Positions 1 to 64,000 of a stretch of 64,000 bases of DNA are shown here, piece by piece. Position 1 is the stretch's first letter, and each line of letters opens with the position of its first letter. A program made the translations under genes and the position numbers. A model generated the notes under the pieces. The model saw nothing but the letters and a program-made list of their open reading frames with translations. It did no database searches and was not told where the DNA came from. Origin of the DNA: an uncultured Desulfobacterales bacterium (GTDB taxonomy: Bacteria; Desulfobacterota; Desulfobacteria; Desulfobacterales; JAHEIW01); assembly GCA_947259495.1 (NCBI GenBank), contig CAMYLV010000013.1, forward strand, positions 268,078-332,077, given 5' to 3'.

Positions 1-1685
1 ATTTCACTGTCACCGTATTCGGAAGCATACACACCCGAAATACACTGGGTGGTGGCCACGTAACGCCCGAATGTTTTTTCAAGGGCATCTGAGATTTCAC
101 CACCGGTGGCCCGGGCCCGCACCGCCGGAATGCAGGCTTCCAGCAAATTGCCGCCGGATTCTGCAGCGTTAACCACAGCCTGCAACGCCTGCTCTAAAGC
201 CTTTGCGTCCCGGTTTGCTTTGAGCTGCTTTAATCGCGTGACCTGCTCATCCCGAACGCTGGCCGGAACTTCAAGAATCTCCAGATCCACGTCCTCTTCG
301 ATCGGGTATTTGTTGACGCCCACAATGACGTCTTTGCCCTGGTCGATGCGCGCCTGCCGGCGGGCAGCTGCCTCTTCAATCCGCATTTTGGGCATACCGG
401 TTTCAATCGCTTTTGCCATACCGCCCATTTCTTCGATTTCATCGATGATTTTACCGGCCTCGCGAATAATGCCGTCGGTTAAGGACTCGACGTAGTAAGA
501 GCCTGCCAGCGGATCAACGGCATGGCAAATCTGAGATTCTTCCTGAACAATCAGCTGGGTATTGCGCGCAATCCGGGCCGAAAAGTCGGTAGGCAGGCCG
601 ACCGCTTCGTCAAAAGAGTTGGTATGCAGCGACTGGGTTCCGCCCAGGGCGGCCGACAGACATTCCAGCGTGGTCCGGATAATATTATTATAAGGATCCT
701 GGGCCGTCAGGCTCCAGCCCGATGTCTGACAATGGGTGCGCAGCATGGTTGAGCGCGGATCTTTGGGATTAAACTGACTGATAATTTTATGCCACAGAAA
801 CCGCGCTGCCCGCAACATAGCGATTTCCATAAAAAAGTTCATACCGATCCCGAAGAAAAAAGACAGCCGCGGCGCAAAAGTGTCAATATGCAGCCCGGCA
901 TTGAGGGCCGCCCGAACATATTCCAGCCCGTCAGCCAGGGTAAAGGCCGCCTGCAGCACGGAGTCGGCCCCGGCCTCCATCATGTGATAACCGCTGATAC
1001 TGATGGTGTTGTAGCGGGGCATGTGGCTCGAACAATAACCGATAATATCAGAAACAATTCGCATGGACGGTTCCGGCGGATAGATATAGGTGTTTCGGGT
1101 CAGGTATTCCTTTAAGATGTCATTTTGGATGGTTCCGGCCAGTTTCTTCTGACTGACGCCCTGTTCTTCAGCGGCGACTATGTACCCGGCTAAAATAGGC
1201 AGGACCGCACCATTCATGGTCATGGAAACCGTCATCTGATCCAGCGGAATCTGGTCAAACAAAATTTTCATATCTTCAACCGAGTCTACCGCCACACCGG
1301 CCTTGCCGACGTCCCCGCTGACCCGTGGGTGATCGGAGTCGTATCCGCGGTGAGTCGCCAGATCAAATGCCACCGATAGCCCTTTTTGGCCGGCAGCCAG
1401 ACACCGGCGATAAAAGGCGTTGGACTTTTTGGCAGTGGAAAACCCGGCGTATTGCCGGATGGTCCACGGCCTTCCCGCATACATGGTTGCCCGGGGACCC
1501 CGCATGTAGGGTTCCAGACCCGGCAGCGTATTGAGATGACCCATTCCCTCGAGATCTTCAGCCGTGTACAAGGGCTTTACGGGTATACCTTCCGGTGTCT
1601 TCCAGTCCAGGGATTCCAGCGGTTTGCCCCTTAACGCTTTTTCGGCAAGCTCCTGCCATTTTTTAATATCCGGGTGTTTTGCCAT
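1..1685 (-). CDS. scpA: Methylmalonyl-CoA mutase, catalytic part (C-terminus off the left edge)
   Basis: Adenosylcobalamin-dependent mutase interconverting (R)-methylmalonyl-CoA and succinyl-CoA in propionate and odd-chain fatty-acid metabolism. The visible 561 residues begin [10 protein letters not shown] and include the conserved segments [30 protein letters not shown] and [11 protein letters not shown] (active-site His), which match the TIM-barrel domain. The last visible residues ([17 protein letters not shown]) normally precede the cobalamin-binding domain, so about 150 residues should lie beyond base 1. The chosen ATG (1683-1685) has GGAG nine bases upstream; an in-frame ATG at 1691 sits too close to it. 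The methylmalonyl-CoA epimerase gene lies just upstream on the same strand, supporting a shared pathway. Confidence 0.95.
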
Positions 1686-1771
1686 GGTCATTTGCTCCTT
1701 TTTTAAATCATTTTCCCACGAAACGAATACTTTTAGATAAATGGTTACAATTAGAATTTTAGTGTTCGCAT

Positions 1772-1860
1772 GTCAGCAAACAGATGACAGAGGGCAGAAA
1801 GGGTGCTTCCTATTCCAGGTTTTACCATCTGTTTTCTGTCATCTGACCTCTGTCAACTGA
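1772..1860. repeat. Intergenic inverted repeat, family G copy 1
   Basis: Arms of short imperfect units: cagatgacagagggcagaaa (about 1780-1800) pairs with tttctgtcatctgacctctg (about 1833-1853). It lies between the mutase and epimerase genes and resembles the imperfect repeats near 4091 and 42095 in build, not in exact sequence. Confidence 0.6.
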
Positions 1861-1919
1861 ATCCTGACACGTGCCACTTAATTGATTTGCTGCAATCGAC
1901 AACCGGGCTCAACCGAAAT

Positions 1920-2324
1920 TTAATCTCTTTGACAAAGCTCAACAAGCACCCCGTTCGTGGATTTAGGGTGCAGAAAAGCAATTTTGGCTCCCCCGGCACC
2001 GATCCGCGGCTGTTCGTCAATTAAGCGGATGCCTTTTTCCTTTAATTCGCTTAAAGCCGCTTCGATATTCTCCACTCGAAAAGCAACATGCTGAATTCCC
2101 TCGCCTTTTTTATCGAGGTAACGGGCAATCGGCCCATCCGGCGCAGTGGATTCCAATAACTCCACTTCACTTTCACCGACCGGGAAAAAGGCTGTGGTGA
2201 CTTTTTGCTCGACCACGGTTTCAGATCCCTCATAGGAAAGACCCAGGGCATCGGTCCAGAAATTTTTCCCGGCGTCAATGCTTTTGACCGCAATTCCAAG
2301 ATGGTCTATTTTTAGAATTTTCAT
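1920..2324 (-). CDS. mce: Methylmalonyl-CoA epimerase
   Basis: Converts (S)- to (R)-methylmalonyl-CoA, feeding the mutase encoded next downstream. The 134-residue protein is the usual family length and has the glyoxalase/VOC fold signature. It opens MKILKIDHLGIAVKSID with a metal-ligand His in DHLGIAV, continues with GEGIQHVAFRVENI (second His), and ends IAFLHPKSTNGVLVELCQ with the terminal Glu ligand. AGGAGCAACCA precedes the ATG. Same-strand neighbour of the mutase, separated by a 230-base spacer holding an inverted repeat, so co-transcription is likely but not shown. Confidence 0.95.
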   Translation of the reverse strand: MKILKIDHLGIAVKSIDAGKNFWTDALGLSYEGSETVVEQKVTTAFFPVGESEVELLESTAPDGPIARYLDKKGEGIQHVAFRVENIEAALSELKEKGIRLIDEQPRIGAGGAKIAFLHPKSTNGVLVELCQRD

Positions 2325-2550
2325 TGGTTGCTCCTATTCATTTGTCATTTGCTCCCTTTGGGAGCGTCATTTCACTGCGTGTCATTTTGCTTCGAATATC
2401 ACAACTGCTTCACACGCTGTGAATTAAAGCGGGTTCGCGGAACTTTTTTTGCCAATTGAGCGAAGCGAATAAATGCCTATGAATGACTATGCTACCCGCA
2501 AGGGGCTGACAAAACTATTCTTTTGAAATGACATTTCCTTAAAAAGGAAC

Positions 2551-2772
2551 TTACGGTGCCGATTCCACCGAAACGATTTCCGGAATTTCTTTTTTCAGTA
2601 TTTTTTCGATACCGTTTTTAAGGGTCATTTGCGACATCGGACAGCCTGCGCAAGCCCCCTGCAATCGGACGGTCACAATACCTTCCTGAACATCGACAAG
2701 CTCCACATCCCCCCCGTCGGCCTGCAGCATGGGTCTGATTTTTTGGATGGCCGCTTCAACTTTTTCTTTCAT
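2551..2772 (-). CDS. NifU C-terminal domain protein (Fe-S scaffold)
   Basis: A 73-residue stand-alone NifU-C (Nfu) domain with the CAGCPMSQ motif, whose CxxC binds a transient 4Fe-4S cluster for delivery to apoproteins. The flanking LQADGGDVELVDV and LKNGIEKILKKEIPEI segments are typical. It has a strong ribosome site (AAAGGAG) before the ATG. It lacks the N-terminal domains of longer Nfu/NifU proteins; the single-domain form is common. A short hairpin repeat separates it from tgt downstream. Confidence 0.93.
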   Translation of the reverse strand: MKEKVEAAIQKIRPMLQADGGDVELVDVQEGIVTVRLQGACAGCPMSQMTLKNGIEKILKKEIPEIVSVESAP

Positions 2773-2834
2773 GATACAATCTCCTTTTGAATAGTAGTTT
2801 AAGTGTAATCAACGTGAGTGCATACATAGATTTT

Positions 2835-2916
2835 ACCACGAAGGGCACGAAGGGCACGAAGCATGCAATTCAAAAATCTTATAATTGTCTTCGTGCATCT
2901 TCGTGTGCTTTGTGGT
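2835..2916. repeat. accacgaag palindrome, family A copy 1 (empty)
   Basis: Left arm accacgaagggcacgaagg (2835-2861) is mirrored by cttcgtgcatcttcgtgtgc up to tgtggt (2889-2916), with a 27-base loop. Each arm is built of an 8-9 base unit, (g)gcacgaag. It lies between the NifU-like gene and the end of tgt. Confidence 0.9.
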
Positions 2917-2959
2917 GGATCGTTACATATTTGCTTTTAACTCAGTTGTTACGGTTTCT

Positions 2960-4184
<1,225 letters not shown>

Positions 4185-4185
4185 G

Positions 4186-5250
4186 CTATACGATGAGCAT
4201 CGCATCACCATAACTGTAAAACCGGTATCTTCGTTTGATGGCTTGTTGATAGGCCCGCAGGACCCTTTCGCGACCGGCAAAGGCTGATACCAGCATAATC
4301 AGCGTCGATTGGGGCAGGTGAAAATTGGTGATCATCGCATCAATTGCTTTAAACCGGTATCCCGGATAGATAAACACATCACAGTCACCGCTGCCCGCCG
4401 CCACCCGACCGCAGGCGCCAGTAGCATATTCCAGAGTGCGCACACAGGTGGTCCCAACGGCGACCACACGATGTCCGGCCGCGCGGGCGGTGTTGATCCG
4501 CTGCGCTGCCGCGGCGGAAATCGAATACCGTTCGGAATGCATGTGGTGGTGACGAATATCCTGCGACCGGACCGGCCGAAACGTTCCATAGCCGACGTGC
4601 AAGGTAATGGCGACAATAGCAACACCATTGGTTTTCAATCTTGCAAGCAGTTCGGACGTAAAATGCAAACCGGCAGTGGGCGCAGCAATAGCACCCTTTT
4701 CGGTTGCATAAACCGTCTGGTAAGCCACCCGATCGTCACAGGGTGCCTGCAATTCTTCAGAGCGCCGGATATAGGGCGGTAACGGGACCTGTCCAATTCG
4801 ATTTAGCACGGACTCAAAATCCCCATCAGCATCAAATTCTACGATGTAAGTTCCATTACACCGCTCGAGGACTCTGGCGCTTAGCTGCTCATCAAAATAC
4901 AATGAACTGCCCGACCGCACCGGTTTGGCCGCCTTGATCAGGCATTCGTAAACCGGGTTTGCCTTCGCTGCTGACGGGCGCCCGTTGCCGTTAAAACTGC
5001 AGATCAAAACTTCGACCCTTCCACCACTGGCTTTCTTGCCCACCAGCCGACCCGGGATAACCGCTGTATTGTTGACCACCAGAGTATCTCCCGGACTCAG
5101 AAAATCACCCAGCACATCGAAACGCTGATGTGATAATTGCCCGCTCCGACGATCCACTACCAGTAGTTTGGATTGATCCCGCCGGTCAGCGGGTCTCTGG
5201 GCAATCAGTTCAGCCGGGAGTTGATAATTATAAGCGGATAAAGCATACAT
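4186..5250 (-). CDS. queA: S-adenosylmethionine:tRNA ribosyltransferase-isomerase
   Basis: Transfers and isomerises the ribosyl part of SAM onto preQ1-tRNA to give epoxyqueuosine. The 354-residue protein shows NNTAVIPGRLVGKKASGG, AAPTAGLHFT, LHVGYGTFRPV and ITNFHLPQSTLIMLVSAF, all hallmark QueA segments. ATG 5250 (MYALSAYNYQLP) fits the family N-terminus better than a TTG eight codons upstream at 5274. It precedes tgt on the same strand. Confidence 0.97.
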   Translation of the reverse strand: MYALSAYNYQLPAELIAQRPADRRDQSKLLVVDRRSGQLSHQRFDVLGDFLSPGDTLVVNNTAVIPGRLVGKKASGGRVEVLICSFNGNGRPSAAKANPVYECLIKAAKPVRSGSSLYFDEQLSARVLERCNGTYIVEFDADGDFESVLNRIGQVPLPPYIRRSEELQAPCDDRVAYQTVYATEKGAIAAPTAGLHFTSELLARLKTNGVAIVAITLHVGYGTFRPVRSQDIRHHHMHSERYSISAAAAQRINTARAAGHRVVAVGTTCVRTLEYATGACGRVAAGSGDCDVFIYPGYRFKAIDAMITNFHLPQSTLIMLVSAFAGRERVLRAYQQAIKRRYRFYSYGDAMLIV

Positions 5251-5281
5251 TTGTTTTGTTTGATGGGGTATCAAATCAAAT

Positions 5282-5467
5282 TCAGCGGCGTCCCAAATAG
5301 ACCAGAGACAAACCCAGCACCATCAGCACCAGCCCAAATCTTCTCAAAGAACTGCTCGGCGAAATGATAATCTTATTGACCCAGGTTTTCATCTTGTCCG
5401 GAAAAGCGAAATAAGGCAGCCCCTCGACAATCATTACCATTCCGATCACGCTTAAAAAAAATTCCAT
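5282..5467 (-). CDS. DUF2065 family small membrane protein
   Basis: A 61-residue protein with two hydrophobic segments (about residues 3-20 and 42-58) around a short polar loop. The pattern MEFFLSVIGMVMIVEGLPYF followed by FGLVLMVLGLSLVYLGRR matches the YjeT-like DUF2065 family. No function is established. It ends 32 bases before queA on the same strand and probably heads that transcript. Confidence 0.8.
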   Translation of the reverse strand: MEFFLSVIGMVMIVEGLPYFAFPDKMKTWVNKIIISPSSSLRRFGLVLMVLGLSLVYLGRR

Positions 5468-5842
5468 TCGATTTTTGCCCCAAACTCCCCGACGCGGTGA
5501 CGATATGGCGCCTCGTTATTTTTACAATAAAATTAGACAGTTCTTTCAAATTTTATTTACGTGCTGAAACTTTTATATATAATCTTTTACTATCACTTTT
5601 GTCAAAACAAATCAGAAGTTTCCAGCGAAACCGCATCAGTGACCTCCTGAAAGGCAAACGGTATACAAATTTTATGTATTCTAAGACCTTGAAGTTACAA
5701 TTATATGGTTTTCAGATCAAAAATATTTCTGCTTGTCAAAAGGTTAAATTTAATAGTAAACATTTTAAACCTTATGATCCGAGAAAATCCCCTGTTATCG
5801 CACAGATACCGTCATTAAAAACGGCGACAAAGGAGCTATGTA
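5468..5842. other. AT-rich intergenic region between divergent genes
   Basis: A 375-base spacer separates the leftward DUF2065/queA/tgt group from the rightward ABC exporter. It is clearly more AT-rich than its neighbours and should hold both promoters. I could not fix a convincing -35/-10 pair. GGAGC (about 5832) precedes the ABC gene start. Confidence 0.5.
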
Positions 5843-8353
5843 ATGGAAAAAGCTGATATACCGGTCGTCAAACGATCGCTTTTTTCCTGGGTCTTTGCCG
5901 GCAATGTCAAACTGCAGATTCTGCTTTTGCTGATCATTGTCGTAATGGTTGCAGCCAGGGTGCTGCCACTGGAAATGCAAAAACGCATTGTCAATGAGGC
6001 GATTAATCTCAGAAATGTAGATTTGTTGTTTCTTTACAGCGGTATTTATCTGGGCGCGGTCGTTTTTTTCAGCGTGCTCAAATATTTAATCAGCATTATT
6101 CAAACCCTGATAACGCAGCGAACCACCGCCAGAATGAGAAAATCATTGTACCGTCACATCTTGACGCTGCCATTGAGCTTTTTCAGAAATACGCAACCCG
6201 GAATGGTCGTCAATTCTCTCTCGGCAGAACTCACGGTTCCCGGAAATTTTGCCGGCATGGCGGTTGCTGCCCCGGTTACCAACCTCTTAACGCTGCTGGC
6301 GTTCGCCGCTTACCTGTTTTGGCTCAATCCGCTATTGGCAGCCGTCTCTCTGAGCATTTACCCTATTGTTATCTTTCTTATTCCCGTGCTTCAAAAAGGC
6401 GTCAATCGCTACAATAAAAAACGGGTGGACGCCGCCAGAAAATTTTCGGCACGCATCGCCGAGGCCATTTCAGGTATCCATGAAATCCAGGGCAATGGTG
6501 CCTATCGCATCGAAAATAGAAAATATGATGCCCTGGTCAATCGGTTGCTGAAAATCAGAATATTCTGGAGCCTGTATCGGTTTGGCGTCAAATCCGCCAA
6601 TGGTTTTTTTACCAGTCTGGGACCTTTTCTGGTATTCATTCTCGGCGGCTGGCTGACCATCAAAGGGCAATTGGAACTGGGCGCGCTGGTGGCCTTTCTT
6701 TCCGCCCAGGAAAGGCTTTTTGATCCCTGGAAGGAACTCATTGAATTTTACCAGGTTTATCAGGATGGTAAAGTGACCTACAACCGAACAATGGAATACT
6801 ACGACTTTGAGCCTGAGTACGCATTAGAGCCCAAAGACCGTAAACCATTTGAGTTAGACGGAAGTGTTCAAGTAAAAGATTTGTCTTTTGTCACCGAGAC
6901 CGGCATTCGTCTACTGGACGGCATAAATGTGTCATTACAGGCCGGAGAACATCTCGCTCTGGTGGGCTTTTCCGGTAGCGGCAAAAGCACCCTGGCGCTG
7001 TGTATCGGCCAGCTGTATAAGTATACCGGCGGCCACGTTTTAATCGGTGAGCAAGAGGTGTCCGACCTGACCAAAAAAGATATGGTCAACAATATCGGCA
7101 TTGTGGCCCAGAATCCGTTCATTTTTGACGGGACCATCGAAGAAAACCTGCTCTATTCCTGCATGGCCAGAGTCAACGGAAGCGGTCGCGACAGCGAAGG
7201 CCTGCCAACCCTGGACGACATCATTGCGGTGCTCCAGCAGACCGGCATATTTGTGGACGTATTGCGATTTGGCATGAATACCATATTGGCCCATGACGAA
7301 AACAAGGATCTGGTCAACGTTATTATTCGGGTACGCGAAAACTTTCAGCGCGATTTTGGCGAGGAGCTGGCGGATTATGTGGAATTTTTCGACGAGAATA
7401 AATATCTGCATTACTCCAGTGTGGCCGAAAATTTAATTTTCGGCACGCCCAATAAAAACGCGTTTGCGACTGCCAATTTATGTAACAATCCATATTTTCT
7501 TAACTTTTTGAAGCAGGCGGATTTGACCCGCCCGCTGCTCAGCCTGAGCGCTGAATTGGCCCGGCAAACGGTGGATATTCTGGGCAATCTCCCGCCGGAG
7601 TCTGTATTCTTCGAGCAAAGCCCCATCGGCCCGGATGAACTGGAAGAATTTAAATTACTGGTTGAACGTTTGAGGCGCACGAAACTGCACGAGCTGTCCG
7701 CCGAACATCATGAGCAATTGTTGGATCTGGCACTACGCTTTGTGCCGGGAGTCCACAAGATGGTGGCCTTGCCGGCCATATTGGAAAATCTAATTTTAGA
7801 AGCCCGGGCCATGTTTCGCGAAAACATAGTTAAGGATGACCCTGAGGCGATTACCTTCTATCAGGTGACGGAATATATTTATTCTCAGACAATCCTGAAC
7901 AACATCTTTTTTGGCAAAACCAAGACGGCCAACCCCCAGGCCCAGGAGAAAATCAATCAAAGCATCGTCCAGCTTCTGATCGCCGAGGATCTGCTGGAGA
8001 CCATCATTGAAATCGGCATGCATTACCAGGTAGGCACCAAAGGTGATAAATTGTCCGGTGGCCAGCAGCAGAAACTGGCGATCGCCCGTATATTTTTGAA
8101 GCGCCCCAGGATTTTGATCATGGACGAAGCGACATCGGCCCTTGATAACAAGTCGCAAACACGCATTCAGAACCTGCTGGAAACCCGCTGGAAGAAAAAA
8201 AATACGGTTATATCCGTTGTGCACCGTCTGGATACCATCAAAAACTATGATCAAGTGGCCGTTATGAAAGCCGGTAAAATTCTTGAAATCGGGACTTATG
8301 ACGAACTGATAGCCCGGAAAGGAATGTTATATGAACTCGTCGGAAAAAAATGA
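5843..8353 (+). CDS. ABC exporter (membrane domain plus ATPase) with a large insertion in the ATPase domain
   Basis: An 836-residue half-transporter. Residues about 20-310 form a six-helix ABC exporter membrane domain. The ATPase starts near 345 with Walker A GFSGSGKST at 375 and a Q-loop region AQNPFIFDGTIEENLLYS at 423. The signature LSGGQQQ follows only at 737, then Walker B ILIMDE (757) and a VVHRLDT H-loop. Walker A to signature is normally about 110 residues; here it is 362. The extra 250 residues hold two further segments like the Q-loop tail: YSSVAENLIFG (about 525) and YSQTILNNIFFGKT (about 679). The reading frame is intact with normal codon use. Its stop overlaps the next gene, a cyclic-nucleotide-binding protein. 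Substrate unknown. Confidence 0.93.
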   Translation: MEKADIPVVKRSLFSWVFAGNVKLQILLLLIIVVMVAARVLPLEMQKRIVNEAINLRNVDLLFLYSGIYLGAVVFFSVLKYLISIIQTLITQRTTARMRKSLYRHILTLPLSFFRNTQPGMVVNSLSAELTVPGNFAGMAVAAPVTNLLTLLAFAAYLFWLNPLLAAVSLSIYPIVIFLIPVLQKGVNRYNKKRVDAARKFSARIAEAISGIHEIQGNGAYRIENRKYDALVNRLLKIRIFWSLYRFGVKSANGFFTSLGPFLVFILGGWLTIKGQLELGALVAFLSAQERLFDPWKELIEFYQVYQDGKVTYNRTMEYYDFEPEYALEPKDRKPFELDGSVQVKDLSFVTETGIRLLDGINVSLQAGEHLALVGFSGSGKSTLALCIGQLYKYTGGHVLIGEQEVSDLTKKDMVNNIGIVAQNPFIFDGTIEENLLYSCMARVNGSGRDSEGLPTLDDIIAVLQQTGIFVDVLRFGMNTILAHDENKDLVNVIIRVRENFQRDFGEELADYVEFFDENKYLHYSSVAENLIFGTPNKNAFATANLCNNPYFLNFLKQADLTRPLLSLSAELARQTVDILGNLPPESVFFEQSPIGPDELEEFKLLVERLRRTKLHELSAEHHEQLLDLALRFVPGVHKMVALPAILENLILEARAMFRENIVKDDPEAITFYQVTEYIYSQTILNNIFFGKTKTANPQAQEKINQSIVQLLIAEDLLETIIEIGMHYQVGTKGDKLSGGQQQKLAIARIFLKRPRILIMDEATSALDNKSQTRIQNLLETRWKKKNTVISVVHRLDTIKNYDQVAVMKAGKILEIGTYDELIARKGMLYELVGKK

Positions 8354-8855
8354 AAACAATCCCTCCAGCGAGTTGGAAGAGAACCTGGAGATCTTGAGAC
8401 AGACTTACTTTTTCTCGGGACTGCCGCTTGAGGCACTGAAGGTTTTTGCTTACCTTTGCACCAGAGAAAAATTTAAAAAAGACGAGTATCTCTTCAGACA
8501 ACACGAAGATGACGGGCGGGCATTTTATATCATCACCGGCAGCGCCAGCCTGGAACGCGAAGATAACGGCGGTGCCAGGGAAATCAGAGACTGCAACGTC
8601 GGAGAGTTTCTCGGTGGGCTGACCCTGCTGGGGGAGGTGCGCCGTCTTTTTTCCCTGAGAGCCACCGAAGACACCATCTGTCTGGTGCTTGAACGGGAAA
8701 AATTTACCAAAGCCCTCAAACAATTTCCGGACATCATGCCCCGTATCTTCAAGGCTGTAGCCAAAAATATCGATTCCTGGGAGGAGCGTTTTTTAGCTGA
8801 CCGCGCCGACATGTGCGGAGAATGCATGGAAAACCTGGGGGTTAGCCTTATTTGA
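8331..8855 (+). CDS. Cyclic nucleotide-binding domain protein
   Basis: A 174-residue CRP-like sensor domain without a DNA-binding helix-turn-helix. Residues about 25-150 form the jelly-roll: FSGLPLEALKVFAYLCT, FKKDEYLFRQHEDDGRAFYI, then VGEFLGGLTLLGE, corresponding to the phosphate-binding cassette. The C-terminus has a Cys pair, DMCGECMENLG. It starts 23 bases inside the ABC exporter gene, so the two are translationally coupled and probably work together, perhaps as a regulatory subunit. The ligand cannot be told from sequence. Confidence 0.88.
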   Translation: MNSSEKNENNPSSELEENLEILRQTYFFSGLPLEALKVFAYLCTREKFKKDEYLFRQHEDDGRAFYIITGSASLEREDNGGAREIRDCNVGEFLGGLTLLGEVRRLFSLRATEDTICLVLEREKFTKALKQFPDIMPRIFKAVAKNIDSWEERFLADRADMCGECMENLGVSLI

Positions 8856-8949
8856 CGTGCGCAAAAAAATTGTTTTCAAGATCGGTTATTTTGCGTTACA
8901 ATGGGGCACATTCATCGGCTTTGGCTTAATGCCTTTGAGGTAAACCTTC

Positions 8950-9402
8950 ATGGCCAAAAATAAAATCACCTTTAAACTTAAAAACAAGCTGTCTGAGCTG
9001 GATACCCTGTGCCAAAATTTAGAACGCTTTGGGGAATCCATCGGACTGTCTCCTAAATTTATTTTCGAAACCAACCTGGCCTTGGACGAGCTGTTTACCA
9101 ATATTATTTCCTACGGATATAGCGACAAAAAAGTACACATCATTACAGTTGAGATCTCGCTTCAGAATAACGAGCTGCTCTTTAGTATTGAAGATGACGG
9201 CCTGCCGTTCAACCCCACTGAGGTCGAAGAACCGGATCTGGGATGCTCCATTGAAGAATGTAAAATTGGCGGATTGGGGATCCATCTGGCCAAAAATCTG
9301 ATGGATGAAGTTTGTTACCAGCGCTGTAAAGAAAAAAATATTTTAACACTTAAAAAAAAAATTCAAGAATCTCAACCCGCAAAAAAACGGATGAAGGGCT
9401 GA
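8950..9402 (+). CDS. RsbW-like anti-sigma serine kinase (HATPase)
   Basis: A 150-residue GHKL ATPase domain of the anti-sigma-factor kinase type. The N-box is ETNLALDELFTNIISYGY, the G1-like motif is IEDDGLPFNP, and GGLGIHLAKNLMDEV matches the G2 segment. Such kinases phosphorylate STAS proteins or hold sigma factors, or end Rsb-type phosphatase cascades. A STAS protein is encoded 153 bases downstream on the same strand, making a partner-switch pair. GAGGT precedes the start. The target is not visible here: no sigma factor or PP2C phosphatase lies nearby. Confidence 0.88.
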   Translation: MAKNKITFKLKNKLSELDTLCQNLERFGESIGLSPKFIFETNLALDELFTNIISYGYSDKKVHIITVEISLQNNELLFSIEDDGLPFNPTEVEEPDLGCSIEECKIGGLGIHLAKNLMDEVCYQRCKEKNILTLKKKIQESQPAKKRMKG

Positions 9403-9407
9403 ACATA

Positions 9408-9509
9408 TAGTGGTTGTCAAAAAAGCGTTCCGTTATTCCAACGTTTTTTTTCTACAACCACTTATACCCCAATTCCGTAATGCGGAACATTATTATGGAA
9501 AGCGGTATA
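9408..9509. repeat. Family B inverted repeat, copy 1
   Basis: A stem of tagtggttgtcaaaaaa and aacgttttttttctacaacca is followed by a second module, ataccccaattccgtaatgc to agcggtat. A nearly identical copy lies at 23328-23429, a shorter one at 16332-16386 and an inverted one at 44409-44511. It sits between the kinase and STAS genes. Confidence 0.92.
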
Positions 9510-9555
9510 AAATTTGAAACGCTCATTTTAGGTTAATTTGTATGGAGGACAGTAA

Positions 9556-9888
9556 ATGGAAATTTTAGAAGAAAACCACGGCGGGATTAACATATTTAAG
9601 CTCAACGGACGCCTTGATTCCAATACATCCCAAGGGTTTGAGAAGAAGATATTTCAGGCCATCGATGACGGTTCAAAAAATATGATCATTGATTTCAAAG
9701 ATCTTGATTACATTTCAAGTGCCGGCTTACGCGTTATTCTCAAAGCCACCAAAGCGCTTAAGCGCGAAGAAGGCAAGATGCTGCTATGTGATATGCAGGA
9801 TTACGTGAAGGAGGTTTTTGAAATCGCCGGATTTGATTCTTTTCTGCCAATCGTCGGCACCATGGATGATGCCCTGCAAGGCTTTTAA
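9556..9888 (+). CDS. STAS domain anti-anti-sigma factor
   Basis: A 110-residue STAS domain, the usual length. The core IIDFKDLDYISSAGLRVIL carries the conserved Ser-Ser-Ala-Gly phosphoacceptor motif at about residues 56-59. TATGGAGGACAG gives a good ribosome site. It presumably is the substrate or binding partner of the RsbW-like kinase encoded just upstream. A family B repeat between the two may affect their joint transcription. It converges on the PqqD-like gene. Confidence 0.93.
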   Translation: MEILEENHGGINIFKLNGRLDSNTSQGFEKKIFQAIDDGSKNMIIDFKDLDYISSAGLRVILKATKALKREEGKMLLCDMQDYVKEVFEIAGFDSFLPIVGTMDDALQGF

Positions 9889-9922
9889 ACATTTTGCGGC
9901 CGGATGCAACCGCCGCGACCAT

Positions 9923-10306
9923 TTAGCGTATACCGATCAGACCGCGCCTGCCAAGCTCCCTTAAGAATTGGGTGACCGCAACCTCCGCCTCCCGGGGCTC
10001 CAGTTGATGAGTTGTGGCAAAACTGTTGATCAGTTGCCGCACCGAGCATTTTCCGTCAATCAGCGCCCAGACCGAAGTCCCCAGGGCATCCAGCTGAAGT
10101 TTTTTGGTCTGTATTTGAACCTCGGGACCGCCAAAACGCTTAACCAGACCTGCAAATAATGGCCGCATCGTTACGGGATAATGAATAACGACCTCACCGC
10201 TATCCAAGCGCTCTTCGCTAATCTGAACGTTTTTATCCGGAATTCGATCGAGTGCTTCTGCCCGGCTGATTGACGGGCCCTTCGACTTTTTTCTAAACAA
10301 TCTCAT
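9923..10306 (-). CDS. PqqD family protein
   Basis: A 127-residue protein whose C-terminal half (about 65-125) matches the PqqD winged-helix peptide-binding fold: LDALGTSVWALIDGKCSVRQLINSFA, then EAEVAVTQFLRELGRRGLIGI. In RiPP systems PqqD hands a precursor peptide to a radical SAM enzyme. Here it overlaps by 14 bases a 293-residue unknown protein, so the two are coupled. No precursor or radical SAM maturase is adjacent, so the usual peptide-chaperone role is uncertain. Confidence 0.8.
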   Translation of the reverse strand: MRLFRKKSKGPSISRAEALDRIPDKNVQISEERLDSGEVVIHYPVTMRPLFAGLVKRFGGPEVQIQTKKLQLDALGTSVWALIDGKCSVRQLINSFATTHQLEPREAEVAVTQFLRELGRRGLIGIR

Positions 10307-11174
10307 AATGCGTACAGATGTGGTCCAGCACTGCTGTGTCGAGGGGCTTTTTTCCTTCGGCTTTGACCCCCAGAATACGATTTTGGGCTTCCAGATGCCA
10401 GAGCCCCAACCAGCAGTAGGAGGCCTTGTGTTTGAAACGGCTCAACTGCCGCTGCCAGTCGGCAACCGGTGACGTGCTCCACTCAACCATGTCGTGTCCA
10501 TCAATGGTCCCGGCAATCGGTTCGGCCTTACCGAAGCTGGCGACCGTTTTGGCGAACTGCACCAGATCCTGCTTGTCCAGCAAAACAGAAGCCATTGACC
10601 AGCGATACAAAATAACATGCTGACTGCCTTCTGCAAAATCAAGCTCATATTGACCGGCTTCAAAGCGATAGCTTTCCAACTGATACGTTTCGGGCACCAG
10701 CGCTCGGATATCGTAGGCCGCCCACAGAATTTGACCGTCCGAGCGATGGTCACGAATCGAAGCTAAAATGTCGACTGAAACGGCCTGGCTTGGATTGGAG
10801 CGTTTCTGAAAAAATTGGATCAGGGTAACATTGCGGCAGATCGGGCAGTACATAAGTGCACCCCTGCCGCGGGTTGAATGGGATTGCCAGGTAAATTCGC
10901 TGGCTTTGAAATCGGACAGGGCCGCGGCCCAATCTGAAGAAACCGGTTCGGGCTTGACCGATTTGCGGAGCTGTCTTTTTTGAAGAGCGCTTAATTGCTT
11001 GAGGTGGGTTGAATGGGAAAATTTACCTTTTACCGGCGCCCATTTAATTTCCATCACCGGACCGAGTTCATTTTCGATTGAAAGATAGCGAACCCCGATC
11101 TGGCTCAGCTGCCAGTCGGCGGGAATTTTAAACCGCATGCCGTACCAGGCGATCTCTTTCCATCGATTCAGCAA
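10293..11174 (-). CDS. Hypothetical protein, partner of the PqqD-like protein
   Basis: A 293-residue soluble protein with no clear family that I recognise. It starts at TTG with GGAGGGG just upstream (MLNRWKEIAWYGMRF); no earlier ATG is available. A single CPIC motif (about residue 110) could bind metal or be redox-active. The fold looks mixed alpha/beta with repeated Trp-rich strands. It overlaps the start of the PqqD-like gene, so the two should be made together. Function unknown. Confidence 0.7.
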   Translation of the reverse strand: MLNRWKEIAWYGMRFKIPADWQLSQIGVRYLSIENELGPVMEIKWAPVKGKFSHSTHLKQLSALQKRQLRKSVKPEPVSSDWAAALSDFKASEFTWQSHSTRGRGALMYCPICRNVTLIQFFQKRSNPSQAVSVDILASIRDHRSDGQILWAAYDIRALVPETYQLESYRFEAGQYELDFAEGSQHVILYRWSMASVLLDKQDLVQFAKTVASFGKAEPIAGTIDGHDMVEWSTSPVADWQRQLSRFKHKASYCWLGLWHLEAQNRILGVKAEGKKPLDTAVLDHICTHYEIV

Positions 11175-11290
11175 AGCCCCTCCGCTTTAACGGATATGGT
11201 CAACCCACTAAGGGAACATCAAACGTTAATAAATTGCCTGTATTTATCTTTGCCGAATATTTCAGAAAATTCAACAATATCATTAATCCG

Positions 11291-11911
11291 CTAGCGCGGC
11301 AGAAAAAGCTCCCAGCCACTATCTTGAGGCTTGACGGCTTTCCACTCTCGCTGTCGGAGTCTTTCCCGAAAGTCGAGTTGCTTGTGCTTATAGCACAGAT
11401 GGTCTTCTTCAATCAGGGTTGTATTGGTGAGTTTGACCGCATTGCCCATTTTTTCTTGCTCATCCATGGCGTTGTGCTGCAGGATGAGGCTGATTTTTTG
11501 GTTCTGCTTGTTGACAAATGACCATTTCCAGGCATCCACGATTTTAAAGGGATCTCCCCGATATTCGTCGGGCTCGCCGAATCGCTTTTTAAATTTCTTG
11601 AGCAGATCTTTATAAAATCGTTTACTCGAATCCGCATATTTTAATTTGATCCTGACAATATGGCCCGGCTTTTCGCAGGTGCCATAGGCGATCAGTCCGC
11701 TCTTAAACCCCTGAGTAAACTTGATTTCAACCTCCTCAATATTTTCCGCATAGCGCACCGGCAGGGCCGTATCCATGATCACCCGATCTTCAAACGCTTT
11801 AATGTTCTGATTCAGAACAAATCCGCCAACCTGGTCGGGTGCCTCTGACAGAGCCATGGCGGGGTTCCCTAAAAGGAGCAATGTCAAGACGAGTACTGTC
11901 TTAGTTTTCAT
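11291..11911 (-). CDS. Exported hypothetical protein
   Basis: A 206-residue protein with a clear signal peptide (MKTKTVLVLTLLLLGNPAMA, probable cleavage after AMA), so periplasmic or secreted. The mature part is charged, with two Cys (KSGLIAYGTCEK and EEDHLCYKHKQ) that could form a disulfide. GAGAGG precedes the ATG. It may belong with the unknown 293-residue gene downstream, separated by 116 bases. No family was recognised. Confidence 0.75.
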   Translation of the reverse strand: MKTKTVLVLTLLLLGNPAMALSEAPDQVGGFVLNQNIKAFEDRVIMDTALPVRYAENIEEVEIKFTQGFKSGLIAYGTCEKPGHIVRIKLKYADSSKRFYKDLLKKFKKRFGEPDEYRGDPFKIVDAWKWSFVNKQNQKISLILQHNAMDEQEKMGNAVKLTNTTLIEEDHLCYKHKQLDFRERLRQREWKAVKPQDSGWELFLPR

Positions 11912-12051
11912 AACGACCTCTCAAGTTAAAATGGGTAATCTTCAAAACTAAAGCCCCCATTTGAGTTTCCGGTCACGCAAATCTTAATAGGTAAATATAA
12001 CTCCGCTTACAGTCGTTGTAAAACCGGGCCCGCAATGAGCCCGATCAGGCG

Positions 12052-14010
12052 CTAATAAGCGAGCCGTCCCAAAGATTTGAGTATCAGGGTGACGCCCATG
12101 GCAAACATTCCGGTCAGGCCCATACCGCAGGAAAATCCGGCCAGCAACACCGGCGCATACTGGCGCCACATGGCCCCGTAACGTTTCAGGAAAAAAAAAC
12201 GTCCCAGCAAAGCTCCGGCCACCTCAAGGAACATGGCATGCGGCAGAGTCTGACCCAGACCGCGCACCATACCATACACCAGCATAATCGGGAGACCAAA
12301 CAGGGTCAAAATGGTATAGGTAATCACGCCGAGCCCCATACCGGCAATCACGTAAACAACATTCAGCGCCTGATAAAAAGCGGCATTGCCTTCCAGTGTC
12401 GAGCTTTGCATCAGCAGCGTGTTCAAGGCCTGCAGATGCCAGATTTCCTGGGCAAAGGGGTAGGCGCTGGAGGGTATGGGGGCCAGCCGCCAGATAAATT
12501 GTGAAAACAACAGGCTGGCAGTCATAACAATCGGAAATACCACGATTTCCGACTTGATAATCCCACGAATGCTTGTTCCGGTCAGCTCGATTTGCCGAAA
12601 ATTAACGGTGGCTTCCCCATAATTGTGAATGGGAATCGGCGCATACCAGATCTCAATACCCTGATAGCCGAAATATTTGGCACCAGCAATAAAGCTAATC
12701 TCGCGAACCAGCGGCAAACTCACGAACTGCCCGGCAATACCTTCCATTCGGGCGGTAATGTAGGAAACGATCGGGGTGTAGATAAAGCCGTAAGCGAGAA
12801 AAAAAGGCCAGGGAAAATTGGGAACCAGCCAAAGGCAAAGCAAAACGTAAGAAATTGTGGAGAAAACATATATGCCGATGGAAATCCAGAAATTAAAGTC
12901 CCCCCGGCCGGGTGGCGGGCGAAACAAATCCCGCATGCTGCCTCTTGTACCCCCTTGCTTACCAAAGGAGCGCACCACATGCCAGATCCCCACAAACGCA
13001 ATCGCCAGGCCCAAACCGATGCTGAAGCTCATGTAAAAATCGAAATTATTAGCAAACATCGTATCAACGGTTTCCATGCCCGGATGCCAGCGGGTCAGGA
13101 TACCGTTATTATATAAAATCGGATTGGCAACCACCGTGATGAGAATTCCCACCAATCCGCCCATGACCGCCCAGAACGGCAGCACCATACCGATAAAAAC
13201 AAGGCCCAGGTCCAGTTGAATCCCGGTGGCGACCGCCGGCAGCACCCCTTCGGTATGGCCGGTCAGCTCGACCCAGGGAATCGGAATCAGACGGATCGGT
13301 TCCATCAGAAACAGGCCCGATACGGTGGGCAGCAACACGTAAATCGCCCCGAAAACCAGCCCTATGACGCCGCCGATGGAAAAGACCCGCCATTTCCAGC
13401 TTTTTTTCTTGTCCTCGGTAGATTCAGCCAGGGCCATGGTTCCCAGGGCCGCCACCGGTGCCATGGGAAAAGGCAGCTTTTCAACATCGGAGGTAATCCG
13501 GAAAAGCGCATATCCCAACCCGAACTGATCGATGCGCTGAATGATCTGGGTGCCGACCAGCAGCAGAATCGGAATCAGCCAATCGCGGTGGAAAAACGTG
13601 CGTTCCACCAGTGAGGCGGATTCCGGGGCCGGCGCCACCCAGGTGGGGATAAACTCGGTGACACCCAGCATCCGCGCCGCATCGGACTGCACCAGGTATT
13701 GACTCCACAACAGGCCCTGAAACGGCGTGGACAATGCCGCTCCGGCCATATAATACAGCAGAAATATTTCCTGTTGTTTTAATTCGCTGTAAGACCGTTT
13801 GGCCAGTTCGGCAAAAAGTATGATGGTTACCCAGCGGGCGGCGGGTCCGATACCGGTTCCAATGACCAGCTGCAGATACATGCTGCCGGGCATCATCAGA
13901 AAGCCGATAAAAATCGCCCCGACCACAGTCTTCCAGTCAAAACCTTCCTCAAACTCAGTCGGGGTTTCCAGCAGGTCCCGATACTCTTGCAGTTCTTTAT
14001 CTTCGTACAT
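12052..14010 (-). CDS. Large multi-pass membrane protein, OPT/peptide-transporter-like
   Basis: A 652-residue integral membrane protein with about 14 hydrophobic segments from residue 25 to the end. Segments such as GAIFIGFLMMPGSMYLQLVIG, IGPAARWVTIILFAELAKRS and PFPMAPVAALGTMALAEST resemble oligopeptide-transporter (OPT)-like proteins. No ATPase is linked. The second membrane protein gene, upstream on the same strand, is likely its partner. The spacer between them holds an inverted repeat. The substrate is not evident. Confidence 0.75.
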   Translation of the reverse strand: MYEDKELQEYRDLLETPTEFEEGFDWKTVVGAIFIGFLMMPGSMYLQLVIGTGIGPAARWVTIILFAELAKRSYSELKQQEIFLLYYMAGAALSTPFQGLLWSQYLVQSDAARMLGVTEFIPTWVAPAPESASLVERTFFHRDWLIPILLLVGTQIIQRIDQFGLGYALFRITSDVEKLPFPMAPVAALGTMALAESTEDKKKSWKWRVFSIGGVIGLVFGAIYVLLPTVSGLFLMEPIRLIPIPWVELTGHTEGVLPAVATGIQLDLGLVFIGMVLPFWAVMGGLVGILITVVANPILYNNGILTRWHPGMETVDTMFANNFDFYMSFSIGLGLAIAFVGIWHVVRSFGKQGGTRGSMRDLFRPPPGRGDFNFWISIGIYVFSTISYVLLCLWLVPNFPWPFFLAYGFIYTPIVSYITARMEGIAGQFVSLPLVREISFIAGAKYFGYQGIEIWYAPIPIHNYGEATVNFRQIELTGTSIRGIIKSEIVVFPIVMTASLLFSQFIWRLAPIPSSAYPFAQEIWHLQALNTLLMQSSTLEGNAAFYQALNVVYVIAGMGLGVITYTILTLFGLPIMLVYGMVRGLGQTLPHAMFLEVAGALLGRFFFLKRYGAMWRQYAPVLLAGFSCGMGLTGMFAMGVTLILKSLGRLAY

Positions 14011-14090
14011 GGGTTAATCCAATCACCTTAAGGGAAACATATCACCGAGTTCAATTTTCCGCTAGTGGATTAAAAATCAACAGGCAAAGC

Positions 14091-14228
14091 GCATGGCGCA
14101 TAGAGAAAAAAGTTTTGCTAAAGAACAACATCCCCATTTATTCTAATGGGGTTCAAATCATCGGCCGCATTTGTGCTGACGCCATCCTGCTCCTTACACC
14201 ATGCGCCATGCCCTATGCCCTATGCCAT
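14091..14228. repeat. atggcgcatag-type inverted repeat, family F (empty)
   Basis: gcatggcgcatag (14091-14103) is mirrored by ccatgcgccatgccctatgc and ccctatgccat (14199-14228). The same 'ccatgc(c/t)c(c/t)atgc' unit makes a one-arm array at 35822-35870. The right arm runs to the stop of the second membrane-protein gene. Confidence 0.75.
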
Positions 14229-16267
14229 TAGTCAGGCAACACCAGATAGCTGGAATAGCTGAAGAGTCCGATAATGGCCCAGGTGCCGGCCATAAATAAA
14301 TCACCGATAATCAGTCCGATAAAAAAGTTACGCAATTTTTTAAACAGTTTAACCCCCCCATACCGCATACACAGGGCATTGCAGGCCCAACCAATAAAGA
14401 AACTGAACCACAGTATGCGCATGGCGGAGCTATAAGCCGTCAGGTAGCCAATGGGATGGATCGGCCACCAGTAAAAACGATGATAACAGATGACCAAAAT
14501 CAGCATGACCACCGCGCCGGTAATCGAAAAAATCAGCACCCAGTCACCCGGCTTTGCCGGTGATTCGACCAGGCTGTAAACATTATCATAAAGTGCCACG
14601 GTGGTGCGCGTGGCCCAGTCCAGCTGCAGCTCTCGCATACCAAATTTGTAACACAGCGCCAGCATGGCCAGAAAAGAGATCAGCACCCCGGCAACCAGCG
14701 TCATGGCAATGGCCAAAAATATCAATCGATTGTTGCGCGTCTTGTCCGTTAGTTTGCGGGCATGCAGTAATGAGGGCATGAGCGATTCCCGCAAATCGAC
14801 AAACAATACTTTCTGAATGACGGCGGCAACCAGGATTCCGACGCTGGTGAAAAATTTTGGCCCGAAAAAGGCCATCAGCCCGTCCATGGGCGCGGCGGTT
14901 AGGGTAAAATACGCGATCCCGCCCTGACAGATGACCCGCATGGCAACCAGGGTAAACATAAAAAAGGCAAAAACAACCAGTATTGAAAATAAGAACGGAA
15001 GGCCGAAATAATGACACCAGATGACAATCGCCAGGCTTCCCAGAACAAATCCCCAGAAGGCAAAGCGCGTTGACAGCCATTCGGATGCCAGATCGTCTTC
15101 TTTTTTAAAGCCGATACCATAACGGACAATATTGATAAAATGAAATCGCGCCAACCAGGCCAGAAAGAGAAAAAAGACGATGTAAGCGCCGATCATCTGA
15201 GTCTCTTCAGGGCGCGAAATGGTGGGACCGAAGGTGACACCCAGAGCCGCTGCCGGGATATTTAAGCCCAGTACACTGAGTAATCCAAACAGCAGGGTCC
15301 CTATAATGAAAAAAAACCAGAATGAAAAAGAAATCTGTTTGGAGGTTAAAAACGCAAAACCGATAAAGGCCGGATAAATATATATTTTTAACTTGAAAAA
15401 CCCGGAAAGAAGGCCAAACTTCGGAAAATATTTACCGGCCAGAATCAGAGTCGGAAACTGAGGGATGGACGGATTGTAAAAGGCCAGCCCATTGAGCAGA
15501 TGTAGGCAGACCGGCACCATCAGGCCGGCAATCAGAAAACGATTGGTAAAAAACTGCCCCAGGCCGTTGCGGTCAAGGGCCTCCTGCATGGCAAACGGCA
15601 CCCGCAACAGTGGAAAATTCATGCGTTCATTGTATAGCGGTTGTTTGCTTAAAAGATTAACAATGCAGACCATGACAAAATAGCACAGCAGGACAAATAT
15701 CGTCCAGGTCAGCAGGGGCGTTAGCCACACCCCCCAGGGAATCTGTTTAAGAACTTCAAACCACCCCAGTTGCCGGCCACTGGCAAGACCGTTGTAAATG
15801 CCGGTAATGGCATCCTGGCCCTGGGGATACCAGCTTTCGGGCAAAAGCGGGTGCAACACTTCCGACCAGCGATTTTCAACAGTGGCAAAATGAAAGGGTG
15901 CGGTGAGGTTAACAAAAAAGGTGCGCGCCAATCCGGTCCAGGCAACTCCGGACAATAGCAACATCAGGGCCCAGGACACCAATAGCTCTTTGCCGGTAAT
16001 GAATTTTTGGCCTTTAAACACGAAGCGCATAACGGCGGTCAGGACCATCAACCACACTAGAATATAAAATGGCGCCAATGGGAAATGCCCGCCGCCCAGA
16101 GGCGTTGCCTGGCGGAATGCATTGTTAAAGGGGGTGATCAGACAAATTGCCAGCGCAAAAAACGACCCCAGCACAATGGCCCGCAAACGGATTTTTTCTC
16201 CGAATTTTTCCTCCTTAATGGTTGTCAGCTGTTCTTCACTGGAAGCGGGTTGCTGATTTTCGGTCAT
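14228..16267 (-). CDS. Multi-pass membrane protein, DUF6785-like
   Basis: A 679-residue integral membrane protein with about 13 predicted helices. After a charged 30-residue cytoplasmic N-terminus, segments GSFFALAICLITPFNNAF, PFYILVWLMVLTAVM and YIVFFLFLAWLARFHFINI follow. I recognise it as resembling proteins annotated DUF6785, found beside OPT-like proteins, as here. ATG 16267 with AGGATC upstream is preferred over a TTG at 16300. The two membrane proteins probably form one transport unit; no substrate can be assigned. Confidence 0.75.
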   Translation of the reverse strand: MTENQQPASSEEQLTTIKEEKFGEKIRLRAIVLGSFFALAICLITPFNNAFRQATPLGGGHFPLAPFYILVWLMVLTAVMRFVFKGQKFITGKELLVSWALMLLLSGVAWTGLARTFFVNLTAPFHFATVENRWSEVLHPLLPESWYPQGQDAITGIYNGLASGRQLGWFEVLKQIPWGVWLTPLLTWTIFVLLCYFVMVCIVNLLSKQPLYNERMNFPLLRVPFAMQEALDRNGLGQFFTNRFLIAGLMVPVCLHLLNGLAFYNPSIPQFPTLILAGKYFPKFGLLSGFFKLKIYIYPAFIGFAFLTSKQISFSFWFFFIIGTLLFGLLSVLGLNIPAAALGVTFGPTISRPEETQMIGAYIVFFLFLAWLARFHFINIVRYGIGFKKEDDLASEWLSTRFAFWGFVLGSLAIVIWCHYFGLPFLFSILVVFAFFMFTLVAMRVICQGGIAYFTLTAAPMDGLMAFFGPKFFTSVGILVAAVIQKVLFVDLRESLMPSLLHARKLTDKTRNNRLIFLAIAMTLVAGVLISFLAMLALCYKFGMRELQLDWATRTTVALYDNVYSLVESPAKPGDWVLIFSITGAVVMLILVICYHRFYWWPIHPIGYLTAYSSAMRILWFSFFIGWACNALCMRYGGVKLFKKLRNFFIGLIIGDLFMAGTWAIIGLFSYSSYLVLPD

Positions 16268-16331
16268 CTTTTCTGATCCTAAGCTTTCTTGTCGAATCAA
16301 CTGCGCTCACGAATTAGCCGCTGATCACGGT

Positions 16332-16386
16332 TATAGAGGTTGTCAAAAAACGTTCCGTTAATCCAACGTTTTTTTCTACAACCACT
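16332..16386. repeat. Family B inverted repeat, copy 2 (short)
   Basis: gaggttgtcaaaaaacgttc and aacgtttttttctacaacca form the stem; the second module of copies 1 and 3 is absent. It is upstream of the DUF6785-like gene. Confidence 0.9.
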
Positions 16387-16464
16387 CACGAACCCGCCCG
16401 CTGAATACAGTGACTTCATATATTGAGATATGAAGTCCCGCAATAGCGGGGCCTCGCGTGGGCG

Positions 16465-16516
16465 GCACGAAGATAAACACAAAATATTTTTAGTTTTATT
16501 TCGTGTCCTTCGTGGT
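16465..16516. repeat. Degenerate accacgaag palindrome, family A copy 2
   Basis: gcacgaagataaacac on the left and tttcgtgtccttcgtggt on the right. The left arm is eroded relative to other copies. It lies just beyond the stop of the M28/FtsX gene. Confidence 0.7.
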
Positions 16517-16554
16517 AAAAAAAATATATATGCGAAAATCCAATGTGGCAAGAT

Positions 16555-19500
16555 CTAGGTTGATTCGATACCCATTTCCTTTTCAGCTTCAGCCAGCAAG
16601 CGTTCATAGTGTTCTTTGGTTGATAACTCAAAGGACCGCCACAGTAAAAGTTGTTTGCGGATGTTGTGTAAAAAGCCTTTATTGATTCGGTGCCAGGCAT
16701 TGGCTTCGCCTGACTCACGCGTCAGAAGGATCTTGATCTCGAGAAACCCGGGCTCATCGGCAGCCGGACAGAATTGTAAATCGACTTTCTGATTGATTCC
16801 GAAATCAAAAGGTGCCAACCAGACACTGGCCCGCACCTGCAGGCAGGCATCATACTCACAGGCTTGCTCCGGGCAGTCGTCAGCTTCACCCGTAATGCCG
16901 GGAGCCGTCTGGCAGCTGAAACCAAATTCAATATCACCGGTTGAAAACAATCCATGGGATACGTCCTGGTGGCCTTGAAAATACTCCAGCAGAAACCCGC
17001 CAATGCTGCGATGCTCCGCATAGCTCATGTAAAAGGGCAACGTGACCTCAAGGGTATTTCCCACGGCCCTGGGAAGTGTCCAGGCCCGGTTTACATCGGG
17101 AATGGCAATTTCGCCGGCCACCTTTGACGGGTACAGAACAGAAACCAGCACAACAATGATCACCAGCAGCATGGCCGCCACACCGGACCAGGAAGAATAA
17201 TTAACGGTGATCCCCGACCAGAGCGCAGTCTCGGCAAACAGCTTGGCTGAGGTCTGGGCCAATAGATACCCCAGAACCACACTGATAACGGCCAGCGCCA
17301 TGGCCTCGGCAATAAATAAAAAAGACACATGCGAGGGCGCCAGCCCCACTGAGGTATAAATTCCGATTTCACGCTTACGTTCATAAACACTGCCGATCAT
17401 GGTATTCAAGACAATAAAAATCGAAATAATAATGGGGATGATAATGTTGGGCACTCCGCTGTAACTCATAGTGTTGCTGGCATGATATAGATAGGTTCCG
17501 CCCGGCTCACCGCTGAACAGCGTCAGTCCAAAGCGGTCTACCAGATTCTGAGCTTCTTTCTGAATGGAAATATTCTCCTGCGGTACGATCGCCACGCCTT
17601 TCAGATGCCCTCCGGCGGCCAGAAGCCTGCGGTGGGGAATGATCATCGTCAAATCACCGGGGATATGCTGGTAGAGACTCTGAAATTCGCGTACATCGTC
17701 ACCGGACTCCATGGCTTCAAGCTCTTCTTCCGTCATTTCGGTGGATACTTCTCGTGGAAAAGTAGCCGGTGTCAGCGGCTCTCCGTCCAGGTCGGTCCGC
17801 TGCTGCAGTTTTTTACCCGAGAAGACCCCCACCACCTCAAAGGGCATACCCCACAGGGACACCACCGCACCCTGCGGGTTTTGCGGATCGATACCCAGGT
17901 TTTGCGCCATGCGCTCGGGCAACAAAATCGTGTTGAGTTCATTTTCCGCCAGCCAGCGCCCGCCGATCAAAATCTCATCGAGTTTCGAAACACGGGGTTC
18001 CAGATGGGAGAGACCCACCAGGCCCTGGGCTTCAAATGATCGGCCGTTATGATAGACCGGAATACGCGTTGTCCGGGTTCTGTCCGCATCCTCCAGCCAG
18101 ACCCGCGGAACGCTGATCCCTTTTTGGGCGAAATTGTTGGTAATGAATTCAAGCGCTTGAGGAGGCAAATCGCGCCAGTTGACATTCTTTAAAAGAAATC
18201 CGTTATACGGCGCAGTCGGTTCATACAGCAGCCTGGAATGGTGCCGCATGGACTTGACCGCCGTAAAACTCATGATCGTAAAGGTTAATATGACCAGGGT
18301 GGCACAGGTCAGCGCGGTTCGCAGGCGCCGGCGCCTTAAATTGCTGACACCCAGCAAGAACGCCGCCACAAATGCTTTCCAGCGCCCCATTTCTTCGGCC
18401 TGGATCAGTTTCGCGCGGGTTTGCAGCTGCGTCATTTCGCCTTCAAACCGGAAAAAGATGATCAGCGTCACCATCATGGAAAGCCCCATAATGAAAAAAG
18501 CCAGAATCACCACCATCGGGCTGTAGGCCAGCCGAAAGGCCGGATGCACATTATAGATTAGCGCGATCAACAAGATAAGAATACCGATGAAGGCAATAAT
18601 GCGTTTATAAATATTGGCGTAACAAAACAAAAGACGTTCCATACAGAAAGCGAAGGGAACAAAAAGGGCAATGTAAAATAAAACCCCGTAAAGCACGTCT
18701 TTTTGGGTTTTTTCCACATCTTCATAGACCCGTGTGGCCAGCGCCCATGAGCGAACACTGGCCTCTGAAGACAGGTCGTACATTTTATCCTCGTAGGCGG
18801 ATTGCGCGGTCTTTAAAGCTTCCAGTCCCTCCTGCTGAAGCGCACGAATGCGCTCATTGAATATCCCGCGTTTCTCTAAATTTGAAATGCGGGGTTCCAA
18901 CAGCGTCCACATGTCTTTGGCCACCCGATACTCGGTGCGATACAAAAAGGGCGTATGGCCCACGATGTATCCGATACCGGTGGATTTATCCTTGCTGGCG
19001 TTGATCAGAACCAGTTTATTGCGCAACACGGTGTCCGACAGGGTTAACTTCAATGGGGTACCCGGCTCTAAAAAGGTGGTCGTGATAATCGACGCGTTGG
19101 AATAATCAGAGATCCAGGTATCAAGCCTGCTCATAAACCAGCGCAAGGGGTCGGATTCCCGGCGACCGTCGAGAACTTTCGCTTTTTGCAGGTGGCGAAA
19201 GGTACGCGGTTCCAACAAATTGAACAGCGTCATGCCATTGCTGGCAAACATTACCAGGTCGGTTTCCATTAAGCGACGGAACATTTTCACGCGATAGGCG
19301 GCTTTACCGGTTTTCTTTTTATCGATGGTCCAGATAATGTTGCCGCTTTCAGGATCAAATTTATAGCCTTCGATAATAATTTTATGATAACTGTGTTTTT
19401 TATCTGCCAGTCCTTTGAGGTAAAAGTTGCCCAGGTGATCGACCATAACATAAAATCGGGCCGGGCCCTGATAGCAGAGCAGCACGGTACCGGGTGCCGG

Positions 19501-21477
19501 CTGGTCGGCAAACAGCTCACCGTGCCGCAGAAATTTAGCCCTTCCGTCAATAGCGGAATAGCCAAATCGGGGAAGAATATCATCATGCAGCCTGGGGGTT
19601 TGAGCCAGATGTTCGATCAAGCGGCAGACCACCGCACTTTGTTTGAGTGCAAAAGCCGTATCAACATGTTCAGGCGTATCAAAAGGCGTTCCCCAGCGGG
19701 CTCTGGCATCATGAGTGGTGACAAAAGTTAGCCCGAGAATGCCGCCCAACGCGGTAAGCTCCCCGCCCAGCGGCGGCTTATCGAGAAAATAGCTTTGCCA
19801 GGAGCGTTTGCGACTGGGGCGCAGACTATCTTTATACATGCCGGTATAGCCCAGCTCATTTTCAATTCGGGTGGCCCCCTGGCGCAGAACCTCATCGAGG
19901 GTGCTGTAGATAGTGGTGCGATTAATCCGGGGCCTGAACGGAAACGCCCACCCGTAATTGAACCCGCCAAAACCGTCGCCATGGCTGGATAAATGCAGCG
20001 ATACGGCTGCATCCAGATCATAGGCTTTCACCTGGCTTCTGAAAGTGCGCGCATCGCCGGTCTCTCTGGCATGGCGGCGGACATCTGAAAGGATCGCCTT
20101 TTGATCACTGATGGTCTTGGGAATTAATTCCGAAAGTGCCTGGCGATCATCAGCCGTCAGGTCCGCAAAATCAGGGCTCCACATCAGGCGCCTGAGCACC
20201 AATCTTTGGTCGGTCAGTTTCTGGATCTTTTTGGTATTGGCCGGATCTTTCTGCTCCAACCGCAGACGCATCAGCTGTCGGGACACACTGTCTGATTCTG
20301 TCTTTAGACGTTGGTCGATAGCTGCTTTAATAATCCGGCGAGTCTCCTCATCCGGCTGTTTATTTGCAGCCGCTGGATTGGTAGACATGCTTTTTAACAG
20401 TTTGATGGTCTTGCTTTTTTCTTTGACGAGCGCTTTAAATGTTTTTTGTAATTTCCGCAGATCTTTTGATCTGGCAGAAATACTCCAGATCATCTCCCGC
20501 ATGCCCGCAAGACTCTGGCCATGACCGCTGCTGGCAATCAGCAGCACCGATCGTTTGGGCGGATGTTCTTTTAGGAAGCGAGCCAATTCCAGGAGGGTGG
20601 CAATACCGACAGCTTCATCGGCACCCGGTGAAAGCCCGGCCACAGCAGCAGCACTGTCATAAAAGGCCTCCACCATGATCAGCCTTTCCTTGAACACAGG
20701 GTCAGTGCCGTTGACAAAGCAGTAAATATTTTCTGAGCTGACAAGTTGCCAGCGGCTCTGTGAAACCAGCCGCGCCTCGGCTGCAATTTGACCGCCGGGG
20801 GCCTTTTCAAAATCGCCGAACACTTCTCTGGCTTGCGCCTGTGGCATCCAAAAACGCGGAAACTGAAGCGGTGAAAGTTCGAATTTTTCCTCAAACATTG
20901 ATTTGGTTGAATTTCCGCGATCAATGTAAATGAGTGCTCTGGCTCCCAAATTGGCGGCGTGCAGCCAATTTTTGCCCGAATCCAGTTCCATTAGAAGAAT
21001 TGAATTTTTGATTTGCTTGCCATTTAATTGGGCCAGCTCGCCCCGGCCGGCATAAATCAGCGGACCGGAGAATCCGGGCGACGCAACGGTTTGAGGTGTC
21101 ACGGCATTGCCGTTTAGAGGATGCAGGTCTATTGGATGCTTGCGGTTTGACAGGCTTAAGTGGCTTGTGGCATGTTGAATGACCGGTACCGAAAATCGGT
21201 AGGATCCCACATCTTTATAACCCAGCTTTTCAAATTTCTCCTTGAGATAAAGCGCTGCTGCCGCATTGCCGTCAGTTCCGGTACTGCGATCTTTTAAAGA
21301 TGAAAACCGGCTGATGACGTCGCTAAATGCATCCGGCATGTTTTTTTCGGTAACCGCTCCAGTCGCGACGGAGTTAGACAGCAAACAAGCCAAAATAACT
21401 AAAGAAAACAATATGCTTATTTTCATCATATAGAAAATTTTGGATGGCAACAGTATCAGTCCGGTTCGGGTCTTCAT
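16555..21477 (-). CDS. FtsX-type ABC permease fused to a degenerate M28 peptidase domain
   Basis: A 1640-residue protein. After a signal or anchor (MMKISILFSLVILACLL), residues about 35-620 resemble an M28 zinc peptidase with an inserted PA-like part. The metal-site motifs are altered: AFYDS where aHyDs is expected (about 272), GADEAVG for GAdDnaSG, and SSGHGQ where an EE pair is expected. A helix cluster follows near 930-1000, then FtsX/MacB core RRRRLRTALTCATLVILTF (about 1045), a periplasmic domain, and the last FtsX helices (1340-1450) including NTMIGSVYERKREIGIYTS. About 200 soluble residues end it. The next two genes upstream supply ATPase and a second permease. The start is uncertain: 21477 is chosen, ATG 21429 is possible, and longer starts run into a repeat. 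Confidence 0.88.
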   Translation of the reverse strand: MKTRTGLILLPSKIFYMMKISILFSLVILACLLSNSVATGAVTEKNMPDAFSDVISRFSSLKDRSTGTDGNAAAALYLKEKFEKLGYKDVGSYRFSVPVIQHATSHLSLSNRKHPIDLHPLNGNAVTPQTVASPGFSGPLIYAGRGELAQLNGKQIKNSILLMELDSGKNWLHAANLGARALIYIDRGNSTKSMFEEKFELSPLQFPRFWMPQAQAREVFGDFEKAPGGQIAAEARLVSQSRWQLVSSENIYCFVNGTDPVFKERLIMVEAFYDSAAAVAGLSPGADEAVGIATLLELARFLKEHPPKRSVLLIASSGHGQSLAGMREMIWSISARSKDLRKLQKTFKALVKEKSKTIKLLKSMSTNPAAANKQPDEETRRIIKAAIDQRLKTESDSVSRQLMRLRLEQKDPANTKKIQKLTDQRLVLRRLMWSPDFADLTADDRQALSELIPKTISDQKAILSDVRRHARETGDARTFRSQVKAYDLDAAVSLHLSSHGDGFGGFNYGWAFPFRPRINRTTIYSTLDEVLRQGATRIENELGYTGMYKDSLRPSRKRSWQSYFLDKPPLGGELTALGGILGLTFVTTHDARARWGTPFDTPEHVDTAFALKQSAVVCRLIEHLAQTPRLHDDILPRFGYSAIDGRAKFLRHGELFADQPAPGTVLLCYQGPARFYVMVDHLGNFYLKGLADKKHSYHKIIIEGYKFDPESGNIIWTIDKKKTGKAAYRVKMFRRLMETDLVMFASNGMTLFNLLEPRTFRHLQKAKVLDGRRESDPLRWFMSRLDTWISDYSNASIITTTFLEPGTPLKLTLSDTVLRNKLVLINASKDKSTGIGYIVGHTPFLYRTEYRVAKDMWTLLEPRISNLEKRGIFNERIRALQQEGLEALKTAQSAYEDKMYDLSSEASVRSWALATRVYEDVEKTQKDVLYGVLFYIALFVPFAFCMERLLFCYANIYKRIIAFIGILILLIALIYNVHPAFRLAYSPMVVILAFFIMGLSMMVTLIIFFRFEGEMTQLQTRAKLIQAEEMGRWKAFVAAFLLGVSNLRRRRLRTALTCATLVILTFTIMSFTAVKSMRHHSRLLYEPTAPYNGFLLKNVNWRDLPPQALEFITNNFAQKGISVPRVWLEDADRTRTTRIPVYHNGRSFEAQGLVGLSHLEPRVSKLDEILIGGRWLAENELNTILLPERMAQNLGIDPQNPQGAVVSLWGMPFEVVGVFSGKKLQQRTDLDGEPLTPATFPREVSTEMTEEELEAMESGDDVREFQSLYQHIPGDLTMIIPHRRLLAAGGHLKGVAIVPQENISIQKEAQNLVDRFGLTLFSGEPGGTYLYHASNTMSYSGVPNIIIPIIISIFIVLNTMIGSVYERKREIGIYTSVGLAPSHVSFLFIAEAMALAVISVVLGYLLAQTSAKLFAETALWSGITVNYSSWSGVAAMLLVIIVVLVSVLYPSKVAGEIAIPDVNRAWTLPRAVGNTLEVTLPFYMSYAEHRSIGGFLLEYFQGHQDVSHGLFSTGDIEFGFSCQTAPGITGEADDCPEQACEYDACLQVRASVWLAPFDFGINQKVDLQFCPAADEPGFLEIKILLTRESGEANAWHRINKGFLHNIRKQLLLWRSFELSTKEHYERLLAEAEKEMGIEST

Positions 21478-21535
21478 GATCAAAGGAAAACGTACCTTAT
21501 TAAGTAAGCTGATGTGCATTGTGCAAACATTTTTT

Positions 21536-21616
21536 ACCACGAAGATCACGAAGAACTTGAAGAAAAATTTTTATGACTTCTTTTTTAACCTATATAAACT
21601 TTGTGCTCTTCGTGGT
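21536..21616. repeat. accacgaag palindrome, family A copy 3 (empty)
   Basis: accacgaagatcacgaagaa (from 21536) is mirrored by tttgtgctcttcgtggt (to 21616). It lies between the LolD-like ATPase gene and the M28/FtsX permease gene; an open frame running through it makes the permease start ambiguous. Confidence 0.9.
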
Positions 21617-21664
21617 TTATTTCCTGTTTGGTTACAGGTCGCCTGATAAATGCAATGGTACTGA

Positions 21665-22402
21665 CTAATGGCGTGTGTCGATCTTTCCGATAGATATTGA
21701 CAGCTCTTCGCGATCTTCGATTTTGTCAACGGCACCATCCCGTATCCAGACCACCTGATCGGAAACATTGAGCATTTTAAAATCATGGGTTGCCGATATC
21801 ACGGTTACATTACGTTCCTGGCTCAACCGTTTCAGTAAAGAGATAATCTCTTCACCGGTCGTCAGGTCAAGGTTTCCTGTGGGTTCGTCGGCCAGGATAA
21901 TAGCGGGGTCATTGGCCAGGGCTCTGGCGATCGCCACGCGCTGTTGCTGGCCGCCGGAAAGCTCAAACGGTTTATGGCTAAACCGATCACCCAACCCCAC
22001 GAGTTCTAGAAGTTGCAGACCCTTTTCGACAGCCAAATCGTTGTTCATCCCAGCAAAAACCATCGGCAGCGTAATATTTTCCAGGGCGGTCATTACCTGA
22101 ATAATGTTAAAGGTTTGAAAAATATAACCGATCTTGCGACACCGCAGCCAGGCCAGTTCATAAGCATCCAGTTGCGCAATATCCACCTCATCGATAAACA
22201 CTTTGCCGGAAGAGGGCTTATCCAGACCACCGATCATGTTAAAAAGGGTGCTTTTGCCGGATCCGGAAGGCCCCATAATGGAAATATAATTGCCCCGGGC
22301 GATCGCAAGGTTTACCCCCTTTAACGCCTCAACCTCAACCTTTCCGAGCTGAAAAGTCTTATAGACATTTGTAACACGAACAATATTGGTGGATTCTGCC
22401 AT
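21665..22402 (-). CDS. LolD/MacB-type ABC transporter ATPase
   Basis: A 245-residue ATPase with Walker A MGPSGSGKSTLFNMIGG, Q-loop GYIFQTFNIIQVMTALENI, signature ELSGGQQQRVAIARALAND, Walker B IILADEPTGNLD and H-loop SATHDF. The EPTGNLD motif is typical of the LolD/FtsE/MacB group that powers FtsX-fold permeases without pumping through the membrane. Both neighbours encode FtsX permeases. ATG 22402 follows GAGGAAATTCATC; longer in-frame extension lies inside the upstream gene. Likely role: extraction or export of envelope lipoproteins or mechanical signalling. Confidence 0.95.
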   Translation of the reverse strand: MAESTNIVRVTNVYKTFQLGKVEVEALKGVNLAIARGNYISIMGPSGSGKSTLFNMIGGLDKPSSGKVFIDEVDIAQLDAYELAWLRCRKIGYIFQTFNIIQVMTALENITLPMVFAGMNNDLAVEKGLQLLELVGLGDRFSHKPFELSGGQQQRVAIARALANDPAIILADEPTGNLDLTTGEEIISLLKRLSQERNVTVISATHDFKMLNVSDQVVWIRDGAVDKIEDREELSISIGKIDTRH

Positions 22403-22430
22403 GATGAATTTCCTCTTCGCTTCGCTCCTT

Positions 22431-23129
22431 TTATTGCTCCACCCGCATGGCTTCAACGGGCTGCATTCTGGCCGCCACAATCGCCGGATAGAGCACCCCG
22501 ATTAAACTCAGGACACATCCCACCGCGATAGCAATAGCCACTGAGCCGATCACAGCAGTCCACGACACCGCGGTCAGTGATACCAGGCCAAAACGCAACA
22601 ATGCACCGATCAGGGCAAACAAAGCGCCCGCGAGCGCGCCGGCCCCGGCACCCGCCAGCCCCTGCATGCCGGCTTCGAGAATAAAGAGCCGCAGAATGAA
22701 CCGATCCAGTGCACCCAGGCATTTCATGGTTCCGATTTCCCGAAAGCGCTCGGTTACCGCCATGAGCTGGGCATTTACGATGCCCACCACACAGACCATC
22801 AGCGACAGGATGATAATCCAGCGCTGTTTAGGGCTGGCACCTACATTGGTGTCTTCAAGTCCGATATCATATCCAGCGCGAATAACGGCCTGGCGCAAAT
22901 GGCGCTCCTGGGTTGCCAGCAGTCCATTGGCCACATCATTGTTGACCCGCACAAAACTTAAAAAGGAAACGGCCAGCACCAGGCTCATGGTGGTGATTAA
23001 GGATCTGAAAAAACGAACTTTTATGCTTTTGAGGGAAATTTCAACCGATTTGGCGAGTGGAAGGACAATCAGGCGGTCAACGCTTTCGGGTGCTTTTTTA
23101 CCAGCCAGTGGGATTTGTTGATCAGCCAT
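22431..23129 (-). CDS. FtsX-like ABC permease
   Basis: A 232-residue compact FtsX permease with a leading helix (SLITTMSLVLAVSFLSFV, about 45), a short external part, and three C-terminal helices from about 110. MAVTERFREIGTMKCLGAL is the conserved coupling segment, and ARMQPVEAMRVE is the typical C-terminus. The large periplasmic MacB-type domain is nearly absent, so the partner permease with its M28 domain likely supplies the external part. ATG 23129 (MADQQIP) is preferred to TTG 23153. It is 28 bases upstream of the ATPase gene. Confidence 0.92.
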   Translation of the reverse strand: MADQQIPLAGKKAPESVDRLIVLPLAKSVEISLKSIKVRFFRSLITTMSLVLAVSFLSFVRVNNDVANGLLATQERHLRQAVIRAGYDIGLEDTNVGASPKQRWIIILSLMVCVVGIVNAQLMAVTERFREIGTMKCLGALDRFILRLFILEAGMQGLAGAGAGALAGALFALIGALLRFGLVSLTAVSWTAVIGSVAIAIAVGCVLSLIGVLYPAIVAARMQPVEAMRVEQ

Positions 23130-23615
23130 TTTTGCGACCCTTTTATCCGGCAAGACAGCTATAGATGATCGATGGAAATTGATTCAAATCGGTGCAGCGG
23201 CGATGAACACATTTAACCCCTTGCCGGGTATTTGGCAATGATTAAATTCTTAAGGTATTTACAAAAGCTGCGCCATTATCAGGGGCAGCAGCGACAGCAC
23301 GCGACAAGGCCAAACAGTAACTTGCTTTATAGTGGTTGTCAAAAAAACGTTCCGTTAATCCAACGTTTTTTTATACAACCACTTATACCCCAATTCCGTA
23401 ATTTGGAACATTATTATGAAAAGCGGTATCTAAAGTGCCTAAATACAATATATAATAAGCCGTAGCTGTATCATTTAAGCAAGTATTAGTAAATAGGAAT
23501 GGTTCCTAACAGTAAAAGGGGTTTTGAATAAAATCAGCGCCTGGATTCTCGATACGCCTGTAATTTTTGAGAATTATGCGGTGCATTCTATCAAAAAATT
23601 TCAGAATGGATCGAC
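23130..23615. other. Intergenic region with one family B repeat
   Basis: This 486-base spacer separates the start of the small permease gene from the end of the methyltransferase gene. It contains the family B repeat at 23328-23429. I see no credible gene in the remainder; 23524-23620 is open but lacks family features. Confidence 0.5.
23328..23429. repeat. Family B inverted repeat, copy 3 (full length)
   Basis: Nearly identical to 9408-9509 across both modules: tagtggttgtcaaaaaaacg, then accccaattccgtaattt, then aagcggtat. Full-length similarity over about 100 bases marks a dispersed repeat, not a chance hairpin. Confidence 0.93.
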
Positions 23616-24260
23616 TCACTTCTTGCGAATCAAATATATCCCATCCCGCACGCTCAACATCACCTTCTCGACGCCATCAGCGTCTTTTACCTTTTTATTG
23701 AAAGCGGCGATGGCCTTCGCATTTTCATTGGTGATGGGATGTTTAAATATTTTATTTCGCCAGAACACGTTATCAACAAAAATCATCCCCCCCGGGTAAA
23801 GCACACGCAGCGCTTCATCTAAATAGCTACCGTAGGAAGGCTTATCTGCATCGATAAAAACAAAATCAATACTATTATCCGAAATTCCTTTCAGGGTTTC
23901 AATAGCCGGCTTCAATTCCAAACGAATTTTACGGCCATGGGGGCTTTTTGCAAAGTAGCGCAAAGCGATCTCGGCATATGTTTGATTGGACTCGCAGGTA
24001 ACCAGCAATCCGTCGGCAGGCAACGCTTCAGCTATCATTAAGGCCGAGAAACCGGTAAATGTTCCGATTTCAACCGCATTTCGGGTACCCGAAACTTTGA
24101 CCAGAAACTGCATCAAGCGGCCTTCTACTTTTCCAATACTCCAGCGCGAGCGTCCGGTCTTCTTCTCGGTTTCTTCAACAAGTTTTTGCAGGACTGGCGA
24201 TAAGCCGTCGGTGTGGGTATCAACATATTGTTCAATGATCTTGTGCATTTTATTTTCCAT
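23616..24260 (-). CDS. Class I SAM-dependent O-methyltransferase
   Basis: A 214-residue protein matching the cation-dependent O-methyltransferase (CCoAMT-like, Methyltransf_3) family. The SAM site is NAVEIGTFTGFSALMIAEAL with acidic CESNQTY following; FVFIDADKPSYGSYLDEAL gives the catalytic Asp and metal ligands, and MIFVDNVFW completes them. Small oxygenated aromatics are the usual substrates, but the physiological one is unknown. ATG 24260 (MENKMHK) follows GGCGGGTG; a GTG at 24269 is the alternative. It appears to be a single-gene unit. Confidence 0.92.
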   Translation of the reverse strand: MENKMHKIIEQYVDTHTDGLSPVLQKLVEETEKKTGRSRWSIGKVEGRLMQFLVKVSGTRNAVEIGTFTGFSALMIAEALPADGLLVTCESNQTYAEIALRYFAKSPHGRKIRLELKPAIETLKGISDNSIDFVFIDADKPSYGSYLDEALRVLYPGGMIFVDNVFWRNKIFKHPITNENAKAIAAFNKKVKDADGVEKVMLSVRDGIYLIRKK

Positions 24261-24557
24261 TTTTAGCACCCGCCAACATATCGCTTTAATAGCCCGATGA
24301 ACTAACCCGCTGCAAGCAACGGGGTATCCGGAATATTTATCGTCGCCCCAAGTGGCGTGGAATTAAACCCTTGTCCGCCTCCGGCGGATTAAATTTGACT
24401 GACTGTAGGTAACCCAACAGTGCGTGTCAAGTCAGAAAATGGTTGATTTAATTTCCAGGCTTGACTGCCAGACGAATTGTTGTAAGTTATTTTAGGTCGA
24501 CACCCTCGGGTTAACATGACCCCTGCATATTCGGGTTAATCCCGGACAAGGTTTTCC

Positions 24558-25508
24558 ATGGCAATAACCAACCAACCAAAAAAAAACCGGCACCGCCAGC
24601 CGGTAACTTCTGCTCCGGCAACGGCAACGTATGACACCGGCTTGCCCCTGCCACCGGATCACGTTCAGATTCAAACCATCACCGGATGCAACGCCAGCTG
24701 TATCTTTTGCCCGCACGGAAAAACCCGGCGACACATCCCTTCGGGCCGCCGAATGAGCTGGGATCTCTACCGCTCGGTGGTCAGCCAGTGCCTTGATATG
24801 GGTATACGCCGCTACTCGATATACCTGATGAATGAGCCGATGCTGGATCGTGAACTGCCCGAGCGTATTGCCTGCATCAGCGCCAAAATAAAAAGGCCGC
24901 AATATACCAAGGTCACCAGCCATGGCGGGCTGTTAACCGAATCCATGGCCAAAGGATTACTCGATTCAGGTCTGGATAAGCTTAAAATTTCAATTCAAAG
25001 TCTTAATTCACAAACTTACCGGGACATCATGCGCCTGCCGCTGGATAAAACCCTGCGAAATATTGACCGCTTTATGGAATTAAAGGGGCAGGGCGGCTAT
25101 AAAAAACCCCGTCTGGAAATCGTCATGGTGGATTCGATTCAAACCCACGATGAGATTCCCGATATGCGGCGTTACTGGCAGTATCGCGGGATTAAATTGT
25201 ACGTCGAGCCTGTCGAAAACCGCGCAGATCAGAAAAGTATCCGCAACACCGCCATTAGCAGCGATCGTCTGCAATCCTTTTCCTGGTGCCGACGATTAAT
25301 GGAACAAGTTTATGTACTTTATGACGGACAAATGGTGCAATGCTGCGCAGACTGGGAGCAGCGCAGCCTAATGGGCGATCTGACCCAAGATCGCCTTGCA
25401 GACATTTGGTACGGAGAGCGCTATACAGATTGCAGGCGCCGTTTTGCAGCAGGAAACATGCAGGGAATGATTTGCGCTTGCTGCCGCAAGCAGCTTAAGA
25501 AAAAGTGA
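24558..25508 (+). CDS. Radical SAM protein with SPASM-like C-terminus
   Basis: A 316-residue radical SAM enzyme. The 4Fe-4S motif is GCNASCIFCPHG (CxxxCxxC, about residue 45). The C-terminal region has clustered cysteines: FSWCRRL, GQMVQCCADWEQ and MICACCRK, as in SPASM/twitch proteins that hold auxiliary clusters. The substrate is unknown. It lies next to, and converges on, the GT/TPR glycan genes, so modification of a surface glycan, glycolipid or peptide is possible. Upstream is a 297-base spacer with a GC-rich palindrome at about 24380-24395. Confidence 0.9.
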   Translation: MAITNQPKKNRHRQPVTSAPATATYDTGLPLPPDHVQIQTITGCNASCIFCPHGKTRRHIPSGRRMSWDLYRSVVSQCLDMGIRRYSIYLMNEPMLDRELPERIACISAKIKRPQYTKVTSHGGLLTESMAKGLLDSGLDKLKISIQSLNSQTYRDIMRLPLDKTLRNIDRFMELKGQGGYKKPRLEIVMVDSIQTHDEIPDMRRYWQYRGIKLYVEPVENRADQKSIRNTAISSDRLQSFSWCRRLMEQVYVLYDGQMVQCCADWEQRSLMGDLTQDRLADIWYGERYTDCRRRFAAGNMQGMICACCRKQLKKK

Positions 25509-25521
25509 GCGCGGCGGCTGT

Positions 25522-26688
25522 TTATGTTTTCGCGTCAATCCATTTTTCCAGGTAAAGCACTGTTTGTTCAGCGCCATTCAGATTAACCGGCACGGTTCCG
25601 GAAGGCCGGGGTTCACCCAGCATTTTGTGAATATAACCGCTCAGAAGCACGGGTTCAATATCTTTGTCGCGAAGTATTTGCATGGGTATAAATTGGTTTA
25701 TTTTGGCAGCCCGCAGCGGTTGTTCCTGTTGCTTTGAATACGGATAAATCAGAGCGGGAATCCGCGCCGCCATGAGGTTCATGCAGGTGTTATACCCGGC
25801 TAGGCTAACGGAAAGATCGGCGGCGGATAAATAGTCCAGAAACCGCTTGGTATAGTAGCGAATGCGAATTCCGTTGACCGCTTTGGCCGTCAGCTTTTTA
25901 AATTCTTCAGGTTCGCGAAACGGACCGACAAACATTTCTATTCTGATCGAATCTGTTTGGGCTATTAAAGGGTAGGCCTCCAAAATGCAGTTTAAAAGGG
26001 CATACCCGGATCGCCCGCCGCCGGCACTCACAACAATAAGTTTTTCATCCGTACCGATACCCAGCTCTCGCCGCATTTGCCGGCCGGCTACCGGATTGGC
26101 TTTTGGAGAGACAAAGCCGGTATAAACCGTTGGAATGCGGATATCATCCATTCGGCTGAACGTCTCATCGAGGGTCAGCAGCCGATCATCCGAATGAACC
26201 AGCAACAAATCAAAATAGGTATGCAGTATGTTTAAAACGCGCTCTTCATAAACATGCTGCTTTTTTTTCTCAACCAGAATATCCCGCAGGCTGCACACCA
26301 CCTTCATATCACCGAATCGGCCCTGGCGAATTTCGTCAAGCAGGGGCTGAAGCTCAAAGCCGAAGGCGGTGCGTCCGAAGGGATAGAGTTCGATCATAAA
26401 AACATCGGGCCGCTGCCGTTCGAATAAAGAAATTAAAATTTCTTTGCGTTGGTGCTGAATAAATTCAACGGACCGATCAGCATCTTCCGCCATCAAAGCG
26501 GTAAACTGTTCGTCCATGTAAAGCCCTGGCAGGCGAACAAGGGTGACATGCCCGGGTAGTTCGACATCAACTTCGCGGCCTCCCGCAATCAGAATGACGT
26601 GATGATCTGAAAACGCCCGTGCGAGTTCAACGCTACGAAACAGATGCCCCATGCCCCAGACATATTGGCAGTATAATACGATCTTCAT
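25522..26688 (-). CDS. MGT/MurG-like glycosyltransferase (PF13528-type), copy 1
   Basis: A 388-residue GT-B glycosyltransferase starting MKIVLYCQYVWGMGHLFRSV. The GxGH loop near the N-terminus is the acceptor-side glycine loop of the MurG/UGT superfamily. Later segments VVSAGGGRSGYALL and LAGYNTCMNLMAARIPALIY form the nucleotide-sugar side. The ATG overlaps the stop of the TPR membrane protein gene (ATGA), so both are translated together. A close paralog lies at 28476 and a third member at 37130. Donor and acceptor sugars unknown. Confidence 0.88.
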   Translation of the reverse strand: MKIVLYCQYVWGMGHLFRSVELARAFSDHHVILIAGGREVDVELPGHVTLVRLPGLYMDEQFTALMAEDADRSVEFIQHQRKEILISLFERQRPDVFMIELYPFGRTAFGFELQPLLDEIRQGRFGDMKVVCSLRDILVEKKKQHVYEERVLNILHTYFDLLLVHSDDRLLTLDETFSRMDDIRIPTVYTGFVSPKANPVAGRQMRRELGIGTDEKLIVVSAGGGRSGYALLNCILEAYPLIAQTDSIRIEMFVGPFREPEEFKKLTAKAVNGIRIRYYTKRFLDYLSAADLSVSLAGYNTCMNLMAARIPALIYPYSKQQEQPLRAAKINQFIPMQILRDKDIEPVLLSGYIHKMLGEPRPSGTVPVNLNGAEQTVLYLEKWIDAKT

Positions 26689-28442
26689 TTTGATTGATTG
26701 ATTATCTTCTCTGCCTTTTCGATATTGGCGTGCACGTCCCGGTTTGCCGGATCCAACGCGATAACTTTTTGCCATTCAATTAAGGCAGCATCCAGCTTGC
26801 CCTGCATCGCATAGATCACACCCAGATTATTGCGTGCTTCGGTATCTTCAGGATCGATCTCAACTACCTTTTTATATTCCTGTTTTGCTTCTTCCAGCAG
26901 GTTTTGCACTTTATAAATATTGCCGAGATTAAAATGCGCGTTTTTGAATTGAGGATTCATTGCAATCGTTTTTTTATAGGCCGAAACTGCCTCTGTTACA
27001 AAGCCCTGCTTACCTAAAGTAACGCCCAGGTTATAATAGGCTTTAAAGTCTTTGGGATTTAATTCGATTGTTTTCTTTACTTCGCGCAGCGACTCTTCTA
27101 TGAGACCTTTTTCCTGGTAGACCCGGGCTAAATTGCCATGCGCTCTCACACTGTTGGGCTCAACTGCAAGCGTTTTCGTCCACAAGCTGTAGCTATCTTG
27201 CCAGTCCTTATTTCGGTTTATCGAAATCATTGAATAAAAAACGACGATGCCCAAAATAATGGCGGCCTTTACGACGCCCGATCGGTTAAAAGATAATCGA
27301 TTCAAGCCATATTCTATCAAAATCGCAATGACCAAACAGAAGCCAAATAACGGAATATACAAATAGCGCTCGGCAAACGGGTTATAGATTTGGATTAAAT
27401 TATAAACGGGAAACAGCGTAATAAAATACCACCAGATCCCGAAAGATGCGGCCCTCGAGCGTCGAAACGCAAAAAAACTAAAAATGACCAGGCCCAGCAC
27501 AATGATTAAAGATAATACAGGCCAAACATCCAAAAAGCGGGTTGGGTAGGAAAATACATAATCGGCATTCAAATTGAACGGAAACAAACTGAGTTTAATA
27601 TAATCAAAAATGACGCCGGGCAAATAAATGATCCGATCGATTAAGCGGCCCCAAATCTGTGTTTCAACTTCCTCCGGATTGTAGATGGCAAAAAACCGCA
27701 ACCATAAATAAAAAATGCTTATCCCCAGGTACCCCATATAATAATATTTGCGGTTTTCAACGACTTCCAGCACCCGATTTACAGAAATTTCCCTTGAAAC
27801 AGGTTCTCGCAGGGTTAAATCATAAAGAACCACCATGGCCGGCAAGGTAATGGCCATCTCTTTCGATAAGAGCCCCAGCAAGAAAAAAAGCAGGGACAAA
27901 ATAAAGAGAACTAAATTTCGCTTTGGCGCTATTGTCTTCAGTTTCATGTATAACAGCAAGGCCAGAAAAAAGAAGAAGGCGGCGATAAGATCTTCATTAT
28001 AAGAAATACCGTTAACAGCTTCGGTATTGACCGGATGGCAGGCAAACAAAAGACCGGCAATAGCAGAAGATCTTTTATCGTCTAAAATAACATGGGCAAT
28101 CTGATAGACGAGGATGACATTAAAAATATGCAGGGCGAAACTGATAAGATGGTAGCCAAACGGGTTTAAGTCAAAAATGGCGTAGAGCAGATAGTAGGAC
28201 AGCGTTGCCACTGGCCGATAACTTGCTTCCCCGCCGGATATCTTAAAATAGGATGGGTTATAAAACGAAGAAAGATAGTTGCCGAATCGCTTGATATGGA
28301 CATTCTCCACAATGGTGCCAAAATCATCGTAGACGAAACCGTTCGACAGAGAATTAAAATAGATTAAGGCGCTGACGCAGACGAGTAGCGAAATGGGTAA
28401 CAAATGCGTTGTTTTCGTCTTTTCGATAATTTTATTTCTCAT
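26685..28442 (-). CDS. TPR membrane protein, DUF1736/TMTC- or PMT-like
   Basis: A 585-residue protein. Residues 1-400 hold about 10 membrane helices with the glycosyltransferase-C features FVYDDFGTIV (acidic pair in the first external loop) and FACHPVNTEAVNGISYNEDL, as in TMTC-type O-mannosyltransferase-like proteins. Residues about 425-580 form four or five tetratricopeptide repeats (for example AHGNLARVYQEKGLIEESL, YYNLGVTLGKQGFVTEAVSA). Its likely role is polyprenyl-sugar-dependent glycosylation of exported protein, with the TPR part binding partners. It is sandwiched between two paralogous glycosyltransferase genes. Confidence 0.88.
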   Translation of the reverse strand: MRNKIIEKTKTTHLLPISLLVCVSALIYFNSLSNGFVYDDFGTIVENVHIKRFGNYLSSFYNPSYFKISGGEASYRPVATLSYYLLYAIFDLNPFGYHLISFALHIFNVILVYQIAHVILDDKRSSAIAGLLFACHPVNTEAVNGISYNEDLIAAFFFFLALLLYMKLKTIAPKRNLVLFILSLLFFLLGLLSKEMAITLPAMVVLYDLTLREPVSREISVNRVLEVVENRKYYYMGYLGISIFYLWLRFFAIYNPEEVETQIWGRLIDRIIYLPGVIFDYIKLSLFPFNLNADYVFSYPTRFLDVWPVLSLIIVLGLVIFSFFAFRRSRAASFGIWWYFITLFPVYNLIQIYNPFAERYLYIPLFGFCLVIAILIEYGLNRLSFNRSGVVKAAIILGIVVFYSMISINRNKDWQDSYSLWTKTLAVEPNSVRAHGNLARVYQEKGLIEESLREVKKTIELNPKDFKAYYNLGVTLGKQGFVTEAVSAYKKTIAMNPQFKNAHFNLGNIYKVQNLLEEAKQEYKKVVEIDPEDTEARNNLGVIYAMQGKLDAALIEWQKVIALDPANRDVHANIEKAEKIINQSK

Positions 28443-28475
28443 GGCATAAAAATACTTAGAATGCAGTGAATGCTT

Positions 28476-29645
28476 TTATGCTGATGGCGTCCTCCGGGTC
28501 CAACGCTTAAGCCATTTGGCCGTATTGGCGGCTCCATCTAAATTGACATGATATGACGCAGGCGATTTCTGCGCCACACTGCGCTCTATGATCCGCCCCA
28601 GGCGTTCCGGTGATAAATCCCGATTGCTCAACACTTTTAGCGCGTCAATCCCGGCCAATCTGGCAGCCCGCATTGTTTGTTCTTGATTCTGAGAAAACGG
28701 CCATACCAGAGCCGGAACCCGGGTCGCCAGAATATTCATACTGGTATTATAACCGGCCATACTGATAGAAAGATCGGCCGCCGCCAGATAAGATATAAAA
28801 TCCGTGCTATATTTTTCAACAAAAATCCTTTGGCTTGCCTGGCGCCTCAAGGATTCAAAATCATTTTGGGTAATATAGGGGCCGGTATAGACACGAAGAT
28901 AATTAGCGCTGCCGACAGATAAACGGTGAAATGCTTTGACGACAGATTCGAGCAGAAAGTTACCGACACTGCCACCGCCGGCACTGGCCACGATCAAACT
29001 TTGCTTCTCATCCAGACCCAACTGAGTACGCATTCTTATGCAGGCACCCGCTGCGGGCTGCTGTGCGATAAACCCGGTGTAGATAATCGGAATCTGGATG
29101 TCATCGAAGCGAAAAAAGGTTTCCTCCAATCTAATCAGTTCCGGATCTGAATGCACCAGAACGGCATCAAAAAATTGATTCAGGGTTTTTAGCGCCCGGC
29201 TTTCATGTTTTTGCTGATCCTCCTTTTCCACCAGGATATCGCGCACGCTGCAGATCACCGTGCAGGGTGAAAGCCTTTTCTCACCAATGGCTTCAAGGAC
29301 CGGATCAAGCTCAAAGCGAAATGCTTTACGCCCAAAGGGATACAGCTCAACCAGAAAAATATCCGGCTTTTCTTTTTCGAAAAGCGCAAAAAGATCCTGT
29401 TGGCGCTTTTTCTTAATTTGATCGACGGATAACTTTTGATCCGGGCTTAAAAGTCCCTCAAATCCGGTGTCCATCTGCAGCTCCGGCAGACGAAATGCCC
29501 TGACGTGATTCGGATGATTCATCTTGATGCGCGGACCACCGGTGATGAGTACGACCTCATGGTCGTTCAGGGCCTTACACATTTCAAGAGCCCTGAACAG
29601 ATGCCCGACTCCCAGGACATGCTGGCAGTAAAAAAAAATTTTCAT
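28476..29645 (-). CDS. MGT/MurG-like glycosyltransferase (PF13528-type), copy 2
   Basis: A 389-residue paralog of the gene at 25522, opening MKIFFYCQHVLGVGHLFRAL with the same GxGH loop. It shares KPDIFLVELYPFGRKAFRFEL, VCSVRDILVEK and SMAGYNTSMNILATRVPALV at matching positions. The paralogs flank the TPR gene, indicating tandem duplication with the membrane gene between. ATG 29645 is chosen; a GTG lies seven codons earlier. Probably transfers a sugar on the same carrier as its sister. Confidence 0.88.
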   Translation of the reverse strand: MKIFFYCQHVLGVGHLFRALEMCKALNDHEVVLITGGPRIKMNHPNHVRAFRLPELQMDTGFEGLLSPDQKLSVDQIKKKRQQDLFALFEKEKPDIFLVELYPFGRKAFRFELDPVLEAIGEKRLSPCTVICSVRDILVEKEDQQKHESRALKTLNQFFDAVLVHSDPELIRLEETFFRFDDIQIPIIYTGFIAQQPAAGACIRMRTQLGLDEKQSLIVASAGGGSVGNFLLESVVKAFHRLSVGSANYLRVYTGPYITQNDFESLRRQASQRIFVEKYSTDFISYLAAADLSISMAGYNTSMNILATRVPALVWPFSQNQEQTMRAARLAGIDALKVLSNRDLSPERLGRIIERSVAQKSPASYHVNLDGAANTAKWLKRWTRRTPSA

Positions 29646-29787
29646 TGGCAATTCTTTCTTAAGCACCCAAAATGATGCGCAATTCAGATCAGCAGGTATT
29701 CAATCTTCCTTAACGGCACAAACTTTGCTATAAAAAATGAAGTCAGGTTTTAACTTACGACGCAATCCGGTAAAAGAAAATAAATAA

Positions 29788-30975
29788 TTGAAAGAAAATC
29801 AAATTAAAATAGAAAAAATCAAACTAAAGGAAATCGACCATTTCGCACGGCATGCCCTGAGCCAGCCGCCATATCAGACGGCTGTTCCCATTTCCCGACG
29901 ACGCGCTGTGTCGCAGTTCTATAATCCATACGGCCGCCCGGATGACGTTGTTTTACTGGCGGCCCTGCACGGTGATAAATGCGTCGGCTACCAGGGTTTG
30001 CTGCCGGGATTGTTTTCCCACAATGATGAATTGAAAAGAATCCACTGGTCAACCGCATTTTTTGTGTCTCCCGATTATCGCGGGGCGGGCGTTGCCGGCC
30101 AACTATTAAAAGAAATCAAGAAGTTAAACATCGACTTTGCGGTCACCCGGATGACCGAAGGTGCCCGTCAGGCTTATCTTAAAGCCGGGTTTAAAGAACT
30201 GGGCCATCTCACCTACTATCAGTTAAGGATGGAAAAAGTTTACAAACTGGACACCATCTTACAGGAAGCGGCAGCATCATTGGCATTGGAGCCGGATCCT
30301 GCTGAAATATCAAAATTAAATTCCGGCGCCCGTCGGGGCGAGGGTGCGCTTTATCAGCGATCAAAGAAAATTTTTTACAACCGGATGCTGGCCGATTTAA
30401 AACCAAAACAAAGCGCATTTGAGCATGAGGCGGTCGCGCAAATTGACGCGCCGGCGCAGCAGATTATGCGGAGACACTTGCATAGCCCTCGATTTTTCCG
30501 CGGAATCGAGGCCATTAACTGGATGCTGAAATACCGCTGGGTCGTATCGGCCAAATATGAAAAGGCAGAGGCAGAGCCCTATTATTTTTCACGGGTCAGC
30601 GAGCTGTTCGACTATGTGGCTTTGGAGATTTATGCGGCTGACAAAAAGGTTTTCAAAGGGTTCCTGATTCTGTCGGTAGTGGTCAAAAAAGGCAGGACCT
30701 GGGTAAAAATTTTGGATTTTGCTTTCAAAGACCTCACTGATGGTGATCTGACCGCATATTTCGCACTGATTTACGCCAAAAAGTTCAGCGCCGACCGGCT
30801 TGAATTTCCGGCCAGCCTGCTGGGCTATTTTGAGCAAAATCCTTTCCTGCAGCCCTTGATAAAGAGGCAACAGCGCCTGTACCTGTTTTACCCCAAAACC
30901 CATGGAAGTGCGCTGGAACCCTACGCGGGAAAAATTGAGCTGGATTATTGCGACGCGGACACATCCTTCACCTAG
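29788..30975 (+). CDS. GNAT family N-acetyltransferase with long C-terminal region
   Basis: A 395-residue protein beginning at TTG 29788. Residues about 10-150 form a GNAT fold with the acetyl-CoA loop FVSPDYRGAGVAGQLLKEIK and AYLKAGFKELG. The remaining 245 residues contain a second GNAT-like half (SKYEKAEAEPYYFSRVSE, FKGFLILSVVV) seen in double-domain acyltransferases. It is divergent from the glycosyltransferase genes. Likely acetylates or acylates an amino-sugar or lipid intermediate of the neighbouring locus; this is inference. Confidence 0.8.
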   Translation: MKENQIKIEKIKLKEIDHFARHALSQPPYQTAVPISRRRAVSQFYNPYGRPDDVVLLAALHGDKCVGYQGLLPGLFSHNDELKRIHWSTAFFVSPDYRGAGVAGQLLKEIKKLNIDFAVTRMTEGARQAYLKAGFKELGHLTYYQLRMEKVYKLDTILQEAAASLALEPDPAEISKLNSGARRGEGALYQRSKKIFYNRMLADLKPKQSAFEHEAVAQIDAPAQQIMRRHLHSPRFFRGIEAINWMLKYRWVVSAKYEKAEAEPYYFSRVSELFDYVALEIYAADKKVFKGFLILSVVVKKGRTWVKILDFAFKDLTDGDLTAYFALIYAKKFSADRLEFPASLLGYFEQNPFLQPLIKRQQRLYLFYPKTHGSALEPYAGKIELDYCDADTSFT

Positions 30976-31116
30976 AACCCAACTTAAAAATGCGTCTAAG
31001 GGCCCAGGGCTGCGTTGCAATTCGGTTTAAAATGCTCACGTACTACGTGTACGCTCCGCTTTTAAGCCGAATCGACGCCTTGCCCTGAACCCTTATCCAC
31101 CTTTTTAATTTGGGTT
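30976..31116. repeat. Long imperfect palindrome, family H
   Basis: The outer arms aacccaacttaaaaatgcg (30976 on) and tttttaatttgggtt (to 31116) enclose further mirrored blocks: 'ctaagggcccagggc' against 'gccctgaaccctta', and 'attcggtttaaaa' against 'ttttaagccgaat'. The centre is cacgtactacgtg. Total span 141 bases. It lies between the convergent GNAT and MiaB-like genes, so it could end both transcripts. Confidence 0.85.
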
Positions 31117-31291
31117 CACTTTTTTTATTTCAGAAATAAGCGACAAAGACAGCTTCAAGTAGTTTATCCTCTTAAAATTTAATAGAATTGTCGTAACTTT
31201 GATTTCAAAGCGGTTAAAGCTGCGAAACGGGCATGATATTTTCTGATAGGCGATATGCAGATAATTTGCCCGAGATCTGGGCAGTGGCCCG

Positions 31292-31353
31292 ATATTTGGG
31301 ATGAATGCACCCAAGTATTAAACTGACCACAGCGTTGGTCTCATCCCAAATAT
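31292..31353. repeat. Perfect 13-base inverted repeat with 36-base loop
   Basis: atatttgggatga (31292-31304) is mirrored exactly by tcatcccaaatat (31341-31353). It lies in the convergent 506-base spacer (30976-31481) between GNAT and the MiaB-like gene, beyond the long palindrome. It may be an operator, a terminator stem or remnant repeat; no gene is seen in this spacer. Confidence 0.6.
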
Positions 31354-31481
31354 TGGGTCACAGGCACTTAAAATTTCATATCGCCGTTTAGAAAATGACA
31401 TGATCCGCTGCAATTTTGTAGAAAATTTGCGGTGGACACGCCAGGAGCGATTCTAAAATATCTAGATTAAATCCGAAGGAT

Positions 31482-32636
31482 TTAATTTAGTTTGGTCAGA
31501 ATTTGTTTTTGAACCTTTTTGACCGCTGCGACGCGCCGCTCGATGAGTTTTTGCGGCACTTTCCCCGCCATCCGGCTGGCTGCGGTGTTGGGCCGGTCAT
31601 CATAGGCATAGATATCAACGAAAGGGAATCCGTATTCTTTGATAAAATCAACTGATTCTTTGAAATCTTCTTCGGTTTCTCCCGGGAAACCCACCATAAT
31701 ATGGGTGGAAATCTGCAAGCCGGGCACTTTTTCTTTTATAATATTCAAATACTTTTTAACGTCTTCAATGGTGTAGGGTCTTTTCATCAGGCGCAGCATG
31801 CGGTTCGAAGCCGATTGCACCGGAACCACGATGTAGTCTATCTTTTCATAATTTTGCCTGAAAATTTTCAACATTTCTTCAAAATATTTTACAACCCACT
31901 GCGCATTGAACTCTTTGATAATGATTTTATAAGACCCCTCGACAGCAAACAGCGCCTGGAGCAGCTCGACAACAGAGATTCCGATGTCCACGCCATAGCA
32001 TCCGACATCTCCGGCAATGAGCACAAAGTGTTGAAACCCCTGGTCCAGACCGCTTTTAAATTCATTGACAATGGTTTCCAGCGGTTTGCTTTCCAGCTGC
32101 CCGACGGCAAATTTCACCGCACAATAGCTGCAGTTGCCCAGACACCCCGTTGCGATGCGCAGCGTAAACAAATCCTTTTTTTCATAGGCCAGATCGAGAC
32201 GCTTATTTAAACGCTCGCCTTTGGCCTGGCGTTCCGGTTTATCCGGGAATAAGGGAAAACTTCCGATTCGATTGGGATCCGGGATATCTTTAAAGCGGAT
32301 TTTGGCGGCAATCAGATCATCCAGAGCGTCGATTTCTCTGGGCGAAATAAAAGCTACTTCATCGAATTCTTTTTTGACATCCGGATTGATTTTGCCCAGG
32401 CAACCGGCGACCACGATTTTGGCGTCCTGACGCTTTTGTTCCTGATACCAGGTAACCGCTGTTTTCGACAGATCCTCCCTTGATTTAAGTGCCGCACAGG
32501 TGCTCACAATGATCAGATCAGCTTGCTTAACATCCTGAGTATATTCAAGATTATTGGTTTCAAGATAATCTGCTATTTTTTGAGAATCCACCGCTCGGCG
32601 CGGACACCCGGCTGAAGCCAGGTAATATGTTTTCAT
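31482..32636 (-). CDS. MiaB/RimO-like radical SAM methylthiotransferase lacking TRAM
   Basis: A 384-residue protein with an N-terminal UPF0004 domain whose three cysteines are in place: ASAGCPRRAVDS, VSTCAALKSRED and VVAGCLGKIN. These hold the auxiliary Fe-S cluster. The radical SAM motif follows, GCLGNCSYCAVKF. MiaB, RimO and MtaB normally end with a TRAM RNA-binding domain at about 440 residues; this protein stops after the SAM barrel (VQKQILTKLN). It may act on a protein or small molecule instead of tRNA. GAGAGG precedes the start. It sits in the glycan locus next to a deacetylase gene. Confidence 0.88.
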   Translation of the reverse strand: MKTYYLASAGCPRRAVDSQKIADYLETNNLEYTQDVKQADLIIVSTCAALKSREDLSKTAVTWYQEQKRQDAKIVVAGCLGKINPDVKKEFDEVAFISPREIDALDDLIAAKIRFKDIPDPNRIGSFPLFPDKPERQAKGERLNKRLDLAYEKKDLFTLRIATGCLGNCSYCAVKFAVGQLESKPLETIVNEFKSGLDQGFQHFVLIAGDVGCYGVDIGISVVELLQALFAVEGSYKIIIKEFNAQWVVKYFEEMLKIFRQNYEKIDYIVVPVQSASNRMLRLMKRPYTIEDVKKYLNIIKEKVPGLQISTHIMVGFPGETEEDFKESVDFIKEYGFPFVDIYAYDDRPNTAASRMAGKVPQKLIERRVAAVKKVQKQILTKLN

Positions 32637-32814
32637 CAGATGCCTCTCGGAGTTGGAATTGACGTTGCGATAATCGGGTACAATTACAGGATCTTTGATT
32701 GCATTTCAAGCACTTTTACCACCTAACTTGGGCGTTTCAAATTTTTAAAAGGGTTTTTCGTCCTATGTTCAATGAATTCTATCGTTCGCTCAATTTAGGT
32801 ATCAATAGTCAAAT

Positions 32815-33555
32815 TTAGGTGTCCAGCAGGCTGTCGATGTCCGTTCGTCCGGTGATTTCCTTCTTATTTTTAGGCCGGGCGGCAAAAAACTGTTGAAAGC
32901 CGAAGGATTTAAGAATCAAAATGAATTTGTCGCTGTACTCGTTGAATGGAAAGCCATATTTTCTGGGCTGCATGTTTAAATTCTGTTCAAACCACCGCAG
33001 GCAAAGTTCGGTATCATATTTGATAAAATCCTCCCAGGCGGTTTCTGATCTGGGGATCAGTTTACCGTCGTAAACCTCGTGTCCTTTAAACGCCAGCTTG
33101 GACCGGATGCTGAATTCTGCAATGGAAATTTCTTTAAGCACCTGGGTGCGTTCGCGTTTCCACGGACTCAATGGTTTTCGTTTGTGCGGATGGGTGCGGG
33201 TTAAAATCACATCGTGGAAATGACTGTGGGCGCCGATTTCAACGTTTTTGTGCCGGCTGATTTCCTGCAGTTCTGCCACATTCATAAAATGATCAAACCG
33301 GTTTTCGGCAAAAGTCCGGTGCATATATTTTTTGGATTTTATAACCGGCAAATAGCGGCCGTCAAAAACGGGCCTGAGGGTGCCGGGTTTGATAAATGAA
33401 GTTGTGATAAAATAGGTGAGCTTTTCAGGGTGATCTTTAAATAATTGAAAATAATAAAATTGAGAATAGAGCCCATCATCAAAAGTCAGCTGATAGGCGT
33501 CCAGGTTTAAATCAAAATATTCTTTGCGGACATCGTGAACCGTAATAATTTTCAT
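32815..33555 (-). CDS. NodB-like polysaccharide deacetylase
   Basis: A 246-residue protein with the carbohydrate-esterase-4 motifs TFDDG (about residues 25-29, catalytic Asp and metal Asp) and IGAHSHFHDV (metal-binding His pair). The remaining part is less conserved, as in CE4-like enzymes of capsule or O-antigen loci. No signal peptide is visible, which suggests cytoplasmic action on a precursor. It is just downstream of the histidine phosphatase gene, 12 bases apart, on the same strand. Confidence 0.87.
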   Translation of the reverse strand: MKIITVHDVRKEYFDLNLDAYQLTFDDGLYSQFYYFQLFKDHPEKLTYFITTSFIKPGTLRPVFDGRYLPVIKSKKYMHRTFAENRFDHFMNVAELQEISRHKNVEIGAHSHFHDVILTRTHPHKRKPLSPWKRERTQVLKEISIAEFSIRSKLAFKGHEVYDGKLIPRSETAWEDFIKYDTELCLRWFEQNLNMQPRKYGFPFNEYSDKFILILKSFGFQQFFAARPKNKKEITGRTDIDSLLDT

Positions 33556-33567
33556 GTTGTCATCCGG

Positions 33568-34203
33568 CTATTGCGCGGTTTCTTGACTTAGATTCAGAGC
33601 ATTAATTTGGTGAAGCTGCAGCCCGCTGTTATGGATATCCAGCCAGTGCAAGTGCCGGGATTCAATCAAACTGGATTCACCCGGCGCATACAGCCGATTG
33701 CAGAGACGATAAATTAAATTTCTAACGACCCCTTCGTGGGTGACCACCAGGATGGTGTTGCCGGGCCATTTACGGGCTGCATCTACCAGGGCGTTATGGC
33801 TTCTTTGCCACACACTGATGCGGTCTTCTCCTCCCGGCGGGCAAAACAGCCAGCCGGATCTTTTGGCTTCATCCAGTTTATGCAATTCTTCATCTATAAT
33901 TTTGGCAGCCGGTTTAGCGGTCCACTCGCCCCAATCCTGTTCTCTGAGCCGCTGATCGGCTTCAAACGGAACCTGCAAGTGATGATTGATAATTGCGGCG
34001 GTATGAACCGCACGGCCCAGATCACTGCCAAAGATACGATCCCAGGCAATCCGACTTAAGCGCCGGCCCCAGCCATCGGCATCCTTTTTTCCGCTGTCTG
34101 TCAGGGAAGAATCACGATGTCCCTGAATTCTGCCTTCCCGATTCCAATAGGTTTCGGCGTGTCGAATGAGACCGAAGCGGGTGGTGGCTGCTTCCAAAAC
34201 CAT
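33568..34203 (-). CDS. Histidine phosphatase family protein
   Basis: A 211-residue phosphoglycerate-mutase-like phosphatase. The phosphohistidine motif is GLIRHAETYWNREGRIQGH, and the second catalytic histidine is in ILVVTHEGVVRNL. ATG 34203 is chosen because GAGG lies eight bases before it; an in-frame GTG at 34212 has no spacing. A likely role is dephosphorylating a sugar phosphate or similar metabolite. It is probably co-transcribed with the NodB-like gene. Confidence 0.92.
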   Translation of the reverse strand: MVLEAATTRFGLIRHAETYWNREGRIQGHRDSSLTDSGKKDADGWGRRLSRIAWDRIFGSDLGRAVHTAAIINHHLQVPFEADQRLREQDWGEWTAKPAAKIIDEELHKLDEAKRSGWLFCPPGGEDRISVWQRSHNALVDAARKWPGNTILVVTHEGVVRNLIYRLCNRLYAPGESSLIESRHLHWLDIHNSGLQLHQINALNLSQETAQ

Positions 34204-34319
34204 CTTGTTCACCTCGTTTGCGAGGATCGTCCCGGCGCAAGGTTAAGATCCAATATTACAACAATTATTTTACGTGGTTGTCTGGAAAGTTCCAGTCGTT
34301 TACGTCCGATAGTGATCTC

Positions 34320-34399
34320 ACCACGAAGATCACGAAGATCACAAAGGCAGGATGAATAATTTGATTCCCCCTCTTCGGGTCCTTCGTGCCCTTCGTGGT
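34320..34399. repeat. accacgaag palindrome, family A copy 4 (empty)
   Basis: accacgaagatcacgaagat (34320 on) and gtccttcgtgcccttcgtgg (to 34399). It lies in the 321-base spacer between the histidine phosphatase and GT4 genes; the rest of that spacer shows nothing recognisable. Confidence 0.92.
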
Positions 34400-34524
34400 T
34401 GAAAGAGACTAACTTGGGCTTTCTGCGTAACCATATTTTTTTAATTTGCTGAATAGACTCCGAAAAAGTTTGACCATTTCGGAACTAGTTCCAAATTGGT
34501 AAAACAGTCAAGAAAAAGATGATA

Positions 34525-35637
34525 TTATTTATTTACAATTTCCCGCAGCACGGCTTCCATTTGTTCGTAGTTCTGATTCAGATCGTGCTTCCGGCGAACA
34601 TAAGACTGGGCGGCCCGGCCCATCTGGTGCCGCAGTTGCAAATCATTTAACAGGCGCGCAATGGCTTCTTCAAACGCTCTGGCGGCAAAAGCCGGCACCA
34701 GCAACCCGGTGACGCCATCCTTTACGGCTTCCGGCACGCCGGCATTATCAAAAGCAACCACCGGAAGGCCGCAGGCCTGGGCCTCAAGAAATACCAGCCC
34801 GAGGGATTCCCGGATACCCGGGAAAACAAACAGGTCGCATGCACTGTAATAGCGATACATTTCATTTCTGGGGATCTTGCCCACAAAAAGAACGCGTTCC
34901 CCCAGCTGCCCGTCAGCCAGCTGTTTGAGTTTGTCCCGCTGTTTCCCATCGCCGGCAATCACCAGCCGCAGGGGACTGCCGCGGCGTAACAATTCACCGC
35001 AGGCGCGAATCACCCAGGTTAAGCCCTCGGTTTTCACATCCGCTCGAAACATGGCCGCTGAAAACACCACCGGTTCATCCCCCACATTCCATTGGTCACG
35101 AAGCGTTTGACGACTATCCTCATCAAAATGGAACTCGGCAGGATGGATTCCGGGCGACAAATAGCTCAGGCGATTTGCCGGCACAAGCCGTTTGAGATTG
35201 ATCCAATCAACGGTTTTGTTGCTAAAAACATGCCGGGCGGCGCACAGGGCCTTTTTATTCGCATAAAAGCCGGCTATGGTTTTGAGCTTGCGGCGGCGTT
35301 TGGTTGCATAAATGCCCTGAAAAATAACATAGGGTATTTCCAATTTTTCCGACACGTAGGGCCCCAGCAAGTCCGGCGCCTTGTAATAGGTGTGATAGGT
35401 AAACCAGATGTCAACATCATTTTTTTTATACCGGCGGACCATGCGCCTTTTTTCACCGAGCAATTCCGGCCAGAGCCACGGCTTCCAGTAAATCCAGCGG
35501 CAACGCAGGGTGCTGGCCTGAACGACCTCATGGCCCTGCTTGACTAAATAGTCAACGATTTCGGTTGCCGTTACCAGATCGCCGGATGGATGGCGGTGTC
35601 CGAGCGGCTTAAAGGGTGCATAAAACAATATCCGCAT
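34525..35637 (-). CDS. Glycosyltransferase family 4, copy 1
   Basis: A 370-residue retaining GT-B enzyme. It shows YSACDLFVFPGIRESLGLVFLEAQ, the EX7E-type motif (E...GLVFLE), and GEPVVFSAAMF plus LVIAGDGKQRDKL in the donor-binding half. N-terminal FYAPFKPLGHRHPSGDLVTA forms the acceptor side. It is likely a step in assembling the surface glycan encoded around it. Upstream, a 194-base spacer separates it from the next GT4. Confidence 0.93.
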   Translation of the reverse strand: MRILFYAPFKPLGHRHPSGDLVTATEIVDYLVKQGHEVVQASTLRCRWIYWKPWLWPELLGEKRRMVRRYKKNDVDIWFTYHTYYKAPDLLGPYVSEKLEIPYVIFQGIYATKRRRKLKTIAGFYANKKALCAARHVFSNKTVDWINLKRLVPANRLSYLSPGIHPAEFHFDEDSRQTLRDQWNVGDEPVVFSAAMFRADVKTEGLTWVIRACGELLRRGSPLRLVIAGDGKQRDKLKQLADGQLGERVLFVGKIPRNEMYRYYSACDLFVFPGIRESLGLVFLEAQACGLPVVAFDNAGVPEAVKDGVTGLLVPAFAARAFEEAIARLLNDLQLRHQMGRAAQSYVRRKHDLNQNYEQMEAVLREIVNK

Positions 35638-35821
35638 TAATCAAGCGTCTCCTCTCCAGGATGATGAGAATGTTGGCATTCTCAAAAACAGATCTGCGGG
35701 CAAAATTCAGAAAATCTTTAAATCCTGGAATCGAAATTTTTTTTCCATGAGGTCCTCCATTTCACCGTTTTAAATTACTGTTATTTTTATTCACCAAGAT
35801 TTTATATTATGAAAGTCCATG

Positions 35822-35870
35822 GCCCCATGCTCTATGCTCCATGCCCCATGCTCCATGCCCCCTGCTCCAT
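35822..35870. repeat. ccatgctccatgcc minisatellite, one-arm family F array
   Basis: Tandem units such as ccatgctctatgctccatgc and cccatgctccatgcccc run about 49 bases. They overlap the 3' end of the GT4 copy 2 gene, so the last residues of that protein are read from repeat DNA. It resembles the right arm at 14199-14228. Confidence 0.75.
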
Positions 35871-37133
35871 GCTGTAGCCTGTGGGCTTGATTCCTTCCGC
35901 TATGAAAATCTCAGCTAACCCTTTTATTAGCTGTTTATTGTCAAAATCCTGCATCACACGCTGTCGGGCAGCCGGTATTACGCGGGTTCTAAGCACATCT
36001 TCGACCAGCATTTTGTGCATGGCTTCGACCAGCTGCTGCGGTTGGCCGGGGCCTACCAGCAATCCGGTTTTTCCATTATCCACAAGCTCGGGAATGGCCG
36101 ACACATGGGTGGCCACCACCGGCACACCCATGGCCATACTTTCGAAAAGCACATTGGGTATTCCATCCCGATCGCCGTTGGGCGCGATTTCACAGCCCAG
36201 CACAAACAGATGCGCTTGTTTGTAATGCTCCAGAACTACGTCATGAGACTGGGTGCCCAGCCAGCTGCAATGGGCAGCCAGACCCAGATTTTCTATAACG
36301 GCTAAAATTTTTTGGCGATCCTCTCCGTCACCGATGAGGGTATGCTTAAAAACAACCCCTTTGTCTTTCAACAGTTTCAATGCCCGATAAACAGTGGGCA
36401 ATCCCTTTTTGGCAATCAAACGCGCGACGGTCAGAATTCGATAGGGTTTTTCAGGTTTCGCAAAATTGTCAGGGTTCTGAGAAAACAGTTCGGTATCGAT
36501 GCCATGGTAAACGCGATGAATCGGACGTGGATTGCCATCAAACAGTGTCTTCAGATAACGGCGGTTGTATTCGGTGCAGGTGACCACAAATTTTGCCAGC
36601 GCCATCTTTTCTCTGAGCTGTCTGGGGTCCGATGTATAAATATCTTTGGCATGGGCCGTAAAGCTAAACGGCAAGCCGCTGAGGATGCTCGCAAACATGG
36701 CCACCGATGCCGGTGAATGGGCAAAATGGGCATGTAGATGCATGCTCGGGTGGGCAGGCATCAAACACCGAACGAGATAGCCGGCCTGAAACAAATGTTT
36801 AAGGGTGGCCGATTTTCGCGTCCGCAAAAAGCGCTGCAGCGCTGTTTTAAACGCACGGGCATACGCGGCAGGCCTTTGAGAGGCCAGCAGACAATTATGG
36901 TACAGGAGCCGGGGCAATGGCCGCAAAAGGGTCTCAGGCAAATAGTCGACCCCGGCCCGGATCCGGGCGACGCTTTGATGGGTGAAGTTTTCCCGTGGCT
37001 GGCGCATGGAAAACAGATGGATCGGAAAACCCATTTTTTCGAGTAACAGGATTTCATTGGAAATAAAAGTCTCGGAAATTCGGGGATAACCCTTCAGGAT
37101 CATTCCCAGATAAGGCTGGTGCGGGGCGTTCAT
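35832..37133 (-). CDS. Glycosyltransferase family 4, copy 2, with repeat-derived C-terminus
   Basis: A 433-residue GT-B enzyme. Core segments are HAHFAHSPASVAMFASILSG, FTAHAKDIY, ILTVARLIAKKGLPTVYRAL, and GIPNVLFESMAMGVPVVATH, which includes the EX7E-type Glu. The final residues, SMEQGAWSMGHGA, are encoded by the minisatellite at 35822-35870. The native end was probably near GIKPTGY. Its ATG overlaps the stop of the upstream GT gene, indicating coupling. Confidence 0.93.
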   Translation of the reverse strand: MNAPHQPYLGMILKGYPRISETFISNEILLLEKMGFPIHLFSMRQPRENFTHQSVARIRAGVDYLPETLLRPLPRLLYHNCLLASQRPAAYARAFKTALQRFLRTRKSATLKHLFQAGYLVRCLMPAHPSMHLHAHFAHSPASVAMFASILSGLPFSFTAHAKDIYTSDPRQLREKMALAKFVVTCTEYNRRYLKTLFDGNPRPIHRVYHGIDTELFSQNPDNFAKPEKPYRILTVARLIAKKGLPTVYRALKLLKDKGVVFKHTLIGDGEDRQKILAVIENLGLAAHCSWLGTQSHDVVLEHYKQAHLFVLGCEIAPNGDRDGIPNVLFESMAMGVPVVATHVSAIPELVDNGKTGLLVGPGQPQQLVEAMHKMLVEDVLRTRVIPAARQRVMQDFDNKQLIKGLAEIFIAEGIKPTGYSMEQGAWSMGHGA

Positions 37134-38329
37134 GTTCGTTTGGACCTGAAGTCGTGGATGCGCTGTTGCATGGTCTCGATTCCGGTAAAGCGAAATTGTG
37201 AAATGGCCTCCAAATAGGGTTCGGGATTTTTCAGAAAGGATAAAATTTTGTCCAGCAAACGGGTCGGCTCCAATTCAGCCCACGGGATGTAATCGACCAG
37301 CTGATGCCGTTTGAATGCCCGGGCCCGAATCAGCTGTTCTCGGCGCGGTGTTTCCCGTGGGATTACCAGGCTGGGCGTTCCCTGACTTAAAATTTCACAG
37401 AGTGTGTTGTAGCCCCCCATACAGACAACCAGATCGGCAGCTGCAAATATTTTTTCCATTTGCCGGTAGAAATGATAACCCCGTACGCCGAGTTTTCTGG
37501 CACGTTTAAAGATTTTGCGGCGTTTGTTTTTGGGCATAAAGGGCCCGGTAATCAGCACGCTTTTGAAAGGCAGCGGTTTGGCAGCGGATTCAAGCATGTT
37601 AACGTAATTGCGCATAACGAGATAGCCGTCTCCGCCGCCGCCGGTGGTGACCACCACGAGCTTTTCGTCGGGTTTGACACCGAGCTCTTTGCGAATATTT
37701 CGCACCGCCTCCGGGCCGGGTATCTTGCGCGGAATATACCCGGTAAAGTACATTTTTTGACTGATCGCTTCTCCGATATCATATTCTTTAATCGGATTAT
37801 AAAACTCCCGGTTGCCGTATACCCATATTTCCGAATACAGATTTTGCAAAATTTCATAGACGCCTTTATCGCGCCAGTCTTTTTTAACCGTGGCGGCATC
37901 ATCCATGATGTCCCTGAGCCCTAAAATAGCCCGGGTATCGGGACGGGAGCGCTGCAGCCACTTGAGGGTCGGCAGCACCTCTTTGCGCAGGCCGAGCGGT
38001 TCCTTGTCCACGATGAAAAGTTGTGGTTGAAAGGTTTTGGCAGTCGCGGTGATAATATTTTTGCGGATATCCAGGGCGTGTCTGACATTGATTTTGATCG
38101 AAAGCGGCAGATACTCGTCATTGGTTTTTTTAATCATCCCCGGGATGCGCACAAAATCGATCTGCTCGGGAAACGAAAAGCGGCCGGCGATGGGAGATCC
38201 GGTCAATATGAGTATATTGACGCGGGGTCCCAGCAGGTGGGCGGCAATCGCCATCGTGCGACGGATATGCCCGAGTCCGTAAGTGTCGTGGGAGTACATC
38301 AAAATGTTATATGTCGAATTACGTGCCAT
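37130..38329 (-). CDS. MGT/MurG-like glycosyltransferase, copy 3
   Basis: A 399-residue GT-B enzyme of the same broad family as the two at 25522 and 28476. It opens with MYSHDTYGLGHIRRTMAIAA (GxGH loop) and has TTGGGGDGYLVMRNY and CMGGYNTLCEILSQGTPSLV in the donor half. It is more divergent from the other two than they are from each other. ATG 38329 follows GGAAGC; TTG 38341 is the alternative. Its stop overlaps the start of GT4 copy 2. Confidence 0.9.
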   Translation of the reverse strand: MARNSTYNILMYSHDTYGLGHIRRTMAIAAHLLGPRVNILILTGSPIAGRFSFPEQIDFVRIPGMIKKTNDEYLPLSIKINVRHALDIRKNIITATAKTFQPQLFIVDKEPLGLRKEVLPTLKWLQRSRPDTRAILGLRDIMDDAATVKKDWRDKGVYEILQNLYSEIWVYGNREFYNPIKEYDIGEAISQKMYFTGYIPRKIPGPEAVRNIRKELGVKPDEKLVVVTTGGGGDGYLVMRNYVNMLESAAKPLPFKSVLITGPFMPKNKRRKIFKRARKLGVRGYHFYRQMEKIFAAADLVVCMGGYNTLCEILSQGTPSLVIPRETPRREQLIRARAFKRHQLVDYIPWAELEPTRLLDKILSFLKNPEPYLEAISQFRFTGIETMQQRIHDFRSKRT

Positions 38330-38405
38330 CCATGCTTCCAATCAAAAATGTTACTTCAAATTTTAACTTAGATTAGCCCTTATCCTCAAAAAAAGTCGAT
38401 AAAAA

Positions 38406-38485
38406 ACCACGAAGATCACGAAGAACGCGAAGAAAAAGATGCATAGACTTTATTAAAGCTTTGTAGACTTCGTGTCCTTCGTGGT
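38406..38485. repeat. accacgaag palindrome, family A copy 5 (empty)
   Basis: accacgaagatcacgaagaa (38406 on) and acttcgtgtccttcgtggt (to 38485). It lies between the acyltransferase stop and the GT start. Confidence 0.93.
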
Positions 38486-38503
38486 GGAAAAATTTCTCAT
38501 TTA

Positions 38504-39049
38504 TTACTGATGGGGAAATCCTTTACCATTTTGCTCAATTAGCTTTTCGATCTCCGCGGGATCCACATCATTTCTAACGCCAATTTTTTTTGCCGGCACT
38601 CCGGCCCAAATCTCATAAGGACCCGGATTTTTTGTTAATACCGAACCTGCTCCCAGCACCACCCCGTCGGGTATGTGCGTGACCTGATAGAGCACAATCG
38701 AGCCATCATGCAGCCAGACGTCGGCACCGATGGTTTTGTCCTGCCAGAGGACGCCGTATTCGGCCTCGATTTCAAACAGCGGCTTTCTGCCCCAATGGAT
38801 GTGATCGTGGGTATAGATCCGGGTACGGGCCGATATATTGCACCAGGGACCGATACGAATCGTTCCGGTACAATCGATAATGGCAAAGCGGCTGATAATA
38901 ACATTTGTTTCTCTGCCCGGGGTCTGAAAGGCCTCAGGGGAGATGATCAAGTCGCCCTTGTGCACATGCGCATGCGGATAGCGTTTGGCTTCTGCGAGGC
39001 CCTCCTCCAGCTGCGCTGCCGTCATTGTCGATTGATGCTCAACTCCCAT
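38504..39049 (-). CDS. Left-handed beta-helix O-acyltransferase
   Basis: A 181-residue hexapeptide-repeat acetyltransferase. Isoleucine-rich hexad units (IISRFAIIDCTGTIRIGPWC, TIGADVWLHDGSIVLY, IPDGVVLGAGSVLT) form the beta-helix. HDHIHWG supplies the catalytic-loop histidine, and IWAGVPAKKIGV is the usual closing motif. It likely acetylates a sugar in the surrounding glycan pathway using acetyl-CoA. A sigma-70-like promoter lies about 85 bases upstream. Confidence 0.9.
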   Translation of the reverse strand: MGVEHQSTMTAAQLEEGLAEAKRYPHAHVHKGDLIISPEAFQTPGRETNVIISRFAIIDCTGTIRIGPWCNISARTRIYTHDHIHWGRKPLFEIEAEYGVLWQDKTIGADVWLHDGSIVLYQVTHIPDGVVLGAGSVLTKNPGPYEIWAGVPAKKIGVRNDVDPAEIEKLIEQNGKGFPHQ

Positions 39050-39426
39050 AACTATATTTTCCTATCGTAAAATCTTCTACACGCATCCGGCTGGGGCGCG
39101 ATCGTTTAGAAGTCGGTTCGCAAAATGTATTCATATAAAAGAAGCTGGTGGTTTTTGTCAAGAAATGGTTGGAAATCGGACCTTTAGACAGGAGATCAAA
39201 TCAAAGCCGTTTTTCTGAAACACCACCGCAGCTTAAGGTTCTGACATGCCTAAGTTCTTTATAAGTAATTGAAATTAATATATTTAAATATTTATCGGGT
39301 TGTTTTCAGATGTGCGCGCGGCCGGACTGAGTTTGAAAACCCATCGCTTTCATTCGTTCGATCAATTTGTTATATAGGGGTTGTAGAAAAAAACCAATTG
39401 CATTTTTCCGTTAATAAAAGGAACAG
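39050..39426. other. Intergenic region between divergent acyltransferase and GSCFA genes
   Basis: A 377-base spacer. Apart from the candidate promoter for the minus-strand gene (39132-39161) I see nothing specific, except a weak relative of the family B stem (ggggttgtagaaaaaaacca, about 39377-39396). Confidence 0.45.
39132..39161 (-). promoter_or_regulatory. Candidate sigma-70 promoter for the acyltransferase
   Basis: On the minus strand, TTGACA (39156-39161) is followed 18 bases later by TATATG (39132-39137). The -35 is perfect and the -10 matches four of six. The acyltransferase start is about 85 bases downstream. Confidence 0.4.
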
Positions 39427-40401
39427 ATGATGGCACGTTCAGACGTACATCCCGTCCATCGGTTTGAGCGCTGGCAGGTCTGGCCGGGTTCTTTTGCAAA
39501 CCCGCCGGTGGACGGCAATTTTCCGGCGCCCGAAACAGGTCGTTTTGCCATTACCCCAAAAACGCCCGTTGCCTCGCTGGGATCCTGCTTTGCCCGTGAA
39601 ATAAAGCGCCGGCTCATTCAGCGCGGCTACAACTACATTACAGAAGAAACTTCACACCCGGCTTCTATCCACGCCAGCGCTGCCTGGGAACGGGTTTACA
39701 GCACCCACTGTATGCGTCAAATTTTCGAGTATACCTTCGAACAATGGCAGCCGGACCTGCGATGGTGGACAGCGCCCCAATCAAAACAGATACAGGATCC
39801 GTTCCGCAGGGTCATCCTGTATGACGATCTGAAAAAAGCCGAAGACGATTTTGCCCGGCATCGCCGGCATTCGCGCAGGGCACTGGTGACGGCCGATGTT
39901 TTAATTCTCACCCTGGGCCTGACCGAAATCTGGCAGGACACCATCGACGGCTCGGTGATATGTTTGCCGGCCGGGCCGTATGTCAAAGAGGGCGGAGATA
40001 TGAGCCGCTATCGCTTCCGGGTCAGCCGTTATACGGAAAATCTCAAGAATCTGGAACGCATCCATCGCATTATGGCCGTCCACAACCCGAATTGCAAGAT
40101 CATCATAACCGTATCGCCGGTGAACCTGTGGGCAACTTTCCGCCAGGACACGGATGTCATCAGTGCCAGCTGCAATTCAAAGGCAACCCTGCGGGCCGTG
40201 GCCGATGAATTTACCGGGCGCCATGAAAATGTCTATTATTTCCCGGCTTTTGAAATGGCCACCATTTACCAGCCCCTCAGCGGTCTGACTTATTTTTCCG
40301 AAGGCCGTGAAAATTTTCACATCAACAAGCCGACGGTGAAATTTATCATGCAGCACTTTTTTCATTTTTTCGCCGCCCGGGAATCGGATGCCGCCGGCTG
40401 A
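39427..40401 (+). CDS. GSCFA domain protein
   Basis: A 324-residue protein containing the family name motif, LGSCFAREIKRRLI (about residue 57). Downstream are LTLGLTEIWQD and ITVSPVNLWATFR, matching the SGNH-hydrolase-like fold proposed for this family. GSCFA proteins often sit with glycan genes and may be esterases acting on polysaccharide acyl groups; that is family-level inference. AAAGGAACAG precedes the start. It is divergent from the acyltransferase gene, so an acetylation/deacetylation pairing is possible. Confidence 0.88.
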   Translation: MMARSDVHPVHRFERWQVWPGSFANPPVDGNFPAPETGRFAITPKTPVASLGSCFAREIKRRLIQRGYNYITEETSHPASIHASAAWERVYSTHCMRQIFEYTFEQWQPDLRWWTAPQSKQIQDPFRRVILYDDLKKAEDDFARHRRHSRRALVTADVLILTLGLTEIWQDTIDGSVICLPAGPYVKEGGDMSRYRFRVSRYTENLKNLERIHRIMAVHNPNCKIIITVSPVNLWATFRQDTDVISASCNSKATLRAVADEFTGRHENVYYFPAFEMATIYQPLSGLTYFSEGRENFHINKPTVKFIMQHFFHFFAARESDAAG

Positions 40402-40624
40402 GAGGGCGGATTCTAAATCAAAACTAATTGAGCGTTTCAAATTTTAAAAAGGCCCTCAATTTAGTTAACTGTTCGTACCCGGAAGTGTGTCGTCCAAACG
40501 GATGCTTGTTTCGTCTGAAGACGATATACAACAGAAGGGAGCCGCCTGTTAAGCGCAGGCCCCCTAAAGCCGCCGTTTCTGAAATGACTTGACTATTATT
40601 GTTCAATAATACAGATTCAGCCGT

Positions 40625-42055
40625 ATGGAATTTGAACCGGTCATCGGGCTTGAAATTCATGCCCAGCTAAAAACAAAAACCAAGATTTTTTGCGCCTGTT
40701 CCACCGCTTTCGGCGCTCCACCAAATACCCATACCTGCCCGGTATGTCTGGGCATGCCGGGGGTGTTGCCGGTGTTAAACAAAAAAGTCGTCGAGTATAC
40801 CCTGCGCATGGCGCTGGCCACCGGGTGCGACATCGAAGGGGTTAGCCGTTTTGCCCGCAAAAACTATTTTTATCCCGACCTGCCCAAGGGCTACCAGATC
40901 TCACAGTATGAACTTCCCATTGCCCGCAACGGGCATGTGGCGGTCGAGGTTAACGGCGCCACACATCGGATCGGTATTACCCGAATCCACATGGAAGAAG
41001 ATGCCGGCAAATTGAGTCATGACCCCGGACGGCCCGTCAGCAGGGTTGATTTTAACCGTACCGGGGTGCCATTGATTGAAATCGTCAGCGAGCCTGATAT
41101 TCGATCCCCCGAAGCCGCCGGCGCTTATCTGCGGCAGCTGCGCGCCATCGTCCGTTATCTGGGTATTTGTGACGGCAATCTGGAAGAGGGCAGTTTCCGC
41201 TGTGATGCCAATGTATCCATCCGGCCGGCCGGCGCGGAGACATTCGGTACGCGCACGGAAATAAAGAACCTGAACTCGTTTAAACACGTTGAAAAAGCAC
41301 TGCAGTATGAAATCAGCCGCCAGAAGGAAATTCTGGCCGAAGGCGGCACGGTCAACCAGGAAACCCGGCTCTGGGACCCCGCAAAAAACCGAACCCGGTC
41401 CATGCGCAGCAAAGAGGAGGCCCATGATTACCGTTACTTTCCGGACCCGGATCTGTTGCCGCTGGTCATCGATGCAGCCTGGATTGAAACGGTGCGCAAA
41501 GATTTACCCGAACTTCCGGCAGACAAAAAGAAACGCTTTGTGGCCGAATATGGTCTGCCGTCATATGATGCCGAAATTTTAGCTGCTGACCGCAAACTGG
41601 CGAAATATTTTGAGGATGGCCTGCAAGAATTTGCGCGACCCAAGCTTTTGAGCAACTGGATCATGGGCTCATTGTTGGGTCTGTTAAATGCGCATGGAAA
41701 ATCCATAGACCAGACGCCCATTTCCGCCTCTAATCTGGCCCAGCTGCTTAAACTGGTTGACGACGGGACCATCAGTGGTAAAATCGCCAAGACCGTATTT
41801 GAGGAGATGGCCGCATCGGGCAAATCGGCGCGCCGGATCGTCGAAGAAAAAGGTCTTGTTCAAATTTCAGATTCAAGCACCATCGAAGATATCGTCACAA
41901 CGGTTGTGGCCGCCAATCCAGCAGAAGTCCGGGCCTATCAGAACGGCAAGACCAAACTGCTGGGGTTTTTTGTCGGGCAGGTGATGAAAGAAACACGCGG
42001 TAAAGCAAATCCGAAACTCGTCAATGAAATATTGAAACGGTATTTGGAAAAGTGA
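40625..42055 (+). CDS. gatB: Aspartyl/glutamyl-tRNA amidotransferase subunit B
   Basis: The tRNA-binding and kinase subunit of GatCAB, which amidates misacylated Glu-tRNAGln or Asp-tRNAAsn. The 476-residue length is typical. Visible are [59 protein letters not shown] and the C-terminal YqeY-like tail ([14 protein letters not shown]). gatA and gatC are 9 kb away on the opposite strand, so the operon is split. Confidence 0.97.
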
Positions 42056-42094
42056 TTTCAGGTTTCGTTTTATGACGATCCGGTTCATAGTAGC

Positions 42095-42172
42095 AGTCAG
42101 TTGGTGGTGGTTCGTTGTCCGTTGAAATCTTTCAATCCACCAACTGACCCCGGACAACTGACGACTAACAGA
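42095..42172. repeat. Intergenic inverted repeat, family G copy 3
   Basis: cagtcagttggtggtggttc with gttgtccgttg (left) pairs with caaccaccaactgacc-like caactgaccccggacaactg (right, about 42140-42160). It shares ggacaactgac with the copy at 4091. It lies between gatB and the broken VCBS gene. Confidence 0.65.
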
Positions 42173-42187
42173 TATTTATGGAGAACT

Positions 42188-43800
42188 ATGATATTAGCAT
42201 CCTTAAAATTTAATCGAATTCAAATTACCGTTGTTGTTATGTTGGTATTCGTTGCGCTATCCTTTAATTTTTCAGCGGCTGCGGCCGAGCCCAAACGCAT
42301 AGCCCTGTTGCCGTTTAAGATCAATGCTGAAAAAGATATGTCTTTTTTACAAAATGGCATCTTTGACATGCTGACATCACGCCTTGCCAAAGAAGGCGAG
42401 GTGGATGTCATCGGCCGGCAGGAAGCTGAAAGCGCCTTTAAAGCAGCGGGAAGTCCGGATCCTGTGACCGAGTCCGGGGCGCGCACAATCGGCGCCCGCT
42501 TAAATGCGGATTACACCCTGTTTGGCAGTTTAACTGTTCTGGGCAACAGCATCTGATCAGAGCCAGGATCTGGGCGGCGTCATCACCAAAGTCAACCAGA
42601 TAGCGACTCAAATAAACGCCGCCGTATTCGGCCGTCAAACCGAGATTGCCCAAAAAGCAGCCCCGCCGGCAGGGGCAGCCGCCGCACCGGCACCAAAGGA
42701 TGACGCCCAGGCCCATCCCGAAAAGCTCCTAAAAGGACACGGCGCGGAAGGCGAAGGATCCCCGTTTATCATGTCAGGGGCAGAAGAGCAGTCTGCTTTT
42801 CAAAAATTCTGGCGCAGTGCCAGCTTTCGCCACTTAATTAACGGTATTGCCGTGGGCGATGTGGACCGTGACGGTAAAATTGAGACAGTGGTGGCAACCC
42901 CAACGGAACTGATTGTTTATCGCGCTGAGGCCGGAAAGTTTTATAAAGCGCACGAAGTCAAACAGAACGGCAGTCGCATCAATATCGGTGTTGATATCGC
43001 CGATATCAACGATAACGGGTATCCCGAGATCTTTGTGACCCGCTTGACTGCAACCCAGTCGGCGATACAGTCATCGGTTTTCGAATACGACGGCACAAAT
43101 TGTCGATAACAGCCCCTGGTCTTTCCGGGTAACGGATGTTCCGGACCGGGGCAAACTGCTGCTCGGGCAGAGACATCGCATGCAAAAGCCCTTTTCAGGC
43201 CGTATTTTTGATATGCAGTGGAAAAATTCCAATTACGAACCGGAAAGCGAAATTAAAACCCCCAGAGCCATACAGGTAATGGGGTTTGCATTGGGTGATG
43301 TTCTCAACAATAAGCAGGAAACCGCTGTCGCCTATAAGGAAAGCGATCGTATCCAGCTCATTGATGCCAACGGTAAAGAAATTTGGCAAAGCAGCGATCC
43401 ATATGGCGGCAGCACCTTATTCAGCGTTGGTAAAATACAGGACCGGGGGGAGGTCCAAAACCGTTTGTATTACCCCATGCGCCTGCTGGTCACCGATACG
43501 AATGATGACGGTGACACCGAGGTGATTGTGGTTAAAAACCATGATATTGCGGGAGGAAAACTCGATAAATTCAGAAAATTCACCAACGCTCACTTTGAAT
43601 CGCTGGGCTGGGACGGACTGGGGCTGCAAACCCGCTGGAAGACGCGTAAAATTTCCGGCTTTGTGCGGGATTATGCCGTCGGGGATTTCGACAACGACGG
43701 CAAGCTTGAACTGGTTGCGGCGGTCATTCTGAGTGAAGGCGCCGTCGTGCTGATCGGCGAACCCAAAAGCACGATCATTGCCTATGAGCTGCCGTCCTGA
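42188..43800 (+). pseudogene. Exported VCBS/FG-GAP repeat protein gene broken by two frameshifts
   Basis: Three consecutive reading-frame pieces form one protein. Piece 1 (42188-42556) has a signal peptide, then PKRIALLPFKINAEKDM and GARTIGARLNADYTLFGSL, resembling a TolB/FlgO-like N-terminus. Piece 2 (about 42557-43109) has VGDVDRDGKIETVVA and VDIADINDNGYPEIFV, FG-GAP-type calcium-loop repeats. Piece 3 (about 43100-43800) continues with MGFALGDVLNNKQETAVA, LLVTDTNDDGDTEVIVV and YAVGDFDNDGKLELVAA. At the first junction, GNSI stop and SDQSQDLGG, residues also appear missing, so a deletion is likelier than a one-base sequencing slip. It could be assembly error; otherwise the gene is dead. Confidence 0.8.
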
Positions 43801-43869
43801 GTTTATATAGATCTTTATCAAATCTGTGTTATTTTTGCAGTTCATATTTCATCAAGTTTTTGTATCGCT

Positions 43870-43890
43870 GCCAATCTTGAAAAGATTGGC
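43870..43890 (+). terminator. Possible terminator-like hairpin
   Basis: gccaatctt and aaagattggc form a near-perfect short stem. It lies 70 bases after the broken gene. The trailing T run is weak (atttct), so this is a tentative call. Confidence 0.3.
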
Positions 43891-43974
43891 ATTTCTGCAT
43901 AGGCTAAACTTTTCATCCCTATAAAACAATTACGAATCTATACAGGTCTTAATAATACTATTTGTTTCCAACGC

Positions 43975-44403
43975 GCCCCTCCCCTGGCGGGAGGGGTCAT
44001 GGGGAGGGGGAACGCCAGATGGCCCCCAGGCTAACCATCATCGCAAAAAATCTTAGAAAAAATCAAACTGGAGTTGAGGCTGTTCTATGGAACAGACTAA
44101 GAGCTAAACAGGTTGAAGGTATAAAGTTCAGAAGACAACAGCCCATAGAAAATTTCATCGTCGATTTTGTTAGTTTTGAGAAAAGAATTATTATTGAGGT
44201 TGACGGCGGTCAACATGCCGCAAAAAAGCAAACAGATTTAAAAAGGGATAAGTTTCTTTCTGATAATGGTTTCAAAGTTTTAAGATTTTGGAATAATGAT
44301 GTTTTAGAAAATATTGATGGCGTACTGGAGATAATTCGGAAAGAATGCTTGAAATGATTTCTCACCCTCCCCTTTATCCCCTCCCTTCAAGGGAGGGGAA
44401 CCT
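43975..44403. mobile_element. Family E inverted-repeat cassette carrying a DUF559 gene
   Basis: gcccctcccctggcgggagg plus catggggaggggg (43975-44010) on the left, and accctcccctttatcccctc plus ccttcaagggagggga (44364-44401) on the right, are inverted versions of one GC-rich unit. Only the DUF559 gene lies between. No transposase is present. Surrounding sequence is the broken VCBS gene and a family B repeat. Confidence 0.7.
44019..44357 (+). CDS. DUF559 domain protein (predicted endonuclease-like)
   Basis: A 112-residue protein of the DUF559 family, related to very-short-patch-repair and type II endonuclease folds. Features are LRKNQTGVEAVLWNRLRAK, KFRRQQPIENFIVDFVSFEK, IIIEVDGGQHA and RFWNNDVLENIDGVLEII. 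The catalytic pattern is D...ExD/Q-like (IVDF...IEVDGGQH). ATG 44019 follows GGGGAGGGGG; a longer in-frame reading from 43962 would cross the cassette repeat. No substrate is known. The gene is alone within the family E cassette. Confidence 0.9.
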   Translation: MAPRLTIIAKNLRKNQTGVEAVLWNRLRAKQVEGIKFRRQQPIENFIVDFVSFEKRIIIEVDGGQHAAKKQTDLKRDKFLSDNGFKVLRFWNNDVLENIDGVLEIIRKECLK

Positions 44404-44408
44404 GGTTT

Positions 44409-44511
44409 ATACCGCTTGTCATAATAATGCTCCGAAAAAAAGGATGCCGGCATAAGTGTTGTAGCAAAAAAAACGTCCCGCAATCGGAACGTTTTTTGAC
44501 AACCACTATAA
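44409..44511. repeat. Family B inverted repeat, copy 4 (reverse orientation, diverged)
   Basis: ataccgcttgtcataataat at the left and aacgttttttgacaaccact at the right match the reverse complement of copies 1 and 3. The interior has diverged (aaaaaggatgccggcataag). It is adjacent to the DUF559 cassette. Confidence 0.88.
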
Positions 44512-44552
44512 TGTTTCAATCCAATGCATACTGGAACAGCTCTTTTTTTCAT

Positions 44553-44594
44553 AAAAAAACCCGGGGTGAAACCACCCCGGGTTTTTATTTTTTT
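44553..44594 (-). terminator. Rho-independent terminator of the porin gene
   Basis: aaaaaacccggggtg and ccaccccgggttttta form a strong GC-rich stem with A/T runs on both sides, so it can act bidirectionally. It lies 40 bases beyond the porin stop. Confidence 0.88.
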
Positions 44595-44633
44595 GGCTAT
44601 CTAAGCAAAGCTACAGCGTAACGCTGCTTTGGC

Positions 44634-45758
44634 TTAGAAGTTGATCTGCCATTTGCCACCGACATATAATTGGCTACCGTTAGAGAAAAAAGGGTCGTTG
44701 TCGTAGTCAGCCAGAAAGGTTTCGTAACCCACTTCGGGGATGAGAAACACGCCCGGTGCCAGAGAAATAACAGCCTGGACGTATGCTTCAGATCCGTATG
44801 AGGATTTAACGCCTTTCGCATCGGGATTCGCTGTGTAATAGCCATAACCCCCCTCAAAGGTAAGCTGATCGGTGAATTTGAAACCACCTATCAAACACGC
44901 CTGCCACTGCTTCGTATCATCAACGCTGGAGCCGCTGCCTTTATATACAGCGCCTGGCGCTGTCGGTCCCCCAGTAAAACTCCCAAACGCCCAACCGGCA
45001 TCGGCCCAGTTTTCACCGAAGGTCCCGGCGGCTTTGACATAAGCCGGTCCGAAGTTAAAACCAACATCGGCGCCGAGAATATAGGAGCTCACATCGAGAC
45101 TTTTATTTGCATCAGGGCCGGCATCTTCAATCTCATAGTATTGATAGCCGCCGAGGACAGTGAAGTTCCAGGTGTCAAAAGACATGCCGTAACTCGCTTC
45201 CATCCTGGGTAAGTATTGATCGACATCCCCGGTGGTTAAATTAGTGATCCCGCTTCCCTGGTTGGTGATGGCTGCAATCTGAAAGCCGCCAAAAGACAGG
45301 GCAATCTGGCCATTCCGCCTGCCGTAAGCCGCACCCAGTCCCAGCAGGCCGGCATCGGTGGCAAAGGCCTGACCGGACACAAACTGGGTGACCGGGCCGT
45401 AGTCTTTTCCGACCTTCAGTTTGCCAGCACCAAAATCCCATTCGCCGTAAATTCTACGGGAGCTCACAGAGGATTCATTGATACCGAATTCAAACTGGCC
45501 GCGGATGTTTTCAGCCTTGACATTGGCGCCTAAACGGGAGTTGCCCTGCAAATCCCATGCAACCGTTTCGTCATTATCTTTATTCGGCTTCCCGTTTACA
45601 AGGCCTCCACCGTCTAGATCCGAGAATGTGCCATTACCAAAATCCCGAGACTGATAAAAGGTGCTCATACGGGCAGAGCCGTAAAAGTTCCAATCGACTG
45701 CCATGGCCGGTGATGCCAGCAGGGCCACGGCAGCAATAACCAAAATAATTTTCTTCAT
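44634..45758 (-). CDS. Outer-membrane beta-barrel porin
   Basis: A 374-residue protein. The signal peptide MKKIILVIAAVALLASPAMA ends in AMA. The mature part is alternating polar and aromatic strands (VDWNFYGSARMSTFYQ, WNFTVLGGYQYYEIED, QLTFEGGYGYYTANP) and the last residue is Phe (GKWQINF), which is the outer-membrane assembly signal. AAGGAGGAAAATTAAG precedes the ATG, a strong ribosome site. A consensus promoter lies about 210 bases upstream, so it is likely highly expressed. Substrate unknown. Confidence 0.9.
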   Translation of the reverse strand: MKKIILVIAAVALLASPAMAVDWNFYGSARMSTFYQSRDFGNGTFSDLDGGGLVNGKPNKDNDETVAWDLQGNSRLGANVKAENIRGQFEFGINESSVSSRRIYGEWDFGAGKLKVGKDYGPVTQFVSGQAFATDAGLLGLGAAYGRRNGQIALSFGGFQIAAITNQGSGITNLTTGDVDQYLPRMEASYGMSFDTWNFTVLGGYQYYEIEDAGPDANKSLDVSSYILGADVGFNFGPAYVKAAGTFGENWADAGWAFGSFTGGPTAPGAVYKGSGSSVDDTKQWQACLIGGFKFTDQLTFEGGYGYYTANPDAKGVKSSYGSEAYVQAVISLAPGVFLIPEVGYETFLADYDNDPFFSNGSQLYVGGKWQINF

Positions 45759-45971
45759 CTTAATTTTCCTCCTTAACGGATAATGTTAAATTGAATTTAA
45801 TTTGCCTAATAATTTCCTGTACTGCGCCTGATGCTTGATAACTGGGGATTCACCTCCTTCCCGCGCTATATTTGACCGGCATCAGCAGGATTATACAAAA
45901 TGTTTTTCCCAAAACCCCTATTAGCCTAATAATAGTTGAACGTGCCGATGCCAGATAAGGAAATCATGACA

Positions 45972-46000
45972 ATCATAAAATGAAGCCCATAGGATGTCAA
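45972..46000 (-). promoter_or_regulatory. Consensus sigma-70 promoter for the porin
   Basis: On the minus strand, TTGACA (45995-46000) and TATGAT (45972-45977) are separated by exactly 17 bases. This gives a start near 45965 and a leader of about 205 bases before the porin ATG. Confidence 0.75.
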
Positions 46001-46148
46001 GTTTTTTCGCAATTTATTTAAGATCATTAAATTATTGATAATCCGTATTTTTCCCATCCATATCAACACCCCTAACGGTTGTGATTTGTCCAATCCAAAA
46101 TGCAATCCACATTAATATGCATATGACATTGACGGTAAAGCAATTTTT

Positions 46149-46241
46149 ACCACGAAAGCACGAAATGATTCTTTTTCCGCCTGCCCAGTTAAACCTTAAT
46201 TGTTTAACCGGGGTGTTTTCGCTTTTTCGTGCTTTCGTGGT
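46149..46241. repeat. accacgaag palindrome, family A copy 6 (variant, empty)
   Basis: accacgaaagcacgaaatga (46149 on) and ttcgtgctttcgtggt (to 46241). The unit is cacgaaag instead of cacgaag. It ends five bases from the mutL stop. Confidence 0.85.
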
Positions 46242-46245
46242 AATT

Positions 46246-48066
46246 TTAAAGTACGCGCTTGAAAGATTTTTGCAGGGTAGCCAGATCCCAGCGGACCCAG
46301 GTGGGACGCCCGTGCGGGCAGTGGGATGGGTGATCGCATTCATCCAGCTGCGCAAGCAGCTGCCGGATCTGTTCTCTGGTCAGCGTCTGGTGGGCCCGCA
46401 TGGACCCGTGGCAGGCCATCACCATAAGACATTGATCCAGTGCTTGTTTAAGACCCGGTGAATACCCCGCTTCGGCCGCCTTTTCCACGATTTCAACGAT
46501 CATGGGTTTGAGATCGCGCCCGGCAAGCAGACCCGGCACCGCCTTGATGACAAACGTGTTTTTGCCAAACGGCTCAATCTGCAATCCGAAGGCCTTTAAA
46601 TCCGAAACCATCTGCCCTAAAATGTCGGCTTCTCTGAAATTGAGCTCGAGGGTTTCGGGCACCACCAGCTTCTGGGCAGCCGACCGTTGATCGGCGGCAC
46701 GCCGCTGCAGCTGTTCAAAAAGAATTCGCTCGTGGGCGGCGTGATGGTCGATGAGCACCAGGCCGGCATCGGACTCGCACACAATATAGGTGCTGTGCAG
46801 CTGGCCGACGACCCTTAAAGCGCTGAAACCCTTGCTGTCAAAAATCTGCTCCTGGTGTCTCTGGCTGCTGGCTGCCGGCTGGTGGTTGATGTTTGCGGGT
46901 TGCCCGTCATCGGCAACGGGTTGGCGGAAGCTGCTTTCCGGATAAGAGAATTTGTTCTGCCTTGAGGGGGGTGTCGCGCTGCCTGGCGGGCTGAAGGTTG
47001 TCATCGATTCAGCGACCTTTGACGCATTCTGTGATTCCGGCCGCCGGAATCCGTTGGCCGGACGCCAGTTGACTCTGTCAATTTCGTACAGCGCCTGGGC
47101 GATGGCGCTTTTGACGGCTGCATGCACCTGTTGCGGGTTCACGAACCGAACTTCGTTTTTCGTCGGATGCACGTTGACATCCACCTGATCAAACGGAATC
47201 TGGATGAAAACCACCGCAACCGGAAATTGCCCTTTCACCAGGCGCTGCGCAAATCCTGCAAAAACCCCGTGGCGGATCGTCCGGTCGCGCACAAACCGGC
47301 CGTTGACAAAAACATACAGGCCCCGGGAGGTGCGGCGTGTCAGTCGTGGAGAGCCGATCCAGCCTGAAATCGACAGGCCGTTGCGGTTCAATTCAACCGC
47401 ATGCAGATCCGATCTGACGTCTTTGCCGAGCACATCCACAATTCGGTCCTGGTGCCGTGAGACGTGCGGCCAGCTTTTGACAACCTTATTGTTGTGGACC
47501 AGGCGAAACTGCACTTCGGGATGACCCAGAGCAACCCGGGAGACGGTATCGGCGATATGACTCATCTCGGTGCCGACGGTTTTTAAAAAATTTTTGCGGG
47601 CTGGCGTATTAAAGAACAGCTGTTTGACTGAAACCAGGGTCCCTAGCGGGGCACCGACCTCGGTAACACTTTTGACCTTTCCGCCTGCAACGTTGATTTG
47701 GGTGCCGGCATCTGAAAACTTATCGCGGGTTATAAGCGCAAAGCGTGATACCGAGGCAATGCTGGGCAGGGCTTCACCCCTGAAGCCCAGGGTCTGAATG
47801 GAAAACAAATCAGCAACGCTGGAAATTTTACTGGTGGCGTAGCGCTCGATGGCCAACAGCGCATCATCAGCAGGCATGCCCACGCCGTTGTCGGAGACCT
47901 GGATCAGGGACTGGCCGCCTTTTTCCACTTCGATGATAATGCGCGTGCTTTCGGCATCCAGCGCATTTTCTAACAGCTCCTTGACCACCGACGCCGGGCG
48001 TTCAACTACTTCACCGGCCGCAATTTTGTTGGACAATGTTTCGGGCAGTATTTTTATTTTGGGCAT
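46246..48066 (-). CDS. mutL: DNA mismatch repair protein MutL
   Basis: A 606-residue MutL. The GHKL ATPase has ELLENALDA, VSDNGVGM and TLGFRGEALPSIASVS. A low-complexity linker runs about 345-410. The C-terminal domain has DHHAAHERILFEQ, an endonuclease metal motif of the DQHA(X)2E(X)4E form with His for Gln, plus ACHGSMRAHQTL and CPHGRPT. It is therefore probably nicking-competent, like most bacterial MutL outside the E. coli group. MutS is not in the window. No Shine-Dalgarno is visible: the leader is the family C minisatellite. Confidence 0.96.
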   Translation of the reverse strand: MPKIKILPETLSNKIAAGEVVERPASVVKELLENALDAESTRIIIEVEKGGQSLIQVSDNGVGMPADDALLAIERYATSKISSVADLFSIQTLGFRGEALPSIASVSRFALITRDKFSDAGTQINVAGGKVKSVTEVGAPLGTLVSVKQLFFNTPARKNFLKTVGTEMSHIADTVSRVALGHPEVQFRLVHNNKVVKSWPHVSRHQDRIVDVLGKDVRSDLHAVELNRNGLSISGWIGSPRLTRRTSRGLYVFVNGRFVRDRTIRHGVFAGFAQRLVKGQFPVAVVFIQIPFDQVDVNVHPTKNEVRFVNPQQVHAAVKSAIAQALYEIDRVNWRPANGFRRPESQNASKVAESMTTFSPPGSATPPSRQNKFSYPESSFRQPVADDGQPANINHQPAASSQRHQEQIFDSKGFSALRVVGQLHSTYIVCESDAGLVLIDHHAAHERILFEQLQRRAADQRSAAQKLVVPETLELNFREADILGQMVSDLKAFGLQIEPFGKNTFVIKAVPGLLAGRDLKPMIVEIVEKAAEAGYSPGLKQALDQCLMVMACHGSMRAHQTLTREQIRQLLAQLDECDHPSHCPHGRPTWVRWDLATLQKSFKRVL

Positions 48067-48069
48067 GCT

Positions 48070-48184
48070 TGTGTTTTTTGGTGTTTGGTGTTGTTTTGGT
48101 GCTTTGTGTTTGGTTTTTGGTGTTTTGTGTTTCGTGTTTGGTTTTTGGTGTTTCGTGTTTGGTGCTTTGTGTTTGGTGTTTGGT
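48070..48184. repeat. GTGTTTGGT minisatellite in the mutL leader
   Basis: About 115 bases of imperfect 6-13 base units (gtgtttggt, gctttgtgtttgg, tttttggtg). It begins four bases before the mutL start and takes up the position where its ribosome site would be. Confidence 0.88.
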
Positions 48185-48217
48185 AACAGATCTTTTTCTT
48201 AATGTGTTGGTTTGGTT

Positions 48218-48583
48218 CTACTTCTTTCCTCCAATAGATTTCAAATATGCGTTAAGGCTTGGACCTAATTCGTCAATCATTTCCCTCAAAAAAGCACCTT
48301 TCTCATCGTTAATCAAACTCCGTCTTATGGCCCTTCTTATCCAATATTTTGTTTCATTCAAAGACCCTCTTGAAATTCTCACAAATCGCTTGTTCTCTTT
48401 CGGCGTTCCTCTGCCCGCTCCTTCGGCAATATTGGCTCCGATACTGTCTGCCGCCTTCACGAGTTGCAAACCAACTGTATTTTTTTCAAAATACCTCCAA
48501 GGTAGTACTATGGACCAAATCTCGTCACATAATTTTTCGGCCAGTTGAAAAACGCGGAGATCTTCAAACCGCAGAAAAGCCAT
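48218..48583 (-). CDS. Four-helix-bundle protein (23S rRNA intervening-sequence type), copy 1
   Basis: A 121-residue helical protein. Signature segments are FEDLRVFQLAEKLCDEIWSI, LQLVKAADSIGANIAEGAGR and FVRISRGSLNETKYWIRRAI, matching the family first found encoded in 23S rRNA intervening sequences. GGAGGATTAAAAA precedes the ATG. Function unknown. The gene is bounded by family C repeats. A paralog in different repeats is at 55421. Confidence 0.92.
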   Translation of the reverse strand: MAFLRFEDLRVFQLAEKLCDEIWSIVLPWRYFEKNTVGLQLVKAADSIGANIAEGAGRGTPKENKRFVRISRGSLNETKYWIRRAIRRSLINDEKGAFLREMIDELGPSLNAYLKSIGGKK

Positions 48584-48641
48584 TTTTTAATCCTCCTTCG
48601 GCTAAACACCAAACACTAAATACCAAACACTAAACACGATT

Positions 48642-48818
48642 TTATTCACTTTTTAAAAAATTTCTGAGGTATTCCGCATCCATCGGCGACAGATCGAATT
48701 TTAAACAGGCCTCTTCGATGAGCTTCGACGGTTTGGCATCCGGATTGTACTTGCGCTCTTCGGAGATCCATTTGACGGCCCTTCTGATGTCTTCTCCTTG
48801 CGGCTGAACAGTGGGCAT
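48642..48818 (-). CDS. Small conserved-looking protein, 58 residues
   Basis: An intact small gene with strong AAAGGAG six bases before its ATG. It opens MPTVQPQGEDIRRAVKWISE and ends AEYLRNFLKSE. It is charged, helical and soluble, with one Cys. The middle, NPDAKPSKLIEEACLKFDLS, reads like a short helix-turn-helix-like fold, but no function is recognised. It lies five bases from the end of the four-helix cassette and upstream of it on the same strand, so it may be transcribed through into it. Confidence 0.78.
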   Translation of the reverse strand: MPTVQPQGEDIRRAVKWISEERKYNPDAKPSKLIEEACLKFDLSPMDAEYLRNFLKSE

Positions 48819-48853
48819 CTCATTCTCCTTTCATTTTTCAGTTTTCCTTTTTT

Positions 48854-49284
48854 ACCACGAAGTACACGAAGATCACGAAGATTTTATAAAACCATACGTT
48901 TAATGCCATTTTTCATAAACTGGACATTAAAATTCATCAACAAACCAATTTTTATTCCAGCTAATTTCATATAAGATAGTAATTGAGCTTGATGAATGGG
49001 CACAAGTTTATCTACACTTTTCAATTCAACTATAACCTTATTGTCGATAAGCAAATCAACGCGGTATCCACAATCAAGTTTCACTCCCTTATATTTCACA
49101 GGTAGAGAATGTTGTAACATGAATGGTATTTCAGCGCATTTTAACTCATGGGCAAGACATTGTTCATAAGTTGACTCAAGCAACCCGGGACCCAAATTTC
49201 TATGCACTTCAATCGCGCAACCAATAACCCTATTTGATAAGTCATCAAATCTCAATCTTCGTGGACCTTCGTGATCTTCGTGGT
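48854..49284. mobile_element. Family A cassette: accacgaag inverted repeats flanking a GxxExxY gene
   Basis: Left arm accacgaagtacacgaagat (48854-48880); right arm accttcgtgatcttcgtggt (49258-49284). The gene occupies 48884-49255, leaving only two or three bases at each side. Elsewhere in the window the same repeats enclose loops of 27-58 bases with no gene. The right arm abuts the gatA stop (49287). Confidence 0.8.
48884..49255 (-). CDS. GxxExxY family protein
   Basis: A 123-residue protein with the family motif GLLESTYEQCLAHEL. Continuing segments YRVDLLIDNKVIVELKSVDK and QAQLLSYMKLAGIKIGLLMN resemble a PD-(D/E)XK nuclease core (D...ExK: VDLLID...VIVELKS). Catalysis is inference from fold resemblance only. 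It fills the family A cassette completely. Confidence 0.93.
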   Translation of the reverse strand: MRFDDLSNRVIGCAIEVHRNLGPGLLESTYEQCLAHELKCAEIPFMLQHSLPVKYKGVKLDCGYRVDLLIDNKVIVELKSVDKLVPIHQAQLLSYMKLAGIKIGLLMNFNVQFMKNGIKRMVL

Positions 49285-49286
49285 GA

Positions 49287-50747
49287 TTAAAGACCCGGCT
49301 TTTTTTTGTGAAAATCAGTGGTCTGTTCGAAATTATAAGCCACCTTCAAAAGCATCTCTTCGTTAAAATGTTTGCCCAGCAATTGCAAGCCGATGGGCAG
49401 GCCTTGTTTGGAAAATCCGCAGGGAACCGACATGCCGGGAATCCCCGCCAGGTTGGCCGATAAGGTGAAAATATCACTTAAATACATCGTCAGCGGATCA
49501 TCAACCTTTTCACCGATTTTAAATGCCGGCGTCGGTGCCACCGGGCATGCCACCACATCACAGGTTTCAAAGGCCTTTCGAAAATCTTGCATAATCAAGG
49601 TTCGCACCTGTGAGGCCTTTCCGTAATAGGCGTCATAATAGCCGGCCGAAAGGCAGTAGGTCCCGATGATAATGCGCCGCTGAACTTCAGGTCCAAACCC
49701 CCGGGAGCGTGTGCGGCGATACATTTGGATAAGCTCGTTTTGATCCGCCTCCCGAACACCGTACTTGACACCGTCGTAGCGCGCCAGATTCGAGCTTGCC
49801 TCTGACGGCGCAATCACATAGTACGCAGCCACCGCATATTCGGTATGCGGCAGGGACACCTCAATTTTTTCAGCGCCCATATCCTCGATGACCTTCACCG
49901 CATTATCGACGGCAGCCGCAACTTCGGGGTCCATTCCTTCAGTGGCGCTGTATTCCATGGGAATACCCACCCGGACGCCTTTTAAGCCTTTTTGTAACCC
50001 GGCCGTATAATCATGCATGTCTTCGGGAACGGAAGTCGAATCTGCCGGATCATAACCGGCGACCGCGTTGAGCATGACGGCACAATCCGTCACATTCTTG
50101 GACAGGGGCCCGATCTGATCCAACGAGGAGGCAAACGCCACGAGTCCGAAACGAGACACCCGTCCATAGGTGGGCTTCAGGCCCACCGTGCTGCAATATG
50201 ATGCCGGCTGGCGGATAGAGCCCCCCGTGTCTGAACCCAGAGCACCCAGGCACATATCAGCGGCAACTGCTGCTGCAGATCCCCCGCTGGACCCGCCCGG
50301 AACCCGGGCCAGATCCCAGGGGTTGCGGGTATTCTTAAAACCTGAGTTTTCAGTGGATGAGCCCATGGCAAATTCATCCATGTTCGTTTTGCCCAGTATC
50401 ACGGCCCCCCGGCGCTGAAGCTTCTGAATAACCGTCGCACTGTATGGCGGAATGAAATTCTCAAGTATCTTAGACGCACATGTTGTCTCAACCCCCCGGG
50501 TGCAGATAACATCCTTAACCGCAAGCGGAATTCCGGCCAGGGATTCACAATGGCCGCGGGCAATTTTTTCATCCGCTGCTCTGGCCTGTTCCAGGGCAGT
50601 ATTTTCCGAAACCGTTAAAAAAGCATCCACGCTGTCTTCAACCGCGTTGATGCGGTCCAAAACCGCCCGGGTCAACTCAAAGGATGAAATTTCTTTTTGT
50701 TTTAAACGGCGGTGCGCCTCTTCTATGGTTAACTCATGCAATTTCAC
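49287..50747 (-). CDS. gatA: Aspartyl/glutamyl-tRNA amidotransferase subunit A
   Basis: The glutaminase subunit of GatCAB that supplies ammonia. The 486-residue length is typical. The amidase Ser-cisSer-Lys triad is visible: Lys in [14 protein letters not shown], Ser in [15 protein letters not shown], and [15 protein letters not shown]. gatC lies upstream on the same strand, separated by a family A palindrome, and gatB is distant. Confidence 0.97.
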
Positions 50748-50820
50748 TAGAAATTTCCCCTTACCATTGCTCTATCACGACATCTCAATTTTTTTCAGGT
50801 TGGAATAAAAAAAGTCTTAA

Positions 50821-50900
50821 ACCACGAAGATCACGAAGAACTCGAAGAATGCATTCAAGACAATTATCTAAACCTTTGTGAACTTCGTGTCCTTCGTGGT
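50821..50900. repeat. accacgaag palindrome, family A copy 8 (empty)
   Basis: accacgaagatcacgaagaa (50821 on) and acttcgtgtccttcgtggt (to 50900). It lies between gatC and gatA, where these genes are normally adjacent. Confidence 0.93.
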
Positions 50901-50963
50901 GAAAAAATTGTGGCCCGGAGCTGGGAAAGTCTAAATTTAAATACCTAATTTTTAAAACCGATC

Positions 50964-51251
50964 TCATCCGACGACTTTCGGAACCACAAAGCTCCCCTCT
51001 TCGCTTTCGGGGGCATTGGCCAAAACGCGCTCCCGATCAAGGTGCTGCCTTGGCTCATCGTCACGGAAGGCATTGGTCAGGGAGATGGCATGTGAAGTCG
51101 GTTTTATGCCTTCGGTATCGACCTGATTCAATTTTTCAATATAACCCAGGATCTCGTCAATTTGCCCGGCAAACTTATCGATGGAATCCGCATCCAGATC
51201 CAGACGCGCAAGCCGGGCGACGTACAAAACTTCTTCTTTGGTTATCTTCAT
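50964..51251 (-). CDS. gatC: Aspartyl/glutamyl-tRNA amidotransferase subunit C
   Basis: A 95-residue stabilising subunit of GatCAB. It starts MKITKEEVLYVARLARLDL, with IDEILGYIEKLNQVDTEGI and FRDDEPRQHLDRERVLANAP following, all typical. ATG 51251 has AAGGGA upstream; a longer TTG-type start exists at 51269. It precedes gatA by 217 bases that include a family A palindrome. Confidence 0.95.
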   Translation of the reverse strand: MKITKEEVLYVARLARLDLDADSIDKFAGQIDEILGYIEKLNQVDTEGIKPTSHAISLTNAFRDDEPRQHLDRERVLANAPESEEGSFVVPKVVG

Positions 51252-51282
51252 TAACAATCCCTTATGCATTGGTTATGGCTAA

Positions 51283-51318
51283 AACCACGAAAACACGAAA
51301 GCAAAAAAACACGAAAAT
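51283..51318. repeat. Single-arm accacgaa array, family A copy 9
   Basis: aaccacgaaaacacgaaagc plus aaaaaaacacgaaaatt, units cacgaaa(a). No clear opposite arm is visible. It lies upstream of gatC. Confidence 0.6.
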
Positions 51319-51362
51319 TAATTCACAATTCGTTTAATTTCTAATGATGGATTATTTCCGTG

Positions 51363-51402
51363 CCTGAATTTTGCATTAATTTTCATGCAAATTCAGGTGG
51401 TA
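51363..51402. repeat. cctgaattttgcat hairpin, family I (empty)
   Basis: cctgaattttgcat (51363-51376) and atgcaaattcagg (51385-51397) form a near-perfect stem. The same end sequences (acctgaatttta; gcaagattcaggtgg) flank a 77-base tandem repeat at 52225-52406. It ends just after the SPOR gene stop. Confidence 0.75.
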
Positions 51403-51404
51403 AT

Positions 51405-52127
51405 TCATTGACGCAGGACCAGGATCGGTTTGAGCCCGTCTTTTTTTAATTTATCCAAGATGGGACGCGCCTCGAATTTGCTTTTATACGATCCGATGCG
51501 AACCCTGAACCAGATGCCTTTTCCCGGGACCTTTCCGATCGCCCGGTATGCCGGGTAGCCGCGTTTTTTTAATTTTTGGATCAGTCGATCCGCATCCCTG
51601 GCGTTTCGTACCGCGGCGGCCTGGATCGTGTAGGTCGGACCTGTGGCGTTTGTTTGTGCAACGGCAGCAACCTTTCCCTTGGTTGGCGTTTTTGGCTGCG
51701 AACGTTCAGGCGGTTTGGATTTTTCCGGTGTTTTTAAGCGAGGGGCGGCTTTTCCAGCCGGCTTTTCTGCCTTGCGCTCGGCAACTTTCGGCTTTGGCAG
51801 GACCGCCACTTTTGTGTCCTCTTTGTTTTCTTTAAGAGCCTCATAAAAATCAAGTTTGGTTTTATCTTTTACGGCGGCCCCATCCTTTTGCGGCGGGGTC
51901 TTGACCGGCTTTGCGGGGTCGGCTTTTTCGGTGGCAGCCAATTTTTTCTCAAGCGCCGCCAGATTAAATTTTACCGGAGCCGTGCCCCTGCCCACCAAAA
52001 CCCCCAGTACAAACATCCAGGCACACAGAAAAAAAATCAAAAACAACCAGCCGGCAATTTTTCCGCGGGTCAGGACGATAAAGGGTTTCTTGAATTCCGG
52101 CGCTTTGCGTTTATTTTTTTTTCGCAC
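51405..52127 (-). CDS. SPOR domain inner-membrane protein
   Basis: A 240-residue protein with a cytoplasmic basic N-terminus, one membrane helix (GWLFLIFFLCAWMFVLGVLV, about 27-46), a long Lys/Pro/Ala-rich periplasmic linker, and a C-terminal SPOR domain (about 165-240: TYTIQAAAVRNARDADRLIQ, FRVRIGSYKSKFEAR). SPOR domains bind denuded septal peptidoglycan, so a cell-division role is likely. It is downstream of argS, as often in this group. Confidence 0.92.
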   Translation of the reverse strand: MRKKNKRKAPEFKKPFIVLTRGKIAGWLFLIFFLCAWMFVLGVLVGRGTAPVKFNLAALEKKLAATEKADPAKPVKTPPQKDGAAVKDKTKLDFYEALKENKEDTKVAVLPKPKVAERKAEKPAGKAAPRLKTPEKSKPPERSQPKTPTKGKVAAVAQTNATGPTYTIQAAAVRNARDADRLIQKLKKRGYPAYRAIGKVPGKGIWFRVRIGSYKSKFEARPILDKLKKDGLKPILVLRQ

Positions 52128-52224
52128 TTCGGTTTATCCATCAACAAATTTCATAAAATCCGCCGGGAAATTGCGCCTCTGCTGGCATTGGCAATCCGGA
52201 TCGGAGCAACGGGTAAAAGATGGT

Positions 52225-52406
52225 ACCTGAATTTTACACGAGTCCTCCAGAGGCTGACAAGTCGGAGGCTTTCATCCTTATCAAAAAATTAAATCTTCTT
52301 CACCTGGATGTTGCACGAGTCCTCCAGAGGCGGACAAGTCGGAAACTTTCATCCTTATCAAAAAATTAAATCTTCTCATTAATTTTCATGCAAGATTCAG
52401 GTGGTA
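52225..52406. repeat. Family I ends enclosing a 77-base tandem duplication
   Basis: Copy 1 begins cacgagtcctccagaggctg at 52237 and copy 2 begins cacgagtcctccagaggcgg at 52314, each ending aaaaattaaatcttct; the period is 77 bases and only a few bases differ. Inverted ends acctgaatttta and gattcaggtgg bracket the block. It is downstream of argS. Confidence 0.8.
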
Positions 52407-54071
52407 CTACATCCGATCCGGGGCAGACACGCCCAGCAGCGTCAGCCCGTTCCTGATGACCTTTTGAACCGCTAAAATAAGATTGAGCCGGCCGCAGCGC
52501 ACTAAAGCGTCATCGGTTAATACCCGGTGCTTATTGTAGTAAGTATGAAAAGCGGATGCAAGCTCCATCAAATAATAGGTCACACGATGCGGCTCCATAC
52601 TTTTGGCACTGCCGGCCAGGATGTCCGGATAGCGCGCCAGGGCTTTGATCAGATCAATTTCTTCGGGCTCCGTTATGTGGGCAACAGCCTGGTCGTTCCA
52701 GGAAATCTCATCTGCTCCCTGCTCGGTGCCCTTGCGCATAATACTGGCGATACGGGCATGCACATATTGAACATAATAAACCGGATTGTCATTGGTTTTT
52801 TGCTTGGCGATTTCCAGATCAAAGTCAAGCGTGCTCTCATAATGACGCGTCAGAAAAATAAAGCGCGCCGCATCACGGCCCACTTCGTTGATGACGTCTC
52901 TTAAGGTTTCAAATTCACCCGCCCGGGTTGACATGGCCATAGGCTCACCTGCCCTGAGCAAATTCACCAGTTGCACCAAAATCACGTCAAACTGGCCCCG
53001 CCGATGCCCGCAGGCTTCAATCGCCGCCTTCATTCGGGGAATATACCCATGATGGTCCGCCCCCCAGACATCGACCACCCGTTCAAAACCACGGTCGTAC
53101 TTGTCTTGGTGATAGGCAATGTCGGAGGCAAAATAGGTGGTTTCACCATTTGCCTTGACCACCACGCGGTCTTTTTCATCACCAAAATCGCTGGTTTTAA
53201 ACCACAGGGCGCCCTCTTTTTCGTAAATGATACCCTGCTTGCGAAAATGTTTCAGAATCTCATCCACCCGACCGCCATCATACAGGCTCTGCTCACTGAA
53301 CCAGCAGTCAAATTCCACCCCGAACAATTTCAAATCGTCCCGAATGCCGTCCAGTATTTTATCGGCTGCAAAACGCGCGCATTCCATAATGGCGTCTTCT
53401 TCCGGCTGACCTAAAAGGCCATCGCCCTTTTGCGTTTTGATATCGGCGGCCAGATCACGAATGTAGGCCCCTTGATAACATTCTGCGGGAAATTCCACTT
53501 TCTGGCCGGACAACTCCCGGTAGCGCAAAAAAACCGACCGCCCCAGGGTCCGGATCTGCCGGCCCGAATCGTTGATGTAATATTCTTTTTGGACAGCATA
53601 GCCGCAAAAGGCAAGAATATTGGCCACCGCATCCCCCACGGCCGCTCCGCGGCCGTGTCCGACGTGCAACGGTCCAGTGGGATTCGAACTCACAAATTCG
53701 ACCTGAAATTTCTGGCCCTGGCCGATGTCGGCAGCGCCGTAAGCGGTATCGGCGTCAAGGATCTCGCGCAAAACCGGATGCCAGGCCGTTGGATGGACAA
53801 AAAAATTAATAAAGCCTGGGCCGGCGATTTCAGTCTTGGCAATCAATTCCTGCGGATCTTGCAGGTGAGCGATGATGGCGTCTGCAATTTTACGCGGTGC
53901 CATTTTTTGGATGGATGCCATCACCAGGGCGATATTGGTGGAAAAATCACCGTGGGCCTCAGCCCGGGGCTCTTCAACTTCAACCTCAGGAATGTCTGCT
54001 GATGGCAAATCCCCTTTTTGGTGGGCCCGCCCGGCAGCGTTGATAATTAGATTTTTTATTTTTTGCTTCAT
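52407..54071 (-). CDS. argS: Arginyl-tRNA synthetase
   Basis: Class I synthetase charging tRNAArg. The 554-residue protein has the HIGH-type signature [21 protein letters not shown], an N-terminal additional domain ([19 protein letters not shown]), and the C-terminal anticodon-binding domain ([27 protein letters not shown]). The KMSKS region is degenerate ([15 protein letters not shown]), normal for ArgRS. ATG 54071 is chosen; a GTG 11 codons earlier is an alternative. Confidence 0.96.
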
Positions 54072-54306
54072 GTCATGTGTCGTGATAAATAAAGACTTTT
54101 CCACACCAAGTCAAGATGCTTTGCCCCTTCGCGGTGTTTGATCTCAGCAGTTGCCTAAAAGATCGGTATCCATAAATTTCATTTGCCTGATATGTCTTTA
54201 AGTGTTAAGTTTCAGCACTTTAAAAGACAAGAGGCATTATTGGGAGGGGAATCCAACTGCAAAAACGCATCTGATCAAAACATCATTATGACTTGAGGAA
54301 ACCAAA

Positions 54307-55341
54307 TTGGACCTGAAGCAAAAACGTGTCCTGGTCACGGGCGCCTGCGGTACGGTGGGCAGGGAGTTGGTTCGTCAGCTCCTGGAGCAGCAGCAGGCCG
54401 GAGAACTCATCGCTCTGGATAACAACGAAAGCGAGTTGTTTTTTCTGGAGCAGCAATTTTCTGAATACACCCAGACATCCTTCTTTATAGCCGATATTCG
54501 CGACAGAGACCGGTTGAGCGACAAAATGAAGGGCATCGATTGGGTGTTTCACACAGCAGCTTTTAAACATGTCCTCCAGTGTGAGCGGTCCCCTTTTGAA
54601 GCGGTTCAGACCAACATCCTGGGCGTTCAAAATATCATATATGCGGCTATCGAAAACAACGTTGAGAGGGTTATTTTCACCAGCTCGGATAAGGCGGTCA
54701 ATCCCACCAATGTTATGGGTACATCGAAATTGATGGGAGAGCGCTTGATCACGGCGGCGAACAGCAGCCTGCGGGGAGAGAGACCCGTTTTTGCCTCCAC
54801 CCGGTTTGGCAATGTCTTAGGCTCCCGCGGCTCGGTCATCCCCATTTTTCGGGACCAGATCCGTCACGGCGGGCCGGTCACATTAACCGATCCTGAGATG
54901 ACCCGATTTATTATGAGTATCGAGGAAGCCGTTCGGCTGGTCATCGACTCTGGGAATATGTGTCGGGGGGGCGAAGTATTCGTTACCAAGATGCCGGCCA
55001 TCCGCATACAGGATTTGGCCGAGGTCATGGTCGATAATCTAGCACCTATCTATGGCCGCGAGGCCAAGGATATAGAAATCAAAAATGTCGGCCACCAGCC
55101 GGGTGAAAAGTTATATGAAGAACTGCTCAACCAGGAAGAGACCAGACGCTCCTGGGAGCTGACCCGTTACTTCGTCGTTTTTCCAGCCTTTAGAGAAATT
55201 TACCGCGATATCGATTTCGAATATCCGGAACTGGCATCAAAAGAAGTCACCAGCGCGTATCACTCCGGTACGGAAACTCCGCTATCAAAAACCCAGTTAG
55301 CTGCGTTTCTCGAAAAAAACAAACTCTTAAAACCGGAATAG
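54307..55341 (+). CDS. CapD-like nucleotide-sugar 4,6-dehydratase
   Basis: A 344-residue short-chain dehydrogenase of the polysaccharide biosynthesis protein (CapD/FlaA1/PseB) family. The NAD site is VLVTGACGTVGRELVRQL. The family segment HTAAFKHV carries the KHV signature, followed by FTSSDKAVNPTNVMGTSKLM, in which the catalytic Tyr of YxxxK is replaced by Met (MGTSK), as in FlaA1/PseB-type enzymes. It likely makes a 4-keto-6-deoxy sugar from UDP-GlcNAc. The start is TTG 54307 with GAGG eight bases upstream. It opens the second glycan locus. Confidence 0.9.
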   Translation: MDLKQKRVLVTGACGTVGRELVRQLLEQQQAGELIALDNNESELFFLEQQFSEYTQTSFFIADIRDRDRLSDKMKGIDWVFHTAAFKHVLQCERSPFEAVQTNILGVQNIIYAAIENNVERVIFTSSDKAVNPTNVMGTSKLMGERLITAANSSLRGERPVFASTRFGNVLGSRGSVIPIFRDQIRHGGPVTLTDPEMTRFIMSIEEAVRLVIDSGNMCRGGEVFVTKMPAIRIQDLAEVMVDNLAPIYGREAKDIEIKNVGHQPGEKLYEELLNQEETRRSWELTRYFVVFPAFREIYRDIDFEYPELASKEVTSAYHSGTETPLSKTQLAAFLEKNKLLKPE

Positions 55342-55892
55342 TGGAATAACGGAACTTTGGAATATTGGGTATATAATGGAACAAATTGAGAAATTGTGAG
55401 ATTAATCAGATAATAAGGTTATGGATCGAAAAAACATCAACCGCGGTTTCAGGAAACTTAGGGTTTGGCAAGACTCTGTTGCGCTTTATGTTTTAGCTTA
55501 CAAAATATTTTCCAATTTTCCATTCGAAATTAAGAAAGTTGCCTCAAACAGCATCGATGCTGCTCATAGTATTTCAAGAAATATCGCAGAAGGCTATTGT
55601 CGACGTAGCTTGAAAGAGTATTTAAATCATCTCAATTTTGCTCTTGGCAGCTGTGGAGAATTTCACTCTTGCTATGTAAGCTGCCATTTTGCGGATCAAA
55701 TCGCGCGTGATGAGTTTGAACAATTGGATAAACTCCACTACAAAGTCGAGAACCAATTAATCAAGCTGATTGAGTCTCTTCAAAAAAAACAAGAAGACAA
55801 ACAATGGGAGAATAATTTTCACGTTAAATTCCAGAATATTTAAGTTGTTTTTTTAATCATTAATCCAACTTTCCGTTATTCCAATATTCCAG
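55335..55892. mobile_element. Family D inverted-repeat cassette carrying a second four-helix-bundle gene
   Basis: Left ggaatagtggaataacggaa plus ctttggaatattgg (55335-55368); right ccaactttccgttattccaa plus tattccagg (55864-55892), the inverted form. Between them is only the four-helix gene, inside the CapD-SqdB gene pair. The arms share no sequence with family C, although the cargo family is the same. Confidence 0.72.
55421..55843 (+). CDS. Four-helix-bundle protein, copy 2
   Basis: A 140-residue helical protein of the same family as the one at 48218. Segments are FRKLRVWQDSVALYVLAYKI, SNSIDAAHSISRNIAEGYCR and LNFALGSCGEFHSCYVSCHF. It is about 30% like copy 1 by eye, so it is not a recent duplicate. 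It differs in length and in flanking repeats. The open frame is intact. Function unknown. Confidence 0.92.
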   Translation: MDRKNINRGFRKLRVWQDSVALYVLAYKIFSNFPFEIKKVASNSIDAAHSISRNIAEGYCRRSLKEYLNHLNFALGSCGEFHSCYVSCHFADQIARDEFEQLDKLHYKVENQLIKLIESLQKKQEDKQWENNFHVKFQNI

Positions 55893-55988
55893 GCATTGAG
55901 CATTAACGAAAATACCATTAAGAACAACTGATTTGTATAAATTTTCTAATATCTTAGAATTTAAATAAGCAAATATGAGGAATAGTTA

Positions 55989-57137
55989 ATGCGAGTTTTG
56001 ATACTGGGGGGAGATGGTTATCTGGGATGGCCGACCGCCATGCACCTCACAACTCAAGGTCATGAAGTCGCTGTGGCCGACAATTACCTGCGCAGAAGAT
56101 TGTGCCGGGAGGAGAAGGTGGATTTTCTGAATGATGTCCCGGATCTGGATGAACGCGCAGCCCTCTGGCAATTGATTTCGGGACATCGAGTGGCAGTCCA
56201 TGTTGGAGATCTGAACGAGTGGGATTTTGTCGCCGAGGTGTTCGATAAATTTCGCCCGCAGGCCATTATACACTACGCCGAGCAGCCCGCAGCCCCCTAT
56301 TCTATGCTCAGTCGAAAGACCGCCACCCTGACATTGCACAATAATTTGTCTGTGACGGCCAACGTCATTTTTGCAGTGCGGGAATTTTGTCCGGATGCGC
56401 ACATCGTTAAACTGGGGACCATGGGAGAATACGGCACCCCCAATATTGACATCGAAGAAGGCTGGTTGGATGTTGAGCACAAAGGGCGGCGGCATAAATT
56501 TTTATATCCGCGGCAGGCCGGCAGCCTGTATCACACCACCAAAATCATGGACACCGATCTGTTGTGGTTTTACGTGCGCACCTGGGGATTGCGGGTGACC
56601 GACCTGATGCAGGGCCCGGTTTACGGTCTTTTTACCGATGAAACCGAAAAAGATGAAGGCCTGTTGCCCTTTTTTAATTATGACGAAATTTTCGGCACCG
56701 TGCTGAACCGCTTTGTGGTTCAGGCCGTTGCCGGGCACCCGCTCACGGTATACGGGAAGGGCGGTCAGACCCGGGGTTATCTAAACATAAAAGACACCCT
56801 GAATTGTGTGCGCCTGTCAGTTGAAAATCCAGCCAAAAATGGGGAGCTTCGAATTTTTAATCAGTTTACAGAAACATTCAGTGTCAATGATCTGGCTGCC
56901 AAAGTTAAAGATAGTGGAAACAAGATTGGATTAAAAGTGGATATTCAGCATGTCGAAAACCCGCGCCTGGAAGCTGAAGCGCATTATTATAATCCCTGCC
57001 ACACGGGTCTTCTCGATCTGGGCTTATCGCCCCATTATTTATCTGAGGATGTCCTGGTTGAAATGATGGAATATGTCATTAAATACAAACAGCAAATTAA
57101 GCACGACCAAATTTATCGCAATGTAAAATGGGTCTAG
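55989..57137 (+). CDS. sqdB: UDP-sulfoquinovose synthase-like protein
   Basis: A 382-residue extended SDR. It shares long conserved blocks with SQD1/SqdB: GGDGYLGWPTAMHL, IIHYAEQPAAPYSML, KLGTMGEYGTPNIDIEEGW, YHTTKIMDTDL (the YxxxK-type Tyr-Lys pair) and VYGKGGQTRGYLNIKDT. SqdB turns UDP-glucose plus sulfite into UDP-sulfoquinovose. SqdX/SQD2 (sulfolipid synthase) was not recognised nearby, so the product may feed a sulfonated surface glycan, as proposed for the archaeal homolog Agl3. GAGGAATAG precedes the ATG. Confidence 0.9.
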   Translation: MRVLILGGDGYLGWPTAMHLTTQGHEVAVADNYLRRRLCREEKVDFLNDVPDLDERAALWQLISGHRVAVHVGDLNEWDFVAEVFDKFRPQAIIHYAEQPAAPYSMLSRKTATLTLHNNLSVTANVIFAVREFCPDAHIVKLGTMGEYGTPNIDIEEGWLDVEHKGRRHKFLYPRQAGSLYHTTKIMDTDLLWFYVRTWGLRVTDLMQGPVYGLFTDETEKDEGLLPFFNYDEIFGTVLNRFVVQAVAGHPLTVYGKGGQTRGYLNIKDTLNCVRLSVENPAKNGELRIFNQFTETFSVNDLAAKVKDSGNKIGLKVDIQHVENPRLEAEAHYYNPCHTGLLDLGLSPHYLSEDVLVEMMEYVIKYKQQIKHDQIYRNVKWV

Positions 57138-57240
57138 CATCCTCGAGGTTCAACGATGCATCACTTTATTTTATGGCGATATCAAGAAAATTGAAAACTG
57201 GCTCTGCCGGTTGCAGACGATCATAAATAAGAAAAGTGAA

Positions 57241-58848
57241 ATGTCAGCCGCTAAAAGCAAAAAATCAAAACGCAGCAAAAAGAATAAATCATCCGAAAAG
57301 GTTTCTGAGATCAAGCAGGCTGATTTAACGCGTGACTCAAAACAGGATATTGTTTTCAAGTATGCCTTAACCGGTCTGATATTTATTTATCTGCTTTACT
57401 ACCTCTTTCAGCTATATGCTTCTCTTGAAAACACTTTTTTTTGGGCAGACGAAAATAAGCATGCCTATATTAGCTCTCTGGTTTACAAGACCCACCAGAT
57501 CCCCAAGATCTTACCGGATGACCTGTATGGCGATTATCGGTGGTCATACCCGCCTTTATTACATATTTTAGGGGCAACTTTTATGGCAATGGCGGGACCT
57601 TCTGCCCTGAAATTTTTCAATCTAATACTGCTTTTAATTTTCCTGCCATCTTTTTATATCCTGATTCAAAAATACTATGGACGCAGCGAAGCACTGATTG
57701 CCTGTTTGCTGACCACCCTGGCGCCGGTTCTGGCAATCAACACGGTCCGTTTTAACACCGAAATGCTGTCAATGCTGTGTATCTTCTTCTCGTTTTTCTA
57801 TCTGCTGGTGGCATTGAAGAAGTCCGATAAATTCCATGCCGTGATTTCCGGCTTATTTACTGGATTGCTGATGCTAAGCAAGCAGGTCGGATTTGTGGTT
57901 TTTGGTTTTTACGGTTTGCTTTTATTGTGGTTTCTTTGGAAAGATAAAAAAAATTTTAAGATCTTACTCTGGGTCATCGGTGTATCAGTGGGCACATACA
58001 GTCCCTATTTAATCTGGGCCATTTATCACAAGATTGAAGTTCTCGGTTTTGTTTCTGTATTCCTGGGCATAACGGAGAAACCTGAATGGTCAGGGTCAGC
58101 ATTAAAAGTTTTTCAGCGATATGATTCCGGTATAGTAGAACTTGCTCATCTTTTCTACAAAGGCAACGGTTTCCTTTTAGCTATTTTACTTCTATTACCC
58201 GTTTTCTATTTCATTCAAATTAGATTTAAAGATAAACCTCAAAATTATGCTTTTCTTCTATTGATTTTTTTGGCGATCGTCATGATGGCCTGGCACATTA
58301 CAAATGACCGGCATACGATAATTCTTTTGCCTATTATCGTTTTTTTGATTGGCTATTCCATTAATCAAATAACCACGAATAAATTGATTATCAGGACGCT
58401 AATTATATCCCTGCTTTTAATCGCTGGATATTTAACATACCACATGCCGAATTATCGCCAAAAATTCAATGCCCCTGAAGATTTTGTAGAATTGACAAAA
58501 TTCATAAAAGCAGACACCTCTTCTGATTCCAGAATTCTTTGCCTTAGTAAGTTTGATATTTTCATGTACACACAAAAACCTGTAATTTGGCCGCATGCTA
58601 AATTACGCAAAGTTCCAATTGAATTATTAGAAAAACAAAGTGCCGATCGATTGTTTGATTTGTTTAATAAATATAAAATTAAATACATCGTGATTGAAAC
58701 ACCACGCATTATAGATGTCGAAAGATTCCATAGTGGAAGATACCCTTTATACTTCGTTCGTGCCTGTGAGCGGTTGGAACGCCAGGGTAAAATCGCGTTC
58801 GAGACAATGACGCAATCAAGGCGATTTATTTTACTTAAAGTAATATAA
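57241..58848 (+). CDS. Multi-pass GT-C (GT39-like) membrane glycosyltransferase
   Basis: A 535-residue protein. A 55-residue Lys/Ser-rich cytoplasmic start (KSKKSKRSKKNKSSEK) is followed by about 12 helices and a C-terminal soluble domain. The first periplasmic loop has FFWADENKHAYISSLVY, with an Asp-Glu pair like that of dolichyl- or undecaprenyl-mannosyltransferases. The final domain (YKIKYIVIETPRIIDVERF) matches the PMT_2-type C-terminus. ATG 57241 (MSAAKSK) is preferred to TTG 57211. Acceptor unknown. Confidence 0.87.
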   Translation: MSAAKSKKSKRSKKNKSSEKVSEIKQADLTRDSKQDIVFKYALTGLIFIYLLYYLFQLYASLENTFFWADENKHAYISSLVYKTHQIPKILPDDLYGDYRWSYPPLLHILGATFMAMAGPSALKFFNLILLLIFLPSFYILIQKYYGRSEALIACLLTTLAPVLAINTVRFNTEMLSMLCIFFSFFYLLVALKKSDKFHAVISGLFTGLLMLSKQVGFVVFGFYGLLLLWFLWKDKKNFKILLWVIGVSVGTYSPYLIWAIYHKIEVLGFVSVFLGITEKPEWSGSALKVFQRYDSGIVELAHLFYKGNGFLLAILLLLPVFYFIQIRFKDKPQNYAFLLLIFLAIVMMAWHITNDRHTIILLPIIVFLIGYSINQITTNKLIIRTLIISLLLIAGYLTYHMPNYRQKFNAPEDFVELTKFIKADTSSDSRILCLSKFDIFMYTQKPVIWPHAKLRKVPIELLEKQSADRLFDLFNKYKIKYIVIETPRIIDVERFHSGRYPLYFVRACERLERQGKIAFETMTQSRRFILLKVI

Positions 58849-58952
58849 AAACATTAAATCGATCGACACAATTGAAGCTGTTTTGATCCTGAGATTTCAG
58901 CAGCAATATCGCGAATACAAATTAATCTTGTAAAATGTGATCGAGGGCTACA

Positions 58953-59987
58953 ATGTCAGGTCTGCGTATCGTAGGGCTTATTATCGGTATTTTAGGATTC
59001 ATCTGCACATTTCTTGTTTATCGCGGTCCTAAATGGAAAAGACTGAATTTTATCTTTTTTTCTCTGATCAATTTTTCATTGATCGCGATAACCATAAATC
59101 CCAATGTGGTTAATTTTTTACGAGACTTATTGTCGCTGCAAAAATATCAATATGGTCGAATAATCGCTTTGTTGATCGCCTCAAATATTATTTTGATGTT
59201 TTTTTCACTTTCAACCGCCTCTAAAGTTGAAAATTTTCGGCTGCAGTTTGATCAACTGGTCAGGAAACTCGGAATAGGTGCTTTCGACATTACGGCCGAT
59301 AAAATAAAACCCATTATGATCGTTATTCCGGCTTATAACGAAGCTGCAAATTTGCGATACCTCCTTCCCAGGATACCTGCAGAGATTAATGGAGTGAATG
59401 TCGGTGTACTGGTCATCGATGACGGCAGCATTGATCAAACCAGACAGATCGTTTTAGAACATGGACACACGATTGTATCCAATATGATCAATCGCGGCGG
59501 AGGGGCTGCCCTTCGGCTCGGATATGATATCTTGAGAGATTCCGGTGGAGATATCTGTGTGACAATGGATGCCGATGGCCAGCACCAACCCGAAGATATC
59601 GCGGCGCTTGTTTCACCCATTATCAGAGACGAATTCGATGTCGTCATTGGATCGCGCATTTTAGGGGCCCGTGAAAAAGATAATCCAATCAGAATAGCAG
59701 GGGTTCATCTCTTCGGCGCGATTATCAGTTCGTTATTGGGGAAAAGGATCACGGATCCGTCCAGCGGTTTTAGAGCTTTTAAGATGGACAGAATAAAATC
59801 AATCGATTTATATGAAGATCAATATCATACCAGCGAACTGATCATAGAAGCGGTAAAAAAGGGGCTGCGGGTCAAGGAGGAGCCCATCACTATTTTAAAG
59901 CGACAATTTGGAAAGAGTAAAAAGGGCCGAGACCTGATTTATGGTTTTCATTTTGCCAGAATAATTATCAAGACCTGGTGGCGATAG
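58953..59987 (+). CDS. DUF2304-like domain fused to GT2 glycosyltransferase
   Basis: A 344-residue fusion. Residues 1-115 form two or three membrane helices resembling DUF2304 (IVGLIIGILGFICTFLVYRG; IIALLIASNIILMFFSL). Residues about 120-340 are a GT-A, dolichol-phosphate-mannose-synthase-like GT2: IVIPAYNEAANLRYLLPRIP, VLVIDDGSIDQTRQIVLEHG, CVTMDADGQHQPED (DxD-type site) and TDPSSGFRAFKMD. DUF2304 and DPM-like GT2 genes often sit adjacent as separate genes; here they are one. GAGGGCTACA precedes the start. Likely makes a polyprenyl-phosphate sugar. Confidence 0.88.
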   Translation: MSGLRIVGLIIGILGFICTFLVYRGPKWKRLNFIFFSLINFSLIAITINPNVVNFLRDLLSLQKYQYGRIIALLIASNIILMFFSLSTASKVENFRLQFDQLVRKLGIGAFDITADKIKPIMIVIPAYNEAANLRYLLPRIPAEINGVNVGVLVIDDGSIDQTRQIVLEHGHTIVSNMINRGGGAALRLGYDILRDSGGDICVTMDADGQHQPEDIAALVSPIIRDEFDVVIGSRILGAREKDNPIRIAGVHLFGAIISSLLGKRITDPSSGFRAFKMDRIKSIDLYEDQYHTSELIIEAVKKGLRVKEEPITILKRQFGKSKKGRDLIYGFHFARIIIKTWWR

Positions 59988-60063
59988 AACCCCCACGCCG
60001 CTTAAATATGCTGTAAATATTGACGGCCAATAATTTTTCTTCAGGTAGTAACATATCAATCAA

Positions 60064-60948
60064 ATGATCAGGCCAAATTTTTTAATCGTGGGCGCTGCTA
60101 AATCGGGCACCACATCATTATATCGTTATTTGAGGCAGCATCCGGATATCTTTATGCCGGAATGGAAAGAACTTTCCCTGTTTATCGGGGATTCTTTTGG
60201 CCCGCTGCACAGTGCAAGAAAGCCTCACTACTACGAAAAAGCTTTTTCAAAAGTCAAAAATCAAACTGCGGTGGGAGAAGCTTCAACCGCCTATCTGTTT
60301 GACGAAGCAGCACCCAAAATCATTAAAGAACAATTAGGAACAATACGAATAATTATCATCTTAAGAGATCCCGTGGCCATGAGCTATTCCCTATATAACC
60401 ATCAGCTCCGCAAAGAGGGCGAAACGATTGAAAATTTTGAGGAAGCTCTCGCAAAAGAGGAGGATAGACAAAAAGACCCGGAATTCAGAAATAAATGTTA
60501 CGGCTGGCATGCGAATTATTATTATTATCAAAGGGGATTGTACTACCATCAAGTAAAACGCTACCTGGATACATTTGGTAAAGAAAATGTCCGGATCATC
60601 ATATTTGAAGAATTCGTTGATGAAGCACTAAATATGGCACAAAGCATTTACCGATTTTTGCGCGTGGACGATAGTTTTGTTCCTGAAATCAAAATCCATA
60701 ATCCCGGCGGCGGGATTTTTAACATTCCAAGGTTTTGGCAAGATGTTGGTTTGTTTCTAAAAACTTTCCAATTTGTTTTTTCCAGAAATTTAATAAAAAA
60801 AGTCCCGCATTTGCTCAGAAATATTGGTCGGAAACCGCCGCAACCCATAGATGAGGACACCGCAAAAAAGCTGCGAAACATATTTTATGAAGACATCTGC
60901 CGGCTTGAACGATTGATCGGAAAGGACCTTTCTGTCTGGAAAAATTAA
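60064..60948 (+). CDS. Sulfotransferase domain protein
   Basis: A 294-residue PAPS-dependent sulfotransferase. The 5'-phosphosulfate loop is VGAAKSGTTSLYRYLRQHP, and the 3'-phosphate motif is ILRDPVAMSYSLYNHQLR. VRIIIFEEFVDEA and the C-terminal NIFYEDICRLERLIGKDL follow the heparan/carbohydrate sulfotransferase pattern. It probably sulfates a sugar of this locus. PAPS supply genes are not in the window. Confidence 0.93.
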   Translation: MIRPNFLIVGAAKSGTTSLYRYLRQHPDIFMPEWKELSLFIGDSFGPLHSARKPHYYEKAFSKVKNQTAVGEASTAYLFDEAAPKIIKEQLGTIRIIIILRDPVAMSYSLYNHQLRKEGETIENFEEALAKEEDRQKDPEFRNKCYGWHANYYYYQRGLYYHQVKRYLDTFGKENVRIIIFEEFVDEALNMAQSIYRFLRVDDSFVPEIKIHNPGGGIFNIPRFWQDVGLFLKTFQFVFSRNLIKKVPHLLRNIGRKPPQPIDEDTAKKLRNIFYEDICRLERLIGKDLSVWKN

Positions 60949-60996
60949 TCCCCGCCGATGTCTCATCATATTTAACACTTGAACGCTGATGGTATC

Positions 60997-61947
60997 ATGA
61001 ACCAGCTCAGCATGGCGCAAAACAAAATACAGCTGTCCGTTATCGTCCTTTTTTACCACGGCGAACGCTGGATTCAGGGGTGTATTCAGTCGCTGCAAGA
61101 GCAATCGCTTGCTCGATCAACATATGAAATCATTCTTGTGGATAATGGCGGGTCAACACCATCAGTCAAAAATTATGAAGACGAGCCCAATACAAAAGTG
61201 CTGCATTTTTCTAAAAATTATGGGTTTGCCGGCGGAAATAACAAAGCTCTATCCCATGCGGCTGGTGAATTTATTTTATTAATGAATCAAGATGTTGTCG
61301 TTCATTTCAATTGCCTTGATGAATTATTGACCGCTGCCGCGCAAAACCCGCAGGCGGGGGTGATCTCGGCAAATATGTTAATGATATCATCAGACACTCA
61401 TATAAACCCGTACGCTTCACCTGATAAAACCGTCGGGATGTATAAATTGACGCGGTTCGGGTATGCTGCGTACACTGAACAACAATACGACAGCCATTTA
61501 GTGCCTGTTGAATTTATTTCCGGCAATGCCATGTGTTTCCGAAAACGCATGCTTGATGATGTGGGAAGCTATTTGTTTGATGAGAGGCTGGTCAGTTATG
61601 CCGAAGATTTGGATTTATCGATGCGGCTGAAAAAAACAAAATGGAAAATGTGTGTCCGGCCGAGTGCACTGGTGTATCATTTTCGCGATGAAGCGTTTTC
61701 AGGCAATCCGGCCTACAGGCTGCGTAAGTTGATTCATGTTTCCAGCAATCGCCTATGGGTTTATTACAACAACTTTACCATTGCACGTTTTTTGAAGCGG
61801 CTTCCAGCTTTGCTTTTAGGGATCCCGCTTAAGGTCGCTCGACCCGATGGATCCAGCGATTTTCATCTTTTCCATTTTCTTGTCGCCTTAATAACGATGC
61901 CGTTTATATTTTCAGCTTTCTGTGTTCGGGTGTTCACTTACCGATAA
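60997..61947 (+). CDS. GT2 rhamnosyltransferase-like glycosyltransferase
   Basis: A 316-residue GT-A enzyme. It has IVLFYHGERWIQGCIQSL, ILVDNGGSTPSVKNYED, GEFILLMNQDVVVHF (the DxD-like site reads QDV) and SGNAMCFRKRMLDDVGSYLF followed by SYAEDLDLSMRLKK, typical of the GT2 rhamnosyltransferase group. A hydrophobic C-terminal tail (LVALITMPFIFSAFC) suggests membrane association. ATG 60997 is chosen among several possible starts (TTG 60979, ATG 61012). Confidence 0.9.
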   Translation: MNQLSMAQNKIQLSVIVLFYHGERWIQGCIQSLQEQSLARSTYEIILVDNGGSTPSVKNYEDEPNTKVLHFSKNYGFAGGNNKALSHAAGEFILLMNQDVVVHFNCLDELLTAAAQNPQAGVISANMLMISSDTHINPYASPDKTVGMYKLTRFGYAAYTEQQYDSHLVPVEFISGNAMCFRKRMLDDVGSYLFDERLVSYAEDLDLSMRLKKTKWKMCVRPSALVYHFRDEAFSGNPAYRLRKLIHVSSNRLWVYYNNFTIARFLKRLPALLLGIPLKVARPDGSSDFHLFHFLVALITMPFIFSAFCVRVFTYR

Positions 61948-61995
61948 TCGCAACCCAAAACAGAGATTCGTAAAATATCTCTAACCGATCCAAAA

Positions 61996-62979
61996 ATGCA
62001 AAAAATTGGACCAAAATGGAAAGGATTGCTCAAGCTTCTCGGCCCAATTTTTTTTGTTATTATATTAATACGGGTCGTAGATCTGAAAACAACCTTAGCA
62101 CTTCTTGGGGAAATAAATCTCAAAATTGCCCTGATCAGCATCCTTTTGTTTCCAGTTCTCAACACCGTGCTTACTTTCAGATGGTGGGTAATTTGCAGAC
62201 GCCTGGAGCTGGCGGCCTCTTATAAGGCGCTTTTTCAGGTTAACTACATTTCCTGGTTTCTGAGCGCCTTGCCGGTGTTCGGAATTTCACCTTTATCCAA
62301 GTTTGCCTACCTTAAGGAAGAAGGCAAGCCAACAGGGTTGATTGCCATTTCAATAACGTTGGACAAGCTGTTCAATATTATCGGTCCGATATGCTTTGGG
62401 CTTTTCGCCTTCATTTATTTTCCCAGAAGTCTTCTTAAATACATGCATCTTTGGATTTTTTACGCCAGTGTGATTATTTTCGTACTTGCTGTGGCCGTAT
62501 TTGGGAAAAAGATATGGAATACGCTTAAAAAGCTGCTTGGCCGTCTTACAAGTAAAAGGCTCCATCAAATAGGTCGAAACATAGAGGCCCAGCTGGCTGA
62601 ATTCTGGTCAAACTTTGACTTCAAATTTTTCTCTTTAATTCTTGTAATTTCGATTTTTATCGGGTTGTTAAGATCGCTGGTTCTTTTTTTGCTCGCAATC
62701 TCATTGAATATATCTGTAGGTTTCGGTTTTATAATTGCCTGCAGGGCGTTAATCGGTATCGTAAATATTATTCCGATATCCATAAGTGGTCTCGGAACAA
62801 GGGATACCATCCTGCTACTGACGCTGCCGCTTTCCGGTGCTTCAAATGAAGCCGCCATTGCCCTTGGATTTTTGGCCTTCTTGTGGACCATCTGTTATAA
62901 ATTTTCAGGCGTCATCTTTTGGTTGAAACGCCCGCTGCCGTCCAGTAGCATACGCGCTATTAAAGAAAAGCTGTCATGA
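61996..62979 (+). CDS. UPF0104/lysylphosphatidylglycerol-synthase-like membrane protein
   Basis: A 327-residue protein with about eight helices. IGLLRSLVLFLLAISLNISV and IVNIIPISISGLGTRDTILL (the P-I-S-x-x-G-x-G-x-R-D segment) identify the UPF0104/LPG_synthase_TM family. Members occur in LPG synthases without the catalytic domain and in glycan clusters, where flippase-like activity has been proposed. It probably handles lipid-linked sugars made by the adjacent glycosyltransferases. Confidence 0.88.
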   Translation: MQKIGPKWKGLLKLLGPIFFVIILIRVVDLKTTLALLGEINLKIALISILLFPVLNTVLTFRWWVICRRLELAASYKALFQVNYISWFLSALPVFGISPLSKFAYLKEEGKPTGLIAISITLDKLFNIIGPICFGLFAFIYFPRSLLKYMHLWIFYASVIIFVLAVAVFGKKIWNTLKKLLGRLTSKRLHQIGRNIEAQLAEFWSNFDFKFFSLILVISIFIGLLRSLVLFLLAISLNISVGFGFIIACRALIGIVNIIPISISGLGTRDTILLLTLPLSGASNEAAIALGFLAFLWTICYKFSGVIFWLKRPLPSSSIRAIKEKLS

Positions 62980-63104
62980 TGAGCAACTGTGCCCGGTGTG
63001 AACCGTGAAGGCTGTTGCATCCAAGATTTGAACTGATTAATATATGGGGACAACACCGATTGAATGGATCAACAAAAATATAGTTTACAGAAAATTTTAG
63101 ATAT

Positions 63105-64000
63105 ATGGCTACAGCATCAAAAGATAATTTGCCCTATTTAGGCATCCGTTTTCAAATAAGATATTACACGTGTAATCTGAGCTGCCCGTATTGCATCGCG
63201 AGTTGGAGAGAAAGATCATCACCATTTGATATAGATAAATTTCGCGATATTATTCAGAAAATAAAAGAGTTGCCATATAAAGTCTGTTTGAGAATAGGCG
63301 TGGGCGGTGAGATTTTCACATCTCCACAAATACTTAATGTGGTCAAAGAAATCTGCAATGAGGAAAACAATATATTCGGTGTCAGTTTCTCCTCCAACAT
63401 ACATGCCAGCTATGGAAAGGTAATTGGGCCTTTTATTGATTCAGTTAATACTGCAAAACTGGGCATGGGGTGTACATTGCATGATACGGTTATTAAAAAT
63501 ATTGATACTTTTTTCAATAAAGTTAAACTTTTGAAAGAAAACGGCGTGCTTCTTTATGTCGGCAATGTCGCTGTCCCGGGGCGCATTAAACACCTGCAAG
63601 AATATAAAAATCGCTGTGATGAAATCGGCGTGCCGTTTATCGTAAATGCACTGATTGGAAAGGCAATAACGAACGACAATAGATCTCGTAAAAAAAAGAG
63701 ATGGTTCCTGGGAGTCAACTGGGGAAGATTGGGTTTAAGCTACCCTTCTTATCCGCGTGATTATACGCCAACAGAACTCAACCAGTTGAAAGAGCTATGG
63801 TTTACACCCCACAGTTATCAATTGCTTGTTAATTCTACAAGTACAAAAGGCATGAGATGCTCGGCAGGGCAAAACTATATCCATATTGACCACGAGGGAA
63901 ATGTTTTCCCATGCCTGGGTATAAAAAACAGGATGAGCAATATCGCATTTCCTTTTCTCAGAGACAGATATAAAATGGGCAATGTCCTTCAAGATAATAT
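63105..64000 (+). CDS. Radical SAM protein, C-terminus off the right edge
   Basis: The visible 298 residues start MATASKDNLPYLGIRFQI. The radical SAM motif CNLSCPYCIASW (CxxxCxxC) lies at residue 23, and a SAM-binding segment RIGVGGEIFTSPQI follows at about 63. The region MRCSAGQNYIHIDHEGNVFP, with CLG following (about 246-268), is the seven-Cys-like SPASM signature. Distance from motif to SPASM fits the family. It reads in the same direction as the sulfated-glycan locus. The substrate is unknown and the stop is outside the window. Confidence 0.87.
   Translation, partial: MATASKDNLPYLGIRFQIRYYTCNLSCPYCIASWRERSSPFDIDKFRDIIQKIKELPYKVCLRIGVGGEIFTSPQILNVVKEICNEENNIFGVSFSSNIHASYGKVIGPFIDSVNTAKLGMGCTLHDTVIKNIDTFFNKVKLLKENGVLLYVGNVAVPGRIKHLQEYKNRCDEIGVPFIVNALIGKAITNDNRSRKKKRWFLGVNWGRLGLSYPSYPRDYTPTELNQLKELWFTPHSYQLLVNSTSTKGMRCSAGQNYIHIDHEGNVFPCLGIKNRMSNIAFPFLRDRYKMGNVLQDN

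Follow-up and report, generated by a model that had tools for sequence, protein, structure and literature searches.

Type IV ABC exporters usually carry about 104 residues between Walker A and the LSGGQ signature, a spacing that is customary and not strictly defining. In ABC ATPases, ATP binding is coupled to the membrane domain through the helical subdomain. Several other ABC ATPases, including UvrA, Rad50/SMC and EF3, have domains inserted in the helical/signature region, among them coiled coils, zinc elements and other domains. The nearest documented case that we met is HetC, a peptidase-containing exporter with a fused N-terminal cyclic-nucleotide-binding (CNB) domain that binds ppGpp in vitro and is needed in vivo (PMC10986499).

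The window considered here is the whole 64,000-nucleotide stretch of DNA analysed, from an uncultured Desulfobacterales bacterium. An uninterrupted open frame at 5843–8353, on the forward strand like all features below unless stated, encodes an 836-residue protein with an ABC_membrane transmembrane domain (TMD; residues 28–293, 5924–6721) followed by an ABC ATPase, as in a type IV ABC exporter (Pfam PF00664, E = 4.1e-32; PF00005, E = 3.2e-27). It scores 303.9 bits against TIGR02203, the MsbA lipid A exporter model, below the curated cut-off of 602, and its Pfam matches include no peptidase family such as the C39 domain of HetC/PCAT-type exporters. Walker A (GFSGSGKST, residues 375–383, 6965–6991), Walker B with the catalytic glutamate (ILIMDE, residues 757–762, 8111–8128) and the H-loop histidine (His794, 8222–8224) are kept in all 56 aligned Desulfobacterota members. 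The signature motif LSGGQ (residues 737–741, 8051–8065) is kept in 54 of the 56, and the Q-loop glutamine Gln423 is invariant in the 52 sequences aligned.

Walker A (375) and LSGGQ (737) lie 362 residues apart in this protein, compared with 103–109 residues in 40 different ordinary exporter genes of the window genome and its relatives, an excess of about 258 that departs from the usual type IV spacing. The controls comprise 30 frames from 31 loci, which represent 29 different genes, nearly all of one orthologous group (the L002 frame being part of the L003 gene), and 12 more diverse frames with spacings of 103–104 residues and a median pairwise identity of 41%, of which L163 is the same gene as L149 and was already counted. 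The intact frame and the ordinary genes confirm the first-pass annotation of this DNA, which had reported both motif positions and about 250 extra residues.

The stretch between the Q-loop and the signature appears to be built from three consecutive units, delineated by alignment, predicted model and profiles. Unit 1 (residues 418–505, 7094–7357) contains the true Q-loop, the ENL helix, a helical segment and a helix (488–505) bearing the invariant Arg498. Unit 2 (residues 511–665, 7373–7837) contains a Q-loop-like strand with Glu where Gln would stand, the motif AENLIFG, helices, about 63 surplus residues and a helix (645–665) bearing the invariant Arg655. Unit 3 (residues 668–753, 7844–8101) consists of a strand, the motif LNNIFFG, helices, the X-loop and the true LSGGQ with its helix, which carries Arg749. 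Invariant residues occupy matching places across the 52 sequences (Asn435, Asn530 and Asn687; Arg498, Arg655 and Arg749), with an Asn-to-Arg distance of 125 residues in unit 2 versus 62–63 in units 1 and 3. The segments EENLLYS (433–439), AENLIFG (528–534) and LNNIFFGK (685–692) had already been singled out as similar, and motif counts across the family and profile matches bear this out. Among 56 Desulfobacterota members chosen for full length, N[LIV]x[FYM][GSA] occurs three times in 47, twice in six and four times in three; it occurs 0–2 times in 29 ordinary exporters, and three or more times in 0.1% of shuffled members.

Comparison of profiles with hhalign gave probabilities of 96.6% for unit 2 versus unit 3, 94.0% for unit 1 versus unit 3, 90.5% for unit 1 versus unit 2 and 83% for unit 2 versus ordinary exporter NBDs, and for each of the four pairings none of 200 column shuffles matched the observed score. 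Control stretches of the same protein (585–640 and 150–310) gave no profile match. The clearest repeat runs from the preceding helix to the ENL motif (484–540 versus 640–700; probability 98.5%, E = 1.8e-15); the E-values apply to single comparisons, and column shuffling is a lenient null. The profiles thus support three diverged tandem units of the Q-loop-to-signature stretch, and the repeat seems to span the Q-loop strand, the helical subdomain and the helix with the invariant arginine. An earlier proposal of repeated duplication of the coupling region therefore stands on the profile scores, with a repeat larger than the ‘tail after the Q-loop’ that it envisaged, and the alignment with ordinary exporter ATPases that it suggested likewise links unit 2 to ordinary NBDs. 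One alignment equated the later part of unit 2 with the C-helix and Walker B of ordinary NBDs; this match is not significant on its own, so the equivalence is not claimed.

AlphaFold2 models are consistent with this anatomy. The whole protein was predicted with a pLDDT of 85.1 and a pTM of 0.74 (52 sequences), and residues 484–737 alone with values of 90.8 and 0.86. The full model matches type IV exporters with VIA-align Z-scores of 31–32 and covers 239 of 239 residues of the ComA NBD with an rmsd of 1.5 Å. Because the model contains the whole ComA NBD, the ATPase domain appears to be complete with the surplus looped out. The insertion, as modelled, does not replace the coupling region, as a whole normal NBD is present, and the approximately 260 surplus residues would so constitute a plug-in module beside it. 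An SMC/Rad50-like coiled coil was considered and rejected, since the Pfam SMC_N score of 30.3 bits is below the cut-off of 40 and the predicted insert consists of many short helices.

In the predicted 484–737 model, the order helix–strand–helix–strand–helices occurs twice. VIA-align comparison of the insertion model returned ten exporter chains among the 50 listed rows (IrtAB three times, ABCB1 twice, ABCB9, MsbA, TAP, TM287/288 and 7ekl, which we take to be ABCB6), with Z-scores of 3.0–4.0 over 65–83 aligned residues. An unrelated ATP synthase ranks first (Z = 4.2), and the program warns that Z-scores under 8 may reflect a common arrangement; these low values would serve only as support for the sequence result. 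For ABCB1 entry 6qee, the aligned interval (1116–1193) brackets the residue matched to L737, at about 1175, and the other exporter intervals presumably likewise run from the Q-loop to the signature helix, going by known motif positions. Structure prediction thus favors Q-loop-like copies through an element order given twice, with structural matches that are weak.

The repeated-subdomain exporter is real, conserved and more than a lone oddity. At E ≤ 1e-6 the insertion is found at 35 places in 28 of 395 genomes sampled from the phylum, the window's own genome included. Within the order, 20 of 58 genomes (again counting the window's own) contain a relative at E ≤ 1e-100, some of them truncated where contigs end, and among these same-order matches we saw no near relative free of the insertion. 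The comparison of homologs with and without the insertion that had been suggested yielded the former in these 20 genomes and, at this threshold, none of the latter. Pattern scanning of species genomes with a single strict peptide pattern located 66 loci, almost all of them under the labels of Desulfobacterota groups or of ‘Deltaproteobacteria’; the pattern being strict, absence outside these loci means little. One copy, 69% identical to that of the window, lies on a contig labelled Candidatus Aminicenantes (L057), for which mis-binning seems likely. We also observed a 996-residue paralogue (L030, 3310–6297, reverse strand) with about ten copies of a six-residue LGNCVD-like repeat, located in the loop after the first ENL motif from residue ~471. 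Insertion relatives were not found in viral_contigs or phage records, and a virus or phage origin was rejected on this ground.

The gene directly downstream (8331–8855) encodes a 174-residue CNB protein and shares 23 bases with the exporter gene, confirming the overlap noted by the first-pass annotation. PF00027 (cNMP_binding, E = 6.8e-14) is its sole Pfam match at E ≤ 1, and no HTH DNA-binding domain was detected in it. In 65 of the 66 Desulfobacterota loci the next gene downstream encodes a CNB protein, usually in overlap with the exporter gene, and an HMM search recovers a CNB gene in 85 of 89 insertion loci, some of them representing one gene twice. The search recovered none at four loci: L043 and L033, which hold the same gene with its 3′ end altered; L028, which is a second copy; and L032, a second copy that is broken. 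Beside ordinary exporters no CNB gene was found in 31 loci, mostly covering ~1.05 kb beyond the gene, or in 12 more diverse loci covering at least 2.5 kb downstream.

The pocket Glu and Arg of the CNB domain, whose positions we take to be as in CRP, have different fates in the two groups of CNB proteins. The window protein has Gly96 at the Glu place and Arg105 at the Arg place. The Glu is kept in one of 69 Desulfobacterota rows and in eight of nine alphaproteobacterial rows, and the Arg in 58 of 69 and nine of nine, respectively. Since almost all CNB proteins of the window's branch lack the pocket Glu, their ligand may be something other than cAMP, cGMP or another cyclic nucleotide, judging from these residues.

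Further downstream are genes for an RsbW-like anti-sigma/HATPase protein (8950–9402; PF13581) and a STAS anti-sigma-factor antagonist (9556–9888; PF01740, and TIGR00377 above cut-off), families that occur in 49 and 52 of the 66 loci, respectively; the loci lacking them include short contigs. On the opposite strand, 9923–16300 encodes a PqqD-like protein and two proteins without a Pfam match, then a 652-residue membrane-type protein, also without one, and a DUF6785/DUF6784 protein; by visual comparison of sequence starts, the last two have relatives in 22 and 12 of these 66 loci, respectively. PADLOC matched the CNB proteins to TIR-effector and Pycsar models and the exporters mostly in their ATPase regions. 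A defence system was rejected, the matches on the CNB proteins being taken to reflect the shared CNB domain.

More distant relatives are carried on alphaproteobacterial plasmids. A tblastn search of plasmids with the insertion matched 250 records, all with alphaproteobacterial names (Rhizobium 144, Sinorhizobium 80, few of each of the rest), and 248 of them contain one place covering at least 80% of the query; identities among the matches listed are 22–30%. We examined 16 proteins from ten genera, mostly chosen for diversity from 250–275 matching plasmid records and including near-copies (two from S. meliloti, two from Ruegeria, and L118 and L126). All 16 lack the Walker A pattern GxxGxGK[ST], the Glu that follows Walker B and the Q-loop Gln. 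Only the Tritonibacter and Ruegeria proteins retain the Walker B Asp, and the H-loop His is absent at its place in all 16, the two Ruegeria proteins having a His at the next position. Each of the three NL-type motifs still has a counterpart, degraded in Tritonibacter, Sulfitobacter and Ruegeria; in the first two of these genera only one of the three places keeps the strict unit motif, and inspection by eye gives the same picture for Ruegeria. The CNB gene lies just downstream in ten of the 16 cases and is fused at the C-terminus in the other six (two Azospirillum, Tritonibacter, Sulfitobacter and two Ruegeria).

Several rhizobial loci lie near genes for glycosyltransferases, a nucleotide-sugar dehydrogenase, an Opp-type importer and class III cyclases. 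Adenylate/guanylate cyclase genes close to the transporter–CNB loci, such as L156 7504–8847 and L120 8593–10296, are a possible ligand source. Compared with strain RCAM1750, S. meliloti 1021 pSymB (L157) has its exporter-like gene broken into two frames at about residue 135; there are intact copies in other strains.

In a tree of the membrane domain only, a 100/100 branch parts the insertion bearers from ordinary exporters, and the alphaproteobacterial clade (100/100) branches from within the Desulfobacterota sequences on a long stem, with a bootstrap that had not settled and a very distant outgroup. This tree supports a probable common origin of the insertion bearers. The simplest reading is that loss of the ATPase motifs came when both the repeat and the link to CNB were already in place.

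The anatomy of the repeated-subdomain exporter is well supported; its function, including CNB binding to the insertion, the ligand's identity and the transported substrate, is what we infer. Our preferred explanation, which we hold with moderate confidence, is that this is a type IV (B-family) exporter half-transporter whose tandem-repeated subdomain serves the CNB partner as a docking or regulatory module. Tandem repetition would have involved everything from the Q-loop strand, across the helical subdomain, up to the signature helix; unit 1 would retain the functional Q-loop, unit 3 the functional X-loop and LSGGQ, and unit 2 would be entirely additional. As the NBD is complete in the model, ATP binding and hydrolysis are to be expected, presumably by a homodimer, and the surplus ~260 residues would form an additional helical module next to the helical subdomain. 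This module would offer a docking and control site for the CNB protein, which would sense a small ligand and adjust the exporter. The first-pass annotation had offered repeated duplication and a regulatory domain talking to the CNB protein as alternatives; both are supported and they are not exclusive, the putative contact with the CNB protein being backed by gene adjacency and gene fusion only. A broader and more tentative proposal unites both phyla in one family, in which the tandem-triplicated helical subdomain, paired with a CNB partner, would act as a module under ligand control. Module and partner may both have outlived the ATPase in alphaproteobacteria, leaving a pseudo-ABC transporter (a gated channel, regulator or scaffold, perhaps for cell-surface glycan export) controlled by CNB without ATP hydrolysis.

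Other readings account for parts of these observations. We think it somewhat unlikely that the module, though genuine, has a structural or oligomerisation role or receives some other protein or a substrate, while the co-expressed CNB protein acts elsewhere, for example in an RsbW/STAS partner switch. The frequency of RsbW and STAS families in the 66 loci would fit such a switch, as would the missing pocket Glu in 68 of 69 Desulfobacterota CNB rows, but BLAST found no RsbW or STAS relatives in the four rhizobial loci tested (L117–L120), and in alphaproteobacteria CNB stays adjacent or fused to the transporter. That the insertion is instead an unrelated all-helical domain, whose ENL-like segments converge on a common helix-cap and strand pattern, strikes us as improbable. 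Its appeal is that residues 430–736 have no Pfam family and no PDB sequence match at E ≤ 1, that Foldseek found no significant PDB match for the insertion model (best E = 0.7), and that PDB profile matches are weak (best E = 0.41), the exporter ones arising from unit 3 and not unit 2. Convergence does not readily explain profile matches that preserve order, both between units and with ordinary NBDs, at scores no shuffle reached, the silence of both control stretches, or the ten exporter chains among the 50 listed structural rows.

The loss of Walker A, the catalytic Glu and the Q-loop Gln from all 16 alphaproteobacterial proteins, in which unit counterparts and CNB remain, raises the prospect that the protein is a regulator or scaffold rather than a pump even in the window's branch. 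Given that Walker A, Walker B and the H-loop His are intact in 56 of 56 members of that branch, we rate this prospect as poor. A frameshift pair mimicking the extra region, the outcome that the first-pass annotation had held would undo its reading, finds even less room, as does an assembly error or a pseudogene product. One of the 24 order-level places listed has a stop, that of a second family copy in G004 (L032), in whose locus a CNB gene was not found; all 35 matches listed in the phylum sample are without an internal stop, and the rhizobial proteins cross the region in one frame. A frameshift or chimera origin was rejected accordingly; on the sequences of the relatives this class of explanation is already refuted, and we assign it a negligible probability.

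On the preferred reading of a docking and regulatory module, a natural, conserved repeat of the helical subdomain provides a handle on what that subdomain does, and its pairing with a CNB partner a way to ask how a small-ligand sensor could control a pump. In the branch that has lost the ATPase motifs but retains the repeat and the partner, the function of the module itself can be tested directly. Within the literature searched (the PMC open subset), we recognised no description of the insertion or of the rhizobial proteins.

The window exporter resembles the type IV exporters MsbA, Sav1866, TM287/288 and ABCB1 in its TMD, complete NBD fold and full set of catalytic motifs, and differs from them in the ~258 additional residues between Walker A and LSGGQ and in its repeated helical-subdomain units. 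UvrA, Rad50/SMC and EF3 also have extra matter between the Q-loop and the signature, but their inserts are not subdomain repeats and they are not exporters. The partner shares the PF00027 domain with CRP-like CNB proteins; unlike these, it is genetically tied to a transporter, and no DNA-binding domain was found in it. HetC is likewise an ABC exporter linked to a CNB domain, which in that protein is N-terminal and accompanied by a C39 peptidase domain (PMC10986499). Here, by contrast, no peptidase domain was found, the CNB domain is encoded by a downstream gene or fused at the C-terminus, and the NBD carries the insertion.
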